NCBI GenBank assembly: GCA_025060295.1
Contig: JANXCH010000013.1
Span: 1-64,000, forward strand
DNA: 64,000 nucleotides
Direction of reading: 5' to 3'
Origin: Dehalococcoidia bacterium
GTDB taxonomy: Bacteria; Chloroflexota; Dehalococcoidia; Lucifugimonadales; HRBIN23
Part shown: positions 1 to 64,000 of the stretch, piece after piece
Numbering within the stretch: the stretch's first letter is position 1
Layout: every line of letters starts with the position of its first letter
The notes under the pieces: model-generated
Told to the model about the DNA's origin: nothing
The model's database searches: none
The model's input: the letters and a program-made list of their open reading frames with translations, nothing else
Position numbers and translations under genes: made by a program

Positions 1-551
1 TCGGGCAGTTCGGGGGGCATGTCGGGCTCCAGTTCCACCTGGGCAGCTAGCATCCAGAGGGAGAGCAGGGTGTAGTAGCCGATGGTAACGGTGAGGTCCA
101 CAACGCCCTGCGTCCCCAGGCGGCGGACGGCCTCCTGCCAGAGGGCATCGCTGACCTGGCGGCGGCGCAGGAGGCTCTGGGCGAAGCGAACGGGGAGGGC
201 CTCCACAGGGGTCAACCCCTTGGGGGCGGTGCCGTTTTTGATGGCCTGGATGGCCTCCTCCCGCACGCCCGCCAGACGGGCCAGGTGCACATGGTGGGTG
301 AAGGGGTATTGGGCCTTCCAGTAGCGGGTGGTGGCCAGGATGGCCAGTTCCCGCGTTATGCCGTCCAGGGCGCCGCTAAGGAAACGGGCATATTCCCCAA
401 TGGAGGCCACCCGCGCCGCCATCTGGGGGCTGTGCAGGAGCAGTTGGAAGGGGCGGGCCACGTGCCCCCGCTTGGCGGCGATGGCGTCCCACGCCCCCCG
501 GTGCTCGGGGGGCAGGTCCTCCCGACGGGTGATGTAAGGCAAACGGGCCAT
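1..551 (-). CDS. Carboxymuconolactone decarboxylase-family protein, 3' end cut by window edge
   Basis: The minus strand reads open from an ATG at 551 to the window edge (about 183 residues). The N-terminus is MARLPYITREDLPPEHRGAW. The core has the helical AhpD/CMD pattern, with TRELAILATTRYWKAQYPFT followed by HHVHLARLAGVREEAI. The CxxC redox pair of AhpD is absent, so this belongs to the cysteine-free CMD-like branch, whose substrates are mostly unknown. An AGGAGG-like ribosome site lies just upstream. It diverges from the RNase H-MoaC gene. The C-terminus lies outside the window, so full length and partners cannot be judged. Confidence 0.8.
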   Translation of the reverse strand, partial: MARLPYITRREDLPPEHRGAWDAIAAKRGHVARPFQLLLHSPQMAARVASIGEYARFLSGALDGITRELAILATTRYWKAQYPFTHHVHLARLAGVREEAIQAIKNGTAPKGLTPVEALPVRFAQSLLRRRQVSDALWQEAVRRLGTQGVVDLTVTIGYYTLLSLWMLAAQVELEPDMPPELP

Positions 552-638
552 CTTCTGCCTCCTCGCTAGGCCGTTGGCCCCTATTGTGCACCAACGGGGC
601 CAAGGGGGTATAGTCCCCCCGCCTCTGCCGTCGGTATC

Positions 639-1568
639 ATGGGGGCGATGGTCCAGCCCATCGTGGTCTACACCGACGGGGCGTGCAAGATGCCCGAGAA
701 GCGGGGCGGGTGGGCCGCCTTGATTCTCCAGGACGGCCAGCGCCGCCTCCTGCACGGGCACCAGGAGAATACCACTAACAACCGCATGGAACTGACAGCG
801 GCCATCAAAGCCCTGGAGGCCCTTCCCGTTGGCTCCACCGTGATCGTCCGCTCGGATAGCGAGTATCTGGTGAAGGATATGCAGAGCCGGCAGGCTGGAG
901 GGAAACCCCGCCGACGCAACGCCAACCTGGATCTTTGGCGTCGCCTGGACGAGGTGGCCAGCAGGGTGCAAGTGCGGTGGGAGTGGGTAAAGGGCCACGC
1001 CGGCCAGCCAGAGAACGAGGAGGTGAACGCCTGGGCGGAGTATGAGGCGGGGGTCCGCTCCACACCACCCGGCGGGGCCGAGCCATCCCCCACCCTGACC
1101 CACCTGGACGCCCAGGGGCACGCCCGCCAGGTGGAAGTGGGGCACAAGCCCCAGACCCTGCGGGAAGCGGTGGCCAAAGTTACCGTGCGCATGCGCCCCG
1201 AGACGCTGGCCCTGGTGCGGCGGGGGGGGCTGGAGAAGGGGGATGCTTTGGCGGTGGCGCGCCTGGCGGGTATCGCCGGGGCCAAAATGACCCCCCACCT
1301 GATCCCCCTGTGCCACCCTATCCCCCTGACGGGAGTGGAGGTGGACATCCAGGTGGACGAGGCGCAGAGTGCGGTGCACATCACGGCGACGGCACGGGCG
1401 GTCTGGCACACGGGGGTGGAGATGGAGGCGTTGACGGGGGCGGCGTGTGCAGCCTTGGCGCTGTACGATATGGTGAAGGGAGTGGAGCGGGGGGTGCGCA
1501 TCACCGACCTGCGGGTGGTGCGCAAGACAGGGGGCCAGAGCGGGGATGTGGTGCTGGAGGGGGGCTAA
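639..1568 (+). CDS. RNase HI domain fused to MoaC (cyclic pyranopterin monophosphate synthase)
   Basis: A single 309-residue frame joins two normally separate enzymes. Residues 8-140 are RNase HI: YTDGAC with D13, NRMELTAA with E51, SDSEYL with D73 and WVKGHAGQPENEE. The fourth catalytic position is Asn130 rather than Asp. Residues 152-309 are a complete MoaC beginning THLDAQGHARQVEVG, with the KGD lysine, LIPLCHPIPLTGVEV and TGVEMEALTGAACAALALYD. MoaC converts the GTP-derived cyclic intermediate to cPMP in molybdenum cofactor synthesis. RNase HI removes RNA from RNA-DNA hybrids. The linker (about 140-151) is Pro/Gly rich. ATG 648 is an alternative start. No other moa gene is in the window. 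Confidence 0.85.
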   Translation: MGAMVQPIVVYTDGACKMPEKRGGWAALILQDGQRRLLHGHQENTTNNRMELTAAIKALEALPVGSTVIVRSDSEYLVKDMQSRQAGGKPRRRNANLDLWRRLDEVASRVQVRWEWVKGHAGQPENEEVNAWAEYEAGVRSTPPGGAEPSPTLTHLDAQGHARQVEVGHKPQTLREAVAKVTVRMRPETLALVRRGGLEKGDALAVARLAGIAGAKMTPHLIPLCHPIPLTGVEVDIQVDEAQSAVHITATARAVWHTGVEMEALTGAACAALALYDMVKGVERGVRITDLRVVRKTGGQSGDVVLEGG

Positions 1569-2821
1569 GGACGCACCTGGGCCTGGTAAAACGCCGAAAA
1601 CTCCCGGTAGGATCCGAAACCGGCCATCGTCCGCAGGAAAGCACCCAGCGAGGGGCTGGCCTCCCGCACCCGCCGCACCTGCTCCCCCATGGGGCTGACG
1701 GCCGCAGGATGCTCGGGGTAAAGACCATAGAAGGCGAAGTACGCCTGGTTGAGTTTACGAATGTAGTAGCCCCGGCGCGCCAAGGTTGCCCGTTGCCGCT
1801 CCATGTAGTCCTCCGCCTCCTCTATCTGCCCCTGGGCCAGGAGGGCCTCCACCTGGCGGCGCGTCTCCCGCAGGGTTTGGGTAACGAAGTCCTCTGCGTG
1901 GGGAGGTGTGGGGTGCCGCGTGGGGGGCGCATATCCCAGGCGGACCATCAAGCGCGCCCCCAGTTCCTTGCCTGCCAGGTCGGCCACCGCCTCGTTCAAA
2001 GCCCGCACCTCCGGGTCGCGGTAGTAGTTCCACCCCAGGGGGAAGAAAAAGAGGTACTGATGCACCCACTCGTGAGCCATAGCCTCCGTAACCTGGGCGG
2101 GACTATAAAAGGGGGAAAGGATAGAAGGATAAGTGGCTATCCCGCCCAGATCCACCACCAGGGCCGAGAGGTTGTAGCGCTGGTGGATGTGCGTCTCCAA
2201 GGTGGTGATAGCGTCCAGGGGCGTATCCCCTCGCAGGAGGACACCCCCCTGCAGGAGGATACGGTCGCGGGGGGAAAGGGCCAGGAACTTGGGCAACTGG
2301 TCAAAGCGGATGTCCACCGGGGGCCAGAGGAGAGAAAGAGGGCCCATGCGCCGCACCAGCCCCTCCTCTCGGAGCAGGGTGCTCAACTCGGCCTCCAGGG
2401 CCTCCTCCACACGGGGGCGTAGGGAGTCCATTTTGCGCTGGAGGGTCTCCAGGCGCTGGCGGGCCTGGCGCGCCTCTTCGGCCGTGGGAGGGGCGAGCCC
2501 CCGTTGGGCCATAGCCTGCAGCCACGCCACCTCCCGCGCCGTGGCGAAGTAGTCCCGCACCAAGGCGCGCCGCTCCTGGGCCGAGAGGCGTCGCCAGGGC
2601 AGAGCCTCCCGGGGCCAGTGGAGCCACTTCTCCAGCAGGTTGCGGGCCTCCCATACCTCCAGGCTGAACTGGTAGGGGAGGGCTAACGCCTGCACGGGCC
2701 CAATGAGGCGGGTGTCGGTGCGCAGGAGAAGGGCCAGGAGCACCAGCACAATGGCAAGGACAAGCTTACCCCGACGGCGTCGCACCCCGGCCCCTTCAGC
2801 ATGCAGACATTCCACCGCCAT
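1565..2821 (-). CDS. Membrane-anchored putative zinc metallopeptidase
   Basis: 418 residues. A basic N-terminus (RRRRGK) precedes one hydrophobic segment at about 20-34, so the rest is probably extracytoplasmic. The key motif is HEWVH at 250-254 (HExxH). A second glutamate at 277 in NEAVAD, 23 residues on, is the spacing expected of a gluzincin-type zinc site. A helical, Glu/Arg-rich region (80-160) precedes the catalytic part. The substrate is unknown. The 3' end overlaps the end of the RNase H-MoaC gene by 4 nt (convergent). The 5' end diverges from the next, also membrane-anchored, unknown gene. I infer peptidase activity only from the motif; it could be an inactive relative. Confidence 0.6.
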   Translation of the reverse strand: MAVECLHAEGAGVRRRRGKLVLAIVLVLLALLLRTDTRLIGPVQALALPYQFSLEVWEARNLLEKWLHWPREALPWRRLSAQERRALVRDYFATAREVAWLQAMAQRGLAPPTAEEARQARQRLETLQRKMDSLRPRVEEALEAELSTLLREEGLVRRMGPLSLLWPPVDIRFDQLPKFLALSPRDRILLQGGVLLRGDTPLDAITTLETHIHQRYNLSALVVDLGGIATYPSILSPFYSPAQVTEAMAHEWVHQYLFFFPLGWNYYRDPEVRALNEAVADLAGKELGARLMVRLGYAPPTRHPTPPHAEDFVTQTLRETRRQVEALLAQGQIEEAEDYMERQRATLARRGYYIRKLNQAYFAFYGLYPEHPAAVSPMGEQVRRVREASPSLGAFLRTMAGFGSYREFSAFYQAQVRP

Positions 2822-2889
2822 GATACAATGGCCCTGCCCTTTCCCCCTGCTTCCGCATTTTTTGCCCCTCGTAGGGGCTTACACACGGC

Positions 2890-4710
2890 ATGAGCGGGCT
2901 GCAGTTTTTCTTGCGGATGTTCCTGGGCGCGGTGGCCGTCCTGGCCACCCTGCTCATTGCGGGGGCGTGGGTTTTCCTCCTGCGCAGTGCCCCGACGCAG
3001 ACCATCGTGCTGGATCGCTCCTGGATACGCCCCCGGGCGTCGTATGACACCTCCCGCTCCTTCGCCGACCTGGTGCGCCCCCACTTCTACGCCCGCACCC
3101 CCCGCGGGGAGTGGCGGGAGATAGAAGGAGAGCCGGAGCGCATCGTGGAACACGACGGCCAGGTGATGGTGCGCCTGCGGAACGGGCAGGAGACGCTATA
3201 TGTGAGCCTGCTAGCCCTGGACAGCCAGGAGTGGGGGGAGCATCCCGTGCACAAGGTCTACCGCCTGCAGGGGATGGGCATCCCGGTGGAACCTGCTCTG
3301 GCCCAGCGCCTGCGGACGGAGCCTTTCCCCCACCACCTCTTCCCCCGCCTACGTTTCGAGTATCTCCCCGGCAAAGAAGCGGAAGGGGTTATCGCCGAGG
3401 TTTTCCCCGACGGCACCTTTCTGGTCATCCCCTTTCGCATGCCCCCCGAGTGGCAGGGGGGTGGGAAGGGGTTGACCACCCCCTCCCATCTCCATGTGGA
3501 CCCCCGCGCCCTGATCACCCGCACCTCCCGCCTGGCCCAGGAGTGGGAGCGGGAGATACGAGCCTTGCCCTTTGACGACCAACGCTATCCCCCCGCACCC
3601 CTGGCCCGTAAGGACTGCCAGGTGTACCAGGAGGCTGTGCAGAGCCCCGCCTACCGGGGCATCCTGGCCCAGGTGGGCTACCGCTTCACCCCCGCCCATG
3701 TGTGGCGGGGGCGGGAGGCGTCCACCTTCGCCGACCGCCTGGCCCTGCTGGTGTGGGAGGGGGCCGGCGCGGGGAAACAGTACTTCGGCATGGAGGGGGA
3801 GTGGATCGGCGCCCGCCTGCGGGAGATGGGGGGGCCGGCCCAGGAGTGCGACGCCGCAGGAGCCATTCGCCCCTTCCCCCCGGCATGGCGCACCCCCCAG
3901 CAGGACACCTACATCGTCCTGCGGAGGTCTTTAGAGCCCGATAGGAAACGGCGGTTCCGTGTCGTCGCCCTCACCCAGGATGGGATGGGAAGGGATGCTC
4001 TCATCCTCCCTGGGATGCCCCTGTTGGTTTTTCCGCATCCTGCTGCGCCCCCGTGGTGGGTGGTCAGCAACGAGGGGTGGGACGGCCCCGCCCCGGGGAA
4101 GGCCCCCGACCCCCGCTGGTCCTCCCTGTATCTGATGCACGGCAACGACCCCTCCCGCTATGTGCTGGTGGACTTCCCCTTCGGGCGCTATGGGGTAACC
4201 CCACGCACCGAGACGCGCCGTCTGCTGGCGTCGTCGGGCATCGTTCTGCGCGAGCAGGGGATGCTCCTGGCATCTCTGTATGGCTTTACCGACGAAGGGG
4301 GTGGGCTGTGGCTTCTGCCCCTCCCCACACCCACCTCACCCCCCAACCCCTCCGCCTTCACCTACCTCCAGCCTTGGGACCACTCTCTCACCCTTTTGCC
4401 CCTGGATTATCGGCCATCTCCCCCGACCCTGACCCTTCTGCTGACGGCCAAAGAGGTACGGGACGATTTCGCCATGACGGCTTATGTGGTGCGCATCGCT
4501 TTGACAGAGGGCGGGGGGCAGGTGGAGAGACGGGAGCGCCTGATGCGCATGGTGGGATGGAACCCCGTGCCCTTCGCCCTCCACCAGGTTGGGGAGGGGC
4601 GGGTCATGGTCTTCCTGCAGACCCATTACGACTACTACACCTCCCTTCTGCCCCGGGCGAAGGGGGTTTACCGCGTAGTGGTGGACACCCACCCTACGCA
4701 ACCGCCGTAA
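2890..4710 (+). CDS. Unknown membrane-anchored protein
   Basis: 606 residues. The N-terminal 30 residues hold one transmembrane segment (about 8-30), likely a signal anchor. The remainder is soluble, rich in Pro, Arg and aromatic residues, and predicted to lie outside the membrane. I recognise no family. The segment at about 70-110 looks beta-rich, and the C-terminal half has WD/Tyr-rich stretches that could be propeller-like, but this is only an impression. A TACAAT hexamer at 2824-2829 could be its promoter -10, about 60 nt upstream. It diverges from the metallopeptidase gene, which might indicate related envelope roles. Confidence 0.6.
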   Translation: MSGLQFFLRMFLGAVAVLATLLIAGAWVFLLRSAPTQTIVLDRSWIRPRASYDTSRSFADLVRPHFYARTPRGEWREIEGEPERIVEHDGQVMVRLRNGQETLYVSLLALDSQEWGEHPVHKVYRLQGMGIPVEPALAQRLRTEPFPHHLFPRLRFEYLPGKEAEGVIAEVFPDGTFLVIPFRMPPEWQGGGKGLTTPSHLHVDPRALITRTSRLAQEWEREIRALPFDDQRYPPAPLARKDCQVYQEAVQSPAYRGILAQVGYRFTPAHVWRGREASTFADRLALLVWEGAGAGKQYFGMEGEWIGARLREMGGPAQECDAAGAIRPFPPAWRTPQQDTYIVLRRSLEPDRKRRFRVVALTQDGMGRDALILPGMPLLVFPHPAAPPWWVVSNEGWDGPAPGKAPDPRWSSLYLMHGNDPSRYVLVDFPFGRYGVTPRTETRRLLASSGIVLREQGMLLASLYGFTDEGGGLWLLPLPTPTSPPNPSAFTYLQPWDHSLTLLPLDYRPSPPTLTLLLTAKEVRDDFAMTAYVVRIALTEGGGQVERRERLMRMVGWNPVPFALHQVGEGRVMVFLQTHYDYYTSLLPRAKGVYRVVVDTHPTQPP

Positions 4711-4802
4711 GGGGACACCCTGCCTTCTGAGCGTTGTTTTTCCGTATCGGGTAAGATAAGGTGTGCCCCGGGGCTCGGCGGACGCCCCAGAAAGGGGGGC
4801 CG

Positions 4803-5690
4803 ATGAACTGGCTAGACATCGTTATCCTTGTCCTGTTGGTGCTGGCGGCGTGGAATGGCTGGCGCACGGGCCTGGTGCGGAGCGTGGTGATGCTGGGGGG
4901 TGTGGTGGGGGGGACATACCTCGCCGGGCGCTTTAGCCCCCAGGTGCGGGATGCTTTGACCTTTATCGGCGACCCCTCGGTGGCCACCGTGGCGGCCTTC
5001 GTTGTCATCTTCGGGGGCACCTTGCTGGCGGCGTGGCTGGTGGGGGTGCTGTTGCGCACTCTGGCCCATGCCTTCATGTTGGGCTGGCTGGACACCATCG
5101 GGGGGATGGTGCTGGGGGTGTTCACCGCTGCCCTGTTCCTCACGGCCCTTATCATCGCTGTGGGGAGCCACCCCATCGGCCCCAGCGCCTCCATCCTGAA
5201 AGGCTCCGCCGCCGCCCGCTGGATGGCCGACAACATGCCGTTCGTGATGGCCATGCTCCCCGAGGAGTTTCGGGATGTGCTGGGCACCTTCTCCAAGGTG
5301 GAGCGCCCCACTGCCCAGGTGTCCCGTGTGCGGGTAAGCGACCTCTCCCCCAGCCAGGTGCGCATCACAGCCACCCTGCGCCTGAACAACCCCAACCCCT
5401 TCGGGGCGAATATCCGCCAGGTGCGTTACCAGGTGTGGCACCAGCAGGGGGGGGCGCGGGTGCTCCTGGGGGAGGGGGAGAAGAAGGCCCTCCGCCTCAA
5501 GGCCAACGGCCCCACCGAGGTGGCCCTGGAGGTGGTGGTGCGGGATGCGGGCAAGGCGGGGGCAGTGTTTGCCGAGGCGTCCCAGCGACGCGCCGTGGCC
5601 CTGGCGGTAGAGGGGGAGGCCGCCCTTCGCTTCCCCGCCGAGGACATGTCCCTCCCCTTCCAGGCTAGGGGCGAATATCCCTTGGAGTAA
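4803..5690 (+). CDS. CvpA-family membrane protein fused to a LEA-type WHy domain
   Basis: 295 residues. The ATG at 4803 is chosen because AAAGGGGGG lies just ahead of it; an upstream in-frame ATG at 4761 lacks a site. Residues 1-160 form a CvpA-like domain with about four membrane helices (about 5-25, 28-45, 60-83, 95-122), starting MNWLDIVILVLLVLAAWNGW. Residues 170-295 form a soluble beta-sandwich of the LEA14/WHy type, with the hallmark LRLNNPNPFGANIRQVRYQV. CvpA proteins are linked to colicin V export, septation and envelope stress. WHy domains are linked to desiccation or stress protection. A TAAGAT -10 candidate is at 4752-4757. Confidence 0.75.
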   Translation: MNWLDIVILVLLVLAAWNGWRTGLVRSVVMLGGVVGGTYLAGRFSPQVRDALTFIGDPSVATVAAFVVIFGGTLLAAWLVGVLLRTLAHAFMLGWLDTIGGMVLGVFTAALFLTALIIAVGSHPIGPSASILKGSAAARWMADNMPFVMAMLPEEFRDVLGTFSKVERPTAQVSRVRVSDLSPSQVRITATLRLNNPNPFGANIRQVRYQVWHQQGGARVLLGEGEKKALRLKANGPTEVALEVVVRDAGKAGAVFAEASQRRAVALAVEGEAALRFPAEDMSLPFQARGEYPLE

Positions 5691-5832
5691 CGTTTCCAGG
5701 CGCATCGCCAGGCATCCACGACGGGTGTACCCCCTCCCCCTGGCGGGGGGATGGTGTATCCTCTCCCATGCCAGTTTGCACAGGTGAAGGCCAAGCAGTA
5801 GGAGCAGATGCGCCAGAACCTGCTGAAGTAGC
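5691..5832. other. Intergenic region between convergent genes
   Basis: It separates the ends of the CvpA-WHy gene and the first plsY. The CCCCCTGGCGGGGG-type inverted repeat near 5736-5752 can form a short GC hairpin, but no T-run follows on either strand, so it is at best a weak terminator. I see no gene here. Confidence 0.4.
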
Positions 5833-6393
5833 CTACCGTCGCCCCAGGAAGCGCCGCGCCAGGAAGGTGTGCACCAACAGCAGGGTGAACAGGAGCACCG
5901 TGCCCCACAGGGGGACGGGCTTCTCCCGCAGGAGAAGGCCCAGGAACACGAACAGGCTCACCCCAAGCCCGGTGGTATGGCCGATGCTCCGAATGAGGGG
6001 CAGGAGCAGAAGGGCCCCCAGGAAGGCCAGGAACGCCGTACGGGGGGCGAGGGCAAGCGCCACCCCGATGGCGGTGGCCAGCCCTGCCCCTCCCCGGAAC
6101 CGCAAAAAGACAGGGTAGAGGTGGCCCCCTATGGCCAGCCCTCCAAGGGCGATGCGCTCCCACTCCCCCAGCCCCAGGAGCACCCCCATGCCCACCGCCC
6201 CCATCCCTTTCAGGATGTCCAAAATCAACACCAGCACCCCCAGGGGCTTGCTCACCATGCGGAACACATTGGCTGCCCCGGGGTTGCCGGTGCCCACGGC
6301 GAAGATGTTCACCCCCTTCGCTCGCGCCACGAGATAAGCGAAGGGCACCGACCCCAACAGATACGCCCCCACCAGGGCAAGGGCAATTTCCAT
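5833..6393 (-). CDS. plsY: Acyl-phosphate:glycerol-3-phosphate acyltransferase PlsY (copy 1)
   Basis: 186 residues with about five membrane helices. It transfers the acyl group of acyl-phosphate to glycerol-3-phosphate, the first acylation of phospholipid synthesis. The family motifs are present: [25 protein letters not shown] and [18 protein letters not shown]. The last differs from the usual GGKG in that the lysine is replaced by alanine. A TATACT box on the minus strand (6402-6407) lies only 8 nt from the ATG, suggesting a leaderless message. A second PlsY is encoded at the right edge beside gpsA, so this copy may be specialised or redundant. Confidence 0.85.
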
Positions 6394-6476
6394 CGCCTTC
6401 TAGTATACTGGCGGTCAAGGGTGCGCCACAGACCACAGGTGGGCGTGCCCGCGCATGCCCTACCATAAAAGTGCCC

Positions 6477-7181
6477 ATGGCGTCCACAGCCCCCGCCCCA
6501 GCAGCCACCATCCTTGTGGTGGAGGACGAGGCCACCCTGCGGGAGAGCCTGCGCTATACCCTTACCCGCCAGGGCTACCGCGTCCTGACCGCCGCCGACG
6601 GCCCCTCGGCCCTGGAGACCGCCCGCTCCCAGCACCCCGACCTGGTCATCCTAGACCTCATACTGCCGGGGATGGATGGCTTTGAGGTGTGTCGCATCCT
6701 CCGGCGGGAGTCGACCGTCCCCATCCTCATCCTCACGGCGCGGGATGAGGAGGTGGACCGGGTGCTGGGCCTGGAACTGGGGGCCGATGATTATGTCACC
6801 AAGCCTTTCAGCATGCGGGAACTGGTGGCGCGGGTGAAGGCCCTTCTGCGACGGGCGAGCATGGCCCAGCAGATGCCTCCCCGTCGCCTGGAGAGCGGAG
6901 ACTTGGTGCTGGACCTGGAGGGGCGCAAGGCGACGAAGGGGGGCCAACCCCTCCCCCTGAAGCCCAAGGAGTTTGACCTGCTGGCGTATCTGATGGCCCA
7001 CAAGGGGAAGGCCTTCTCCCGCGAACACCTGCTCACGGAGGTGTGGGGCTACGACTACACGGGGGAGAGCCGCACGGTGGATGTGCACATCCGCTGGCTG
7101 CGGGAGAAGATCGAGAAGGACCCCGCCAACCCCGTGCGCATTATCACCCTACGGGGCGTGGGCTACCGCTTTGAAGGGTAG
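6477..7181 (+). CDS. OmpR/PhoB-family response regulator
   Basis: 234 residues from the ATG at 6477 (GTG 6471 is also possible). The receiver domain has [14 protein letters not shown], a phospho-acceptor Asp in [13 protein letters not shown] (residue 60) and the conserved Lys in DDYVTKPF. The C-terminal winged helix (about 135-234) has the OmpR pattern [12 protein letters not shown] and [16 protein letters not shown], ending RGVGYRFEG. No histidine kinase is adjacent. TACCAT at 6461-6466 is a likely -10, so the transcript would have almost no leader. It runs directly into the ROK kinase with a 4-nt gap, so the two are probably co-transcribed. Confidence 0.9.
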
Positions 7182-7185
7182 GGGG

Positions 7186-8151
7186 ATGGACGCCGTCGCC
7201 GCCGTAGACCTGGGGGGCACCCGGATCCGCCTCGCCCTGGTCAGCCGCCAGGGGGATATCCTTGGGCGGGTGGTGCTCCCCACCCTCCCCGACCAGGGCC
7301 CCTACGCCGCTATGCACCGCTTGGCCGACGCCCTCCTGCGCCTAGTGCACGAAACAGGGGTGCGCCCGCGGGGTGTGGGGATCGCCTCGGCCGGCCCCAT
7401 CCACCACCCCGAGGGGACATTGACCCATCCCCCTAACCTGCCCGGCTGGGACGGCTTCGCCCTGGCCCCCGCTGTGGAGCGCAGCGTGGGCCTGCCCGCC
7501 TGGGCCGACAACGACGCCAACCTGGCCGCCCTGGGGGAGCACGCCTACGGCATCGCCAGAGGGTGGCACACCTTCGCCTTTATCATCTGGGGAACGGGTA
7601 TCGGTGGGGGGCTGGTGCTGGAGGGGAAACTGGTGCGGGGGGCGCATGGCTGGGGCGGGGAAGTGGGGCATATCGTCGTAGACCCCTTCGGCCCCCCGTG
7701 TGGCTGTGGGGGCTACGGCTGTGTGGAGGCCCTGGCCGCTGGCCCCGCCATCGCCCGCACCGCCCGCGCCCGCTTCGTCCCGTATGCCTTCCCTATCCTG
7801 GCCCGCCTCGTCGGAGGGGATGCCCAAGCCATCACGCCCGAGGTTCTAGAGGACGCCGACTTGCAAGGGGAACGCCCCGCCGGCGCCTTCTTGATAGAGG
7901 CGTCCGTGTGGCTGGGGCAAGCCCTGGCCAGCCTGGCCAACACCCTAGATGTGCAGGGTATCGTTGTGGGCGGGGGTGTATCCCGCTCCCTGCACCGTGT
8001 CCTGCCCTCCTTGCGTAGGGTTGTGCATCGGCACCTCATCGGGGGGCTGAAGGGGAAAGTGCCCCTCCTTCCCTCGGTGCTGGGGGACGACGCCGGCCTT
8101 TTGGGGGCGGCGCGCCTGGCATGGGAGCACCTGGGGGAGGGGGCGCTATAA
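7186..8151 (+). CDS. ROK-family sugar kinase (glucokinase-like)
   Basis: 321 residues from ATG 7186, which follows the GGGGG run. The ATP phosphate-1 loop VDLGGTRIR is at the N-terminus. WADNDANLAALGE carries the catalytic Asp, WGTGIGGG is the second glycine loop, and GWGGEVGHI precedes the ROK zinc site CGCGGYGCVE. This pattern fits a hexokinase-type enzyme phosphorylating glucose or an N-acetyl sugar. There is no N-terminal DNA-binding domain, so it is an enzyme rather than a repressor. The response regulator lies 4 nt upstream, and the stop codon lies inside the -10 of the next gene. Confidence 0.88.
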   Translation: MDAVAAVDLGGTRIRLALVSRQGDILGRVVLPTLPDQGPYAAMHRLADALLRLVHETGVRPRGVGIASAGPIHHPEGTLTHPPNLPGWDGFALAPAVERSVGLPAWADNDANLAALGEHAYGIARGWHTFAFIIWGTGIGGGLVLEGKLVRGAHGWGGEVGHIVVDPFGPPCGCGGYGCVEALAAGPAIARTARARFVPYAFPILARLVGGDAQAITPEVLEDADLQGERPAGAFLIEASVWLGQALASLANTLDVQGIVVGGGVSRSLHRVLPSLRRVVHRHLIGGLKGKVPLLPSVLGDDAGLLGAARLAWEHLGEGAL

Positions 8152-8152
8152 T
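8147..8152 (+). promoter_or_regulatory. -10 element for the TPP enzyme gene
   Basis: A perfect TATAAT overlaps the stop codon of the ROK kinase. The downstream gene starts 30 nt later with an AAGGAGGGGG ribosome site. No clear -35 is seen. Confidence 0.5.
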
Positions 8153-8181
8153 GGCCCCAGCACCCCACCAAGGAGGGGGCC

Positions 8182-9804
8182 ATGCCCACCCTCACCGGCG
8201 CCGACGCCCTGGTGCACACCCTCCAGCGTCATAAGGTAGAGGTGCTGTTCGCCTTGCCGGGCGTGCAGATTATGCCCGCCTTTGACGCCCTGGCCCGTCT
8301 GCCCGGCATCCGCCTCATCACCACCCGCCACGAGCAGGCCACCACCTATATGGCCGACGGCTACGCCCGCACCAGTGGGAAGGTGGGGGTGGCTCTGGTG
8401 GTGCCGGGGCCGGGGGTGCTCAACGCCTCGGCCGGCCTGGGCACCGCCTACGCCTGCTCCTCCCCTGTGGTCCTGCTGGCGGGGCAGATTGAGTCCTGGG
8501 GCCTGGGGAAGGAGAAGGGCCTCCTGCACGAGATACGGGAGCAGTTGGATATCCTGCGCCCCCTGACCAAGTGGTGCGCCCGTGCCCTGAAGCCCCAGGA
8601 GGTGCCGGGTCTGGTGGCCGAGGCCATCCGCCAAGCCCAAAGCGGACGCCCCCGCCCCACCGCGGTGGAAATCCCCCCCGATGTGCTGGTTGCCACCGCC
8701 CCCATGCACATCCCCGAGCCCGCCCCCCCGGCGCTTCCCCACCCCGACCCCCAAGCGGTGCGCCGTGCCGCCGCCCTCTTGAAAGGGGCCAAGCAGGTGG
8801 CTATCTGGGCGGGGGGCGGAGCGGTGCGCTCCCCCTGCGCCCGCGACCTGCTGGAGGTGGCCCGCATCCTGCAGGCCCCCATCCTGCTCACCCCCGAGGG
8901 GAAAGGGGCCGTGCCCGAGGAGCATCCCCTGTGCGCCGGCGCCAACTACTACGGCTTCGGCCCCGCCCAATGGGTGGTGCCCCAGTGCGATGTGCTCCTG
9001 GGGGTGGGGACGCGCTTCCTCCTCCCCACCTTCCGCCGGTGGGCACCCAAGCCCCCCCAGCGCCTGGTGCAGATAGACGCCGACCCCCAGGAAATCGGGC
9101 GCAACTACCCCGCCGAGGTGGGCATCGTGGCGGATGCACGCCTGGGCTTGCAGGCCCTTGTGGCCGAGTTGGGGGATGCCCGCCCCGACCGCCAGGGGGA
9201 GGCCATCGCCCAGCAGGCCCGCCAGCGCGCCCTCTACGAGGTGCGGGAGGCCGCCCCCCTTCAGGTGCGCATCCTGGAGGCCCTCCGCTCCGCCCTGGCT
9301 GACGACGCCATCCTGGTGGCGGGGGTTACCAATGTGGCCTACTGGGCCAACCTGGCCTATCCCGCCCGCCTTCCCAACACCTACCTCACCTCCTCCTACT
9401 TCGCCACCCTGGGCTACGCCTTCCCTACCAGCCTGGGGGCCAAGGTGGCCCACCCCACCCGCCAGGTGGTGAGCATCAACGGGGATGGGGGGTTCCTCTA
9501 CAACGCCCAGGAACTGGCCACAGCGGTGAAGGAGCGCCTGCCAGTGGTAGCCATGGTGTTCGCCGACGGGGCCTTCGGCGCCTCCAAGAACGACCAACGC
9601 ACCCGCTACGGAGGGCGCTACCTGGGCACCGACCTATATAACCCCGATTTCGTGCGCCTGGCGGAGTCCTACGGGGCGGTGGGCATCCGCGCCCGTCCCG
9701 AGGAGGTGGGGCAAGCCCTTCAGACCGCCCTGAAGGCCACCCGCCCCGTGGTCATAGAGGTGCCCATCCCCACCCTTCCACCCCCCTTCCAGATGGACCG
9801 CTAG
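8182..9804 (+). CDS. Thiamine-diphosphate-dependent enzyme of the acetolactate synthase/benzoylformate decarboxylase family
   Basis: 540 residues. The N-terminal PYR domain has the catalytic Glu in TTRHEQATTYMADGYART. The central domain (about 190-330) is the nucleotide-binding-like TPP_enzyme_M fold. The C-terminal PP domain has the Mg/TPP site NGDGGFLYNAQELATAVKE. The usual Asn-Asn of that motif is replaced by Ala-Asp (MVFADGAFG); the Asp could still bind Mg. No small regulatory subunit (ilvN) follows, so true acetolactate synthase for branched amino acids is not supported. A 2-oxoacid decarboxylase or carboligase is equally possible. An AAGGAGGGGG site supports the start. Confidence 0.8.
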   Translation: MPTLTGADALVHTLQRHKVEVLFALPGVQIMPAFDALARLPGIRLITTRHEQATTYMADGYARTSGKVGVALVVPGPGVLNASAGLGTAYACSSPVVLLAGQIESWGLGKEKGLLHEIREQLDILRPLTKWCARALKPQEVPGLVAEAIRQAQSGRPRPTAVEIPPDVLVATAPMHIPEPAPPALPHPDPQAVRRAAALLKGAKQVAIWAGGGAVRSPCARDLLEVARILQAPILLTPEGKGAVPEEHPLCAGANYYGFGPAQWVVPQCDVLLGVGTRFLLPTFRRWAPKPPQRLVQIDADPQEIGRNYPAEVGIVADARLGLQALVAELGDARPDRQGEAIAQQARQRALYEVREAAPLQVRILEALRSALADDAILVAGVTNVAYWANLAYPARLPNTYLTSSYFATLGYAFPTSLGAKVAHPTRQVVSINGDGGFLYNAQELATAVKERLPVVAMVFADGAFGASKNDQRTRYGGRYLGTDLYNPDFVRLAESYGAVGIRARPEEVGQALQTALKATRPVVIEVPIPTLPPPFQMDR

Positions 9805-9904
9805 ACACCGGCCCTCCGAAAAGCCAGAGGGGAAACCCTCACGGAACGATTCGGCGGGGGGAAGAGTATCCTCTTGTGGTGAAGCCTACACCAGGAGCGG
9901 GCCA

Positions 9905-10456
9905 GTGGACGAGCAGGAGGCTATCCGCCTCTGCCAGCAGGGCGATCGAGAGGCGTTCCGCACCCTCGTGGAGCGCTACCAGGATATCCTGTTGGGCACC
10001 GCTTTGCTGATGACCGGCGACCCCGCCCTGGCCGAGGACCTGGTGCAGGAGGCCTTCCTGGCGGCGTGGCAGGGGATGGGAGGCTTTGACACCCGCCGCC
10101 CCCTGAAGCCCTGGCTGGTGCGCATCCTGGTCAACAAGGCTCTGAACACCCTGCGCCGCCGTGGCCAGCCGGCGGTGCCCCTGGACGCGGCGACCACCCA
10201 CAGCGCCCTCGCCGACCCCACCGAGGTGGCCCTTCGGCGGGAGCGCCACCACGCCCTGCGGGAGGCCTTGGCCACCCTGCCGTCCGAGCACCGCCAGGCC
10301 CTCCTGCTCCGCTACTATACCGACCTCACGGTGCCCGAGATAGCCCACGCATTGGGCTGGCGGGAGGGCACTGTGAAATCTCGTCTGCATCGGGCGTTGG
10401 CACACCTGCGGGAGGTGCTGGGCCCACGCCTGGGAGAGGAGGGGACAAAGGCATGA
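9905..10456 (+). CDS. ECF-type RNA polymerase sigma factor
   Basis: 183 residues, GTG start. Region 2 (about 8-80) includes FRTLVERYQDILLGTALLM and AEDLVQEAFLAAW. Region 4 (about 120-175) includes LPSEHRQALLLRYYTDLTVP and the helix-turn-helix GWREGTVKSRLHRALAHLRE. It would direct RNA polymerase to a small stress regulon. Its TGA overlaps the ATG of the next gene (ATGA), so it is translationally coupled to the DUF4349 protein, the likely controlling partner. Confidence 0.92.
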   Translation: MDEQEAIRLCQQGDREAFRTLVERYQDILLGTALLMTGDPALAEDLVQEAFLAAWQGMGGFDTRRPLKPWLVRILVNKALNTLRRRGQPAVPLDAATTHSALADPTEVALRRERHHALREALATLPSEHRQALLLRYYTDLTVPEIAHALGWREGTVKSRLHRALAHLREVLGPRLGEEGTKA

Positions 10457-11790
10457 CACAGCAACAGCAACCCCTGGACGAGGTGGAGCGGGCGGTGCGG
10501 GACTTTTTCCACCGTGCTGTGGCGGGGCGGCGCGCCCCTGCGAACCTGTGGGCACGCCTGGCCCCCCGCCTGGAGCCCCGTCTGGCCCCCTCACACGCGC
10601 AGGTAGCCCAGCGCCCACGCCTGGGATGGCTGGCACCCGCCGTCGCCGGCGTCGTGCTTGTGGTGGTGGGAGCCTCTCTGGCGTGGCTCGTCCTCTCCGC
10701 CCCCTGGAGGGAGGGGGTGCCAGCCACCCCATCTGCCCTACCCGCCGATGTGGGGGGGATGAAGCCCCTGCCCCCTGGGGCAATCCTCCCCGAGGTAGCC
10801 ACTCCTGCCCCCGCCCTGGCCCCCGAGCGAAAGGGGGCCGAGGGGGTGCCCTCTTCTCCCGCCCCCACCGGCGTTTTGGAAACGGCCCAGCGCCAGGTCA
10901 TCCTGACCGCTTCCATGAGCTTGGAGGTGTCCTCGGTGGAGCGGGCGGTGGCCGAGGCGCGGGCGATTGCCGAGGGGCTGGGGGGCTTTGTGCAGCAGTT
11001 GTCCCTCACAGGGGGGAAGGACAACCCCCAGGCCACTCTGACCCTGCGGGTGCCCCAGGAGCAGGTGTTCACGGCCTTGGAGCGCCTGCGGGGGTTGGGC
11101 ACCCTGCTGGCCCAAAGCCTGGGGAGCCAGGATGTAACCGAGCAGGTGATTGACCTGGACGCCCGCCTGCGGGCCCTGCAGCGGGAGGAGCAGAGCCTGC
11201 TGGCCCTGCTGGGGCGCGCCCACAGCGTTGGAGACATCCTGGCCATTGAGCGGGAACTCTCCCGCATCCGGGGGGAGATTGAGCGCCTGCAAGGCCAACT
11301 GCAAGCCCTGCGGCGGCGGGTGGAGTTGGCCACCATCACCCTCACCCTGACCTCCCCGCGGCGGGATGTGGGCACACCCCCCTCGGCCTCCCTGGGAGTG
11401 GCCGTGTCTCGGGTCGCCCCCACGGTGGAGCAGGTGAAGGCCCTGGTCGTCGCCCGCAGGGGCGTGGTGGAGGGGGTGTTCCTGGTGGTGCAGGACGGCC
11501 AGGAGCGGGCGGAGATGTCCCTGCGGGTGTTCCGCCAGGACTTTTCCAGCCTCCTCACGGCCCTGGAGGGGTTGGGACAGGTGCGCCATAAGGAGGTGCG
11601 GGAGGGTGCACCCCCCAAGAACGGCCTCACCCCCCAGGAGCCCGATGCCCCCATCGTCCTCTCCCTGGTGGAGCGGGAGGAATGGTGGACGCCGGGGCGC
11701 AGGTGGGCAGTGGGCCTAGGGGCGGGGGGTATGTTGGTGGTGGGGTTGGGGGTGCTGGCCTTACGCCTGCGGCGCAGGCGCGCACTCTAG
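10453..11790 (+). CDS. DUF4349 membrane protein, candidate anti-sigma factor
   Basis: 445 residues. Residues 1-50 are cytoplasmic and helical, similar in position to an anti-sigma domain (LDEVERAVRDFFHRAVAG). A membrane helix spans about 58-78. A Pro-rich linker follows. The DUF4349 region (about 145-350) includes SQDVTEQVIDLDARLRAL, a coiled coil (SRIRGEIERLQGQLQAL) and RRRVELATITLTLTSP. A second membrane helix (about 415-437) precedes a basic tail. The ATGA overlap with the sigma gene is the main reason to suggest sigma control by an envelope signal. DUF4349 proteins have no settled function. Confidence 0.75.
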   Translation: MTQQQQPLDEVERAVRDFFHRAVAGRRAPANLWARLAPRLEPRLAPSHAQVAQRPRLGWLAPAVAGVVLVVVGASLAWLVLSAPWREGVPATPSALPADVGGMKPLPPGAILPEVATPAPALAPERKGAEGVPSSPAPTGVLETAQRQVILTASMSLEVSSVERAVAEARAIAEGLGGFVQQLSLTGGKDNPQATLTLRVPQEQVFTALERLRGLGTLLAQSLGSQDVTEQVIDLDARLRALQREEQSLLALLGRAHSVGDILAIERELSRIRGEIERLQGQLQALRRRVELATITLTLTSPRRDVGTPPSASLGVAVSRVAPTVEQVKALVVARRGVVEGVFLVVQDGQERAEMSLRVFRQDFSSLLTALEGLGQVRHKEVREGAPPKNGLTPQEPDAPIVLSLVEREEWWTPGRRWAVGLGAGGMLVVGLGVLALRLRRRRAL

Positions 11791-11812
11791 CACGAGTACC
11801 CCTGCCCGCAGC

Positions 11813-13081
11813 CTACCATTCCAGTTCCAGGCCATCCACCAGAACCGTGTCCCCGGGCTGGACGCCCGCATGGGCTAACGCCTGCCCCGCCCCCATGCGC
11901 TCCAGCTCCACCCGTAGCTGGGCCTTCTCTTTCCAGGAGAGGCGCTTCTGCTTCACCAAGAGGGAAGCGATGCGCTCCGCCCGTTCCCACTCCAGCCTCC
12001 ACACCGACCCCTCGCGAACGATCCGCCGCCGCTCGCGGGGGCGCGGACGCTGGAACACAGGGGGGGGCTCTCCCGCAGGGGGCACCGGCGGAGGAAGCCG
12101 CTCCAGGTCAGCCACCAGGCGGTCCAGCAGGGCGTCCACCCCTTCTCCCGTGGCCGCCGACAGGAAAAGAGGGGTATGGCCCACCTGGGCAAAGGCCAGG
12201 GCGATCTTTTCCTTCTGGGCCTGGGCCTCGGGAAGGTCCATCTTGTTGACAGCCACCAGGCGGGGTTTGTCCGCCAACCCCTTGCCATACAGGCGCACCT
12301 CCTCCTCCACCTCCTGCCAGTCCTGGAGGGGGTCGGAGCCAGAGCCGTCCACCAGGTGCACCAGCAGGCGCGCCCGTTCGGCGTGGCGCAAAAACTCCGT
12401 GCCCAGGCCGGCGCCGGCGTGGGCTCCCCGGATAAGGCCCGGCACCTCCATGGCGATAAACTCCCGCCCCTTCCAGGACACAGCACCCAACACCGGCTGC
12501 AAGGTGGTGAAGGGGTAAGGGGCGATCTTGGGGCGGGCGTGAGAGACACGGGCGATAAGAGTGGACTTGCCGGCGTTGGGCTTGCCGATGATCCCCACAT
12601 CGGCCAGCAGTTTCACCTCCAGGCGCAGGCGCACCTGCTCCCCCGGTTCCCCTGCCTCGGCCAACAGGGGCTCCTGGTTGGTGGGCGACACCCACCAGCG
12701 GTTGCCCCGTCCCCCCCTCCCCCCGTACGCAGCCAGATAGCGTGCACCCGGCACAGCCAGGTCAGCCTCCTGTCTCCACCGCCCCTGCACCTGGCGGAAC
12801 ACCACCGTGCCCACCGGCACCGGGAGCACAAGGGGCGTCCCATCTTTCCCCCGCTGGGTCTTCCCCCGCCCATGTTCCCCATCCTCCCCCCGGTAAACCT
12901 TCCCATATGCGTAAGACGCCAGCGTGGCCAGCGAGGCATCCGCCACCAGCCACACATCTCCCCCATTCCCTCCATCCCCACCGTCCGGCCCGCCCCTGGG
13001 AACATAGCGCTCACGGCGGAAGCTCACGCATCCGTCTCCGCCTGTACCCCCGACCACAGTAATCTCTACAACATCCAGCAT
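11813..13081 (-). CDS. obg: Obg/CgtA ribosome-assembly GTPase
   Basis: 422 residues from ATG 13081; the upstream extension is non-coding in character. The glycine-rich Obg fold (1-158) contains GGTGGDGCVSFRRERYVPRG and GGDGGNGGDV. The GTPase domain has Walker A GKPNAGKST, switch 1 YPFTTLQPVLG, NKMD and SAATGEG. The C-terminal OCT domain (about 345-422) ends QPGDTVLVDGLELEW. It acts in 50S assembly and the stringent response. Oddly, the Walker B DxxG motif reads MEVPGLIRGA, with Glu in place of the nearly invariant Asp. No rpmA or rplU gene adjoins it. Confidence 0.93.
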   Translation of the reverse strand: MLDVVEITVVGGTGGDGCVSFRRERYVPRGGPDGGDGGNGGDVWLVADASLATLASYAYGKVYRGEDGEHGRGKTQRGKDGTPLVLPVPVGTVVFRQVQGRWRQEADLAVPGARYLAAYGGRGGRGNRWWVSPTNQEPLLAEAGEPGEQVRLRLEVKLLADVGIIGKPNAGKSTLIARVSHARPKIAPYPFTTLQPVLGAVSWKGREFIAMEVPGLIRGAHAGAGLGTEFLRHAERARLLVHLVDGSGSDPLQDWQEVEEEVRLYGKGLADKPRLVAVNKMDLPEAQAQKEKIALAFAQVGHTPLFLSAATGEGVDALLDRLVADLERLPPPVPPAGEPPPVFQRPRPRERRRIVREGSVWRLEWERAERIASLLVKQKRLSWKEKAQLRVELERMGAGQALAHAGVQPGDTVLVDGLELEW

Positions 13082-13389
13082 GGCATAAGAGCCACAAAGC
13101 CCATGGTAACAGTGTGCAAATTGGAGAGACGGACGAGGATAGGCTAGACCAAACCTGTGGTGAGGATGTGTGGAATGGGGATAGCCGGCTTGCAAGGAGG
13201 GTGTCTAGATAGACGAAGGCCAGGGGAAAACGGCTTCCAAGGCTGGAGGTTAGACGAGCGATGATGCGTGGGGATATCCACAGGTGCAGGGAGTTTTCCA
13301 CAGGAGAGGGGCGATTTTTCCCCATGCGTAGATCGCCCGTGTGTGGTATGCTAGCAGAGTTGGAACATATCGCTGACTGGAGGAGAGCG
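13082..13389. other. Intergenic region with two DnaA-box-like sites
   Basis: 308 bases between divergent obg and the lipoprotein gene. ATATCCACA (13274-13282) and TTTTCCACA (13294-13302) each differ by one base from the DnaA consensus TTATCCACA. They are in the same orientation and 20 bp apart. TATGCT at 13348-13353 is a possible -10 for the lipoprotein. I see no open frame with coding character. Two boxes without an AT-rich unwinding region are not enough to call an origin. Confidence 0.35.
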
Positions 13390-14088
13390 ATGCGCTGGCT
13401 CGTTGGTATTGTGATCCTAGTCGGGATGCTAGTGATGGGGGCGTGCACTCAGCCGACGCCCACCCCGACACCCACCCCAGTTCCTCCCACGCCAACACCG
13501 ACCCCCATTCCGCCTACTCCGACGCCCACGCCGACACCCACCCCCACTCCCGCGCCGACTCCGACGCCTACACCCACTCCTACTCCCACCCCGACTCCTA
13601 CTCCCGTGCCGACGCCGACCCCGACCCCGACACCGACCCCCACTCCGACACCTGTGCCTACCCCCACTCCGACGCCCACGCCGACACCTACCCCCACTCC
13701 CGCGCCGACTCCGACGCCTACGCCCACCCCAACGCCCACGCCGGTGGTCCCGCCCGTTACGGGCACCCTGTCGGATAACGCCGTGCGCTGGCTGAACTGG
13801 GCGGCCCTCCTGTTCCAAGAGGCGCCCCTGCGGACGGTGCTCCAGCCCGAGTCCCTGCGGGAGGAGGGCGGGTTCCTGACCCTGGTGGCCCTCACGGACG
13901 CCCGTGTGCCCCAGGCCCAGGTGGTGAGCGGGCTGAACACCATCCTCACCGGGCGGGGCGAAAGCCCCACCACCACTGCCGACAGCGTGTCGGTAGCCCG
14001 CTGGGGCCTGACCATCAGCGTGGCCCCCGTGGCGGGCACCCAGGTGCGCGTCACGGTGCGGGTGAGCACCGCTGCGCCTCCGCCCTAG
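13390..14088 (+). CDS. Lipoprotein with long Pro-Thr repeat linker
   Basis: 232 residues from ATG 13390, preceded by GGAGGAGAG. The signal peptide [19 protein letters not shown] ends in a lipobox, so the mature protein is lipid-anchored at Cys19. Residues 20-118 are almost pure Pro-Thr with occasional Val, Ala and Ile, an extended stalk. Residues 120-232 form a compact domain starting [20 protein letters not shown], of no family I recognise. The composition suggests a surface protein carried on a spacer. A strong bidirectional terminator follows. Confidence 0.75.
13447..13745 (+). repeat. Low-complexity Pro-Thr-encoding repeat
   Basis: CCNACN-type hexamer repeats encode the lipoprotein stalk. 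On top of the short period, a segment of about 57 bp starting at 13521 recurs at 13671 with about two mismatches, an offset of exactly 150 bp (50 codons). This suggests growth by unequal exchange. The opposite strand shows a spurious Gly-Val frame. Confidence 0.85.
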
Positions 14089-14117
14089 GCGGCGCGCCTC
14101 CGCCGCTGCAGCAATAA

Positions 14118-14150
14118 GGAAGCCCCCCTTCAGGCGGGGGGCTTCCCCTT
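14118..14150. terminator. Bidirectional intrinsic terminator
   Basis: GGAAGCCCCCC (14118-14128) pairs with GGGGGGCTTCC (14136-14146), an 11-bp stem with a 7-nt loop. CCTTT follows on the plus strand and TTATTG on the minus strand. It lies between convergent genes and should end both. Confidence 0.85.
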
Positions 14151-14167
14151 TGGTGGGCAGGGCGAGG

Positions 14168-15277
14168 CTACAGCCCCAACCGCTGGGCCACCCACTCCCC
14201 TAGCTGGCGGTTCTCCTGGGCGCGGAAACCGCGGGCATTATGGGCCAAAAGGGGCACGAAGGTCTCGTGCAGGGAGCCGTGGGAGCGCACCGCCACCCTC
14301 TCCACCTCCTTGTGCAAGGGGCCGAACACCGCCTCCCGGTCCGCCAGAACCAGGATATCCCCGATGCGCTGGGGATGGAGGCGGAAGCGCTGGGCCGCCT
14401 CCTCCCGGGGGAGGGCCATCTCCACATGGGGGCACTCCCGCAGGGCCTCCAGAGCCCGCTCCCGGTCGGCGGGGTTCTCCAGGTAAATATAGGCGGCACC
14501 CCCCAGGTTCTGATGGTGCACCACATAGCGGTCTTTGATGATGGGTAAAACCCGGCAGGGGATGTTCCCACGCGCCAGCAGTTTGCCCAGGTCTACCCCC
14601 ACCGTCTTGGCGTTCATGCCGTGGTCAGCGGTGAGCAGAAGGGTGGCCGACGGGAAGGCCTCCAGCAGGGCCCCGATGTTGCGGTCAAGCCCCTGAATGT
14701 AGGCGATGGCGCGGGCATCCTCTGGGGGCCAGGCGTGCATGGGGTAATCGGTGGTGATGATGACGCACAGGTCTAGCGCCTCCCGGCGCAGGAGGGCCAG
14801 GGCGGCGTCAAACAGCCACAGGTTCACCTCGGCGGTGTAAATGGCGGGGGGCGGGCCGGCCCCCTCCACCGCCCACGGGGCGGGTTGCTCGGCGGAGGTG
14901 GCGAAGGTGGCCCCGTCGTCCAGCAGGGTGCGCAGCTTCTGCTTGGCCACCAGCAGGGCACTGCGGCCGCCCCTCTGGGCCACACGACGCAGGAGCGTGG
15001 GTGCCAGCAGGTAGGAGGCATCCTCCATGTAGACCTCGGCGCCCCCGTCCAGCCAGAAGTTGGAGACGATGCCGTGCCCTCGGGGGTAAAGCCCCGTGAG
15101 GATGGAGGTCATGTTCACATTGGTCACGGAGGGGAGCATGCCCCGGCCCATGCGAAAGTAGGCGTCATCACCCGGATGGGCGGCGGCGCGCTTGAGGGCG
15201 TCCAAGGTGGGGGTGGGACTGGCATCCAAGTAGGCGATGTCCAGGCCATCGATGCAGAGCACAAAGAGGGGGGGCAC
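14168..15277 (-). CDS. Phosphonoacetate hydrolase-like enzyme (alkaline phosphatase superfamily)
   Basis: 369 residues. The metal site pattern is FVLCIDGLD near the N-terminus, SVTNVNMTSILTGLYPRGHG with a candidate Thr nucleophile, TTDYPMHAW, LLLTADHGMNAK and a late HGSLHE histidine. SNFWLDGGAEVYMEDASYL and LLAPTLLRRVAQRGGRSALL closely resemble phosphonoacetate hydrolase (PhnA), which cleaves phosphonoacetate to acetate and phosphate. A related phosphodiesterase role is possible, because no phosphonate uptake genes are nearby. It is the last gene of the string that starts with the response regulator at 17086, and it ends at the terminator at 14118-14150. Confidence 0.75.
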   Translation of the reverse strand: MPPLFVLCIDGLDIAYLDASPTPTLDALKRAAAHPGDDAYFRMGRGMLPSVTNVNMTSILTGLYPRGHGIVSNFWLDGGAEVYMEDASYLLAPTLLRRVAQRGGRSALLVAKQKLRTLLDDGATFATSAEQPAPWAVEGAGPPPAIYTAEVNLWLFDAALALLRREALDLCVIITTDYPMHAWPPEDARAIAYIQGLDRNIGALLEAFPSATLLLTADHGMNAKTVGVDLGKLLARGNIPCRVLPIIKDRYVVHHQNLGGAAYIYLENPADRERALEALRECPHVEMALPREEAAQRFRLHPQRIGDILVLADREAVFGPLHKEVERVAVRSHGSLHETFVPLLAHNARGFRAQENRQLGEWVAQRLGL

Positions 15278-15295
15278 GCTTCTCCTTTCTAGTTT

Positions 15296-15682
15296 CTAGG
15301 GGGGCGAACGGCGGCGAGCCAGTTCCTGGATAAGCGCCTGCACCGCCCGATAAGCGTAGGGGATGTAATCGGCGGGGGGGAGGTCCAGGGGCTTGAACTC
15401 CTCCACCTGGTCTATAGGCATGATGTCCCCCGGCCCGGGCATCAGGCGGAGCACTAATTCATACAGTTCCCCGTCGGGGCAGACCACCACGCATCCCCGC
15501 TCGGGGTCGGCCTTGCCCCCCTCCACTTCCAGGGCTTGAAGGGTGGCCATGCCTAAAAAGGAGGGGAAAGGCTCGAGGGCGCTGGCCACCTCCTTCACCA
15601 AACGGGCCAGTTCCTGGGCGGTGCGCTGGACCAGGCTGTCGGCGTAAGCCTGGGTGGCAAGGGGGTCTACCGGCGGGGCCAT
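15296..15682 (-). CDS. Unknown protein, 128 residues
   Basis: No family recognised. It is an acidic, soluble protein with a helical N-terminus (LVQRTAQELARLVKEVASAL), a central strand-rich part (GCVVVCPDGELYELVLRLMP) and a C-terminal helix ending QELARRRSPP. The start lies 2 nt after the stop of the probable selenoprotein, and the end is 18 nt before the phosphonoacetate-hydrolase-like gene. It is therefore almost certainly co-transcribed with both. It might act with the oxidoreductase, but nothing in the sequence shows this. Confidence 0.65.
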   Translation of the reverse strand: MAPPVDPLATQAYADSLVQRTAQELARLVKEVASALEPFPSFLGMATLQALEVEGGKADPERGCVVVCPDGELYELVLRLMPGPGDIMPIDQVEEFKPLDLPPADYIPYAYRAVQALIQELARRRSPP

Positions 15683-15684
15683 GG

Positions 15685-16365
15685 CTACCCCCCGTGCACG
15701 GCGCGCAGCAGGGCATCGATGAAACGGGGCTCGGGCACCGCCCCCTCTAGACTTACGGTCTCGTTGATGATGGTCTTGGGCACCCCGTGCACATGGTAGC
15801 GCTCCGCCAGGTAGGGGAACTCCAGCACCTCCACCACATCGGCGGTCACCTGGGCGCTCTCCTGGGCGACTTGGTAGGCCAGCCTGGCCATAGCGGGGCA
15901 GTAGGGTCAGGTGGGTGTAACCATGACCTGGATATGCACAGGTTTGGTCAGGGTGGCGACCTTGCCCCGGCTGGCGGGCGACAGGCGCGTGGTGCCTTTA
16001 GAGAGGTCCACGATGGTCTCCACCAAGGCGGCGAACTCGTAGCCGGCGGGGACGCCGAAGTAGCGCAGGAGCCCCTTGCTGGAAGGGGAGTGGAGCACCA
16101 CAACGGGGAGGCGATTGTCCAGGCGATAGTGCTGGGCCTCGCTGGCGCTGGAGACCATGTCCTTCACCTCCAGGCGCACCTTGTCGTGGAGGCTGGCCAG
16201 TTCCCCCAGCACCTCCTCCGTCTCACGGCAGGTGGCGCAAGGGGGGATGGGCGTCTCCAGGGGCGATTCCCGTTGGGTGAACAGGGTCAGGGTAACAGGA
16301 TCGCGCAGGTTGCGGGAGAAGAGACCCTGCAGGTAGGAGCGGTCGGCGTCACGCAGGATGGGCAT
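15685..16365 (-). CDS. Protein disulfide oxidoreductase (PDO/glutaredoxin-like, two thioredoxin folds) with in-frame UGA, probable selenoprotein
   Basis: Reading through one TGA (15907-15909) gives 226 residues, the normal size of the archaeal/thermophile PDO family. The ATG at 16365 has GGAGG five bases ahead. The N-terminal fold holds CATC (43-46). The C-terminal fold begins HIQVMVTPT, then TGA, then PYCPAMARLAYQ. Relatives read CPYC here, so the TGA sits exactly at the first, nucleophilic cysteine (position 153) and gives a UPYC site. Homology resumes at once and continues to a cis-Pro segment HGVPKTIINE and a normal C-terminus. A hairpin follows the UGA (see 15877-15906). These enzymes reduce or form disulfides in the cytoplasm. 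The alternatives are a nonsense mutation or a sequencing error. No sel genes are in the window. Confidence 0.8.
15877..15906 (-). promoter_or_regulatory. Candidate bacterial SECIS hairpin
   Basis: Starting 17 nt after the UGA, the mRNA reads GGCCA-GGC-UGGCC: a perfect 5-bp stem (15885-15889 with 15877-15881) and a 3-nt loop that begins with G. The loop lies 22 nt from the UGA. This fits the loose bacterial rule of a stem-loop 16-37 nt downstream with a G in the first two loop bases. It is shorter than the E. coli fdhF element, so only comparison or experiment can confirm it. Confidence 0.5.
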
Positions 16366-16380
16366 AGCCACCTCCGTCTA

Positions 16381-16397
16381 CGGGGGCGGACCCCCCG
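16381..16397. repeat. GC hairpin between response regulator and oxidoreductase genes
   Basis: CGGGGG and CCCCCG arms flank a 5-nt loop in the short gap between two same-strand genes. No U-run follows, so it is more likely a processing or stability element than a terminator. Confidence 0.35.
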
Positions 16398-16402
16398 CAA
16401 TG

Positions 16403-17086
16403 TTAGGCCTCGGGTGGCCCCCCTTCGGGGGCCTTGAAGCGGTAGCCCACATTCCAGACGGTCTCAATGAAGGTATGGTGGGCATCCTCCAGTTTGCTGC
16501 GCAGGCGACGGATGTGCACATCCACGGTGCGGGTGCCCCCAAAATAGTCGTACCCCCACACCTGGGAGAGGAGGGCCTCCCGGGTGAACACCCGCCCGGG
16601 GTTGGAGGCCAGAAGGCGCAGGAGTTCATACTCCTTGAAGGTGAGGTCTACCTTGCGCCCCGCCACCCGCACCAGGTAGCGCTCCTGGTCAATCTCCAGG
16701 TCCCCCACGCGGATAAGGGTGGAGAGGGCGTGACCGCGGGTGCGGCGCAGGACGTGGCGCACCCGCAGGATCATCTCCGGGGGGCGCACGGGCTCCCACA
16801 CAAAGTCGTCGGCTAGCCCCTGCTCCAAAAGGCGTGCCCCCGTCTCTGCGCCCACGATGGCCACGATGGGAAGGCGCATGCTCTTGGCGTGCCGCAGGGC
16901 GGGGATGAGGGGCTCCTCGTCCAGGGCAATGGCATCGGCCACCAGCAGGTCGGGGGTCTCCTCGGAGGGCAGGGAAGCCAGGCGCTGGGGGTCAGCCAGG
17001 AAGGCCACCGCCCACCCCGCCTCCCGCAAGGGTGCGCACAGGGTATCCCGACGGTCGCGTGTGGAGAGCACCAGAACGGTAGTCAT
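16403..17086 (-). CDS. OmpR-family response regulator with degenerate receiver
   Basis: 227 residues from ATG 17086. The C-terminal winged helix is canonical: [37 protein letters not shown] and VWNVGYRFKAP. The receiver is atypical. The acidic pair near the N-terminus is replaced (VLVLSTRDRRD), and the conserved Lys of the KPF motif is missing (DDFVWEPVRPPE). An Asp remains in DLLVADAIAL. It may therefore work without phosphorylation or sense another signal. TATCCT on the minus strand (17148-17153) is a possible -10. It leads the operon containing the probable selenoprotein, 37 nt downstream, so redox control is a reasonable guess. Confidence 0.85.
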   Translation of the reverse strand: MTTVLVLSTRDRRDTLCAPLREAGWAVAFLADPQRLASLPSEETPDLLVADAIALDEEPLIPALRHAKSMRLPIVAIVGAETGARLLEQGLADDFVWEPVRPPEMILRVRHVLRRTRGHALSTLIRVGDLEIDQERYLVRVAGRKVDLTFKEYELLRLLASNPGRVFTREALLSQVWGYDYFGGTRTVDVHIRRLRSKLEDAHHTFIETVWNVGYRFKAPEGGPPEA

Positions 17087-17185
17087 AGCGGGGTGCGTAG
17101 CCCCCTTCCCCCCATGTGCCACGGCAAAGGATGCATCTTTGGCCTAGAGGATACCACAGGGAGGGCGGGGGTGCAGGGGATGCCC

Positions 17186-18130
17186 CTATCCCTTTCGGCG
17201 CAGGACACGGTGCACCGCATCCACGATGTAGCGGGGGGCGAGGCCATACTTCTCCAGCAGATCCTGGGGCGCTCCCGACTCAGCATAGCCGGTGAGGGCC
17301 ACCATCTCCAGGGGCACGGGGTAGGTGCGCGCCAGGGTTTGGGCCACCAGCGCCCCCAGCCCGCCGTAGACTAGGTGCTCCTCGGCGGTAACGAGGGCCC
17401 CTGTCTGGCGGGCAGATTGGACGATGGCTTCGGTATCCAGGGGGCGCAGGGTGTGCATATTGAGCACACGGCAATCCACCCCCTGGGTGGCCAAGGTTGC
17501 GGCGGCCTCCAGGGCCCAGGGCACCATGCTCCCGCAGGCGATAATGGTGGCGTCCCGGCCGGGGCGCAGGTGTTCGGCCTTCCCCAAAGTGAAGGAGCAT
17601 CCGTTGGTGTGCACCACGGGCGTAGCGGGCCGATAGACCCGCATATAGCACGGCCCGGGGTGTTGGGCGATGGCGCGCACGGCGGCCATCGTTTCGGGGG
17701 CATCGCAGGGAGCCACCACGGTGAAGGTGGGCAAAGCCAACATCAGGGCCAGGTCCTCAATCCCATGGGCGGACATGCCGTCCTCGCCGGTGATGATGCC
17801 GGCGTGGGAGCACACCACCTTCACATTCAGGGCGGGCTGGGCAATGCTGATGCGCAGTTGGTCATAGGCACGGCACACACCGAACACGGTGAAGGTGGAG
17901 CAGAAGGGGATTTTGCCACTGGCGGCCAGGCCAGCGGCGATGCTCATCATATTGGCCTCGGCAGCCCCGAGGTCAAAGAAGCGCTCGGGGAAGGCCTTGG
18001 CGAAGTGAACGGTCTGGGTAGACTTGTTCAGGTCGGCCCCCAGCACCACGATACGGGAATCCTCCCGACCCAGGTCCACCAGGGCCTTACCGTAGGCTTC
18101 GCGCGTGGAGGCCAAAGTCCACCGGCTCAT
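17186..18130 (-). CDS. Transketolase, C-terminal subunit
   Basis: 314 residues from ATG 18130, which has GGGGGAAGG ahead of it. It carries the pyrimidine-binding domain (LVDLGREDSRIVVLGADLNK, FFDLGAAEANMMSIAAGLA with the catalytic Glu, CSHAGIITGEDG) and the C-terminal transketolase domain (VDCRVLNMHTLRPLDTEAI). It works with the N-terminal subunit at 18429-19322 to move two-carbon ketol units between sugar phosphates. Split transketolases are common in Chloroflexota, Firmicutes and archaea. A small membrane-protein gene separates the two halves. Confidence 0.92.
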   Translation of the reverse strand: MSRWTLASTREAYGKALVDLGREDSRIVVLGADLNKSTQTVHFAKAFPERFFDLGAAEANMMSIAAGLAASGKIPFCSTFTVFGVCRAYDQLRISIAQPALNVKVVCSHAGIITGEDGMSAHGIEDLALMLALPTFTVVAPCDAPETMAAVRAIAQHPGPCYMRVYRPATPVVHTNGCSFTLGKAEHLRPGRDATIIACGSMVPWALEAAATLATQGVDCRVLNMHTLRPLDTEAIVQSARQTGALVTAEEHLVYGGLGALVAQTLARTYPVPLEMVALTGYAESGAPQDLLEKYGLAPRYIVDAVHRVLRRKG

Positions 18131-18138
18131 CCTTCCCC

Positions 18139-18432
18139 CTAGGGACGGGCCAGCCCCCCGAAGCCATAGAAGACCAGGGCCAACAGGGCGTTGGCCACTC
18201 CTAACACGAGCGCCCAGCGAAGGACGACGCGGTCTACCACCTGGTTGCGCAGACGCCGTTGGATGGGGTAGGAGATGGCGATGACCGCTCCCCACACCAG
18301 AACTGTCGCCCAGTGCCAGCCCAAAGCCCCACTGATGACGCCGATCAGGGCTGAGGGCAAAAAGGCGATGCCGAGGAAGGGGAGGATCTCTCTCCACAGG
18401 CGCAGGCGGGTGCTAGGGGTGGGACGGTTCAT
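18139..18432 (-). CDS. Small membrane protein of unknown function
   Basis: 97 residues with three predicted membrane helices (about 13-35, 40-57, 70-92) and an arginine-rich loop (YPIQRRLRNQVVDRVV). No family recognised. Its ATG overlaps the TGA of the transketolase N-terminal subunit (ATGA), and it ends 8 nt before the C-terminal subunit. It is translationally embedded in the transketolase operon, although nothing suggests a catalytic role there. Confidence 0.7.
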   Translation of the reverse strand: MNRPTPSTRLRLWREILPFLGIAFLPSALIGVISGALGWHWATVLVWGAVIAISYPIQRRLRNQVVDRVVLRWALVLGVANALLALVFYGFGGLARP

Positions 18433-19322
18433 GCGGGGTCCTCCAGTTCAGCCAAAGCGCGGGCCAGTTCCTGCGGGGTGGGAGCGCGCCCGTGGAAGTC
18501 GGGGTTGTTCTCCATGAAACTCACCCCTTTACCCTTGACGGTGTGGGCGATGAGGATGCTGGGGCGCCCCTGCACATGGCGTGCCCACTCCAGAGCGTCC
18601 ATAAGGGCCGAAAAGTCGTGCCCATCCACCTCGCGCACCGCCCAGCCAAAGGCCCGCCACTTATCGGCCAGGGGCTCCAGTTCCATGGCCTCTGCAGTGA
18701 AGCGGTCGTTTTGGATGCGGTTGCGGTCTAGGATGGCGGTGAGGGTGTCCACCTTATAGTGGGCGGCTGCCATACCTGCCTCCCACACCTGCCCCTCGTC
18801 GCACTCCCCGTCGCCCAGGAGCACATAGACGCGGAAGGAGCGCCCGTCCAGGCGTCCCGCCAGGGCGCACCCCAGGCCAAAGGAGAGGCCTTGTCCCAAC
18901 GACCCTCCCGAAAACTCCACCCCGGGGGTCATGATGTGGGCGTGGCCTTGCAGGCGGCTGTTGATGCGGCGAAAGGTAGCCAGTTCCTCCACAGGGAAAT
19001 AGCCACACCGCGCCAGCACCGCATAGAGCACGGGGCAGGCGTGGGCCTTGCTGAGGATGAAGCGGTCCCGATCGGGCCAGGAGGGGTTGGCGGGGTCGTG
19101 GCGCATCACCCCGAAGTAGAGGGCCACAAGAATCTCCACAGCCGACAGCGAGCCACCGGGGTGGCCACTGCCGGCGCGGGCGGTCATCTGGACGATATCC
19201 CGCCGGATAAGGCGTGCGATGCGCTGGAGATGGGAGATGCTGGGGCGACCGTTGGGGGGGACAAGGGATGCTGGCGTTGCCTGAGGCCAGGCAGAGGCGA
19301 CGCGGCTGGCCGCTTCCGTCAT
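18429..19322 (-). CDS. Transketolase, N-terminal (TPP-binding) subunit
   Basis: 297 residues from ATG 19322. The N-terminal tail of about 30 residues precedes the fold: TARAGSGHPGGSLSAVEILV, FILSKAHACPVLYAVLARCG, HIMTPGVEFSGGSLGQGLSF and the thiamine diphosphate site LLGDGECDEGQVWEA with its Asn in DRNRIQND. HTVKGKGVSFMEN lies near the end. It forms the other half of transketolase with the gene at 17186-18130. The operon diverges from hpf. Confidence 0.92.
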   Translation of the reverse strand: MTEAASRVASAWPQATPASLVPPNGRPSISHLQRIARLIRRDIVQMTARAGSGHPGGSLSAVEILVALYFGVMRHDPANPSWPDRDRFILSKAHACPVLYAVLARCGYFPVEELATFRRINSRLQGHAHIMTPGVEFSGGSLGQGLSFGLGCALAGRLDGRSFRVYVLLGDGECDEGQVWEAGMAAAHYKVDTLTAILDRNRIQNDRFTAEAMELEPLADKWRAFGWAVREVDGHDFSALMDALEWARHVQGRPSILIAHTVKGKGVSFMENNPDFHGRAPTPQELARALAELEDPA

Positions 19323-19390
19323 GCACACCTCCGAAATGATTGTAGCAGACGGCAGCCGTTCAGGCAAACGCCTGTTCTGCGGGCATGGGC

Positions 19391-19396
19391 TACAAT
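19391..19396 (+). promoter_or_regulatory. -10 element for hpf
   Basis: TACAAT lies 53 nt upstream of the hpf start in the gap between divergent tkt and hpf. No convincing -35 is seen. Confidence 0.4.
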
Positions 19397-19449
19397 GGAG
19401 GCAGATATCCCGCTCCGTCCCTGGGCGGGGATGCTTGTGGAGGCTGGCG

Positions 19450-20040
19450 ATGGACATTCGCGTGCAGACCCGTAACATCACCCTCTCCCCGGCCATGCAG
19501 ACCTACCTGGACAAGAAAATAGGCCGTTTAGAGCGTTTGCTGAACGGCTTGCGTGTCCTCTCCGCCCTGCTGGAGGTAACCTACGAAGATACCCGCCAGG
19601 CCGACCGCCGCTATCGGGCGGAGATTACCCTGGACCTGAATGGGCGGGTGCTCCGCGCCGAGGAGCGCGCGGGCACCTTGGAGGCGGCTGTGGACGCAGC
19701 AGTGGACACCATAGACCGTCGGGTATCAGCCCACCGCGCCTTCGTGCATCGGGGTGAGGTGGGGGGCAAGGCGGGGCGGGGTCCTGAGGCGGTGCCGCCC
19801 CCTGCTCCGCCCCCGCCCAGCATTGCCCAACCCCTGCCCTTGGATCTGCCCACGGGCAAACGCCTGGTGCGCATTAAGCGCTTCCCCATGAAGCCCATGT
19901 CGGTGGAGGAGGCGGCCCTGCAGATGGAGGCTCTGGGGCACCAGTTCTTCCTCTTCCAAAATCTGGACACCGGCCGTTGGTCGGTGCTTTACCGGCGCGA
20001 GAACGGCGACTATGGTCTGATTGAGGCGGAGCCAGCCTAG
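19450..20040 (+). CDS. hpf: Long-form ribosome hibernation promoting factor
   Basis: 196 residues from ATG 19450. The N-terminal S30AE domain (1-105) begins MDIRVQTRNITLSPAMQTYL and continues ALLEVTYEDTRQADRRYRAE. A Pro/Ala-rich linker (about 108-138) leads to the C-terminal dimerisation domain (about 140-196) with RIKRFPMKPMSVEEAALQME, GHQFFLFQN and NGDYGLIEAEPA. The long form pairs 70S ribosomes into inactive 100S dimers in stationary phase or stress. It stands alone, divergent from the transketolase operon. Confidence 0.93.
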   Translation: MDIRVQTRNITLSPAMQTYLDKKIGRLERLLNGLRVLSALLEVTYEDTRQADRRYRAEITLDLNGRVLRAEERAGTLEAAVDAAVDTIDRRVSAHRAFVHRGEVGGKAGRGPEAVPPPAPPPPSIAQPLPLDLPTGKRLVRIKRFPMKPMSVEEAALQMEALGHQFFLFQNLDTGRWSVLYRRENGDYGLIEAEPA

Positions 20041-20058
20041 CGGAGTAGGCCCCCGGGT

Positions 20059-20064
20059 TATAAT
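20059..20064 (+). promoter_or_regulatory. -10 element giving a likely leaderless transcript
   Basis: TATAAT ends 7 bases before the A of ATG 20072, so transcription probably begins at or next to the start codon. Confidence 0.5.
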
Positions 20065-20071
20065 GGGGGCG

Positions 20072-20917
20072 ATGCTGATCCACACCTTTCTGCACCTGCC
20101 GGGCATCGGCCCCGCCACGGAATGGGCCCTCTGGGAGCGGGGCATCGCCACTTGGGAGCACCTGGCCAAGACCCTACCGCGCCTGGGGTTTCCGGTGTCC
20201 CTGTCGGCCGAGTTATACGCGAGCCGGGACCGCCTGGCCCGGGGGGATGCCGACTGGTTCCACGCCCGCCTACCCCCCTCGGAGCGCTGGCGGCTGTTCG
20301 CCGACTTCCGCGAGCGGGCCCTCTTCCTGGACATTGAGACTACCGGCCTCTCCCCCGCCTCGGGCGGATACCTTACGGTGGTGGGCACCTACGACGGGCG
20401 GGAGTATCGGGCCTTCATCCGAGGCAAGAACTTGCACCAGCTCCCGCGCGAACTGGAACGCTACCGCTTGTTGGTAACCTACAACGGGGCGCGTTTTGAT
20501 GTGCCCTTCCTGGAGGCGGAACTGGGGCCGGTGGTCCGCCACATGGCCCATATTGATCTGATGTATCCTCTGCGTCGGCTGGGGTTGAGGGGGGGGTTGA
20601 AGAAGGTGGAGCAGGAGGCAGGCTTGGCGCGCCCCAGTGCCTTGGAGGGGCTGGACGGCTACGATGCGGTGCGCATGTGGGAGGAATACCAGCGGGGCCA
20701 TCGGGAGGCGCTGGATACCCTAGTGCGCTACAACGCCGAGGATGTGGTGGTGCTGGAGGGGCTGGCGGTGCGGGTGTATAACAGCTTGGCGGGGGCGTTG
20801 CCGCTGGGGGTGAAGCCCCTGGCGGAGCCCCCACGCCCGCACCTGGACTTGCCCTTCAGCATAGAGGTGGTAGAGCGCCTGAAGGCGCAGAAAGGGGTCT
20901 CGCTTGATCACCCATAG
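20072..20917 (+). CDS. Ribonuclease H-like 3'-5' exonuclease (YprB type)
   Basis: 281 residues from ATG 20072 (ATG 20063 is an alternative but overlaps the -10). The DEDD-type exonuclease motifs are visible: LFLDIETTGLSP (motif I, Asp and Glu), LLVTYNGARFDVPFLEAEL (motif II) and LVRYNAEDVVVLEGL (motif III). The N-terminal 85 residues (GIGPATEWALWERGIATWEH) look like a helix-hairpin-helix DNA-binding part. Relatives are annotated as the YprB ribonuclease H-like domain. The substrate, DNA or RNA, is not known. Its 3' end overlaps the restriction-enzyme gene by 14 nt. Confidence 0.8.
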   Translation: MLIHTFLHLPGIGPATEWALWERGIATWEHLAKTLPRLGFPVSLSAELYASRDRLARGDADWFHARLPPSERWRLFADFRERALFLDIETTGLSPASGGYLTVVGTYDGREYRAFIRGKNLHQLPRELERYRLLVTYNGARFDVPFLEAELGPVVRHMAHIDLMYPLRRLGLRGGLKKVEQEAGLARPSALEGLDGYDAVRMWEEYQRGHREALDTLVRYNAEDVVVLEGLAVRVYNSLAGALPLGVKPLAEPPRPHLDLPFSIEVVERLKAQKGVSLDHP

Positions 20918-21566
20918 TGATGAAAACTTGTTGGATGCCTTATTGCTAGAGTTTGCCACCGTCCCTCAAAGATTCAAGTCTTTTTTGGGCAACTTGCAAG
21001 GGGAAAGGCTGCGGCAGGCTGTGGAGGCGCTCCTGTCCATGTATATGGAAGACCTCAACTCCTCCACACTACGGGAGAGGGTTACGCTATTGGTGGCGGG
21101 ATATGAGCCAAGTGATAAGAAACTCGGTTACAATGGAGTAAAAGGGCAAATCAAAGTGGAGGTGAAACCGGTCAATATACGCTCCCATGGTAAAGACAAA
21201 CTCAATGGCGGGGGCAATTTCTCTGATCTGACCCCCGAACGGCTCGCTAAGTTAGAGGCAGAGGGAGCCAACCTTCATTTACTCGTATCAGGGTTTGTCG
21301 ATGGTCGTATGGTATATGTTTTAGAGTTTCCCTTTTCCTGTCCAACCTTCATTGGACACCTGCGCACACTTTTACACAAGCGATGGCCCACTGGCCGCCG
21401 CTCCCCAGGCGAATACTATCGGAGCGCTTCCTTCTCCTTCAAGCATTATAAGGATTGTCCCGACTTGAAAGTCATTTGGCGTAACCCGCAGGTGGAAACC
21501 TATCAACGCTACCTCACGCGGGAGTTGTATCAATACTTACATCAGATCCGTATTGGAGGCCCCTAA
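20904..21566 (+). CDS. Probable type II restriction endonuclease
   Basis: 220 residues. TTG 20904 is the likely start, because AAAGGGG lies 7 nt ahead and there is no ATG before residue 46. No named family is recognised. KVEVKPVN (about 84-91) contains an E-x-K that could be the PD-(D/E)xK catalytic strand, with Asp71 upstream. The role rests mainly on context: the stop codon overlaps the ATG of a DNA methyltransferase (TAATG). Base composition is clearly more AT-rich than its neighbours, and Lys/Asn/Tyr codons are frequent, signs of transfer. Confidence 0.6.
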   Translation: MITHSDENLLDALLLEFATVPQRFKSFLGNLQGERLRQAVEALLSMYMEDLNSSTLRERVTLLVAGYEPSDKKLGYNGVKGQIKVEVKPVNIRSHGKDKLNGGGNFSDLTPERLAKLEAEGANLHLLVSGFVDGRMVYVLEFPFSCPTFIGHLRTLLHKRWPTGRRSPGEYYRSASFSFKHYKDCPDLKVIWRNPQVETYQRYLTRELYQYLHQIRIGGP

Positions 21567-22408
21567 TGGAATGGGACACCATCGTTGTGGGCGATGCCCT
21601 CACCGTCTTGCGCACCCTCCCCGACTCTGTCTTTGATGTGGGGGTGACCTCGCCCCCCTACAACAAGGGGGAGCGCCACAAGGGCTGGCTGGTGGACCGC
21701 GTCCTCTACGATACCGCCCCCGACGCCGTCCCCGAAGAGGTGTACCAGGAGGGGCAGGTGGCGGTGCTCAATGAACTGTATCGGGTTACCAAGCCGGGGG
21801 GCTCCTTCTTCTACAATCACAAACTGCGCTGGGAGCGGGGACGGCTCCTGCATCCCTATACCTGGGTAAGCCGTAGCCGGTGGATCGTGCGCCAGGAGAT
21901 TATCTGGAACCGGGGCATCGCCGCCAACCTGCGAGGGTGGCGCTTCTGGCAGGTGGAGGAGCGCATCTACTGGCTGTGCAAGCCCCGCTTCCCCGGCGAT
22001 ACCATTGGGGCAGAACTGGCCCCGCGCCACGCCTTGCTCACCTCGGTATGGGACATCCGCCCCGAACGGGACCCCCGCCACCCCAATCCCTTTCCCCTGG
22101 AACTGCCAGCCCGCTGTATCCTGTCGGCTTTGGATGGACGCCCCGGGGCGGTCATTGACCCCTATGCGGGTGTGGGAACCACCCTTGTGGCGGCGCGCCT
22201 GTTGGGGTGTCGCTACTTGGGGATAGAGATAAGTCCCCGCTATGTGGCCATCGCCCGGGAGCGCCTGGCCCGTGCCGAGGAGGAGCGCCCCCGCCTGGAC
22301 GAGGAGGTGCGACGCCACCAGGTGGCTTTACCCTTCCGGGAGCGGAAGGCGCGGGGCCTCACCCGTCCGCCTCGGCGGCGTCCCGCCCAGCCCTTGCGCC
22401 TCCTCTAA
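21566..22408 (+). CDS. DNA methyltransferase, beta class (N4-cytosine or N6-adenine)
   Basis: 280 residues. Motif IV TSPPYN comes early (about residue 29-34) and the SAM motif AVIDPYAGVGTTLVAARLLG comes late (about 192-211), the beta-class order. The SPPY form favours N4-cytosine methylation. A basic tail (RERKARGLTRPPRRRP) may help bind DNA. It is translationally coupled to the preceding putative endonuclease, so it probably protects host DNA from it. Its GC content is near the chromosome average, unlike its partner. The last bases overlap the stop of the convergent HNH gene. Confidence 0.88.
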   Translation: MEWDTIVVGDALTVLRTLPDSVFDVGVTSPPYNKGERHKGWLVDRVLYDTAPDAVPEEVYQEGQVAVLNELYRVTKPGGSFFYNHKLRWERGRLLHPYTWVSRSRWIVRQEIIWNRGIAANLRGWRFWQVEERIYWLCKPRFPGDTIGAELAPRHALLTSVWDIRPERDPRHPNPFPLELPARCILSALDGRPGAVIDPYAGVGTTLVAARLLGCRYLGIEISPRYVAIARERLARAEEERPRLDEEVRRHQVALPFRERKARGLTRPPRRRPAQPLRLL

Positions 22409-22917
22409 ACCAGCCAGGGCAGGAAGGGCTTCCACTCCTCCTGCAGGTGGCGGTTGAAGAAGATGACATAGGGGTGGGCGTAGGGGGAGCGGGGCTTGCG
22501 CAACAGGCGCATGCCCGCCTCTTGGGGGGTGCGCCCCGCCTTCTTATGGTTGCAGGGGATGCACGCCGTTACCACATTCTCCCAGGTGTTGGGGCCTCCC
22601 CGATGGCGCGGAATCACATGGTCTACCGTCAAGTCCTTGGCGGGCCGTCCGCAGTACTGGCAGATGTAGTTGTCCCGCTGGAACACCTCCCGCCGGGAGA
22701 GGCGCCGGTGGACGAAGGGCCTGCGCACGGGATAGTGCAGCCGGATGACCGAGGGCACCGGCACGGTGGTGCCGGGGGTGTGGAGCACTCCCCGCCCATC
22801 CACCAGCAGTTCCGCCTTGCCCCGGTCCAGCAGAACGATGGCCCGCCGCACCGTGCAGATGTTCAACGGCTCGTAGTTCTGGTTGAGCACCAGCACTGGA
22901 GCGTTGAGCATACCCAT
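22405..22917 (-). CDS. HNH endonuclease-family protein
   Basis: 170 residues. The N-terminal part (VLVLNQNYEPLNICTVRRA and IVLLDRGKAELL) is the common prefix of chromosomal HNH proteins in Chloroflexota and Actinobacteria. The catalytic zinc finger has YICQYCGRPA, TVDHVIPRHRGGPNTWENVV and ACIPCNHKKAGRTP, with the two CxxC pairs and the H-N-H residues present. Its cellular role is unsettled. It converges on the methyltransferase gene with a 4-nt stop overlap, but its start region and codon use look native, so it may not belong to the restriction system. Confidence 0.85.
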   Translation of the reverse strand: MGMLNAPVLVLNQNYEPLNICTVRRAIVLLDRGKAELLVDGRGVLHTPGTTVPVPSVIRLHYPVRRPFVHRRLSRREVFQRDNYICQYCGRPAKDLTVDHVIPRHRGGPNTWENVVTACIPCNHKKAGRTPQEAGMRLLRKPRSPYAHPYVIFFNRHLQEEWKPFLPWLV

Positions 22918-22987
22918 CTCACATACCCACGCCTTTCAGCCTCATCATAGCACACCACCTAGACCATGGCTACACCCAGGCATGCGC

Positions 22988-22993
22988 TATACT
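22988..22993 (+). promoter_or_regulatory. -10 element for the PHP gene
   Basis: TATACT lies 29 nt upstream of the chosen GTG start, in the gap downstream of the HNH gene start. Confidence 0.4.
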
Positions 22994-23022
22994 AAGACCC
23001 AGTGTCCCAGCGAGGGAGAGGC

Positions 23023-23697
23023 GTGTTTCTGCTGGATATGCATAGCCATTCGGTCTCCTCCGACGACGCCCGCGCCACCGTGGAGCAGTATCTGAAGTGG
23101 ATTCAGGTGCTGCGCGGGCGCGGGTATCAGGTGGATGGCATCGTCCTCACGGAGCATCGCAAGTTTGACCTCCACGTAGACTACACGCCCTTGGCCCGCC
23201 AGTATGGGGTGGTGGTGTTGAAAGGCTCGGAGGTGGACACCCGCTGGGGGCATTTCTTGGTGTATGGAGTAACCGAGGCCCTTCTGCGGGCGGTGGACTT
23301 CACCGATGTGCGCATGGATGCCCGCCGGCTGATGGAGCAGGCCCAGAGGCACGGGGCCCTCGCCATCCCCGCCCATCCGGGGCGATATGGTGTGGGTCTG
23401 GTGGAGTTCCTGGCGCAGGGGGCCGAGTTGCCCGACCTGCGCATCATTGAGGTGCTCAACGGGGGCTCCCGCCGCGGCGAAAACGAGCGGGCCGAGGAGC
23501 TTTTGCGTCAGCGCAATCTGAAGGGCATCGCTGGAAGCGACGCCCACTTCGCCTCCACCATCGCCACCTGTCTGACGGCGTTTCCTGCGCCTCTGCGCAC
23601 GGAGAGCGAGGTGGTGGAGGCGCTCCTGGCAGGGGAGTTTCGCCCCCTGCGCCTGGAGGAGACCCTCGCCGCGCCGGTGTCCCCCGCTGCTCAGTAA
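23023..23697 (+). CDS. PHP-domain metal-dependent phosphoesterase
   Basis: 224 residues. GTG 23023 is preferred over GTG 23002 because GGGAGAGG lies just ahead of it. The metal ligands are in order: DMHSHSVSSDD, LTEHRKFD, KGSEVDTRWG, IPAHPGRYG and GIAGSDAHFAS. This is the YciV/TrpH-like PHP fold, seen in 3',5'-nucleotide bisphosphate phosphatases and histidinol phosphatase. The substrate cannot be set from sequence. The hotdog genes follow 9 nt later, so it is probably in their operon. Confidence 0.85.
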   Translation: MFLLDMHSHSVSSDDARATVEQYLKWIQVLRGRGYQVDGIVLTEHRKFDLHVDYTPLARQYGVVVLKGSEVDTRWGHFLVYGVTEALLRAVDFTDVRMDARRLMEQAQRHGALAIPAHPGRYGVGLVEFLAQGAELPDLRIIEVLNGGSRRGENERAEELLRQRNLKGIAGSDAHFASTIATCLTAFPAPLRTESEVVEALLAGEFRPLRLEETLAAPVSPAAQ

Positions 23698-23706
23698 AGG
23701 AGGTCT

Positions 23707-24159
23707 ATGCCTACCCCCCAGGTGGACTTTGACCGCTCCCTGTTGGGGAAACCCCTCCCGGCGGGCACCTTCCCCGTTACGGCGGAGGGGATTCTGGCCT
23801 TCTGCCGCGCCGTGGGGGAGACCAACCCCCTCTCCACCGACGAGGCGTATGCCCGTCGGCAAGGGCTTCCGGGGCTACTGGCCCCACCCACCTATCCCAA
23901 CCTGTTCATTCGCCACTTGGGGCGGCCAGAGGTGGTGGCGGTGCCCCTACGCCAGCGCCTTCATGCGGGCCAGGCGGTGGAGCCCCTGCGCCCCATCTAC
24001 GCCGGGGACACCCTCACTGCCACCACCCGCCTGAAGGATGTCTACACCAAGACGGGGCGCACCGGCAGTATGGTGTTCATCGTGTGGGAGACGACCTTCA
24101 CCAATCAGCGAGGGGAAGAGGTGGCACGGGTGCGGGAGTCCTTCATGGCACGCCTGTAG
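23707..24159 (+). CDS. FAS1-like/MaoC N-terminal hotdog dehydratase-family protein
   Basis: 150 residues. The hotdog pattern is FDRSLLGKPLPAGTFPVTAE, FCRAVGETNPLSTDEAYARR and APPTYPNLFIRH, then PIYAGDTLTATTRLKDVYTK. It resembles the N-terminal half of type 2 (R)-enoyl-CoA hydratases, which usually lacks the catalytic Asp-His. It probably pairs with the MaoC-like half encoded next, 8 nt downstream, to make a hydratase for an acyl-CoA or acyl-ACP. Confidence 0.8.
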   Translation: MPTPQVDFDRSLLGKPLPAGTFPVTAEGILAFCRAVGETNPLSTDEAYARRQGLPGLLAPPTYPNLFIRHLGRPEVVAVPLRQRLHAGQAVEPLRPIYAGDTLTATTRLKDVYTKTGRTGSMVFIVWETTFTNQRGEEVARVRESFMARL

Positions 24160-24167
24160 GAGGGGGC

Positions 24168-24584
24168 ATGCGCCGCGTGGCCGATGTGCACATGGGCGAT
24201 ACCATCGGGCCGGTGGAGTATACTTTCACCACTGAAAGGGTGCGCGCCTTTTGCACCCTGTGGGGGCAACCGGGGGAGAGCCGTTTCACCTCCCCCCAGG
24301 TGGCGCAACAGGAGGGGTTACCCGGCCCCATCGTGCCAGGGATTATGAGCATGGCGGTGCTTTCCCGCCTGCTCACCGACTGGGCCGAGGGGGGAAGCCT
24401 GCGCTCCCTGGATGTCATCTTCCGCCAGCCTGTGCCCCACCACCAGCCCCTGCGCATGGTGGGGACGGTAACGGATGTGCGCACCGAAAACGGCCAGGGC
24501 CTGGTGGAGGTGGATGTGTTCCTGGAGCGGGCGGATGGGGAGCGCCTGGTTACGGGGAGGGCTGTGGTGGCCCTTCCCGTGTAG
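24168..24584 (+). CDS. MaoC-like hotdog dehydratase
   Basis: 138 residues from ATG 24168, with GGAGGGGG ahead. The fold signature is VHMGDTIGPVEYTFTTERVR, FCTLWGQPGE, then GLPGPIVPGIMSMAVLSRLL and DVIFRQPVPHHQPLRMVGTV. The usual hydratase D-x4-H is not clearly preserved, so activity may need the partner encoded just upstream. It lies between two other hotdog genes in one string, suggesting a small acyl-CoA pathway module. Confidence 0.8.
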   Translation: MRRVADVHMGDTIGPVEYTFTTERVRAFCTLWGQPGESRFTSPQVAQQEGLPGPIVPGIMSMAVLSRLLTDWAEGGSLRSLDVIFRQPVPHHQPLRMVGTVTDVRTENGQGLVEVDVFLERADGERLVTGRAVVALPV

Positions 24585-24598
24585 GCAGGCGAGGGCGT

Positions 24599-25069
24599 AT
24601 GCCCAAAGGCGATTTCCGCTTCCACTTTCCCTTGCGGGTGCGCTGGGCCGATTGCGACCCTCTGGGGCACGTGTTCCACGGGCGGTACTTGGAGTTCACC
24701 GAGCAGGCGCAAGGGGAGTACTACCGCAATCTGGGCACCAGCATCTACCGCCTGGCCCAGAAGGGCTATTTTGACACCATCGTGGTGAAGGTTACCGCTG
24801 AGTATTTTGCCCCCGCCCTGGTAGACGACCTCTTGGATATCTACACCCGCGTCTCCCGCTTGGGGGTGAAGAGCATCACTATGCTGTCGGAAATCTACCG
24901 GCAGGGGGAGGAGCGGCTGTTGTGTCGGGTGGAGGTGGTGTATGCAGGGTGGGACGGGGCGGCCCAGCGCACCAAGCCCGTTCCGGAGGACCTACGGCGT
25001 CTCATTAGCCACTTTGAGGCGACGGGGGAGGTACTCCCCCTGGCGCAGTTCCCCAACCTGCGGGTTTAG
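24599..25069 (+). CDS. Acyl-CoA thioesterase, 4-hydroxybenzoyl-CoA thioesterase/YbgC family
   Basis: 156 residues from ATG 24599. The active-site region is FPLRVRWADCDPLGHVFHGR, followed by YLEFTEQAQGEYYRNLGTSI, which matches the D-x-D-x-x-GHV-x4-Y pattern of this thioesterase clan. KVTAEYFAPALVDDLLDIYT and KSITMLSEIYRQGEERLLC continue the hotdog strands. It would release free acid from an acyl-CoA. It ends the four-gene plus-strand string and converges with the coiled-coil gene by a 4-nt stop overlap. Confidence 0.85.
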   Translation: MPKGDFRFHFPLRVRWADCDPLGHVFHGRYLEFTEQAQGEYYRNLGTSIYRLAQKGYFDTIVVKVTAEYFAPALVDDLLDIYTRVSRLGVKSITMLSEIYRQGEERLLCRVEVVYAGWDGAAQRTKPVPEDLRRLISHFEATGEVLPLAQFPNLRV

Positions 25070-25602
25070 CGGGCCAGCAGGACACCGATAATCGCCCCCA
25101 GGATCGTAATCCCTTGCACGATAATGAGGCCGATGATCCACCGGCTGTTGCTTTCCAGGGTGGTGCGAAGGGCGCTGATCTCGGCCCGCCTGGATGTAAG
25201 TTCGCCCCGCACTTCGGTGCGCAAAGCATTGTACTTAGCGTCCATCTCCTGGCGCAGAGCGGAGTATTTGGTGTCCATCTCCTGGCGGAAGGTAGCGATC
25301 TCGGCGCGCATCCCGCCCAGTTCGGCCCGCACCTCGGTGCGGAGGGCGTCGTGTTTAGCGTCCATCTCCTGGCGCAGGGCGGAGTATTTGGCGTCCATCT
25401 CCTGGCGGAAAGCACTGATCTCCTGGCGCACCTCGACGCGCAGGGCTTCGTATTTGGTGTCCGTCTCCTGGCGCAAGGCGCTGAACTCCGCCCGCATCTC
25501 CTGGCGGAGGGCGAGCACCTCCTGGTGCAGAGCCTCCAGGCGCTCCGTGAGTTGCTCGGCTATCCCTTCCAGGCGGGAGACCCGTTCCTCTATGGCGGCC
25601 AT
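25066..25602 (-). CDS. Coiled-coil protein with C-terminal membrane anchor
   Basis: 178 residues. Residues 1-145 are heptad-rich coiled coil made of recurring units such as FRQEMDAKYSALRQEMDAK and ALRTEVR. Residues about 155-177 form one membrane helix (WIIGLIIVQGITILGAIIGV). No enzymatic motif is seen. Similar tail-anchored coiled coils are widespread in Chloroflexota and often unnamed. It is last in the gcv gene string, 50 nt after gcvPB. It may be an independent passenger there. Confidence 0.7.
   Translation of the reverse strand: MAAIEERVSRLEGIAEQLTERLEALHQEVLALRQEMRAEFSALRQETDTKYEALRVEVRQEISAFRQEMDAKYSALRQEMDAKHDALRTEVRAELGGMRAEIATFRQEMDTKYSALRQEMDAKYNALRTEVRGELTSRRAEISALRTTLESNSRWIIGLIIVQGITILGAIIGVLLAR
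25201..25440. repeat. Two tandem 120-bp imperfect repeats inside the coiled-coil gene
   Basis: 25201-25320 and 25321-25440 are near copies (for example TCCATCTCCTGGCGCAG at 25241 and 25361), an offset of exactly 40 codons. This shows that the coiled coil grew by duplication without breaking the frame. Confidence 0.8.
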
Positions 25603-25652
25603 ACCTTCTCACCCGCAAGCATATACCCTATCTCTACGGGGAGCAACTCGTG

Positions 25653-27146
25653 CTAGGGAGTGGGTTTCCAGCGCAGGTCGGGCTGGCGGGCGGCGCGGGC
25701 CTCGTCCAGGCGCCCCACCGGGGTCGTATGGGGGGCCGAGCGGAGCACCTCGGGGTTCTCCTCGGCCTCCCGGGCGATGCGGTGCATCACCTCAATGAAG
25801 TAGTCCAGGGTCTCCTTGCCCTCGGTCTCCGTCGGCTCAATCATCAGGGCCTCGTCCACGATCAGGGGGAAGTACATGGTGGGCGGGTGGATGCCGAAGT
25901 CTAGGAGGCGCTTGGCGATGTCCAGGGCCTTGATCCCAGAGGCCTTCTGCCGACGGGCGGAGAACACCACCTCGTGCATGCAGTGGCGCTCGTAGGGGAG
26001 GTGGAAGAGGGGGCGCAGGCGGGCCAGGATATAGTTGGCAGAGAGGACGGCGTCCTCGCTCACCTGGCGCAGGCCCGGGGCACCCAGGGCGCGGATGTAA
26101 GTATAGGCGCGCACCAGCACCCCGAAGTTGCCCTGGAAGGCCCCCAGGCGCCCTATGGACTGGGAGGGACGGGTGAAGGTGTAGACCTCTCTGCCGTCCA
26201 CGTCCCGCCGCTGGACGACAGGGGTGGGTAAGAAGGGGAGGAGGCGTTGGGCCACGCAGACGGGGCCGGCGCCAGGGCCGCCTCCGCCATGAGGGGTGCT
26301 GAAGGTCTTGTGGAGGTTGAGGTGGCAGACATCAAACCCTAACTGGCCAATCTTCACCCGCCCCAGCAGGGCGTTCATGTTGGCCCCGTCCCCATACACC
26401 AAGCCCCCCGCCCGATGGACGATGTCGCAGACCTCCACGATGTGGCGGTCGAAAAGGCCCAGGGTGCTGGGGAGGGTGATCATCAGCCCTGCCAGGTCAG
26501 GGCCACACGCCTCCCGCAGGGCCGACAGGTCGGTATTGCCGTCCTTATCCGAGGGGATGCTTACCACGCGGAAGCCGGCCATAGCTGCCGAGGCGGGGTT
26601 AGTGCCGTGGGCCGAGTCGGGGATGAGCATGACGGTGCGGTGGGTGTCGCCGCGGGCGTGGTGGTAGGCGCGCATCATCAGGACGCCCGCCAGTTCCCCG
26701 TGTGCTCCTGCCAGGGGAGCCAGGGAGCACCCCGCCATCCCCGTGATCTCCGCCAGATAGGTCTGCAAGCGCCACAGCAGTTTCAACGCCCCTTGCACCG
26801 TCTCCTCGGGCTGCAGGGGGTGCAGGGCGGAGAAGCCGGGGAGGGCGGCCGCCTCCTCGTTGATCTTGGGGTTGTACTTCATAGTGCACGAGCCGAGGGG
26901 GTAGAAGTTGGTGTCCACCGAGAAGTTCATCTGGGAGAGGGTGGAGAAGTAGCGGACCACCTCGGCCTCGGACACCTCGGGGAGGGGGAGGTCGTCCCGC
27001 ATCAGGTGGGTAGGGGGAGCCTCCTGAGGGGGCACATCCAAAGGGGGGATACTCGCCCCGATGCGCCCGGGCACCGAGCGCTCCATCAGAAGCCGTCGGG
27101 CGTGGGCCAGGAGGGCGTCGCGCGGGGTAGCGGGTGTGGTGGTCAT
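25653..27146 (-). CDS. gcvPB: Glycine dehydrogenase (decarboxylating) subunit 2
   Basis: 497 residues. This is the PLP-bearing half of the split P-protein. [16 protein letters not shown] and [20 protein letters not shown] bracket the substrate site. [19 protein letters not shown] carries the Schiff-base Lys. With GcvPA it decarboxylates glycine and passes the methylamine to the lipoyl arm of GcvH. It follows gcvPA by 78 nt in the order gcvT-gcvH-gcvPA-gcvPB. I see no internal defect. Confidence 0.96.
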
Positions 27147-27224
27147 GGCCGTGCTCCTACAATGCTCTTCTGTTCTGGTGTAAGGCCTTCACCTTCCAGG
27201 TACCATTGGAAGGTGTCCATGCTG

Positions 27225-28568
27225 TTATCCCCCGTGGCGGGCGGGGGCCTGCTGGGCCACCTCAGCCAGGGCGTGGGCGAAGGATTCTATCTCCTGGCGG
27301 GTGTTCATCTCCGTTACGCACACCAGCATGCCGTTGGGAATGAGGGGGCTAATGTCCAGCCCGCCGATGATGCGCCGCTGCAGGAGCCGACGGTTGATCT
27401 CGGCAGGGGCGATGGGGCATTGGACGACGAACTCCTGGAAGAACACACCCTGCAGGGGGAGGCGATAGCCGGGGATGGCGCTCACGAGGCGGGCGGCGTA
27501 GTGGGCCTTGTGCCATACCAGTTCGGCCACCGTGCGCAGGCCCTGTTTGCCCAGGGCGGCCAGGTAGATAGCCACCGCCGTGGCGATAAGGGCCTGGGAG
27601 GTGCAGATGTTGCTGGTGGCCCGCTCCCGACGGATGTGCTGTTCGCGTGTTTGAAGGGTCAGGACATAGCCGATGCGCCCCTGGGCGTCCACCGTCTTCC
27701 CCACCACGCGCCCGGGCATCTGGCGCAGGTAGCGCTCCCGACAGGTGAACAGGCCCACATACGGCCCGCCGAAGGAGAGGGGCACCCCCAACCCCTGGCA
27801 CTCCCCGGTGACGATGTCCGCCCCGTAGTGGCCGGGGGGCTTGAACAGGGCGCAAGCCAGGGGGTCGGCGCTGACCACCAGCAGGGCCCCGCGGGCGTGG
27901 GCAACCTGGGCCAGGCGCTCCAGGTCCTCCAGGTAGCCGAAGAAGTTGGGCCACTGGGCGATGAGGCAGGCGGTGCGCTCGTCCACCTGGGGGGCGGAGA
28001 CGGGGACGGTGGCGACGGTGAGGGCTTGGGGGCGGGTGTAGGTCTCCACCACCTCACGGTAGCGGGGGTTGAGGGTGTCCAGGAGGGCGATGTGGGTGCG
28101 CCCAGTGACGCGACAGGCCATAAGGGCCGCCTCGGCCAGAGCGGTGGCCCCGTCGTACATCCCGGCGTTGGCCACCTCCATACCCGTGAGCAGGCAGACC
28201 ATGCTCTGGAACTCGTAGGTGGCCTGAAGGGTGCCCTGGGCCACTTCGGGCTGGTAGGGGGTGTAGGAGGTGAGGAACTCGCCCCGACTGGTCAAAGCCC
28301 GCACGATGGAGGGGATGTAGCGCCGGTAGGCCCCCGCTCCTAGGAAGCAGGCGTAGGAGGTGGGGGTGATGTTCTCGTTGGCCAGGGCCTCCAGTTCGCG
28401 GCGCAGGTCCATCTCGGCCAGGGGAGGGGGCAAATGAAGGGGCGGGTTACGATAGGCGGGGGGAATGTCGGCGAACAACTCCTCGGCCGAGGCGACGCCA
28501 ATGGCCTGGAGCATCTCCTGGCGCTGCTGGGGGGTGAGGGGCAAGTAGGGGTGGGCGAAGGTGGTCAT
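27225..28568 (-). CDS. gcvPA: Glycine dehydrogenase (decarboxylating) subunit 1
   Basis: 447 residues. The typical start HPYLPLTPQQRQEMLQAIG leads to FLGAGAYRRYIPSIVRALTS and EFLTSYTPYQPEVAQGTLQ, then GMYDGATALAEAALMACRVT, all hallmarks of the alpha half of the two-subunit P-protein. It partners GcvPB in glycine decarboxylation. It lies 21 nt after gcvH. The ribosome site AAGGAGGCATCCC is immediately upstream of its ATG. Confidence 0.96.
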   Translation of the reverse strand: MTTFAHPYLPLTPQQRQEMLQAIGVASAEELFADIPPAYRNPPLHLPPPLAEMDLRRELEALANENITPTSYACFLGAGAYRRYIPSIVRALTSRGEFLTSYTPYQPEVAQGTLQATYEFQSMVCLLTGMEVANAGMYDGATALAEAALMACRVTGRTHIALLDTLNPRYREVVETYTRPQALTVATVPVSAPQVDERTACLIAQWPNFFGYLEDLERLAQVAHARGALLVVSADPLACALFKPPGHYGADIVTGECQGLGVPLSFGGPYVGLFTCRERYLRQMPGRVVGKTVDAQGRIGYVLTLQTREQHIRRERATSNICTSQALIATAVAIYLAALGKQGLRTVAELVWHKAHYAARLVSAIPGYRLPLQGVFFQEFVVQCPIAPAEINRRLLQRRIIGGLDISPLIPNGMLVCVTEMNTRQEIESFAHALAEVAQQAPARHGG

Positions 28569-28589
28569 GGGATGCCTCCTTGAAAGAAA

Positions 28590-29000
28590 CTATCCCTTCC
28601 CTGCCACATACGCCTCATACTCCTGGGCGGTCAGAAGGGCGTTCAGTTCCTTCGGATCAGACGGGCGCACCTTCAGAAGCCACCCCTTCCCATAGGGATC
28701 CTGGTTAATCACCTCGGGGTGCTCCACCGCCTCCCGGTTCACCTCCAGCACCTCCCCGCTAATGGGCGAGAACAGGTCCGACACCGCCTTCACCGACTCC
28801 ACCTCGCCCATCTTCTTCATCTGGACAACGCGGTCGCCCGGCTTGGGCAGGTTGAGGAACACCACATCGCCCAACTGGTCCTGGGCGAAGTAGGTGATGC
28901 CCACCAGGGCGGTGCCGTCGTCCAGCAGGCGCACCCATTCGTGCTCCTTCGTGTAGCGGAGGTTGGAGGGGTAGTAGGGTGTGCGCGGGGTGTTGGGCAT
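28590..29000 (-). CDS. gcvH: Glycine cleavage system H protein
   Basis: 136 residues, normal length. LRYTKEHEWVRLLDDGTALV begins the barrel. The lipoylated Lys is in KMGEVESVKAVSDLFSPISG. NREAVEHPEVINQDPYGKGW follows. It shuttles the aminomethyl group between P and T proteins on its lipoyl arm. It lies between gcvT (14 nt upstream) and gcvPA. Confidence 0.96.
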   Translation of the reverse strand: MPNTPRTPYYPSNLRYTKEHEWVRLLDDGTALVGITYFAQDQLGDVVFLNLPKPGDRVVQMKKMGEVESVKAVSDLFSPISGEVLEVNREAVEHPEVINQDPYGKGWLLKVRPSDPKELNALLTAQEYEAYVAGKG

Positions 29001-29014
29001 AGGCGTATCCTCCT

Positions 29015-30133
29015 TTATCGGCTTTCGGCGCGCCGCCGGCTGTAGAAGGGGAGGGCAACTACCTCCCCAGGCACGCGCCGTCCGCGAATGTCTACTTCCA
29101 GAGGCGTGGCGGGCTGGGCGCAGGCCGGCTCCACATAGCCCATGCCGATGTCCTTCTCCAGGGTGGGGGAGAAGCCCCCGCTGGTAACACTGCCCACCAC
29201 CTTTCCATCATAGAGAATGGAGTAACCGTGGCGGGGCACCCCCCGCTGGTGAAGCACAAACCCCACCAGCCGCCGTCGCAAGCCCTGGGCCTGCTGGGCC
29301 AGGAGGGCCTCCCTCCCAATGAACCCCTCCCGTTGCAAATCCACGAAGCGCTCCAAGCCCGCCTCCAGGGGCGTGGTGGAGGGGTCAATGTCGGTGCCGT
29401 GGAGCATCAGCCCCGCCTCCAGGCGCAGGATGTCCCGCGCCCCCAGGCCGCAGGGCTGGGCACCCAGGGCCACAAGCCGTCGCCATAGGGCTGGCCCCCC
29501 CTCGGCAGGCACAACCACCTCCACCCCGTCCTCGCCCGTGTAGCCCGTGCGCCCCACCAGGGCGGGGAAAGTATTCCCGTCCAGGGTTAGGGTGCCCTCC
29601 CAAGCCCCGAAGGGGCGCAGGCCCTCCACCGGGGCCAGGGAGGCCATCTTCCCAAAGGCGTCGGGCCCCTGGAAAGCCACCATCACCGTCTGCAGGGTAA
29701 TATCTGTCAGGGTCAGGGGGGGGAACTCCCGCCCCCACTGGGCCAGCCACGCCCCCACAGCCAGACGATTGGCGGCGTTGCATACCAGCAGGTAGCGCTC
29801 CTCCCCCAGGCGGTAGAGGATGGTGTCGTCTATGATGCCCCCCTGGGGGTTGAGCAGGAAGCCGTAGCGGGCACGGCCGGGGCGCAAGGCGCGGGCGTCG
29901 TGGGTAAGCAAGCGGGCCAAAAGAGGCCCCGCCCCCGGCCCCTCTACCCGTATGCGCCCCATGTGGGAGACATCAAAGATGCCGCTGGCTGTGCGCACCG
30001 CCCGCACCTCGGCCAAAATGCCGGCGAACTGGAGGGGCATCTCCCAGCCGGCGAAGGGCACCATCTTGGCCCCCTGTGCCAGGTGCTCAGCGTAAAGGGC
30101 AGTACGCAAGAGGGAAGGAGGAGACGGGCTCAC
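29015..30133 (-). CDS. gcvT: Glycine cleavage system T protein (aminomethyltransferase)
   Basis: 372 residues. KMVPFAGWEMPLQFAGILAE, GIFDVSHMGRIRVEGPGAG and GRTGYTGEDGVEVVVPAEG are canonical. GARDILRLEAGLMLHGTDID holds the folate-site segment. It transfers the one-carbon unit to tetrahydrofolate and releases ammonia. It is the first gcv gene, 53 nt after the geranylgeranyl reductase gene. I looked in that gap for a glycine riboswitch and saw only a short TTACG-AGTAG-CGTAA hairpin. Confidence 0.95.
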   Translation of the reverse strand: MSPSPPSLLRTALYAEHLAQGAKMVPFAGWEMPLQFAGILAEVRAVRTASGIFDVSHMGRIRVEGPGAGPLLARLLTHDARALRPGRARYGFLLNPQGGIIDDTILYRLGEERYLLVCNAANRLAVGAWLAQWGREFPPLTLTDITLQTVMVAFQGPDAFGKMASLAPVEGLRPFGAWEGTLTLDGNTFPALVGRTGYTGEDGVEVVVPAEGGPALWRRLVALGAQPCGLGARDILRLEAGLMLHGTDIDPSTTPLEAGLERFVDLQREGFIGREALLAQQAQGLRRRLVGFVLHQRGVPRHGYSILYDGKVVGSVTSGGFSPTLEKDIGMGYVEPACAQPATPLEVDIRGRRVPGEVVALPFYSRRRAESR

Positions 30134-30186
30134 CTACGGCTCCTAAGTGGGGCTTACGAGTAGCGTAACCATGCCCCAGGGGGGTG

Positions 30187-31452
30187 TCAAGGCACGAAAG
30201 GCCCCAGGCCTATCCCCGCCCGCCCCTGGGAAAAGGCCCACGCCCATGCCACCCGCATCCCCTTGGGCCACAACGACAGGGGCAGGGTGCGAAAGGCCGT
30301 CCACAACGGGCCAGGGGCCAACAGGCGCGCAAACGCCCTCCCCGGGAAATCAATGTCCCCATGCTCTTGGATAACGCGGGCGATGCGGGGATGGCCCAGC
30401 ATCTGCAGGGCCACTGTCAGTTCCCGCGGGGTCAGGCCCAGCAACAGACGGCGGAGCACGCTGGCCCGTTGCACTTCCCGCCCTATGGGGGAGTGCCACC
30501 ACCGCTGGTAGGGGGCCAGGGCGCGGGCGGAACAGTCGTCCTTTTCCAGGGCGCGCTGGGCCACGGCGGCGCACCAATGGGCTGCCACGATGCCTGTGTA
30601 AATCCCCCCGCCCGAGGAGGGCTTCACCTGGCCCCCAGCGTCCCCCACCAGCAGAACGCCATCCCCCACCAAGCGGTGGGGATGCCCCGACGCCAGGGGG
30701 ATGACGCCCCCCTGCAGGCGCACCACCCGCGCCCCCCGCAGGGGCGGAAAGGTGTCCAGCAGGTGCTGGAGGAGCCGACGGGGGCTCACGCCCCGCTGGG
30801 AAGTGCCCACCCCAATGCGCGCCATCCCATCCCCCAGGGGGATGGCCCACCCAAACCAGCCTGGATAGGTATAGGGGTCCAGGGCCACATACACCAGGGA
30901 GGGGTCCAGCCCCTGGATGGCCACCTCGCCCCCCAGGGCGTAGACCACCTCCCGCGGGGCGACGCCCAACGCCTGGGCCACCACCGAGCGGGAGCCATCG
31001 GCCCCCACCACCAGGCGACACGCCACCGTCTCCTCGTGGCCGTTGCGCCGCAGGCGTAGATGCAGGGAGCCGTTGCCGTTGCGCTCTATCCCCAGGGCGC
31101 GGGCACCCAGGAGGAGATCGGCCCCCGCCTCCTGGGCCTGTGTGGCCAGGAAAGCATCCAGCCCCACTCGGTCAATGACCAGGGCTTTGGGATGGGAAGC
31201 CACCAGGGGCAGGGCCGTCCCCTCTGGGCCGAAGGTCAGCACACCCCGCACTGCGTTGCGTACCAGGGTGGCGGGGGCGTGGGCAGCCTCCAGGGTGCGG
31301 GGGGTTACCAGGCCCGAGCAGTGGCAGGGGACGCCCACCTGCAGGTGCTCCTCCACCAGAAGCACCCGAAAATGGCGCTGGGCCAGCAGGCGGGCCACTG
31401 TGGATCCTGCCGGCCCCGCCCCGACCACGACCACATCGTAGGTGAGCGCCAC
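30187..31452 (-). CDS. Geranylgeranyl reductase-family FAD oxidoreductase
   Basis: 421 residues. The Rossmann FAD loop VVVVGAGPAGSTVARLLAQR opens the protein. PCHCSGLVTPRTL is the family-specific Cys loop, ADGSRSVVAQALGV is the DG motif, and LLVGDAGGQVKPSSGGGIYT is the second FAD motif. Such enzymes reduce isoprenoid double bonds, for example in menaquinone tails or membrane lipids, but some act on other substrates. It lies 7 nt after the isocitrate-lyase-family gene and 53 nt before gcvT. There is no isoprenoid gene in the window to support a substrate. Confidence 0.85.
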   Translation of the reverse strand: MALTYDVVVVGAGPAGSTVARLLAQRHFRVLLVEEHLQVGVPCHCSGLVTPRTLEAAHAPATLVRNAVRGVLTFGPEGTALPLVASHPKALVIDRVGLDAFLATQAQEAGADLLLGARALGIERNGNGSLHLRLRRNGHEETVACRLVVGADGSRSVVAQALGVAPREVVYALGGEVAIQGLDPSLVYVALDPYTYPGWFGWAIPLGDGMARIGVGTSQRGVSPRRLLQHLLDTFPPLRGARVVRLQGGVIPLASGHPHRLVGDGVLLVGDAGGQVKPSSGGGIYTGIVAAHWCAAVAQRALEKDDCSARALAPYQRWWHSPIGREVQRASVLRRLLLGLTPRELTVALQMLGHPRIARVIQEHGDIDFPGRAFARLLAPGPLWTAFRTLPLSLWPKGMRVAWAWAFSQGRAGIGLGPFVP

Positions 31453-31459
31453 GGGAAAG

Positions 31460-32326
31460 TTACCTGCGGGAGGGAAGGGTCATGTCGGACACCCCGTAGC
31501 GCCGCTCCATCTCGTAAATCTGGGGCAAGCCCAGTACATCGGCGACTTCGGTGCGGATGATGTCCATCCAAGGGGTGTCCACCGTGCCCTTACGCTTCAG
31601 GTGGGTGAAGGCGTCCTTGAGCGCCCGGTAGATCACGCCGATGGTGGCCCCAGCGATCATAATCTTGAACCCCATGCGCTCCACCTCTTTGACGGGGCGG
31701 AGCATGCCGTTGTAGAGTTTGGGGATGTCGGGCAGGGCGCGGGCATAGGTCTCTAGATCCTCTTGGGTGCGGATGCCGTCCACGAACACCAGGTCGGCCC
31801 CCGCTGCGCGGTAGGCGCGACAGCGGCGGATGGTCTCCTCCCAGCCGTGCACGGCCAAGGCATCTGTGCGAGCAATGATGACGAAGTCCTTATCCCGGCG
31901 GGCGTCCAAGGCGGCGCGGATTTTCTGGACATGCTCCTCCAGGGGGACGACCTGCTTGCCCTCAAAGAAGCCACACTTCTTGGGGAACACCTGGTCTTCC
32001 AGATGGATGCCGGCCACCCCCGCATCCTCATACTCCCGCACCGTGCGCCAGACATTGATGGGGTTGCCATAGCCCGTGTCGGCGTCGCACAGCACGGGGG
32101 TGCGCACAGCGGCGGCGATGTAACGGGCGTTCTGGACCATCTCCGTTTGGGTAACCAGGCCCACATCGGGATAGCCCCGGGCGGCGGCGGTGCCGAAGCC
32201 TGTCATATATAGCAGGGGGAAGCCCACCGCCTCGGCAATTTTGGCCTGGAAGGCGTCAAACACGAAGGGGGCAAGGATCAGCCCGGGGCGTCGCAGAAGC
32301 CGGCGGAAGCGTGTGGTGGGTTTCAT
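31460..32326 (-). CDS. Isocitrate lyase/PEP mutase superfamily enzyme
   Basis: 288 residues. ATG 32326 is preferred over ATG 32332, because the AAGGAG site abuts the latter and is 6 nt from the former. The TIM-barrel motifs are LILAPFVFDAFQAKIAEAVG, LCDADTGYGNPINVWRTVRE (Mg-binding Asp), GIHLEDQVFPKKCGFFEGK (catalytic Cys loop) and IIARTDALAVHGWEETIRR. The KKCG form favours a lyase (2-methylisocitrate or 2,3-dimethylmalate type) over a phosphonomutase. The leuD-like gene 12 nt upstream encodes an aconitase-type hydratase subunit, the same pairing as dimethylmaleate hydratase with dimethylmalate lyase. The specific substrate is inference. Confidence 0.85.
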   Translation of the reverse strand: MKPTTRFRRLLRRPGLILAPFVFDAFQAKIAEAVGFPLLYMTGFGTAAARGYPDVGLVTQTEMVQNARYIAAAVRTPVLCDADTGYGNPINVWRTVREYEDAGVAGIHLEDQVFPKKCGFFEGKQVVPLEEHVQKIRAALDARRDKDFVIIARTDALAVHGWEETIRRCRAYRAAGADLVFVDGIRTQEDLETYARALPDIPKLYNGMLRPVKEVERMGFKIMIAGATIGVIYRALKDAFTHLKRKGTVDTPWMDIIRTEVADVLGLPQIYEMERRYGVSDMTLPSRR

Positions 32327-32338
32327 GGACATCTCCTT

Positions 32339-32860
32339 CTAGGATAGCGTCTTCCCTTGGGCCAGGCGCGCTTTGAGGTAGTTGTTGAGCCCGCCGGCCA
32401 TAAGGATTTGATAGGGCGGGCTATCTTTGGGCAGGGCCTCGGCCTGCAGGGTGAGGCCTTTGGTCAGGTTGCAAACATGCCCTGTCTCCACATCCACCTC
32501 CGCCATATCTCCCTCGTCAAAGGCCTTGGAGCCCCCCGGGCAGATGAGCACGGGGAAGGCGATGTGGGTGCTGTTGCGGAAGAAGAGGCGGGAGACGGAG
32601 CCGGCCGTCACGCAGGAGATGCCCAAGGCCTTGAGCATGCGCGCCGCCGGCCGGCTGGAACCGCACCCGAAGTTGCGCCCCGCGATGATGATGTCGCCGG
32701 GGGTTACTTGTTGTGCCCAGCCGGGGCGGTTAGCCTCCATGCAGAACTGGGCCGCCTCCTTGTCGGAGATGCCCGGGCGGGCCAGCATCCGCGTGCCGGG
32801 CATCATCAGGTCGGTGCTGATGTGGTCGCCGGACTTCCACACCTTGCCCGTGAAGCGCAT
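32339..32860 (-). CDS. leuD: Aconitase-family small subunit (LeuD-like hydratase swivel domain)
   Basis: 173 residues from ATG 32860, with AGGAGGGG ahead. GKVWKSGDHISTDLMMPGTR opens the swivel domain. IIIAGRNFGCGSSRPAARML is the substrate-binding GSSR loop. SRLFFRNSTHIAFPVLIC and a C-terminal GGLNNYLKARL follow. It normally works with a large Fe-S subunit as isopropylmalate or dimethylmaleate hydratase. The large subunit here is internally deleted (32872-33189), so this protein may lack a partner unless another copy exists. It is intact and has a good start. Confidence 0.82.
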   Translation of the reverse strand: MRFTGKVWKSGDHISTDLMMPGTRMLARPGISDKEAAQFCMEANRPGWAQQVTPGDIIIAGRNFGCGSSRPAARMLKALGISCVTAGSVSRLFFRNSTHIAFPVLICPGGSKAFDEGDMAEVDVETGHVCNLTKGLTLQAEALPKDSPPYQILMAGGLNNYLKARLAQGKTLS

Positions 32861-32871
32861 GGGCCCCTCCT

Positions 32872-33189
32872 CTACAGGAACTGGCGGGGGACGGTGATGT
32901 AGCCCGGTACCACCCAGGCGGCCACCGTAGCGGGGTTGGCCAGGTAGACGAAGGCCTTGGGACTTCCCATGCGCCCTTGAAAGTTGCGGTTGGAGGAGGA
33001 GATGCACACCTCCCCATCCCCCAGGACGCCCATGTGGAGGCCAGGGCAGGGCCCGCAGATGCTATGGGTAACAAGGGCACCTGCGATGACAGCGGTGCCG
33101 TCCAGCTTGGCCCAAATATATGCCCCCGGCTTGACCTGGGGGCGGCCCGAGGCACGGGCGAGGGTCTTCTCTGCCATTGTGGCGCCCAT
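32872..33189 (-). pseudogene. leuC: Internally deleted aconitase/LeuC large subunit
   Basis: 105 residues instead of about 420. The first 30 ([20 protein letters not shown]) match the LeuC N-terminus. The last 70 match its C-terminus: [40 protein letters not shown] and a proper end. The reading frame is kept across the junction near residue 33, but some 300 residues are missing. The lost part includes one Fe-S cysteine and most active-site residues. It cannot be a working dehydratase. It lies 11 nt before leuD and still has a ribosome site. Either it is a decayed gene kept for leuD translation, or the assembly has collapsed here. Confidence 0.75.
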
Positions 33190-33257
33190 GCGTCAATTCT
33201 CCTATCCATCGCCAGGGGCTGTAAGCCGGGGCAGGCCTTGCCCCCATGGTGGCCCGA

Positions 33258-33276
33258 GGGGACATGCCTGTCAAGG
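33258..33276 (-). promoter_or_regulatory. -35/operator element for the leuC'-leuD-gcv string
   Basis: On the minus strand this reads CCTTGACAGGCATGTCCCC, with a consensus TTGACA. It matches the plus-strand element at 33314-33332 at 16 of 19 positions, in inverted orientation. A matching -10 is poor (CACCAT-like near 33246). Confidence 0.5.
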
Positions 33277-33313
33277 ACGGAGCGCTACCCCAGATTTGTG
33301 GGGCTGTTCTCCC

Positions 33314-33346
33314 CCTTGACAGGGATATCCCACAAGGCGCTATGAT
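33314..33346 (+). promoter_or_regulatory. Promoter of the solute-binding lipoprotein gene
   Basis: TTGACA (33316-33321) and TATGAT (33341-33346) are separated by 19 bp. Directly after the -35 comes the palindrome GGGATATCCC (33322-33331), part of a 19-bp element repeated in inverted orientation at 33258-33276. This suggests one regulator for both divergent units. Confidence 0.6.
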
Positions 33347-33406
33347 GGCTTGAGCCAGAGGGGCCACTCCTTTCGCCTCGTTGCCCCCCGACGGTCACGA
33401 GGGCTT

Positions 33407-35200
33407 ATGCGGCGGAGGGTTTGTGCGCTGGTGGGCCTCCTGGTTGCCCTGGGGGCACTGCTGGGGGCGTGCCGGGGTGTGCCGCAGCCCAGCCAGCCCG
33501 TGCCTCCCCGTGTGCCGACACCGCCCAGTGCCGAACCGCCCCCGGTGCTGCCCACCCCGACACCTGTTGCCCTCCCCCCGGTTGTTGCCGAACCCACCCC
33601 CACACCCACCCTCGTGCCTCCCCCGGGTCCGCCCCTGAAGTATGGGGGTATTCTGCGCAACGCCCAAGCCGATACGCCCCCCTCCTGCGACCTGCGCATG
33701 GAAGAGGGGCGTGCCTACGCCGCCGTTTTCGCGTGTAGCCCTATGCTCAACCAACTTGTGAAGTACGAGGGTGGGGGATACGAGAAGGTTGTGCCCGACC
33801 TAGCCCAGGCGTGGGAGGTGCAGGACGGGGGGAGGACATGGGTATTCCGCCTGGGGGATGCCCGCTGGCACGACGGACTGCCCGTTACCTCCGCCGATGT
33901 CCTGTATTCCTTGGAAGCGGTGCTCCATCCCCCGGCGGGGATGCGTGTGGGGCGGGCGGGTGCCCTGCAACGCTACATAGAGCAGATGGACGCCCCCGAC
34001 CCCAAGACCGTCGTCATCCGCTTGAAGTTTCCCGCTCCCTCCTTCCTGCCCACCCTGGCGTTGGTGTACGCGTCCATTTTCCCGCGGCACCACCTGATGC
34101 ACCTGGTCCCCCCCAGCCCCAAGACGCCCGACCTGGTGGTGGGCAGCGGCCCCTTCACCTTTCGGCGGTGGCTCCCGGGCTCCTTTGTGGAACTGGCCAG
34201 GAACCCTCACTACTTCCTCAAAGACCGCCCCTATGTGGACGGCTATACCATCTACATCATGCCCGACGCCACCAGCCGGTTGGCCGCCCTGCGCACCCGC
34301 CAGATAGACATGCTCTCCGCCGATGCCCTGCGCCGGGAGGATGTGGCGGAACTGCTCGCCCACCCCCGTTTGCGGGAGCAGATCATCGTGCACACCCACT
34401 ACGCCAACAGCGTGGCGACCCTGCAGATCAACACCGTCGCGGCTCACCGCGACCCCCGCACGGGGAGGGTGGTGGACTGGGGCGACCTGCGCCTGCGCCA
34501 GGCGCTCAACCTGGCCATAGACCGCCACGAGGTGCGCACCGCCGTCTATGGGGGGCTGGGGGCTTTGGGGGGCCTTTTACCCCCCTATTCCCCCTGGGGC
34601 CTCACCGAGGAGGAGGTGGCCCGCCTGCCCGGGATGGCCCCCACCGGCCCCGCCAAAGAGGCGGAACGTGTTCAGGCCCGTCGGCTTCTGGTGGAAGCGG
34701 GTTTCCCCGAAGGGCTGGATGTCCCCCTTCTGGTGCGGAGCGCTCCCACACCCCTTGCTCTAGCCTCCGCCCTCCAGGAGCAGGCCAAAACGATAGGCGT
34801 GGGCGTACATCTGGTGGCCCTGGAGGGGCCCCGCTACTGGGAGGCGCTGGCGCGCCGGGAATTTGTGCTCCTGGCCCACATCCACACCCTGCCCCTTTTT
34901 GACCCCGACCTGGTCTTCGCCTCCCACGCCCTGTGCGGGGGGCCCGAGAACTACCCGGGCGTGTGCGACCCTGTTCTGGAGGACCTGTTCCGTCGCCAGC
35001 AGGAGGAGATGGACCCCGCTCGGCGGCGGGAGGTGGTGCGGGCCTTCCAGCGCCGTTACCAGGAGGTGCTGGGGAAAATGACGCTGGTATGGGAAGTGCG
35101 TCACCCCGCCTGGTGGGGCTATGTGAAGGGCTACACTCCCACACCCCTCTACTATCTCCAGCACGGCTCCCGCATGGAGGAGGTGTGGCTGGACCGCTAG
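33407..35200 (+). CDS. ABC transporter solute-binding lipoprotein, family 5 (peptide/nickel type)
   Basis: 597 residues from ATG 33407. The signal MRRRVCALVGLLVALGALLGAC ends in a lipobox, and a Pro-rich linker of about 55 residues follows. The SBP_bac_5 domain begins GGILRNAQADTPPSCDL and has VVPDLAQAWEVQDGGRTWVF, RLGDARWHDGLPVTSADVLY, VGSGPFTFRRWLPGSFVELA and LRLRQALNLAIDRHEV. It would bind an oligopeptide or similar solute outside the membrane. No permease or ATPase gene is adjacent, so its transporter must be encoded elsewhere. It diverges from the leuC'-gcv string and shares an operator-like repeat with it. Confidence 0.88.
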   Translation: MRRRVCALVGLLVALGALLGACRGVPQPSQPVPPRVPTPPSAEPPPVLPTPTPVALPPVVAEPTPTPTLVPPPGPPLKYGGILRNAQADTPPSCDLRMEEGRAYAAVFACSPMLNQLVKYEGGGYEKVVPDLAQAWEVQDGGRTWVFRLGDARWHDGLPVTSADVLYSLEAVLHPPAGMRVGRAGALQRYIEQMDAPDPKTVVIRLKFPAPSFLPTLALVYASIFPRHHLMHLVPPSPKTPDLVVGSGPFTFRRWLPGSFVELARNPHYFLKDRPYVDGYTIYIMPDATSRLAALRTRQIDMLSADALRREDVAELLAHPRLREQIIVHTHYANSVATLQINTVAAHRDPRTGRVVDWGDLRLRQALNLAIDRHEVRTAVYGGLGALGGLLPPYSPWGLTEEEVARLPGMAPTGPAKEAERVQARRLLVEAGFPEGLDVPLLVRSAPTPLALASALQEQAKTIGVGVHLVALEGPRYWEALARREFVLLAHIHTLPLFDPDLVFASHALCGGPENYPGVCDPVLEDLFRRQQEEMDPARRREVVRAFQRRYQEVLGKMTLVWEVRHPAWWGYVKGYTPTPLYYLQHGSRMEEVWLDR

Positions 35201-35201
35201 G

Positions 35202-36401
35202 TTACCCGCCCCCCGCCAGGACCCGCCCCGCCGCCGCCGTGCCGGCTCCGGGGGGCACCTCGTAGCCCAGACGGGGGAGAAGGGCCTCCAGGGCGCACAG
35301 GAGGGTGAGCACAGCCGACGGCGTAGCGTTCTCCCCCATGAGGCCGATGCGGAGGATTTTGCCCCGCAAGGCCCCCAGCCCGCCCCCCACCTCAATACCC
35401 CATTCGTCCAACAGGGTGCGGCGCAGTTTCATCTCGTCCACCCCCTCGGGGAGGACAACGGTGGTCAACTGGGGAGTGCGGTGGGCTTCGGCCACCAGCA
35501 GGCGCAAGCCCAAAGCCTCCAGGCCCGCCCACAGCGCCCGGGCCACCCGCCGATGCCGTTCCCAGCGGGCCTCCAGGCCCTCCTCCAAAATGAGGCGCAA
35601 GCCCTCGTGCAGACCGTAGAGGAGGTTGACGGGTGCCGTATGGTGGTACAGGCGCGGCCCGCCCCAGTAGGAGCGGTGGAGGGTCAAATCCAAGTAGAAG
35701 GAGCGCACCTTTTGGGTGCGGCGGGCGATGGCCTGCTCCGCCCGGGGGCTAACGGTGACCGGGGCCAAACCCGGCGGACATCCCAAACACTTCTGGGAGG
35801 CGCTATAGCAGAAGTCAATGCCCCAGGCATCCACCTCTACGGGGCTTCCCCCCAGGGAGGTTACAGCATCCACGATGAGCAGGCAGTCGTAGCGACGGGC
35901 CAGGGCGGATAAGGCCTCCAGGGGCTGCAGCACACCGGTGGAGGTCTCGGCGTGGACAACGCCCAACGCCTTCACCTTCGGGTGTTTGCGCAGTTCCGCC
36001 TCCACGGCGTCCGGGTCCAGGGGGCGTCCCCACTCCCCTGGGACGGTGGCCACCGTGGCCCCGTAGCGGCGGGCAATTTCCGCCAAGCGCTCCCCGAAGA
36101 AGCCGTGCGTGCCCACCACCACCACATCCCCCGGCTCCACCAGGTTGGCGATGGCCGTCTCCATCCCGGCGGTGCCTGTGCCGGGCATGGCGATGCACAG
36201 GTCGTTGCGGGTGCGGAACAGGGCGCGCAACATCGCCGCTATTTCGTCCATGGTCTGCATCCATGTGGGGTCCAGGTAGCCCAGGGCGGGGGCGCTCATA
36301 GCCCGCAGGACGCGGGGGTTGATGTTGCTGGGGCCGGGCCCCAACAGCAGGCGCTGGGGCACCTGCAACGGGGGTGCCACGGACGCTGCCATCTGCGCCA
36401 T
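35202..36401 (-). CDS. Class V aminotransferase (serine/alanine-glyoxylate aminotransferase family)
   Basis: 399 residues. RLLLGPGPSNINPRVLRAMS opens the fold. AMPGTGTAGMETAIANLVEP is the PLP phosphate loop, VDAVTSLGGSPVEVDAWGID holds the PLP-binding Asp, and YSASQKCLGCPPGLAPVTVS holds the Schiff-base Lys. It transfers an amino group from alanine or serine to glyoxylate to make glycine, which the cleavage system encoded at 25.6-30.1 kb can use. It is monocistronic, converging with the solute-binding gene. Confidence 0.88.
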   Translation of the reverse strand: MAQMAASVAPPLQVPQRLLLGPGPSNINPRVLRAMSAPALGYLDPTWMQTMDEIAAMLRALFRTRNDLCIAMPGTGTAGMETAIANLVEPGDVVVVGTHGFFGERLAEIARRYGATVATVPGEWGRPLDPDAVEAELRKHPKVKALGVVHAETSTGVLQPLEALSALARRYDCLLIVDAVTSLGGSPVEVDAWGIDFCYSASQKCLGCPPGLAPVTVSPRAEQAIARRTQKVRSFYLDLTLHRSYWGGPRLYHHTAPVNLLYGLHEGLRLILEEGLEARWERHRRVARALWAGLEALGLRLLVAEAHRTPQLTTVVLPEGVDEMKLRRTLLDEWGIEVGGGLGALRGKILRIGLMGENATPSAVLTLLCALEALLPRLGYEVPPGAGTAAAGRVLAGGG

Positions 36402-36474
36402 ACACGCCTCCTTGGGGGGAGTGGGCTTGCTTGCCTTACCATCCTACCACACGCCCCACCAGGGGCACGCCCGC

Positions 36475-37416
36475 CTATGAGGGCAGGCGGGAGCCGATAA
36501 AGTCCCTATAGCCCGCCAGGAACTCCCGCCACCCCATAGGGCGCTTCCCCTCCAGGTGCAGGCGCAGAAGGGCCAGAACGCCCTGGCCCGTTTGCAGGCC
36601 CACGGGGGCGGGGGCGTGGGTGGGCAGGGCGACCACAGTGCCCGGGGGGTGGGCGGTGTCCTGCGGCCAGGGTCGCGCCTCCAGCACCTTCAGCACCTGC
36701 CCCTTCCAGCGGGTGAAGGTGCCCGGCCAGGGGTCATAGGCCCGCACCGCCCGCCACAACTGCACCGCCGACTGGGTGAAGTCCAGCCAGCCGTCCTCTT
36801 TGGTAAGCAGGCGGGTGGTGCTGGCCTGGGTGGGGTCTTGGGGGCGGGGGGAGATCTCCCCCCGCGCCCAACGCTCCAGGGTCTGCACCAGCAGAGACGC
36901 CCCCCGACGGAACAGGCGCTCCGTCAGAGTGCGGGTCGTATCTTCGTCCCTTATAGGCTCCTCCACCTGGGCCAGGATGGGGCCGGTGTCCATCCCCGGG
37001 TCTAGCAGCATAAGCGTTATCCCCGTAACCGCGTCGCCGTTGAGGATGGCTGTGGCCACAGGCGACGGCCCCCGATATTTGGGGAGCAGGGAGGGGTGCA
37101 GGTTCAAACAACCCAAAGGGGGAATGGCCAACACCTCGGGGGGCAGGAGTTTGCCATAGGCGGCCACGATGATGACCTGGGGGGCTAGGCGGCGCAGGGT
37201 CTCTTGAGCCTCGGCGCGGCGCAGGGTGGGGGGCTGGAAGACGGGGAGCCCCCGCTCCACTGCCCACACCTTCACCGGCGAGGGTTCGGTGCGCTGGCCC
37301 CGGCCGGCAGGCTTATCGGGCGGGGTGACCACCCCCACCACCTCGTGCCCAGCCTCTGCCAGCGTCTCCAGCACAGGGATGACAAAGGCAGGGGTTCCCA
37401 TGAAGACCAGACGCAT
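36475..37416 (-). CDS. fmt: Methionyl-tRNA formyltransferase
   Basis: 313 residues from ATG 37416, with GGGGGGAGGGG ahead. MRLVFMGTPAFVIPVLETLA begins the formyl transferase domain. The catalytic segment NLHPSLLPKYRGPSPVATAI and the Asp in LMLLDPGMDTGPIL follow. The C-terminal tRNA-binding OB-like domain begins near 205. It formylates initiator Met-tRNA using 10-formyl-tetrahydrofolate. def is not adjacent. It diverges from uvrA. Confidence 0.95.
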   Translation of the reverse strand: MRLVFMGTPAFVIPVLETLAEAGHEVVGVVTPPDKPAGRGQRTEPSPVKVWAVERGLPVFQPPTLRRAEAQETLRRLAPQVIIVAAYGKLLPPEVLAIPPLGCLNLHPSLLPKYRGPSPVATAILNGDAVTGITLMLLDPGMDTGPILAQVEEPIRDEDTTRTLTERLFRRGASLLVQTLERWARGEISPRPQDPTQASTTRLLTKEDGWLDFTQSAVQLWRAVRAYDPWPGTFTRWKGQVLKVLEARPWPQDTAHPPGTVVALPTHAPAPVGLQTGQGVLALLRLHLEGKRPMGWREFLAGYRDFIGSRLPS

Positions 37417-37604
37417 GACCCCTCCCCCCTCAGTGTAACGCTTGGGGCGTGCGAGCACCCTGCACGGGAGCATCTGCACCGATGACGCCTTTCGCACAAC
37501 CTGCAGACCCCGCCGAAAACGGGATAACCCTCTCCCTCTGATCCTGGGCAACAGGGGGGTGATGGGCTACCATGGAGGGATTACCAACGAGCGGGGCGCT
37601 ACGC
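37417..37604. promoter_or_regulatory. Divergent fmt-uvrA promoter region
   Basis: TACCAT (37569-37574) is a likely -10 for uvrA, with the start at 37605. I see no clear LexA-type palindrome and no open frame in the region. Confidence 0.35.
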
Positions 37605-40484
37605 ATGGACGCCATCATCGTGCGCGGGGCGCGGGAGCACAACCTGAAGGGGATTGATGTCACCATCCCCCGCAACCGGTTCGTGGTCATCACGGGGGTC
37701 TCGGGGTCGGGCAAAAGTTCCCTGGCCTTTGACACCATCTATGCCGAGGCTCAACGGCGGTATGTGGAATCCCTCTCCTCCTATGCCCGCCAGTTCTTGG
37801 GACGCTTGGAGAAGCCCGATGTGGAGGAAATTCGCGGCCTTTCCCCCGCTATCTCCATTGACCAGAAGGGCGTCTCCCACAACCCGCGCTCCACGGTAGG
37901 CACTATCACCGAGATTTACGACTACCTGCGCCTGCTGTTTGCCCGCGTGGGGGTGCCTCACTGCCCCCAGTGCCGCCGCCCCGTCCAGAAGCAGACCGTA
38001 GACCAGATCGTGGATGCCCTGTATGCCCTGCCCCCGAACACCCGCCTGATGGTGCTGGCCCCTGTGGTGCGTGACCGCAAGGGGGAGCACAAGGATGTGC
38101 TGGAATCGGCTCGCAAGAAGGGCTACCAGCGGGTGCGGGTGGACGGCGTGCTGTACGACCTGGGGGAGCGCATTGAACTAGACAAGGATAAGCGCCACAC
38201 GGTAGAGGTGGTGGTGGACCGCCTAGTTACGGGGGAGGGGCTGGAGCGGGGGCGGGTGCACAACTCGCTGGAGACGGCCCTGCGCCTGGCCGATGGGGTG
38301 GTGGGCATCTCCCTGGTGGACCGCAAAGAGGAGCTCATCTTCGCCGAACAGTTTGCCTGCCCCTATTGCGGCATCAGCATGCCCGAGCCGGAGCCCCGCA
38401 CCTTCTCCTTCAACAGCCCCCACGGGGCCTGCCCGGCGTGCACGGGCCTCGGCTTCACCCTGGAACTGGACCCTGACTACATCGTCCCCAACCCCGACCT
38501 GACCCTGGCCGAGGGGGCCATCATCCCCTGGACGCGCATGGGTGCCTCCAGTCCCTGGTATCGGAGCCTGCTGGAGTCCCTGGCGCGGGCCTACGACTTC
38601 TCCCTCCACACCCCGTGGAAGGACCTTCCCCCCTGGGTGCAGGACTTGGTGCTCTACGGCGATAACGAACGCTCCTTCACCATGCGCCACCGCACCCAGC
38701 AGGGGAAGGTGTACAAGTGGGAGACCACCTTTGAAGGGGTCATACCCAACTTAATGCGCCGCTACAAGGAGACGGAGTCCGACTATATCCGCTCGGAGAT
38801 TGAGCGCTACATGGCCCAGCGCCCGTGCACCCAGTGCCAGGGGAAGCGCCTGAAGCCCGAAGCCCTGGCAGTAACCGTGTGCGGCAAGAACATTATGGAG
38901 GTGTGCGCCCTGACCATCGAGGAGGCCAGCCGTTGGGTGCAGGCCATCCAGCAGGAGGACCCCCAGCGGGAGGTGCGGGGAGAGGTGCTCACCCCCCGCC
39001 AGCGCCTCATCGCCCGCCAGGTGCTGAAAGAGATCGCCACCCGCCTGCAGTTCCTGTTAGACATCGGCCTAGACTACCTGACATTGGACCGCATGGCCAG
39101 CACCCTGTCGGGGGGCGAGGCCCAGCGCATCCGCCTGGCCACCCAAATCGGCTCGGGCCTGACGGGGGTGCTGTATGTGTGCGATGAGCCGTCCATTGGC
39201 CTGCATCCTGTGGACGACCATCGCCTCATCGCCACCCTGAAGCGCCTGCGGGATATGGGCAACACCATCTTGGTGGTGGAGCACGACGAGGCCATCATCC
39301 GCGCTGCCGATTGGATTATTGACCTGGGCCCCGGCGCGGGGGAGCACGGGGGACGCATCGTGGCCGAGGGGACGGTGGAGGACATTATGGCCTCCCCCGA
39401 GTCCATCACGGGGGCGTATCTGTCGGGGCGTCGGCGCCTTCCCCTCCCCTCCAAGAGGCGGCCGGGCAACGGCCTGTTCCTGGAGGTGCAGGGGGCCCAA
39501 GCCAACAACCTGAAAGACATCACCGTCCGTTTCCCCCTGGGCACTCTGACCTGCGTAACGGGCGTGTCCGGGTCGGGCAAGAGCACCTTGGTGTACGATG
39601 TGCTCTACAAGCGCCTGGCCCAGCACTTCTACCGCGCTAAGGACAAGCCCGGCCCCCATCGGGCTATCATCGGGATGGAGCACCTGGATAAGGTGGTGCT
39701 GGTGGACCAGTCCCCCATCGGGCGGACGCCCCGCTCCAACCCTGCGACGTATGTGGGGGTGTTCACCCCCATTCGGGAACTGTTCGCCCAGTTGCCAGAC
39801 GCCAAGATGCGGGGCTATGGGCCGGGGCGCTTCTCCTTCAATGTGCGGGGCGGGCGCTGCGAGGCCTGCGAAGGGGAGGGCTACACCGAGATCCAGATGC
39901 AGTTCCTGCCCGATGTGACGGTTCCCTGTGAGGTGTGCAAGGGGCGACGCTACACCCGTGAGGCCCTGGAGGTCAAGTTCAAGGGCTACTCCATCGCCGA
40001 TGTGCTGGACATGACGGTGGAGCAGGCCCTGGAGGTGTTCAAGGACATCCCCCGCATCCGCTCCAAACTGGAGACCATGCGGGATGTGGGGCTGGGGTAC
40101 ATCCGCCTGGGCCAGCCCGCCACCACCCTGTCGGGGGGCGAGGCCCAGCGGGTGAAACTGGCGGCGGAACTGTCCCGCCGGGCCACGGGGCGCACCCTCT
40201 ACATCCTGGACGAACCCACCACTGGCCTCTCCTTTGAGGACTGCGCCTACCTGTTGCGGGTGCTCCACCGCCTGGTGGACCGGGGGAACACGGTCATCCT
40301 GATTGAGCACCACCTGGATATGATCAAGAACGCCGACTGGATTATTGACCTGGGGCCGGGGGCAGGGGAGCGGGGGGGCAGGGTGGTGTGCACGGGCACC
40401 CCCGAACAAGTGGCACGCCACCCGGCGAGCGCAACGGGCCAGTTTTTGCGCCGTGTGCTGGACGTGGAGGCGGGGGTGCGGTAA
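37605..40484 (+). CDS. uvrA: Excinuclease ABC subunit A
   Basis: 959 residues from ATG 37605; the in-frame ATG 37572 lies within the probable -10. Two ABC ATPase modules are present: Walker A GVSGSGKSSLAFDTIYAEAQ and GVSGSGKSTLVYDVLYKRLA, with signatures TLSGGEAQRIRLATQIGSG and TLSGGEAQRVKLAAELSRR. Zinc-finger cysteines occur in CPYCGISMP...CPAC and in GGRCEACEGEGYTEIQMQFL with CEVCKGRRY. It scans DNA for bulky damage and loads UvrB. It stands alone without uvrB. It ends with a normal C-terminus. Confidence 0.97.
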   Translation: MDAIIVRGAREHNLKGIDVTIPRNRFVVITGVSGSGKSSLAFDTIYAEAQRRYVESLSSYARQFLGRLEKPDVEEIRGLSPAISIDQKGVSHNPRSTVGTITEIYDYLRLLFARVGVPHCPQCRRPVQKQTVDQIVDALYALPPNTRLMVLAPVVRDRKGEHKDVLESARKKGYQRVRVDGVLYDLGERIELDKDKRHTVEVVVDRLVTGEGLERGRVHNSLETALRLADGVVGISLVDRKEELIFAEQFACPYCGISMPEPEPRTFSFNSPHGACPACTGLGFTLELDPDYIVPNPDLTLAEGAIIPWTRMGASSPWYRSLLESLARAYDFSLHTPWKDLPPWVQDLVLYGDNERSFTMRHRTQQGKVYKWETTFEGVIPNLMRRYKETESDYIRSEIERYMAQRPCTQCQGKRLKPEALAVTVCGKNIMEVCALTIEEASRWVQAIQQEDPQREVRGEVLTPRQRLIARQVLKEIATRLQFLLDIGLDYLTLDRMASTLSGGEAQRIRLATQIGSGLTGVLYVCDEPSIGLHPVDDHRLIATLKRLRDMGNTILVVEHDEAIIRAADWIIDLGPGAGEHGGRIVAEGTVEDIMASPESITGAYLSGRRRLPLPSKRRPGNGLFLEVQGAQANNLKDITVRFPLGTLTCVTGVSGSGKSTLVYDVLYKRLAQHFYRAKDKPGPHRAIIGMEHLDKVVLVDQSPIGRTPRSNPATYVGVFTPIRELFAQLPDAKMRGYGPGRFSFNVRGGRCEACEGEGYTEIQMQFLPDVTVPCEVCKGRRYTREALEVKFKGYSIADVLDMTVEQALEVFKDIPRIRSKLETMRDVGLGYIRLGQPATTLSGGEAQRVKLAAELSRRATGRTLYILDEPTTGLSFEDCAYLLRVLHRLVDRGNTVILIEHHLDMIKNADWIIDLGPGAGERGGRVVCTGTPEQVARHPASATGQFLRRVLDVEAGVR

Positions 40485-40528
40485 GGGGCCCCCGCCCTTG
40501 ACCCCCACAACCCAGGGGAGCGAGGGCC

Positions 40529-40687
40529 GTGGTGCGTCTGTTCATCGGCCTGGCATTAGTGGCTTTGGGCACGCTCCTGCTCTTGGAGCGGTTGGGGATC
40601 GTGGAAGGGGCGTGGAGTATCGGGTGGCCCGCCCTGCTCATCGTGCTTGGGGTAGCTGTGCTCTTGGGTGGTCTTTTGCGGAGGTAG
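40529..40687 (+). CDS. 52-residue LiaI-LiaF-like transmembrane protein
   Basis: GTG start with GGGGAGCGAGGG ahead. The sequence is two hydrophobic helices around a short loop: LFIGLALVALGTLLLLERLG, then SIGWPALLIVLGVAVLLGGL, ending RR. The WPALLIVLG pattern is typical of the LiaI-LiaF/DUF5668 membrane region of envelope-stress proteins. It lies 6 nt before the LiaF-like gene, so the two form a unit and may be co-translated. Confidence 0.7.
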   Translation: MVRLFIGLALVALGTLLLLERLGIVEGAWSIGWPALLIVLGVAVLLGGLLRR

Positions 40688-40693
40688 ACGGGG

Positions 40694-41290
40694 ATGCGGC
40701 CGCCGTTCTGGGCGCAACTGGCGGGGGTGTTTCTCATCGCCGTGGGGATGGTGCTCCTCCTCAACGCCTTGGGCATCGCGTTGGTGGCGGTGGTGGATGT
40801 GCTTATCGGGGCGGGGGCGGTGGTGTTGATCATTATGGGGTTGCGCCTGTTGCGGCGCTCCCGCTGGGTGCGACGGGAGCCCTTCGTGGACATCCTAATG
40901 GGGAGCATTCGGCGGGGCTCCGAGTGGGAGGTTACCTCGGCCCAGTTTGCTGTGGGCATCGGGCAGGTGCGCCTGGACTTGACGGGCGCACGGGTGCCCC
41001 CTGGGGAGCACCACCTGCTGGTGGATTGCATTCTGGGCAGTGTGCGGGTGGTGCTCCCCGCCGATGTGGGGGTCGCCGTGTCGTGTCGGGTGGGGTTGGG
41101 GGAGATTGTGGCCTTTGGCCAGCGGTGGGAGGGGATCAACCGCTCCCTGACCCTGCGCACCCCCGACTACGAGAAGCAGAGCCGACGCATCGCCCTGGAG
41201 GCCTCCGCCACCATCGGGCAGATACACCTCTCCCGCCCGGCGGCGGTTGAGGTGCCCCAGGCTTTGCCGGCGCTCATCGTCCCCCCGTAA
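40694..41290 (+). CDS. LiaF-like cell-envelope stress protein
   Basis: 198 residues. Two membrane helices (about 6-26, 32-52) precede a C-terminal soluble domain (about 65-198) of the LiaF/DUF2154 beta-rich type: DILMGSIRRGSEWEVTSAQF, GIGQVRLDLTGARVPPGEHH, VDCILGSVRVVLPADVGVAV. In Firmicutes LiaF holds back the LiaRS two-component system, which answers antibiotics that hit lipid II. No kinase-regulator pair adjoins it here. It follows the 52-residue membrane gene by 6 nt. Confidence 0.75.
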   Translation: MRPPFWAQLAGVFLIAVGMVLLLNALGIALVAVVDVLIGAGAVVLIIMGLRLLRRSRWVRREPFVDILMGSIRRGSEWEVTSAQFAVGIGQVRLDLTGARVPPGEHHLLVDCILGSVRVVLPADVGVAVSCRVGLGEIVAFGQRWEGINRSLTLRTPDYEKQSRRIALEASATIGQIHLSRPAAVEVPQALPALIVPP

Positions 41291-41305
41291 GAGGCGCGCC
41301 CCCCT

Positions 41306-41896
41306 TTAATGGTCGCCCGGCTTGGCGTAGGGGTGGCTCCACAGGGCCACCTGCAGCACCACCGATTTGAACCACGCCTGGTGCATCTTGTCCACCACCT
41401 CGGGCGGGTGCCCCTTCTTGGCCAGGAAGGGGCGGATGGTGGCGGTGATGGGGTAAATGAAGGCGATTAGGTACCGCAGGGGGATGTGGGGCACCGACTG
41501 CACCTTGTCGGTCTGGTTCTTTTTGGTGCGGTGGTGGCGCAGGCCGATTTCGTGCTGGTAGTCCAGCCAGGCCTGGTCATACTTGCGGTTGCAGGTGTCC
41601 AGGATCCACTGGCCGAAGCGCTTGCGCACCGCCCCCAGGTAGTCGGGCAGGGGCTTCCCATCGGGGCCGGTGAAGTAGTACACGAGGTGCGGATGGGAGG
41701 CCACGAAGCCATACCACAGGTCCAGCACCTGCTCAATCTGGTCGGCCAGCACCTGCCCCGCCATGCGCAGGTAGCGCTCGTCCTCCTCGGTGAACATGAC
41801 GGCCTTTTTGAGGTCGTCAAACTCCTTGAGGGTGATGGGCGACTTGGCCACAGCGGGGGTGCCGTAGGTATAGCCGGGGATAGCCGTGCCGGTCAT
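41306..41896 (-). CDS. Protoglobin-family heme protein
   Basis: 196 residues; ATG 41896 is chosen because AAGGAGGTGGCC precedes it. PGYTYGTPAVAKSPITLKEF is the typical N-terminal loop. YLRMAGQVLADQIEQVLDLW and WYGFVASHPHLVYYFTGPDG continue the globin helices. The proximal heme His is in WLDYQHEIGLRHHRTKKNQT, and VQSVPHIPLRYLIAFIYPIT follows. It is a single-domain protoglobin with no signalling domain attached, and would bind O2, CO or NO. It diverges from a double-HxlR regulator across a palindrome, which suggests that the regulator controls it. Confidence 0.9.
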   Translation of the reverse strand: MTGTAIPGYTYGTPAVAKSPITLKEFDDLKKAVMFTEEDERYLRMAGQVLADQIEQVLDLWYGFVASHPHLVYYFTGPDGKPLPDYLGAVRKRFGQWILDTCNRKYDQAWLDYQHEIGLRHHRTKKNQTDKVQSVPHIPLRYLIAFIYPITATIRPFLAKKGHPPEVVDKMHQAWFKSVVLQVALWSHPYAKPGDH

Positions 41897-41928
41897 GGCC
41901 ACCTCCTTGGGGAAGGGCTACAATTCCT

Positions 41929-41957
41929 ATTGCAAAAGCCGAGCTTCCCAAGGTCAA
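41929..41957 (-). promoter_or_regulatory. Promoter of the protoglobin gene
   Basis: On the minus strand TTGACC (41952-41957) and TGCAAT (41929-41934) are spaced 17 bp apart. The start codon is 33 nt beyond the -10. The palindrome at 41971-41985 lies 13 bp upstream of the -35. Confidence 0.6.
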
Positions 41958-41970
41958 TTCCGCACTTTTC

Positions 41971-41985
41971 GGTAACCTGGTTACC
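41971..41985. promoter_or_regulatory. Palindromic operator candidate
   Basis: GGTAAC-CTG-GTTACC is a perfect inverted repeat between divergent protoglobin and HxlR-type genes, immediately before the AAAAGGAGA ribosome site of the latter. It is the natural candidate site for the regulator. Confidence 0.6.
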
Positions 41986-42000
41986 AAAAGGAGACCGTCC

Positions 42001-42597
42001 ATGACCCTGCTGTCGGGTGTCTCGGTGCCTGTGGGTGTTGGTCAGGATAGGGTAGCCACGCCCCTGCTGGCGTGTCGGTGGACGCTGACCATCCTGTGGG
42101 CGTTGTTCCAGGGGCGGCACCGCCCGTCGGAACTGCAACGGCACATCCCCGGCCTGAGGCGCAAGGTGCTCTACGACCGCCTGCGCAAACTGCAGGGGGA
42201 GGGGTTGGTGGTGGCCGTAACGGGAGGAGGATATCCCCTGCGGGTGGAGTATCACCCCACCGAGCGGGGGATGGCCCTGCGCCCTGTGGTGGAGGCTCTG
42301 CTCGGGGACGGCATCCCCCCCGCGGTGGTGGCGGAGGTGCTCAAGTGTAAGTGGATGGGGTGCATCTTGCGCCTGTTGCGGGAGCGTCCGTATCGCCCCA
42401 GCGAACTGAAGCGCGCCCTGGGGGGTATCAGCAACAAGGTGCTGGCGGAGCGGTTGGCCAAGCTGGAGGCTCTGGGGCTGGTGCAGAGGCAGGTGGTGGC
42501 CACACGGGGGGTGCGGGTGCTCTATGCCCTCACTCCCCTGGCGCACGGGTGGCGCGCCCTGGGCATGGTGCTGGCACCCCCTATGGGGCCACAGTAA
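42001..42597 (+). CDS. Tandem HxlR-type winged-helix transcriptional regulator
   Basis: 198 residues holding two copies of the HxlR fold. Copy 1 (about 18-98): ACRWTLTILWALFQGRHRPS, then GLRRKVLYDRLRKLQGEGLV. Copy 2 (about 112-190): KCKWMGCILRLLRERPYRPS, then GGISNKVLAERLAKLEALGL. HxlR proteins normally dimerise as single domains, so this is an internally fused dimer. Cys residues near the start of each helix bundle (LLACRW, VLKCKW) could sense redox or thiol-reactive signals, as HypR/YodB relatives do. It probably acts on the palindrome just upstream and on the divergent protoglobin gene. Confidence 0.85.
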   Translation: MTLLSGVSVPVGVGQDRVATPLLACRWTLTILWALFQGRHRPSELQRHIPGLRRKVLYDRLRKLQGEGLVVAVTGGGYPLRVEYHPTERGMALRPVVEALLGDGIPPAVVAEVLKCKWMGCILRLLRERPYRPSELKRALGGISNKVLAERLAKLEALGLVQRQVVATRGVRVLYALTPLAHGWRALGMVLAPPMGPQ

Positions 42598-43591
42598 CCC
42601 CCTCGCCCTCTACCACTTCCCCCACAGGGATGGCCTCGGGAACGGCACGACGGGCGGCGTCTACGGCCTCGGGAGCCACGGCCACCACCATCCCGATGCC
42701 CATGTTGAACACACGGAACATCTCCCCCTCCTCCACGGGGCCTTGCTGCTGGATGAGGCGGAAGAGGGGGGGCACCTCCCACGCTCGCCGGTGGAAACGG
42801 GCCCCCAGCCCCGGGGGAAGGATGCGGGGCACATTCTCTATGAGCCCCCCGCCCGTGATGTGGGCCATGCCTTTGGCATAGGGGAGCAGGGGAACCAGCA
42901 GGGGATAATACGGGCGGTGGGGCACAAGAAGCGCCTCCCCCAGGGTGGTGCCCAGGTCGGGGAACCAGCGCCCCAGCACCGACGGGTCTTGGTCAATGCG
43001 GAACAGACGGCGCACCAACGAGTAGCCGTTGGTGTGCAGGCCGTGGGAGGGGATGCCCAGGAGCACATCGCCTCGGCGGATGGTCTGACCGGTCAGGAGG
43101 GCCTCCTCCTCCACCGCCCCCACGATGAAACCCACCAGGTCAAAGTCGTCGCCCTGGTAGACGCCTGGCATTTCGGCCGTCTCGCCGCCGATAAGGGCGC
43201 ACCCGGCGGCGCGGCAGGCGTCCACCATCCCCTGGGTGATGGCCTCTACCCGCTCGGGGCGCAGACGTCCGAAGGCCATGTAGTCCAGGAAGAAGAGGGG
43301 GCGTGCCCCGCAGGTGAAGATGTCGTTCACGCAGTGGTTGACCACATCCTGGCCTACGCCCTGGTAGCGCCCCAGGAGGGCGGCAATTTTCAGTTTGGTG
43401 CCTACCCCGTCGGTGTGGGCCACCAGGATGGGGCGGCGGAAGCCCTCCAGGCGAAAGAACCCCCCGAAGAAGCCGATGTCGCCCACCACGCCGGGGGTGA
43501 AAGTGGAGCGGGCCAGGCTGCGGATGCGCTCCTTGGCTAAAGTGGCGGCATCCCGGTCGACCCCTGCCGCCTTATAGGTGGCGTCGGACAC
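42581..43591 (-). CDS. purM: Phosphoribosylformylglycinamidine cyclo-ligase
   Basis: 336 residues, GTG start directly after the stop of the preceding gene (TAGGTG). LVAHTDGVGTKLKIAALLGR, HCVNDIFTCGARPLFFLDY, GGETAEMPGVYQGDDFDLVG and HITGGGLIENVPRILPPGLG are canonical AIR synthase motifs. It closes the imidazole ring in purine synthesis, forming AIR from FGAM and ATP. Its 3' end overlaps the convergent HxlR gene by 17 nt. No other pur gene is nearby. Confidence 0.95.
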   Translation of the reverse strand: MSDATYKAAGVDRDAATLAKERIRSLARSTFTPGVVGDIGFFGGFFRLEGFRRPILVAHTDGVGTKLKIAALLGRYQGVGQDVVNHCVNDIFTCGARPLFFLDYMAFGRLRPERVEAITQGMVDACRAAGCALIGGETAEMPGVYQGDDFDLVGFIVGAVEEEALLTGQTIRRGDVLLGIPSHGLHTNGYSLVRRLFRIDQDPSVLGRWFPDLGTTLGEALLVPHRPYYPLLVPLLPYAKGMAHITGGGLIENVPRILPPGLGARFHRRAWEVPPLFRLIQQQGPVEEGEMFRVFNMGIGMVVAVAPEAVDAARRAVPEAIPVGEVVEGEGVTVAP

Positions 43592-43861
43592 CTAGCCCTC
43601 CTTGGCGGGTTGCTGGGGAGGGGGCTCCTCCTTCACTTCGATGCGCTTGCGCTGGCGCGGGGCCGCCTCCCGCTCAGCCATTTCCAACTCCTCAATGGCG
43701 CGGTCCAGCAAGGCGCGCAAACCCAGGAGAAACTCGCGCCCGGCGGCGCGCCAGTGGGCACGGGATTGAGGGGGCACCATCTCCCGTAGGCGGCGGGTGC
43801 GGAAGCGCACCCACACCTCTCCCCCCGGGCCGAGCTGCACCTCCACCAAACGCTCGCTCAT
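43592..43861 (-). CDS. Small unknown protein coupled to the ArsA-type ATPase
   Basis: 89 residues. VEVQLGPGGEVWVRFRTRRL begins it. A helix (GREFLLGLRALLDRAIEELE) follows, and it ends in a charged Lys/Glu/Pro tail. No family recognised. Its ATG overlaps the TGA of the ATPase (ATGA), and its stop touches the purM start. The tight coupling suggests a partner or accessory of the ATPase, but no motif supports a specific role. Confidence 0.65.
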   Translation of the reverse strand: MSERLVEVQLGPGGEVWVRFRTRRLREMVPPQSRAHWRAAGREFLLGLRALLDRAIEELEMAEREAAPRQRKRIEVKEEPPPQQPAKEG

Positions 43862-45090
43862 GTCCCCTCCTTTCTGGTATGCGGGTGTGGGCCTTTGGTG
43901 GCTTGCGGGGCGTGGGCCGAGGCGCGCCCCTGGAAGCGGATGCGCAAAGTGTCGCCCTCCAAGGTGGCGTCTTTCACCCCCAGGCCCACCAGCATGCGGG
44001 GCAGGAACACAGTGCGCCGATACGACCCCACCTGCACCACCAGTTCCTCCACACTGCTCTGCAGAAGGGCGATGTCGCCCCGAGCGGCGAAGGGCAGTTT
44101 CAGCAAGAGCAGGTGGTCCTCCCCCTCCCGGCGGATTTCCTGGGGGTTGCCCAGGTGGAAGATGTGGATGGGGTTCTTATCCCCGTAAAGGACGCGGGCC
44201 ATCTCCCGCAGGGCCTCTATCCCCACCACCTCCCGGCTGAACAGGGGGACAGTGAAGATGGGGACGGGGGAGAAGGCCTCCTGAATCATTTGGAAGTACT
44301 TGGCCTGGCTGGAACGCCAGGTCTGGAAGTACGGGTCGGTAACATCGGGGGGGATGAGGCGGTTGCACACCACCATGTCCACATTGTAGCCGTAGAGGTT
44401 GAGGTAGGTGAAAGAGCGCTGGGTCTCCTTGACCACCATCTTCTCGGCGTTGACCACCAGGCGCACCGAGGCCTGCTGGTGGTCGGTGAGGAGGGCCTGC
44501 ATGGCTTCCAGCTGCTGGTAGAGGCTTTCAATGCTGGCGAACACCGGCTCCCCCGGCACGGGGAGGCCCAGGGTTACTCTGGCCAACGGCCCCAAGGTCT
44601 GGGCGGTGCGCTTGCCGATGGGGAAAAGGCGCCGCATATACCAGCGGGCCATGTCGGGGAAACTGAGCAGACGCATGGTCTCCCCTGTGGGGGCGCAGTC
44701 CACCACCAGCACATCGCACGCCCCCGCTTGGGCGTGGCGGGTGATGTACAGGAGGCCCACCAGTTCATCCATGCCAGGGAAGATGGCAATTTCCTCGGCC
44801 ACCACCTCGTCCACCCCTTGCCATTGGAGCAGGGCGGTGAGCCAATCCCGCACGGTGCTCCAGTAGCGCTCCAGTTCCTTGAGGACATCTATCTCCTGTC
44901 CCCACAGGTTGGGGGCTATAGGCGTGGGGTCAGGGCCGAGGGGGTGGTCAAAAGAGTCGGCCAGGGAATGGGCGATGTCGGTGCTCATCACGATGGTCTT
45001 GTAGCCCATATCGGCGGCGCGCACGGCAGTGGCGGCGGCGATGCTGGTCTTGCCTACTCCCCCTTTGCCGGTGAATAAGATGATGCGCAT
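43858..45090 (-). CDS. ArsA/Get3-family ATPase with C-terminal HSP20-like domain (Get3d-like)
   Basis: 410 residues. The deviant Walker A (P-loop) FTGKGGVGKTSIAAATAVRA, switch I TDIAHSLADSFDHPLG and switch II LVVDCAPTGETMRLLSFPD are intact. There is one ATPase copy, not the tandem pair of E. coli ArsA. Residues about 325-395 form an alpha-crystallin/HSP20-like fold (LLLKLPFAARGDIALLQSS, VFLPRMLVGLGVKDATLEGD), as in the Get3d group of photosynthetic and Chloroflexota organisms. It more likely handles hydrophobic proteins or cofactors than arsenite; no arsenic-resistance gene is nearby. It lies 51 nt downstream of gyrB and is coupled to a small unknown gene. Confidence 0.85.
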   Translation of the reverse strand: MRIILFTGKGGVGKTSIAAATAVRAADMGYKTIVMSTDIAHSLADSFDHPLGPDPTPIAPNLWGQEIDVLKELERYWSTVRDWLTALLQWQGVDEVVAEEIAIFPGMDELVGLLYITRHAQAGACDVLVVDCAPTGETMRLLSFPDMARWYMRRLFPIGKRTAQTLGPLARVTLGLPVPGEPVFASIESLYQQLEAMQALLTDHQQASVRLVVNAEKMVVKETQRSFTYLNLYGYNVDMVVCNRLIPPDVTDPYFQTWRSSQAKYFQMIQEAFSPVPIFTVPLFSREVVGIEALREMARVLYGDKNPIHIFHLGNPQEIRREGEDHLLLLKLPFAARGDIALLQSSVEELVVQVGSYRRTVFLPRMLVGLGVKDATLEGDTLRIRFQGRASAHAPQATKGPHPHTRKEGT

Positions 45091-45141
45091 GGTGCTCCCT
45101 CTCTGCAGTGCAGAACCTCGCCCCCTCGATCCCCAGGGCGA

Positions 45142-48077
<2,936 letters not shown>

Positions 48078-48202
48078 AATTCTATTGTAGCAGATGTGCG
48101 CGGTGCTTTGAAAGGCACGGGCATGCGGGCCCAGGCCCTTTCCCCCCGGAAACCATACCCCGCCCCCGTGAGGCGTCTGCTAGCATAGGGTAGAGGTCTC
48201 CT

Positions 48203-48979
48203 ATGGGGAATCCCCGTCTGACCCAGGTGCAGGCCATCATCCTGAAGGACAGGGAGGTGGGCGAGGCGGATCGCCTGGTGTGTCTGTTCACCCTGGAACG
48301 GGGGAAAGTGTGGGCACGGGCCGCCGGCGTGCGCAAGCCCACCAGCCGGCTGGGGGGCCACCTGCAACCCCTCTGCCACAGCCGCGTGCTCCTCGCGCGG
48401 GGGCGGGAGCGGGATGTGGTCTCCCAGGCGGAGGCCCTGCACACCTTCCCTGGCCTGCGGGGGGATTTGCGGCGCTTGGCCCAGGCTTTAGCCTGCGCCG
48501 AGGTGGTGGAGGGCCTCACCGCCGAGGAGCAGGCCAATCCCCGCATCTACCACCTCCTCTTGCACACTTTGGAAGGGTTGGAGGCAGGGGAGGGGGAAGT
48601 GCTCCTGCGCTGGTATGAGGTGCAGATGCTGGATGCCCTGGGGGTAGTGCCCCACCTGTTCGCCTGCGCAGAGTGTGGGGCACCCCTTTTCCCCCAGCCC
48701 CAGTATACTTTTCGCGTGCCGGTGGGGGTTGTGTGTGGGGGATGCACCTCCCACGGGGGGGCGTTCTTATCCCTCTCTCTGGAGGGGCTGAAGGTGCTGC
48801 GCTGGCTGGCCCGCCACGACTACGCCCAGGTGCGCACCCTGCGCTTGGGGCCGGTGGGGGCCGAGGTGGAGCGCCTCTTGCGGGAGACCTTCCGCTGGCA
48901 TCTGGAGCGGGAGGTGCGGGCTGCCGCCTTCGGGGAGCGGGTGGGAGGATACCCCCCCGTCGGGGGACGGGCATTTTGA
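48203..48979 (+). CDS. recO: DNA repair protein RecO
   Basis: 258 residues. The N-terminal OB fold is TQVQAIILKDREVGEADRLV with CLFTLERGKVWARAAGVRKP. The helical domain carries a four-Cys zinc finger, FACAECGAPLF with VVCGGCTSHGGAFLS. It loads RecA on SSB-coated single strands with RecR in gap repair. The start is ATG 48203. The biotin carboxylase gene follows 47 nt later. Confidence 0.92.
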   Translation: MGNPRLTQVQAIILKDREVGEADRLVCLFTLERGKVWARAAGVRKPTSRLGGHLQPLCHSRVLLARGRERDVVSQAEALHTFPGLRGDLRRLAQALACAEVVEGLTAEEQANPRIYHLLLHTLEGLEAGEGEVLLRWYEVQMLDALGVVPHLFACAECGAPLFPQPQYTFRVPVGVVCGGCTSHGGAFLSLSLEGLKVLRWLARHDYAQVRTLRLGPVGAEVERLLRETFRWHLEREVRAAAFGERVGGYPPVGGRAF

Positions 48980-49026
48980 CACCCCTGCGCTCTTTGGGTA
49001 TGGTAAGGGAGAAGACACCACCAGCC

Positions 49027-50604
49027 ATGTTCCGTGCGGTGCTTGTTGCCAACCGTGGGGAGTGCGCCTGCCGCATCATCCGCACTTTGAAGCGGATGGG
49101 CATACGCGCTGTTGCCGTCTACTCGGAGGCGGATACCCGCGCCCGCCATGTGCAGATGGCCGACGAGGCGGTGCCCATTGGCCCCCCCGAGCCTGCCCAG
49201 AGTTACCTGAACATCCCCCGCCTGGTGGAGGCGGCACGGGCGACAGGATGCCAGGCGGTGCACCCTGGGTGGGGTTTCCTTGCCCAGAACCCCGCCTTCG
49301 CCCGCGCCTGCGCCCAGGCGGGGCTGAAGTTCATTGGCCCCCGCCCCGAGGTGATGGAGCGTATGGGGGATAAGGTGCTGGCACGGCACCTGGCACGGGA
49401 GGCCGGCTTACCCCTGGCCCCTGGTAGCCCCGAGGCTGTGACCGACGAGGAGGCGGTGCGCATCGCCCAGGCCATCGGCTTCCCGGTGATGATCAAGGCG
49501 GCGGCGGGGGGTGGGGGTGTGGGTATTCGGGTGGCTACCTCCCTGGCGGACCTGCGCGACCTGCTCCCTCGGGCGCGCCGATTGGCCCAGGGCGCTTTCG
49601 GATCGGACAAGGTCTATGTGGAGCGGTACATTCGCGACGCCGCCCACATTGAGGTGCAAGTGCTGGGGGATGAGCACGGCACCCTGGTGCACCTGGGGGA
49701 GCGGGAGTGCTCGGTGCAGAGGCGCAACCAGAAAATCGTGGAGGAGACACCCAGTCCCAAACTGAACGACGCCCAGCGCCAGCGCCTGGTGGCGGCTGCT
49801 TTGGCCCTGGCCCGCCACATCGGGTACACCAACGCCGGCACCGTGGAGTTCCTCTGGTCGCCCGAGGGCGAGTTCTACTTCCTGGAGATGAACACCCGCC
49901 TGCAGGTGGAGCACCCCGTGACGGAGATGGTAACCGGGCTGGACATTGTGGAGTTGCAAGTGCGCATAGCGATGGGAGAGCCTCTCCCCTTCCGCCAGGA
50001 GGACGTGGTGCCGAGGGGGCATAGTGTGGAGGGGCGGGTGTATGCCGAGGACCCCGACACCTTCGTCCCCACGGGGGGAACAGTGGAGCGAGTGGTGGAG
50101 CCCCAGGGGGAGGGGATACGGGTGGATAGCGCCCTCGTGCCGGGGTACCAGGTGCCCCTGTTTTACGACGCTATGCTGGCCAAGGTGATCGCCTGGGCAC
50201 CCACGCGGGAGCAGGCCATTGCGCGCCTGGACGCCGCCCTGAAGGGCCTCGTGGTGGAGGGGGTGCGCACCAACATCCCCACCTTGCGGGCGGTGCTGGG
50301 GGATCCGACCTTCCTCCTGGGCACTTATACCACCCAGGTGCTGGCCCGTTTGACGGCGGTGCCCCAGCGGCGCGTGGCCTCCACACCCACCTCTGCGGCG
50401 GTGTCCACTGACCCCGAGGCGGTGCTCCACGAGGCGGAGCGCCGTTCCTTCCTGGACCCCCGTTGGGATGGCAGAGCAGAGGCGGTGGCGGCAGCGTTGG
50501 CCGTGGCCTGGGCGTGGGAGGGGTTTTCCGCCCCGGCGCCTTCGGCGTGGCGGGAGCAGGGCAAGATGCACCAGATGCTGACGCGTCTGGGGGTGGGGCT
50601 ATGA
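49027..50604 (+). CDS. accC: Biotin carboxylase subunit of an acyl-CoA carboxylase
   Basis: 525 residues from ATG 49027. [20 protein letters not shown] opens the N-domain. The ATP-grasp has [19 protein letters not shown] and [20 protein letters not shown]. The C-domain carries [20 protein letters not shown]. It is about 75 residues longer than E. coli AccC; the extra tail (about 450-525) resembles that of propionyl- or methylcrotonyl-CoA carboxylase alpha chains. The carrier is a separate gene coupled by ATGA overlap. No carboxyltransferase is in the window, so the acyl-CoA substrate is open. Confidence 0.92.
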
Positions 50605-51023
50605 CCTTCCCCCCGCGCCGCTTCCGCGTGCGGGTGGGCCAGCGGTGGCTGACGGTAGAGGTGCGCCGCGGCCCTGCCGGCCAACCCCTGGTGTGGGTGG
50701 AGGGACAGCCCGTGGAGGTGGAGGTGCTCCCCGAAGGGAGCGTGTCCCCCAGGGGGATGCCGGTGGCCTCCCCTGGCTCTGGCCCTGCCCCTCATCCCCC
50801 CCAGGAGAGGCGCATCGTCAGCCCCATGCCCGGGCGGGTGGTAGGAGTGTCGGTGCGGGTGGGCGACCGTCTCCAGGCGGGGGACGAGGTCTGCGTCATT
50901 GAGGCCATGAAGATGGAGCAGAGCATCCGCTGCACCCACGGGGGCGTCGTGAAGGCTGTCCACATCCAGCCCGGCCAAACCGTTCAGGCGGGCGACCTGT
51001 TGGTGGAACTGGGGGAGGAATAA
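50601..51023 (+). CDS. Biotin carboxyl carrier protein
   Basis: 140 residues, with the ATG overlapping the biotin carboxylase stop. The C-terminal biotinyl domain (about 70-140) has [20 protein letters not shown] and the biotin Lys in [20 protein letters not shown]. The N-terminal 50 residues form a beta-rich linker domain, and a Pro-rich hinge joins the two. It carries CO2 from the carboxylase to a carboxyltransferase. It is the last gene of the recO-accC string. Confidence 0.92.
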
Positions 51024-51147
51024 CGGGCGGGGGCGTGTCCACCCCCCCTCTGGGATGGGCCGTTAGGTGCAGGCTGTTTCCCCTCGGCGGTTTGCCCTTC
51101 CGCTCTCGTCTGTATCCGGACCCTTTCTCTGCTACACTACAAAGGCT

Positions 51148-52506
51148 ATGAGCGTTACAGCGACGCTGGTGGAGTGGGTAACGGCATGCCGAGGGGAGGC
51201 TCTCCCGCCGGCGGTGCGGGAGCGGGTGAAGGGGCTTTTCCTGGATGCGTTGGCGTGTGCCTGCATTGGGAGCCGCCAACGGTGGACGCAGAAGGTGGCC
51301 CAGATGGTGCGGGGGATGGGGGCGCAGGGGCCGTGCACGGTGGTGGGCTATCCCTGGACGACGGCCCCCTCGTTGGCGGCGCTGGTGAACGGGTGCGCGG
51401 TGGGAGGGTTTGAGTTGGACCACGCCCTGGGGGAGGCGTCGGCCCATCCCAGCAGTGCGGTGGGGCCGGCGGTGCTGGCCCTGGGGCAGGCCTTGCGGGC
51501 ATCGGGGGAGCGGGTTGTGCGGGCATTGGTGCTGGGCTATGAGGCCCAGTGCCGCATCGGCTTGGCGGTCGGGCGGGGGGTGGAGGACGAGCGGGGCTTC
51601 CACGGCCCCGGCACCAACGGCCCCCTGGGGGCGGCCGTGGGAGCGGGGGTTCTGCTGGGCCTGACGCCCCAGCAGATGGCCTGGGCACTGGGGAACGCCG
51701 GCTCCCACGGGGCGGGGCTGATGGCCTTCGCCGCCGAGGGGGCCATGACCAAGCGCCTGCACCACGGGCGGTCGGCCCAGACGGGGCTGGAGTGTGCCCT
51801 GCTAGCGCAGGAGGGGTTCACCGGCCCCAGTCAGGTGCTGGAGGGGGCACGGGGCTTCTTCCACGCCTTTTCGCCCACTCCCCGCCCCCAGCAGGTTACC
51901 GAGGGCTTGGGGACGGTGTGGCGTTTGGAGGGCATTTTTGTGAAGCGCTACCCCTGCCACGCCAGCATCCAGGGGGTGGTGGAGGGGCTGGTGCGCCTGC
52001 GGCGGGAGGGCCTGCGGGCGGAGCAGGTGGAGCGGGTGCGAGTGGTGGGGCCGCCCCGTCTGCTCCACCGCCACGCCGAAAAGACCCCCCGCACCCTCCT
52101 GGCTGCCCAGGAGAGCCTCCCCTTCTGCGTGGCGTGGGCGCTGCTGGGCAACCCGGAGGACCCGTGGTCATTGACCGAGGCTCTGCTCACGGAGCCGGCC
52201 TACCTGGGCTTGGCCCAGCGGGTGGAGATAGAGGTGGACGCCCAAGCCTTCGCCACGCCTCCCTTGTCCTTCCTCGGCTCGGAGGTTACGGTGGAGACCG
52301 CGTTCGGCGTGCGGCGCTTCTGCGGGTGGCCCTTCCCCGGTGCGCCGGGGCATCCTTTGCCCTGGGAGGGGGTGGTGCAGAAGTTTCGGGCGTGTGCGGT
52401 GCCCGTGCTCGGGGAGGAGAGGACCCAGGCCGTAGTGCAGAAGGTGGCTCACCTGGAGGCAGAGGGGGACATATCTTCCCTGGCGGGGCTTCTGGCGGGC
52501 ACCTAG
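51148..52506 (+). CDS. MmgE/PrpD-family protein
   Basis: 452 residues from ATG 51148. RVKGLFLDALACACIGSRQ and FELDHALGEASAHPSSAVGP are typical of the 2-methylcitrate dehydratase (PrpD)/immune-responsive gene 1 superfamily. GNAGSHGAGLMAFAAEGAMT and KRLHHGRSAQTGLECALLAQ are its active-site helices, and VKRYPCHASIQGVVEGLVRL the second set. Known members dehydrate 2-methylcitrate or decarboxylate cis-aconitate. Without a methylcitrate synthase nearby the substrate is unclear. TACACT at 51133-51138 is a close-set -10. Confidence 0.85.
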   Translation: MSVTATLVEWVTACRGEALPPAVRERVKGLFLDALACACIGSRQRWTQKVAQMVRGMGAQGPCTVVGYPWTTAPSLAALVNGCAVGGFELDHALGEASAHPSSAVGPAVLALGQALRASGERVVRALVLGYEAQCRIGLAVGRGVEDERGFHGPGTNGPLGAAVGAGVLLGLTPQQMAWALGNAGSHGAGLMAFAAEGAMTKRLHHGRSAQTGLECALLAQEGFTGPSQVLEGARGFFHAFSPTPRPQQVTEGLGTVWRLEGIFVKRYPCHASIQGVVEGLVRLRREGLRAEQVERVRVVGPPRLLHRHAEKTPRTLLAAQESLPFCVAWALLGNPEDPWSLTEALLTEPAYLGLAQRVEIEVDAQAFATPPLSFLGSEVTVETAFGVRRFCGWPFPGAPGHPLPWEGVVQKFRACAVPVLGEERTQAVVQKVAHLEAEGDISSLAGLLAGT

Positions 52507-52766
52507 TTGCGCCGCAGGTAGAGGAGAAACTCCTGCTCCTCCACAGGACGGCCCCGCCGTAAGGCGAGGATAGCGTATTGCATGAACATGCGGGCCAGGC
52601 CAGGGTATTTGAGGGCATGGGAACCGATGACCACCCGGGGGATAGGCTTGTCCAACTCCACTGCGATGCGCCCAGGGTGGTCGTAGTCCACCTCTAACGC
52701 TATGCTCCGGCCGGTGGAGCGCTCGATGCGCTCCTGTAGTCGGCGCAGGAACTCGGCATCATCCAT
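52503..52766 (-). CDS. Conserved-looking unknown protein, 87 residues
   Basis: No family recognised. FLRRLQERIERSTGRSIALE begins a compact alpha/beta protein with VDYDHPGRIAVELDKPIPRV and MFMQYAILALRRGRPVEEQE. It is soluble and has no Cys. It converges with the MmgE/PrpD gene by a 4-nt stop overlap and diverges from the FAD oxidoreductase. The strand pattern and good start suggest a real gene. Confidence 0.6.
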   Translation of the reverse strand: MDDAEFLRRLQERIERSTGRSIALEVDYDHPGRIAVELDKPIPRVVIGSHALKYPGLARMFMQYAILALRRGRPVEEQEFLLYLRRN

Positions 52767-52833
52767 AGGGTGCCCCCCACTCTCAGTATACGGGGGAGCC
52801 TTTGGGATAGAATAGCCCTATCAGGAGGATGGT

Positions 52834-54015
52834 ATGAGCGAAAGGCGTGATGTGGTGGTCATCGGGGCGGGGGTGAACGGGGTGAGCACGGCTTATTTCC
52901 TGGCACGCAAGGGGGTGAAGCGCGTCCTTCTGCTGGAGCGGGAGGGGGTGGCATCGGGGGCCACGGGGCGCTCGGCTGCCCTGGTGCGCATGCACTATAC
53001 CAACCCCTGGGACGCCCTGCTGGCCTTGCGCAGTTGGGAGATGTTCCAACACTGGAACGACCTGGTGGGGGGCGAATGTGGCTTCCGCACGACGGGGTTC
53101 CTTCTGCTGGCCGCCCACCACGACCGGGAGCACCTGCTGGCCAACATCCAGATGCTCCAATCAATAGGGGTGAACACCTGCTACCTGCCCCCGGAGGATG
53201 TGCGCCTGGCCTACCCGTATATGGTCACTGACGACCTGGCCGGGGCAGCCTACGAGCCGGAGAGCGGATACGCCGACGGCTCCGATACCACCCACAGCCT
53301 CCTGCGGGCGGCGCGACGGGAGGGGGTGGAGGTGCGCCTGGGCACCCCCGCCCTGCGCCTGCTGGTGGAGAAGGGGCGCATCACCGGTGTGGAGACGCCT
53401 CAGGGCCCCATCGCCACAGGGACAGTGGTGGTCGCAGCGGGGGCGTGGGCCGCTCCCCTGCTGGCCACGGCCGGCGTCACCCTGCCCATTACGCCCATGC
53501 GCATCGGGGCGGGGATCGTGGTGCGTCCGGCGCAGGTGCCCTTCCACCCCGTCGTCATTGACCGCTCCATCGGGTTCTACTTTCGCCCCGACGGGGTGCA
53601 GGAGGCACGCTTGACCCTGGTGGGGGTGCACGGGCGGGAGCACCGCACCCCTGCCGACCCCGACGCCTTCCGCCGTGAGCCGACGTACGAGGAGGTAGAG
53701 TTGACCATCCAACGGCTGGTGCGCCGTATCCCTGGCATGGCCGATGCTTACTGGAAGCGCACCTGGTGCGGGGTGGACGGCTATACGCCCGATGGGCATA
53801 TGGTGCTGGGGGCGGTGCCAGAGGTGCAGGGTCTGTATGTGGCGGGGGGGAGCAGTGGCACCGGCTTCAAGACAGGGCCGGCGGTGGGGCTGTGCATGGC
53901 GGAGGTGATTGTGGAGGGGCGGGCGCACACGGTGGACATTACCGCCTTCCGCCCCACCCGCTTCGCCGAAGGGCAGCCCCTGGTCAGCCCCCACGAATAC
54001 CGTGTGTCAGCCTAA
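52834..54015 (+). CDS. FAD-dependent amine/amino-acid oxidoreductase (DAO family, sarcosine oxidase beta-like)
   Basis: 393 residues. The FAD loop is VVVIGAGVNGVSTAYFLARK. SGATGRSAALVRMHYTNPWD and the substrate-domain ESGYADGSDTTHSLLRAARR follow. GVDGYTPDGHMVLGAVPEVQ with VAGGSSGTGFKTGPAVGLCM is the C-terminal FAD signature of glycine/sarcosine oxidases. It oxidises a secondary or primary amine such as sarcosine or glycine. It could feed formaldehyde or glyoxylate to the glycine pathway genes in this window, but no partner subunits are adjacent. GATAGAAT upstream may be its -10. Confidence 0.85.
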   Translation: MSERRDVVVIGAGVNGVSTAYFLARKGVKRVLLLEREGVASGATGRSAALVRMHYTNPWDALLALRSWEMFQHWNDLVGGECGFRTTGFLLLAAHHDREHLLANIQMLQSIGVNTCYLPPEDVRLAYPYMVTDDLAGAAYEPESGYADGSDTTHSLLRAARREGVEVRLGTPALRLLVEKGRITGVETPQGPIATGTVVVAAGAWAAPLLATAGVTLPITPMRIGAGIVVRPAQVPFHPVVIDRSIGFYFRPDGVQEARLTLVGVHGREHRTPADPDAFRREPTYEEVELTIQRLVRRIPGMADAYWKRTWCGVDGYTPDGHMVLGAVPEVQGLYVAGGSSGTGFKTGPAVGLCMAEVIVEGRAHTVDITAFRPTRFAEGQPLVSPHEYRVSA

Positions 54016-54138
54016 AGGCCTTCCATTACCTGGCCCCACGCGCCGTGTGCGCAGAGGCCCACAGGGCAGGAGGTGCGTCGCCCTTGCACCTTGGGCTCCC
54101 CTGGGGTATTCTGGAAGCAGATACCCACAGGAGGGGCC

Positions 54139-54336
54139 ATGTTTCGGGGCGGTATCGGGCTTCCTGAACTTATCATCATCCTGGTAATTGTCCTGCTCCT
54201 GTTTGGGGCGACCCGCCTGCCCAAGTTGGCGGAATCCATGGGCAGGGCCGTGAAGGCCTTCCGCAAGGCCGCCCGCGAGGAGGAGCAGTCCGCCCCCCGC
54301 GCACGCCGTCGGTCCAAGGAGCCGACGAAGGTATAG
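54139..54336 (+). CDS. tatA: Sec-independent translocase protein TatA
   Basis: 65 residues from ATG 54139, with AGGAGGGG ahead. [20 protein letters not shown] is the single membrane helix with the TatA hinge ([12 protein letters not shown]). The amphipathic helix [16 protein letters not shown] and a basic tail follow. It forms the pore-like part of the twin-arginine export system. No tatC is in the window. Confidence 0.93.
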
Positions 54337-54390
54337 GGCCAGCGCCCGCGCACGGGCTTCAGCAGGGCGCAGGGAGTGGTCTGAACAGCC

Positions 54391-54807
54391 CTACTCCAGG
54401 GTCACTTTGGCGCCCGCAGCCTCCAGTTTCTCCTTGATCTTCTGGGCCTCCTCTTTGGAGACGTGCTCTTTGACGGGCTTGGGGGCCGCCTCTACCAGGT
54501 CCTTGGCCTCCTTCAGGCCCAAGCCGGGCACCACCTCCCGCACCGCCTTGATGACGTTGATCTTGTTGGGGCCCACCTCTTTCAAGACGACGGTGAACTC
54601 GGTCTTCTCCTCGGCGGGGGGCGCAGCGGGGGCGGCCGCAGGCGCAGGAGCGGCGGCGGGGGCGGCTGGGTCCACAGGGGCGGCCACCGCTACCGCCGGC
54701 GCCGCGCTCACGCCAAACTTCTCCTCCAACTGCTTGGCCAGCCACGCCACATCCATCACGGGCAGTTGCAAGATGCCTTCGAGGATTTGCTCTTTGGTCA
54801 GGGGCAT
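54391..54807 (-). CDS. rplL: 50S ribosomal protein L7/L12
   Basis: 138 residues from ATG 54807. The N-terminal dimer domain is [20 protein letters not shown]. An unusually long Ala/Pro hinge (about 45-78) follows. The C-terminal factor-binding domain is [20 protein letters not shown] with [20 protein letters not shown]. It recruits translation factors to the ribosomal stalk. It is co-transcribed after rplJ with a 36-nt gap. Confidence 0.96.
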
Positions 54808-54843
54808 AGGCTCCTCCTTGATGGTGCCTGTAACCACGCAGAT

Positions 54844-55419
54844 TTAGGCGGGGGATGCCGTGGAAGGCTCCCCCTGCTTCTGGGCCGCACGCTTGAGCAC
54901 GGTAGCCAGGGACTGTATCGGCCCCTGTAACACCCCTACCAGGGCCACCATAGGGCTTTTCACGTGCCCTGCCAGGGCGGCCATGGGGCCCCGCACACGC
55001 CCTACCAGGGTGGCAATGAGCACTGGCTTGGGGGGCAGGGTGGTCAGGGCCGTCAGTTGAGCGGGGGTCAGCACCTGCCCGTCCAGCAGAGCGCCCCGCA
55101 CCGTTAGGGGAAGGCGTATGGCTTTGAGCACCTCCTCGAACCCTTTCACCGCCTCCACCGGGTCCTTTTGGGTGAGCACCAGACCTGTTGGCCCCTGCAG
55201 GATGTCCTTGAGGCCCTCCCGCCCCGCCTCGCGGGCAGCGATGGTGGCCAGGGTGTTGCGGACGACCTTGTATTCCAGCCCCTTCTCCCGCAGGCGGCGG
55301 CGCAGGTCGGTCATAGCCGACACAGGCAGGCCCGTGAAACTGGTGCTGATGATCAGGGTGCTTCTGCCCAACCGCTCCTTCAGGGCGGCGACGGCCTGGC
55401 GGTTCTTCTCCGAGGGCAT
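54844..55419 (-). CDS. rplJ: 50S ribosomal protein L10
   Basis: 191 residues from ATG 55419. LKERLGRSTLIISTSFTGLP and LRRRLREKGLEYKVVRNTLA are the L10 core. The C-terminal helix (VGVLQGPIQSLATVLKRAAQ) binds L7/L12 dimers. It forms the stalk base and autoregulates its own mRNA with L12. A leader RNA and an attenuator lie directly upstream. rplA and rplK are not in the window. Confidence 0.95.
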   Translation of the reverse strand: MPSEKNRQAVAALKERLGRSTLIISTSFTGLPVSAMTDLRRRLREKGLEYKVVRNTLATIAAREAGREGLKDILQGPTGLVLTQKDPVEAVKGFEEVLKAIRLPLTVRGALLDGQVLTPAQLTALTTLPPKPVLIATLVGRVRGPMAALAGHVKSPMVALVGVLQGPIQSLATVLKRAAQKQGEPSTASPA

Positions 55420-55448
55420 AGGTGCTCCTTCGCTGGGCCTCCCGATAC

Positions 55449-55478
55449 AAAAAGCCCCGCAGGCCAAAGCCGCAGGGC
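55449..55478 (-). terminator. Attenuator terminator in the rplJ leader
   Basis: In the mRNA sense GCCCUGC (55472-55478) pairs with GCGGGGC (55454-55460), a 7-bp stem followed by UUUUUGU. It lies between the L10 binding site and rplJ, about 30 nt before the start, so transcription can stop before the genes. Confidence 0.75.
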
Positions 55479-55563
55479 AAAGGGATACCCCTCCTGTCTG
55501 CCTCGGCGGGCGCTCGTCGCTTTACGGCCCCCCAGGGCCACCCGCGGTCTTCGGCACTGCCGT
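55479..55563 (-). ncRNA. L10 leader (L10-L12 binding mRNA structure)
   Basis: The transcript contains GCCGAAGACCGCGGGUGGC (55537-55555), the kink-turn-like site typical of L10 leaders, and later CCCGCCGAGGCAGACAGG, the usual closing segment. Excess L10-L12 binds here and lowers rplJ-rplL expression, here perhaps by favouring the downstream attenuator. Confidence 0.8.
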
Positions 55564-55569
55564 TTTCTA

Positions 55570-55598
55570 ATCTTATCACGGGGGAGCCAGCAGTGCAA
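55570..55598 (-). promoter_or_regulatory. Promoter of the rplJ-rplL operon
   Basis: On the minus strand TTGCAC (55593-55598) and TAAGAT (55570-55575) are 17 bp apart. Transcription would start near 55563, just before the L10 leader. The promoter overlaps the 3' end of the Nudix gene. Confidence 0.6.
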
Positions 55599-56130
55599 GG
55601 GCCAGGGCCGCCGCCGAGGGGAGAAGGGCGATACGCCCCTCCCACAAGGCCTGGAGGGCCTCCTGACGCTTCAGCAGCACCACCTCCAGAGCTTCAGTAT
55701 CGTCGGGATGGGCTGGGGCTGTCTGCTGGGCGGGCCACGCCCGGAACAGGTGCGCCCGCCACTGCCCGCGGTTGCCATCCACGAAAAAGGAGCCGAGCGC
55801 CTGCCAATGGGGCGCCGTGTAGCCCGTCTCCTCCCGCAGTTCCCGTTGGGCGGTGGTTAAGGGATTCTCCCCCGCCTCCACGAAGCCCCCCGGCAGGGCT
55901 AAGGTGGTGCGCCGCGGCCCGTGCCGATAGAGGCGCACCAGAACGATGGCCCCGTCAGCCGTTTGGGGCACCACCACTGCATAGTCGAGCAGGGCCAGTT
56001 GCCAGAAGTCCTCAATGATGCGCCCGCTGGGGAGGCGCACCCGCTCCACCCACACCTTTACCCAGGGCGGGGCGGACACCACCTCCCGCCGTTCCAGCAC
56101 CTCCCAGGGGATAGAGGGGTCGGGGGCCAC
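55576..56130 (-). CDS. Nudix hydrolase (ADP-ribose pyrophosphatase-like)
   Basis: 184 residues. GTG 56130 is chosen because AGGAGG lies 6 nt ahead and the nearby ATG is out of frame. The Nudix box is LPGGFVEAGENPLTTAQREL followed by REETGY, matching Gx5Ex7REUxEExGU. The upstream fold DFWQLALLDYAVVVPQTADG and a QYRHG-like VRLYRHGPRR resemble ADP-ribose/NDP-sugar pyrophosphatases. It cleaves nucleoside diphosphate derivatives. The exact substrate is not set. It diverges from the phage portal-like gene. Confidence 0.88.
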   Translation of the reverse strand: MAPDPSIPWEVLERREVVSAPPWVKVWVERVRLPSGRIIEDFWQLALLDYAVVVPQTADGAIVLVRLYRHGPRRTTLALPGGFVEAGENPLTTAQRELREETGYTAPHWQALGSFFVDGNRGQWRAHLFRAWPAQQTAPAHPDDTEALEVVLLKRQEALQALWEGRIALLPSAAALALALLAPP

Positions 56131-56244
56131 CCATAGCCTCCTGTGGGGGATGCTTCTATTCTAGCACCTTTCTCTGCCAGCGCCCCCTTGTGGCAAAGGG
56201 CGTTGCTTTTCCACCATGGCCCCAGCATTCGCCGAGGGACGGCT

Positions 56245-57579
56245 GTGGAGACCCTGCCCCAGCGCATCGCCCGCATGGATGGGGAGCGCCTACGGCGCTA
56301 CGCCGAGTACCTGGCCTTCGCCCAGGGCCACCAGTGGAGCACGCCCGCCCGCCGGGGGGAGCGTCGCCTCACCTTCAACTACGCCCGCGCCTTCGCCGAG
56401 AAGGTAACCTCCTACCTCCTCTCGGGGCTGACCGTAACGACGGAGCCGTGGGATGCCTCCCCTCAGGCACGGGAGCGGGCTTTGCGTGCCCAAGAGGTGT
56501 GGAACGCCATCGCCGAGGCCAATGCCCTGGACGAACTGGACTACGAAACGGAGCTGGACACGGCCATCCTGGGGGATGGGTGCTACAAGGTCATCTGGGA
56601 TAGCCAGGAGGGGCGGGTGCGCATCACGGCTCCTGATGTGCAGGGCATCTTCGCCTGGTGGACGGAGGACGACCCCTCTCGGCTCCTCCAGGTGGCCAGT
56701 CGGTATCGGCTGTCGGCCGAGGAGTGCCTTCTGCGGTGGGGTGTGGCCCCCAAAGGCCCCCAGGGGACGGTGGTGGAAGGGTGGACAGCCACCACCCTGC
56801 AGGTGTGGGTGGATGACACCTTGGCCGAGGAGCGCCCCAACCCCTACGGCTTCATCCCCTTTCTGCTCTTCCCCAACCTGCGGGAGCCCAAGCAGGTCTG
56901 GGGCACCTCCGATTTGGTGCCCATTATGGAGCCCCAGCGGGAACTCAACCGCGCCTTCACCCAACTGTCGGCCATCCTGGAGTTGTCGGGCAACCCCATC
57001 GCCGTCCTGGAGGGTGTGGAGCATGCCACCGACATCGCCGTCCAGCCGGGGGCGGTGTGGGAGGTGCCCGAGCGGGCGCGGGCATACCTGCTGGACCTGC
57101 TCCAGGGCGGGGGCGTGCGCCTGCATGTGGACTACATTGACCTGCTCTACCGCACCCTCCACGACCTTTCGGAAACACCCCGCACCGCCTTCGGGGACAA
57201 CGCCCGCAACCTGTCGGGAGTGGCGTTGGAGATGGAGTTGCATCCCCTTCTGCAAAAGGTGCGCCGCAAACGCCTTATTCGCACCAGCGTCTATCGGCGG
57301 CGGGCGTGGATGGCCCTGGCTCTGCACGAGCGGATGACGGGTGAGCCCCTGTTGCCTGTGCGCCTGCGGGTCGTGTGGGGGCCCATTCTCCCCCAAGACC
57401 GGGGGCGCCTGGCGCGGGAACAGCAGGCTTTGGTGGCATCGGGCCTGTCCAGCCGGCGGCGCGCCATGGCCCTGCTGGGGGTGGAGGATCCCGAGGCGGA
57501 ACTGCGCCGTATTCGCGAGGAGCAGGCCCTGGGACAGGCCCCCACCATCGCCCCATACCTTGCGGACGAGTCGGAGTAA
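56245..57579 (+). CDS. Phage portal protein (SPP1 gp6-like)
   Basis: 444 residues if GTG 56245 (GAGGG 6 nt ahead) is the start; the frame is open back to GTG 56143, but a TATTCT -10 candidate lies within that stretch. LTFNYARAFAEKVTSYLLSG, DELDYETELDTAILGDGCYK, TAPDVQGIFAWWTEDD and EPQRELNRAFTQLSAILELS match the portal clip and wing pattern of siphovirus portals. Portals form the dodecameric DNA gate of capsids. No terminase, protease or capsid gene adjoins it, only a scaffold-like coiled coil. Base composition matches the host, so the gene has been resident for long. Confidence 0.75.
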   Translation: METLPQRIARMDGERLRRYAEYLAFAQGHQWSTPARRGERRLTFNYARAFAEKVTSYLLSGLTVTTEPWDASPQARERALRAQEVWNAIAEANALDELDYETELDTAILGDGCYKVIWDSQEGRVRITAPDVQGIFAWWTEDDPSRLLQVASRYRLSAEECLLRWGVAPKGPQGTVVEGWTATTLQVWVDDTLAEERPNPYGFIPFLLFPNLREPKQVWGTSDLVPIMEPQRELNRAFTQLSAILELSGNPIAVLEGVEHATDIAVQPGAVWEVPERARAYLLDLLQGGGVRLHVDYIDLLYRTLHDLSETPRTAFGDNARNLSGVALEMELHPLLQKVRRKRLIRTSVYRRRAWMALALHERMTGEPLLPVRLRVVWGPILPQDRGRLAREQQALVASGLSSRRRAMALLGVEDPEAELRRIREEQALGQAPTIAPYLADESE

Positions 57580-57594
57580 GGGGAGGAGAACCGT

Positions 57595-58008
57595 ATGTCC
57601 GAGCAGGTGCAAACCCTGGAAGCGTCCCCGGAGCCGGTGCAGAAGGCCTTGGGGGAGGCCCAGGCCCGCATCACTCACCTGGAGGGGGAGGTGGCCCGCC
57701 TGCGGGAGGAGAACGAAGCACTGCGCCACCAGGTGCGCCAGGCCCTGGCCCGCTACCGCGCCCTCCTGGTCGCCCAGGCCCCCGAGGTGCCCGAAGACCT
57801 GGTGCAGGGGGATACTGTGGAGGCCGTCGACGAGTCCTTCGCACGGGCGCGGGCGCTGGTGGAGCGGGTGCGCCGTCAGGTGGAGGCGTCCCTGCAGAAA
57901 GAGCGGGTGGCTGGAGGTGCGCCTCCACGCCAGGGCATCAGCCTGGACGCCCTTCCCCCCTCGGAGAAGATCCGCCTGGGCCTCCAGCGCCTGCTCCAGC
58001 AATCCTGA
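57595..58008 (+). CDS. Coiled-coil protein, phage scaffold-like
   Basis: 137 residues. ARITHLEGEVARLREENEAL and RHQVRQALARYRALLVAQAP form a coiled coil, with a second helix ARALVERVRRQVEASLQKER and a C-terminal SEKIRLGLQRLLQQS. In position (15 nt after a portal gene) and shape it resembles a scaffolding protein, but sequence alone does not prove this. The ribosome site GGGGAGGAG precedes its ATG. It ends the two-gene phage-like unit. Confidence 0.6.
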   Translation: MSEQVQTLEASPEPVQKALGEAQARITHLEGEVARLREENEALRHQVRQALARYRALLVAQAPEVPEDLVQGDTVEAVDESFARARALVERVRRQVEASLQKERVAGGAPPRQGISLDALPPSEKIRLGLQRLLQQS

Positions 58009-58071
58009 ATCCCCCCCTGATCCCTGCGGGCCTCCCGGATACCGTATGATGGACATGGGGGCTTTGTTCCC

Positions 58072-58761
58072 GTGGGGAAAACGGTCGCCTTCTTTGACTT
58101 TGACGGCACCCTGTGCACGGCCCAGGTGTGGAGGGGGCTGGGGGAGTGGGCACGCACTGCGCCGCGCCGTCGTCTGGCGTATGTGTGGTCGCTACGCCTT
58201 CTGCCGATGGGCTATTGGCCTCTGTATCGCCTGCGCCTGCTGGGGGAGGGAACCTTCTTCAACCTCTGGGGCAACGGGGTGGCCAGCCTGTTCCGCGGGA
58301 TGCCCTATGCCCAGGCGCGGGCCGTCTGCCAGCAGGTCGCCCGCCAGCACCTCATCCCCGCCCTGCGGAGCGATGTGATGGAGCGCCTGCGGGCACACCA
58401 GGCCCAAGGGGAGGAGGTGGTGCTGGTCTCCGGCACCCTGGCCGAGGCCGTGGAGGCCGTCGCCCACCATTTGGGCATCCCCACTGTGCTGGCCACGCCC
58501 CTGCAGGTGCACAACGACATCTGCACCGGGCGTATGGATGGGCCGTTCCTTTATGGCGCCCTCAAGGCCCAGCGCCTCCTCCAGTTCGCTCGGGAGCACA
58601 CCCCCCCGCTTGACCTCTCCCTCTGCTGGGCCTATGCCGACCGCCGCTGGGACATCCCCTTCCTGGAGGCGGTGGGACGGCCGGTGGCCGTCTACCCTGA
58701 CCGGGTGCTGAAGGCGTATGCTGAAAAGAGGGGCTGGGAGGTGCTCGGGGCGCGCCCCTGA
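58072..58761 (+). CDS. HAD-IB family phosphatase
   Basis: 229 residues, GTG start. Motif I FFDFDGTLC holds the nucleophile Asp, motif II is VLVSGTLAEAVEAVAHHLGI, and motif III/IV is AYADRRWDIPFLEAVGRPVA, where the usual GDS/DxxxD is changed to ADRRWD. It resembles phosphoserine phosphatase-like and lysophospholipid-related HAD-IB enzymes. The substrate is unknown. TATGAT at 58045-58050 is a likely -10. It lies upstream of serS with a 69-nt gap, consistent with serine metabolism but not proof. Confidence 0.82.
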   Translation: MGKTVAFFDFDGTLCTAQVWRGLGEWARTAPRRRLAYVWSLRLLPMGYWPLYRLRLLGEGTFFNLWGNGVASLFRGMPYAQARAVCQQVARQHLIPALRSDVMERLRAHQAQGEEVVLVSGTLAEAVEAVAHHLGIPTVLATPLQVHNDICTGRMDGPFLYGALKAQRLLQFAREHTPPLDLSLCWAYADRRWDIPFLEAVGRPVAVYPDRVLKAYAEKRGWEVLGARP

Positions 58762-58830
58762 CGGGTATGCCCGCCCCTGTGGGGGGAATGCCCGCCTCCA
58801 CGCCCTCACTCCATCGGCGGAGGGGCGACT

Positions 58831-60141
58831 GTGCTCAGCCTGGACCTGCTCCGCAGAGCGCCCGACCAGGTGAAGGCGGGTCTCCAGGCCCGCGGCGAAC
58901 CGTGCGATAGTGTGGATGAGGTGCTGGCCCTGGATGCCCAGCGCCGCCAAACGGTCACCGAGCGCGACCGCCTGCGCGCCCAGCACAACGAGGTGAGCCG
59001 ACGGATGGGCCAGGCCCTGGCCCGCGCCCGCCGCGAGCCGGGGGCCGCAGCCGAAGCGGACGCCCTGCGGGAGGAGGCCAAAGCCCTCTCCCAGCGCATT
59101 GAGGCCCTGGATGAGCAGGCCCGCCGCCTGGAGGAGCAGATAGAGGCCCTCCTCCTCACCCTGCCCAACCTGCCCCGCCCCGATGTGCCCATCGGGGCCG
59201 ACGCCTCCGGCAACCGCATCGTCCGCACCTGGGGGGAGCCTAACTCTTTCCCCTTCCCGCCCCTTCCCCACTGGGAGTTGGGGGAACGCCTGGGCATCCT
59301 GGACACCGAGCAGGGGGCCAAACTGGCCGGCTCCCGCTTCTTTGTGCTGAAGGGGCTTGGGGCGCGCCTGCAGCGCGCCCTCATCTCCTGGTTCCTGGAT
59401 GTGCACACCCGCGAGCACGGCTACACCGAGATCTACCTGCCCTATCTGGTGCGCAGTCCTGTGCTGGTGGGGGCCGGGGTGCTCCCCAAGTTCGGCGACA
59501 ACATCTACCGCGACGCCGAGGAGGACCTGTGGCTCATCCCCACCGCGGAGGTGCCCCTCACCAGCCTCTACGCGGGCGATATCCTCCCGCCCGGGAGCCT
59601 GCCCCAGTACTGGGTGGCCCACTCCCCCTGCTTCCGACGGGAGAAGGCCGCCGCCGGGCGGGATGTGCGGGGCATCAAGCGCGTCCACCAGTTTGAAAAA
59701 GTGGAATGCTACAAGTTCTGCGAGCCGTCCGCCTCCGATGCAGAGTTGGAGCGCCTGGTGGCCGATGTGGAGGACCTGCTGCAGCGTCTGGGGTTGGCCT
59801 ATCGGGTGGTGCTCCTGTGCACGGGCGACCTGGGCTTCCAATCGGCCAAGACCTACGACCTGGAGGTGTGGGCGCCGGGATCGGGGGAGTGGCTGGAGGT
59901 CTCCTCCTGCTCCACCTGCACCGACTTTCAGGCGCGGCGGGCCAACATCCGCTACCGCCCGGCCGAGGGTGCCCGCCCCGAATATGTGCACACCCTCAAC
60001 GGCTCAGGCCTGGCCCTACCCCGCACCATCGCTGCCATCCTGGAGACCTACCAGCAGGAGGACGGCTCGGTGCTGGTGCCCGAGGTGTTGCGCCCCTATA
60101 TGGGGGTAGAGCGCATCACAGGGGTCAAGGAGCGCGCCTGA
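58831..60141 (+). CDS. serS: Seryl-tRNA synthetase
   Basis: 436 residues, GTG start with GCGGAGGGGCG ahead. The N-terminal tRNA-binding coiled coil (about 28-110) includes QTVTERDRLRAQHNEVSRRM. Class II motifs are SPVLVGAGVLPKFGDNIYR, SPCFRREKAAAGRDVRGIKR with VHQFEKVECY, and NGSGLALPRTIAAILETYQQ. It charges tRNA-Ser and would also charge tRNA-Sec if the organism makes selenoproteins, as the UGA-containing gene in this window suggests. I saw no T-box upstream. Confidence 0.96.
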   Translation: MLSLDLLRRAPDQVKAGLQARGEPCDSVDEVLALDAQRRQTVTERDRLRAQHNEVSRRMGQALARARREPGAAAEADALREEAKALSQRIEALDEQARRLEEQIEALLLTLPNLPRPDVPIGADASGNRIVRTWGEPNSFPFPPLPHWELGERLGILDTEQGAKLAGSRFFVLKGLGARLQRALISWFLDVHTREHGYTEIYLPYLVRSPVLVGAGVLPKFGDNIYRDAEEDLWLIPTAEVPLTSLYAGDILPPGSLPQYWVAHSPCFRREKAAAGRDVRGIKRVHQFEKVECYKFCEPSASDAELERLVADVEDLLQRLGLAYRVVLLCTGDLGFQSAKTYDLEVWAPGSGEWLEVSSCSTCTDFQARRANIRYRPAEGARPEYVHTLNGSGLALPRTIAAILETYQQEDGSVLVPEVLRPYMGVERITGVKERA

Positions 60142-60470
60142 GCGGAGTGCCAACTGGTGGGCCCAGACCCAGCGCGACCTCCAGAGCGCCCGCTGGCAGG
60201 TGGAGGGGGGTTTTTACGAATGGGCCTGCTTTGTGGCTCAGCAGGCGCCCGCAAAGGCCCTCAAGGCCGTCTGCCACCGCCTGGGAGCGGAGGCGTGGGA
60301 CCACAGCGTTCTGCACCTGATCGGAGGCCTCCAGGAGAAGGTCGCCGTCCCCCCCTCTGAGCGGGAGTGTGGACGGGTTCTAGACCTCTCACACCCGGCA
60401 GGAGGCCCTCCGTGCCCTCGCTTGTGCGGAAGAGGTCTTACGGTTCTGTAACGGTCTTCTGGCTGGATAG
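60140..60470 (+). pseudogene. Decayed HEPN-domain gene
   Basis: In one frame the sequence encodes NWWAQTQRDLQSARWQVEGG followed by FYEWACFVAQQAPAKALKAV, the classic HEPN core, up to GRVLD near 60386. The frame then shifts, and the third frame resumes with TRQEALRALACAEEVLRFCN and GLLAG, the normal HEPN C-terminus, ending at TAG 60468-60470. About 30 residues are missing at the junction, and no start codon precedes the core. HEPN proteins are RNase-like toxins, often neutralised by an MNT partner, which follows. It is therefore a broken toxin half. Confidence 0.8.
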
Positions 60471-60477
60471 GGATGCG

Positions 60478-60813
60478 GTGGCCAGGGTCTTGCGGGAGCG
60501 TGCCGAGGCCCTGGTGCGCCACGCCCCCGAGGTGCAGAAGGTCGTGTTGTTCGGCTCCCTGGCCGCAAGGCGGGCCATCCCCGGCAGCGATGCGGACATC
60601 CTGCCGGTGATACGGGGGGAGGCGGGGCCTTTTCTGGAGCGGGTGCGCCACTACCAGCCTTTCTTGGAGGGGGGGATGCCGGTGGACCTCTTCTGCTACA
60701 CTGAGGGGGAAATCCAACGCATCCCCCTGGCCCGCACCGCCTTGCGGGAGGGGGTGGTACGGGCCCAAAAGCACAACGCGGGTGCCGAGGGAGCCCCTCT
60801 ATGCGGGAAATAA
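60478..60813 (+). CDS. MNT-family minimal nucleotidyltransferase
   Basis: 111 residues if GTG 60478 is used; the frame is open further upstream, but the HEPN remnant occupies it. VQKVVLFGSLAARRAIPGSD contains the GS of the nucleotidyltransferase loop, DADILPV the paired Asp, and GGMPVDLFCYTEGE the third Asp. MNT antitoxins can AMP-modify HEPN toxins. Here the toxin gene is broken while this partner seems intact. It overlaps the following methyltransferase gene by 13 nt. Confidence 0.75.
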   Translation: MARVLRERAEALVRHAPEVQKVVLFGSLAARRAIPGSDADILPVIRGEAGPFLERVRHYQPFLEGGMPVDLFCYTEGEIQRIPLARTALREGVVRAQKHNAGAEGAPLCGK

Positions 60814-61700
60814 CCCGTGAGGACTATGTGACTTTCCGGGCCACACATCCTCATGCGGTCATTGAAGGTGTTAGGGTCGCATTCCTGGACAGTGCTCCCC
60901 TGACCCTTCTGGAGCCAGCCGAGTTCCGCCTGGAGAGCACCACGGTGTGGTCTTTTGAAAAGAGGGGCAAGTGGGCGACGCACCGCGGGAACTACCGAGG
61001 CAACTGGGCACCCGAAATCCCCCGTAATCTCCTTTTGCGCTATACCCAACCGGGCGACTGGGTGTTAGACCAGATGGTGGGATCAGGGACGACCCTGATA
61101 GAGTGCAAACTTCTCGGGCGTAATGGCGTGGGGGTAGATATCAACCTGGATGCCCTTATGGTGGCGTGGAACCGTCTGGAGCACACTCCAGTGCCTCCTG
61201 GTTGCCCCCAGACGATCCAGCGCCTCTACTCTGGGGATGCGCGCCATTTAGACGCGATAGAGGATGCCAGCATTGACCTGATCGCAACACATCCTCCTTA
61301 CGCAAACATCATCCGTTACTCGAAGGGCAAGGGCATAGAGGGGGACTTGTCGTTAGTGCGTTCCCTCAATGAGGATATCAACGCTATGGCGCAGGTGGCT
61401 GCCGAATGTTGGCGCGTGCTGAAACCCGGGAAACATTGTGCCATTCTGGTGGGCGATACGCATAGGCATAAACACTATGTGCCCATAGCCTTCAGGGTCA
61501 TGTATGAATTCTTGAAAGTGGGCTTTATTTTGCGGGAGGATGTCATCAAACTGCAATGGCATGTGAAGACGGAACGGGAGCGGTGGAATCCGAAGCGACA
61601 TCACGATTTTCTTCTTACCTTCCACGAGCATCTCTTTATCTTTCGGAAGCCCAGGCTCGGAGAGGATACCAGCAAACTCCGTGACAGCATGCTCTGGTAG
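60801..61700 (+). CDS. DNA methyltransferase (N4/N6 type), no obvious restriction partner
   Basis: 299 residues. SAM motif I LDQMVGSGTTLIECKLLGRN lies at about 95-114, and catalytic motif IV LIATHPPYANIIRYSKGKG comes after it at about 158, so the order is I then IV, unlike the methyltransferase at 21566. The THPPY form suits adenine or N4-cytosine. The N-terminal ESTTVWSFEKRGKWATHRGN and EIPRNLLLRYTQPGDWVLD match solitary DNA methylases. The gene is visibly more AT-rich than serS and has more Lys, His and Asn, suggesting import. It overlaps the MNT gene. Confidence 0.82.
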   Translation: MREITREDYVTFRATHPHAVIEGVRVAFLDSAPLTLLEPAEFRLESTTVWSFEKRGKWATHRGNYRGNWAPEIPRNLLLRYTQPGDWVLDQMVGSGTTLIECKLLGRNGVGVDINLDALMVAWNRLEHTPVPPGCPQTIQRLYSGDARHLDAIEDASIDLIATHPPYANIIRYSKGKGIEGDLSLVRSLNEDINAMAQVAAECWRVLKPGKHCAILVGDTHRHKHYVPIAFRVMYEFLKVGFILREDVIKLQWHVKTERERWNPKRHHDFLLTFHEHLFIFRKPRLGEDTSKLRDSMLW

Positions 61701-61794
61701 CCAATGGGCGAGGTTTTATCCTCTTTGGGCCGCCCCCGCCCGAACATGTGCCCCCTCTGCAAGGTCGTCATAGCGCGTATCCCCCCGTTGCGCC

Positions 61795-62451
61795 TTACCC
61801 CACCACCGTTCGTATCCCTGTATACAGGAACAGCCCACCCATAAAGGCCAGGAACAGGGCGCAGGCCAAAAGAATACCCGCATACACGGGCCGCGTCATC
61901 AACCTACGGCCAGTGGCGATGGCGAGCGCCACAGCGCTATACCACACAAAGTCCGACAGGATGTGCCCGATGTACACCGCCCCCACACCCCACAGGCCCA
62001 GGGGGCCGGGGTAGTAGCGGGCGAGGAGGCCAGCCCCCACTGTGAGCCACCAAAGGCTCCAGAAGGGGTTGGAGAGGCTCACCACCACCCCGCCCAGAAT
62101 AGGCCCTCCCTTAGAACGGCGGGGGGCGTCGCCGCGGGGATGGAAGTCGGGGCGTTCCCGCAGGGCCGTCTGCACCGTGCCCCACGCCATCCACAGGATG
62201 ACCCCGCCTCCCACCAGGCCGATGATGGCTCGGGCCGTCTCCCCCTGGAAGAAGCGCCCCAATCCCAGCACCAGGATCACCACCACCCCCAGTTCTAGCA
62301 AAGCGTGGCCCAGGGAGACCAACGGCCCGGCAGACCACCCGTGGCGGGCCGATTCCCGAATGGTGAAGGCCAGCAGAGGCCCTGGCGACAGCGCCCCCGA
62401 CAATCCCACCACAAAACTGACAGCAAAGGCCACAGCCAAGTCGTCCAGCAC
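61795..62451 (-). CDS. LysE-family amino acid exporter
   Basis: 218 residues from GTG 62451, with AGAGGG ahead. Six membrane helices are expected. FVVGLSGALSPGPLLAFTIR is the LysE signature, and WSAGPLVSLGHALLELGVVV and LSNPFWSLWWLTVGAGLLAR follow. It would export an amino acid or related metabolite. It starts 14 nt after gpsA on the same strand and may be co-transcribed with plsY-gpsA, though a functional link is not evident. Confidence 0.88.
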   Translation of the reverse strand: MLDDLAVAFAVSFVVGLSGALSPGPLLAFTIRESARHGWSAGPLVSLGHALLELGVVVILVLGLGRFFQGETARAIIGLVGGGVILWMAWGTVQTALRERPDFHPRGDAPRRSKGGPILGGVVVSLSNPFWSLWWLTVGAGLLARYYPGPLGLWGVGAVYIGHILSDFVWYSAVALAIATGRRLMTRPVYAGILLACALFLAFMGGLFLYTGIRTVVG

Positions 62452-62464
62452 GGGGGAAACCCTC

Positions 62465-63487
62465 TTATGCGGTGGAGGTGCTCCACCCGTGGGGCCACTC
62501 GGCTTCTGGGGGCCGGTGCAAAAGGGCCTCCATCGCCTCGGCCACGGGCACCCCCTCAAACAGCACCCGATAAATCATCCGTGCGATGGGCATCTCCACC
62601 TGGTAACGCTCGGCCAGGCGCATAACCTCTGCCACTGTGTGCACCCCCTCGGCCACCTGGCCCAGATCGCGCATAACCTCTTGCAGGGGGTAGCCCTGCC
62701 CGAGCCGCTCCCCCACCTGGCGATTGCGGCTCAGGGTGCTCCAACAGGTGGCCATCAGGTCGCCGATGCCCGCCAGCCCTGCAAAGGTCCACGGCTCCGC
62801 CCCGGCCGCCACCCCCAGGCGGATCATCTCCGCCAGGGCCCGGGTGATCAGGGCGGACTTGGCGTTGGTCCCCAGCCCCAACCCGTCGCACATCCCTGCC
62901 CCCAGGGCGAAGGTGTTCTTCAGCACCCCGCCCAGTTCCACCCCCACCACATCCCGGCTGGTATACACCCGAAAGGTGGGGCTGTGGAAGGCCTCTTGCA
63001 CCCAGCGGGCCACCTCGGCGTCGGCGCTGGCCACCACTGTGGAAGCGGGCAACCCCCGGGCGATCTCCCCTGCCAGGTTGGGGCCCGCCAGCACCGCCAC
63101 GCGCCCCCGATGGGCGGGCAACTCTTGAGCCAGCACCTCACTCATGCGCAGGGCAGTCCCCGGCTCCAGGCCTTTGGAGCCGTGCAGCACAATGGTGTCC
63201 CCTTCCAGAGCGGGGGCGAGGCGGCGGGCGTTCTCCCGCATGGTGGGCGAGGGCACCGCCAACACCACCATCTGGGCGTTCTGGGCAACCTCCCAGGGGT
63301 CGGGCGTCAGGTGCAGGGTAGGGGGGAAAGGGAAGGTGGGCAGGCGGGGATGGTGGCGGGCGCGGGTGAGGGCCTGCACCTCCTCGGCGTTGAGGGCCAA
63401 CAAGGTCACCGTATGCCCCCGGCGTGCCAACAGCACCGCCAGGGTGGTGCCCCAGGTGGTGGTGCCGACAACCCCTATCTTTGCCAC
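62465..63487 (-). CDS. gpsA: NAD(P)-dependent glycerol-3-phosphate dehydrogenase
   Basis: 340 residues from GTG 63487, with AGAGGG ahead. The Rossmann loop VAKIGVVGTTTWGTTLAVLL differs from the usual GAGSWGTA by Thr substitutions but is otherwise sound. VLHGSKGLEPGTALRMSEVL, AVLAGPNLAGEIARGLPAST, and GVELGGVLKNTFALGAGMCD with the catalytic Lys are canonical. It reduces dihydroxyacetone phosphate to glycerol-3-phosphate, the substrate of PlsY. It overlaps plsY by 13 nt. Confidence 0.94.
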   Translation of the reverse strand: MAKIGVVGTTTWGTTLAVLLARRGHTVTLLALNAEEVQALTRARHHPRLPTFPFPPTLHLTPDPWEVAQNAQMVVLAVPSPTMRENARRLAPALEGDTIVLHGSKGLEPGTALRMSEVLAQELPAHRGRVAVLAGPNLAGEIARGLPASTVVASADAEVARWVQEAFHSPTFRVYTSRDVVGVELGGVLKNTFALGAGMCDGLGLGTNAKSALITRALAEMIRLGVAAGAEPWTFAGLAGIGDLMATCWSTLSRNRQVGERLGQGYPLQEVMRDLGQVAEGVHTVAEVMRLAERYQVEMPIARMIYRVLFEGVPVAEAMEALLHRPPEAEWPHGWSTSTA

Positions 63488-64000
63488 GAAGCCCTCTGCT
63501 GGGATGGAGCGAGAGGACGGGCGGGCTCTCCCAAGCGGTACTCCTCTCCCCGGAGGAGGCGTTGGATGTTCGGGCGATGTGCCCACACCACCAGCACAGC
63601 CCCCACCCCTCCATACAGAGCATAGGGCAAAGGCACCTCCTGCGCCAAGGCGAAGCCTATCAGGGTCAGCCCGCCGCTCCCTGCCCCCAGCAGGGAGCCG
63701 ACGGACACATAGCGCGTGCGGGCAATGGCCGCCAGCCCCAGAAGGGTCGCCACGGCGCCTGCCCACGGCTGAAGCACATACAGCCCCCCCAATCCACTGG
63801 CGGTGCCCCGCCCGCCCCGAAAGCCCAAGTAAAGCGACCAGATATGCCCCACCATCACTGCCAACCCCACGCTCGGCGGCCCCCACGGGGTGGCCAACAT
63901 CTCCCGCGCCAGGGCCACGGCCACGGCCCCCTTACCCATATCCAACGCCAGCACCAGCAAGCCCGCCCACACTCCAGCAATGCGCATCACATTGGTCATC
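63475..64000 (-). CDS. plsY: PlsY acyltransferase (copy 2), 5' end cut by window edge
   Basis: 174 residues are visible from an internal TNVMRIAG, the part after the GxGNxGATN motif. About 40 N-terminal residues lie beyond the edge. LALDMGKGAVAVALAREML and GHIWSLYLGFRGGRGTASGL match PlsY motifs 2 and 3, with GGRG in place of GGKG. Its gene overlaps gpsA, giving a glycerol-3-phosphate synthesis and acylation pair. The other PlsY at 5833-6393 stands alone, so this copy is the better candidate for the main enzyme. Confidence 0.88.
   Translation of the reverse strand, partial: MTNVMRIAGVWAGLLVLALDMGKGAVAVALAREMLATPWGPPSVGLAVMVGHIWSLYLGFRGGRGTASGLGGLYVLQPWAGAVATLLGLAAIARTRYVSVGSLLGAGSGGLTLIGFALAQEVPLPYALYGGVGAVLVVWAHRPNIQRLLRGEEYRLGEPARPLAPSQQRASWQR

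Follow-up and report, generated by a model that had tools for sequence, protein, structure and literature searches.

Selenocysteine (Sec)-containing members of the protein disulfide oxidoreductase (PDO) family were reported in 2006 from two bacteria (PMC1794560), and a glutaredoxin-like TGA cluster naming CHY_0740 followed in 2007 (PMC1914089). The family was tabulated in 2022 as TIGR02187 with a UxxC motif (PMC9312934), four Asgard sequences of it were described in 2024 (PMC11227280), and in 2026 it was listed as "predicted with high confidence" (PMC13188914). A literature search found no dedicated report on a Sec PDO in Chloroflexota. Here, we describe such a gene in the window, a stretch of 64,000 nucleotides from a Dehalococcoidia contig, together with its relatives across the class and beyond.

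The initial annotation had drawn attention to a protein of 226 residues whose reading frame is interrupted by a TGA at the first cysteine of the C-terminal CxxC motif, with the N-terminal CATC site intact. The coordinates given for the gene, which lies on the minus strand, were right (Table 1), and both the position of the TGA (T-U153-P-Y-C) and the presence of C43 and C46 were confirmed. With the TGA translated as Sec, the protein reads MPILRDADRS...PPCATC...VMVTPT-U-PYCPAMARLAY..., and in the alignment of homologs (alignment A1) the column of position 153 holds Cys or Sec. Read with the standard code, the sequence falls into two open reading frames, of 154 and 68 codons. Standard gene calling would break the gene in two at this point, and the reading given here corrects the annotation. 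A search of the window for further sites at which read-through of a TGA would give CxxU or UxxC spacing yielded 20 places, and by eye a known redox motif is seen only around the PDO site.

Table 1. Features of the PDO gene in the window (coordinates of the forward strand)
Feature	Position	Strand	Remark
PDO gene, read as Sec-containing	15685-16365	-	read-through translation of 226 residues, U153 included; ends at TAG
Start codon ATG	16363-16365	-	
Stop codon TAG	15685-15687	-	
TGA codon 153, read as Sec153; first position of C-terminal U-P-Y-C	15907-15909	-	
C156 of the UPYC motif, predicted resolving Cys	15898-15900	-	column invariant in alignment A1
N-terminal CATC motif (C43-C46)	16228-16239	-	both Cys columns invariant in alignment A1
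Probable ribosome-binding site GGAGG	16371-16375	-	read from sequence; 5 nt 5' of ATG
Predicted bSECIS apical hairpin GGCCA-GGC-TGGCC	15877-15889	-	17 nt past UGA; 5 bp, loop GGC

The family assignment of the protein is provided by a profile search, in which TIGR02187 (PDO), a model that carries the NCBI name PDO_seleno_TRX, scored 230.7 bits (cut-off 185) over residues 6-221 of 226. An AlphaFold2 model, computed for the window protein together with 16 relatives, consists of two tandem thioredoxin folds (mean pLDDT 93), each half with a redox site of the CxxC type (CATC and UPYC). The PDB entry nearest to this model is the Pyrococcus furiosus PDO 1a8l (E 1.1e-22, TM 0.88), and U153 follows strand 143-149 and precedes helix 156-169, where a thioredoxin fold usually has its active site. 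Both 1a8l and 1j08 align with the protein almost end to end, with VTPTCPYCP in these entries and VTPTUPYCP here. Full-length alignment to relatives as well as to PDB entries bears out the initial claim that the protein is homologous in one and the same frame before and after the TGA.

The host genome (1.6 Mb in 23 contigs, 95.7% complete) holds all of the sel genes whose presence had been proposed as a check of the Sec reading: tRNA-Sec (selC) with the anticodon UCA, selA, selB as an open frame of 656 codons, and selD over the cut-off. The last of these has an in-frame TGA of its own, in HCAGUAAKFSPE (L041, G000:C23:54384-55304), and SelD of the host is predicted to be itself a selenoprotein. 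Among the 24 genomes with a verified TGA in the PDO gene, selA was found over the cut-off in 20 and as a partial match in 1; the 3 that gave none are 71-74% complete. Two genomes of the same order, G043 and G032 (91% and 97% complete), have neither selA nor selB over the cut-off, and their PDO is the Cys form.

Within the same order, the PDO gene has TGA at the site in 16 of 59 genomes (18 loci), TGC or TGT in 8, and a Ser codon in 1, and one further match is a fragment. When the set is widened to 126 non-redundant loci, Sec and Cys alternate in this column, the question that had been raised for the homologs, with TGA in 26 loci, TGC or TGT in 99, and Ser in 1; in all 26 TGA loci, the frame is open on both sides of the TGA and the length is normal. 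The archaeal and other-phylum homologs retrieved all have Cys, but one of the two search patterns required Cys, and this biased scan is therefore mute on the frequency of Sec outside the class. On a tree computed with the site masked, parsimony counts 13 changes between Sec and Cys, and well-supported branches require at least 5 of them; the Cys form of G043 is sister to the Sec form of G006. The host genome has a second Sec-PDO paralog (L035, G000:C4:48060-48710), at a contig end and with the same TGA codon, which falls together with the PDO of G001, a genome of the same genus; the window copy has another place in the tree and is the more diverged of the two, with a long end branch of 1.53.

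Some single loci of this set deserve mention in their own right. The Ser codon (TCG) at the Sec/Cys position belongs to L020 in G016, a genome that has selA, and this sequence is sister to the Sec form of G051. At L036, a TPP riboswitch (2965-3079) lies near one of the two nearly identical Sec-PDO copies of G005. The Cys-type PDO gene L031 (G056:C1:7701-8339), from a genome without selA over the cut-off, has an in-frame TAG at codon 8, possibly due to gene decay, a start codon further downstream, or faulty assembly; lying away from the Sec site, this TAG is no case of Sec encoded by UAG.

The hairpin downstream of the UGA was found exactly as the initial annotation had claimed (17 nt after the UGA, 5 bp, GGC loop). 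To judge it against the coding constraint, synonymous codons were redrawn over the 45 nt past the site according to each gene's own codon usage, and 5-bp hairpins at +17 were counted. Such a hairpin is present in 18 of the 26 TGA genes against 1.07 expected from the synonymous re-draws, an excess of ~17-fold that, like the other hairpin numbers, is inflated by kinship among the sequences, which are not independent. In contrast, the hairpin is present in 2 of the 23 genes of this class that have Cys (or Ser) at the site (1.05 expected) and in 6 of the 77 Cys genes from elsewhere (2.3 expected). For the Arg within the hairpin, 18 of the 26 TGA genes use AGG, against 4.8 expected, and the Cys genes of the class mostly use CGC. 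Over the 26 TGA rows, 91.5% of the cells pair in the hairpin, and the outer pair is changed from G-C to C-G in 3 of them. The contrast between Sec and Cys genes is clear, under much the same protein constraint, and the hairpin of the window gene is more than chance; it is, as far as sequence can tell, the expected bSECIS, close behind the UGA and with G in the apical loop.

The conservation of the hairpin is also partly driven by the amino acids, because some Cys homologs keep part of it. The Cys-form PDO of G043 retains a hairpin-like remnant, TGCCAGGCTGGTG, and SECIS-like remnants in Cys genes descended from Sec genes have been described earlier (PMC1794560). Taken over all 45 nt past the site, folding energy did not set Sec genes apart from Cys genes (Mann-Whitney p 0.36): relative to the synonymous re-draws, it was no lower in Sec genes than in Cys genes. 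Only the local hairpin is distinctive. A search of seven PDO loci against Rfam at gathering thresholds gave no match to a SECIS family, which says nothing for or against the hairpin.

Other readings of the TGA need to be weighed against this evidence. As a nonsense mutation, it would leave a pseudogene or a truncated protein, and it is true that the first half of the gene is open alone and that the window copy sits on a long branch. However, TGA recurs at the same catalytic codon in the 26 loci, which come from many families of the class and have intact frames on both sides, and a nonsense mutation is strongly disfavored because of this recurrence in one column; the complete sel machinery of the host, its paralog with the same TGA, and the maintained hairpin likewise speak against it, and we consider it very improbable. 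A sequencing or assembly error that turned TGC or TGT into TGA is a thought that the draft state of the genome (23 contigs) invites, but the same TGA recurs in more than 20 further assemblies and in the paralog of the host, which leaves such an error an even smaller chance. Equally slight is the chance that TGA has been reassigned genome-wide to a sense codon (e.g., Trp or Cys) and not recoded locally as Sec: no point in its favor was found, an internal TGA stands together with a terminal TGA stop in the PDO gene of several relatives (L017, L019, L022, L024, L025, and L027), and the host has selA, selB, selC, and selD.

The internal stop codon of the PDO gene thus almost certainly encodes selenocysteine at the active site, a reading supported by the sel genes, the Sec/Cys column, and a hairpin kept beyond the needs of the protein. 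Taken as a whole, we are highly confident that the gene encodes a PDO of two thioredoxin folds with a Sec-Pro-Tyr-Cys site in its C-terminal half, Sec being inserted at the UGA by way of SelB and the hairpin. This would involve the following: (i) given the machinery genes and the hairpin observed, SelB with Sec-tRNA-Sec would bind the hairpin ~17 nt past the UGA, and Sec would be inserted there in place of termination; (ii) as a member of its family, the protein would carry out thiol/selenol-disulfide exchange, in which the selenolate of U153 would attack substrate disulfides, the selenenylsulfide would be resolved by C156, and electrons would be returned by the N-terminal CATC site or by a thioredoxin-reductase-type flavoenzyme. 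Nothing clear about function can be read from the neighboring genes, which encode a Trans_reg_C-domain protein, a 128-residue protein, a phosphodiesterase-family protein, and transketolase halves. The 128-residue open reading frame (15296-15682, minus strand) lies immediately 3' of the PDO gene and has no Pfam match, and another (13261-14088, plus strand) has a long Pro-Thr dipeptide repeat (PTPTPTP...) behind an apparent lipoprotein-like start.

For the order, we lean towards a picture in which Sec prevails at the catalytic site of PDO (16 of the 25 genomes in which the site can be read), with repeated exchange between Sec and Cys, at least one loss of Sec together with its machinery (G043), and replacement by Ser (G016). 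If this is true, the order would be a good natural system in which to study why one residue keeps or loses Sec.

It is well supported that the window PDO adds one member to a family of selenoproteins listed since 2006 and is no new kind of protein, because Sec PDOs were reported in that year and have been tabulated since, and the family model itself is named PDO_seleno_TRX. The principles of selenoproteins are unchanged by it. New here are the frequency of Sec PDOs in the class Dehalococcoidia and the evidence of repeated exchange between Sec and Cys; a selenoprotein family known in 2006 from two bacteria is thereby shown to be common in a mostly uncultured class of Chloroflexota. The known Sec PDOs (PMC1794560, PMC9312934, and PMC13188914) share the family, with TIGR02187 above the cut-off, and the UxxC motif; they come from other phyla and are likened here by family and motif listing. 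The PDOs of P. furiosus (1a8l) and P. horikoshii (1j08) have the same length, two thioredoxin folds, two sites of the CxxC type, and the stretch TPT(C/U)PYCP, but they have Cys where the window PDO has Sec, and CQYC in place of CATC in the N-terminal half. The N-terminal domain of AhpF (5h29 and 1zyn) has the same double thioredoxin fold (TM 0.78-0.82 by query length); AhpF also has a flavoprotein part, whereas the window PDO stands alone without it. Bacterial Sec glutaredoxin and Sec thioredoxin, listed in PMC13188914, likewise place a UxxC site in a thioredoxin fold but belong to families (PF00462 and PF00085) other than that of the window PDO.
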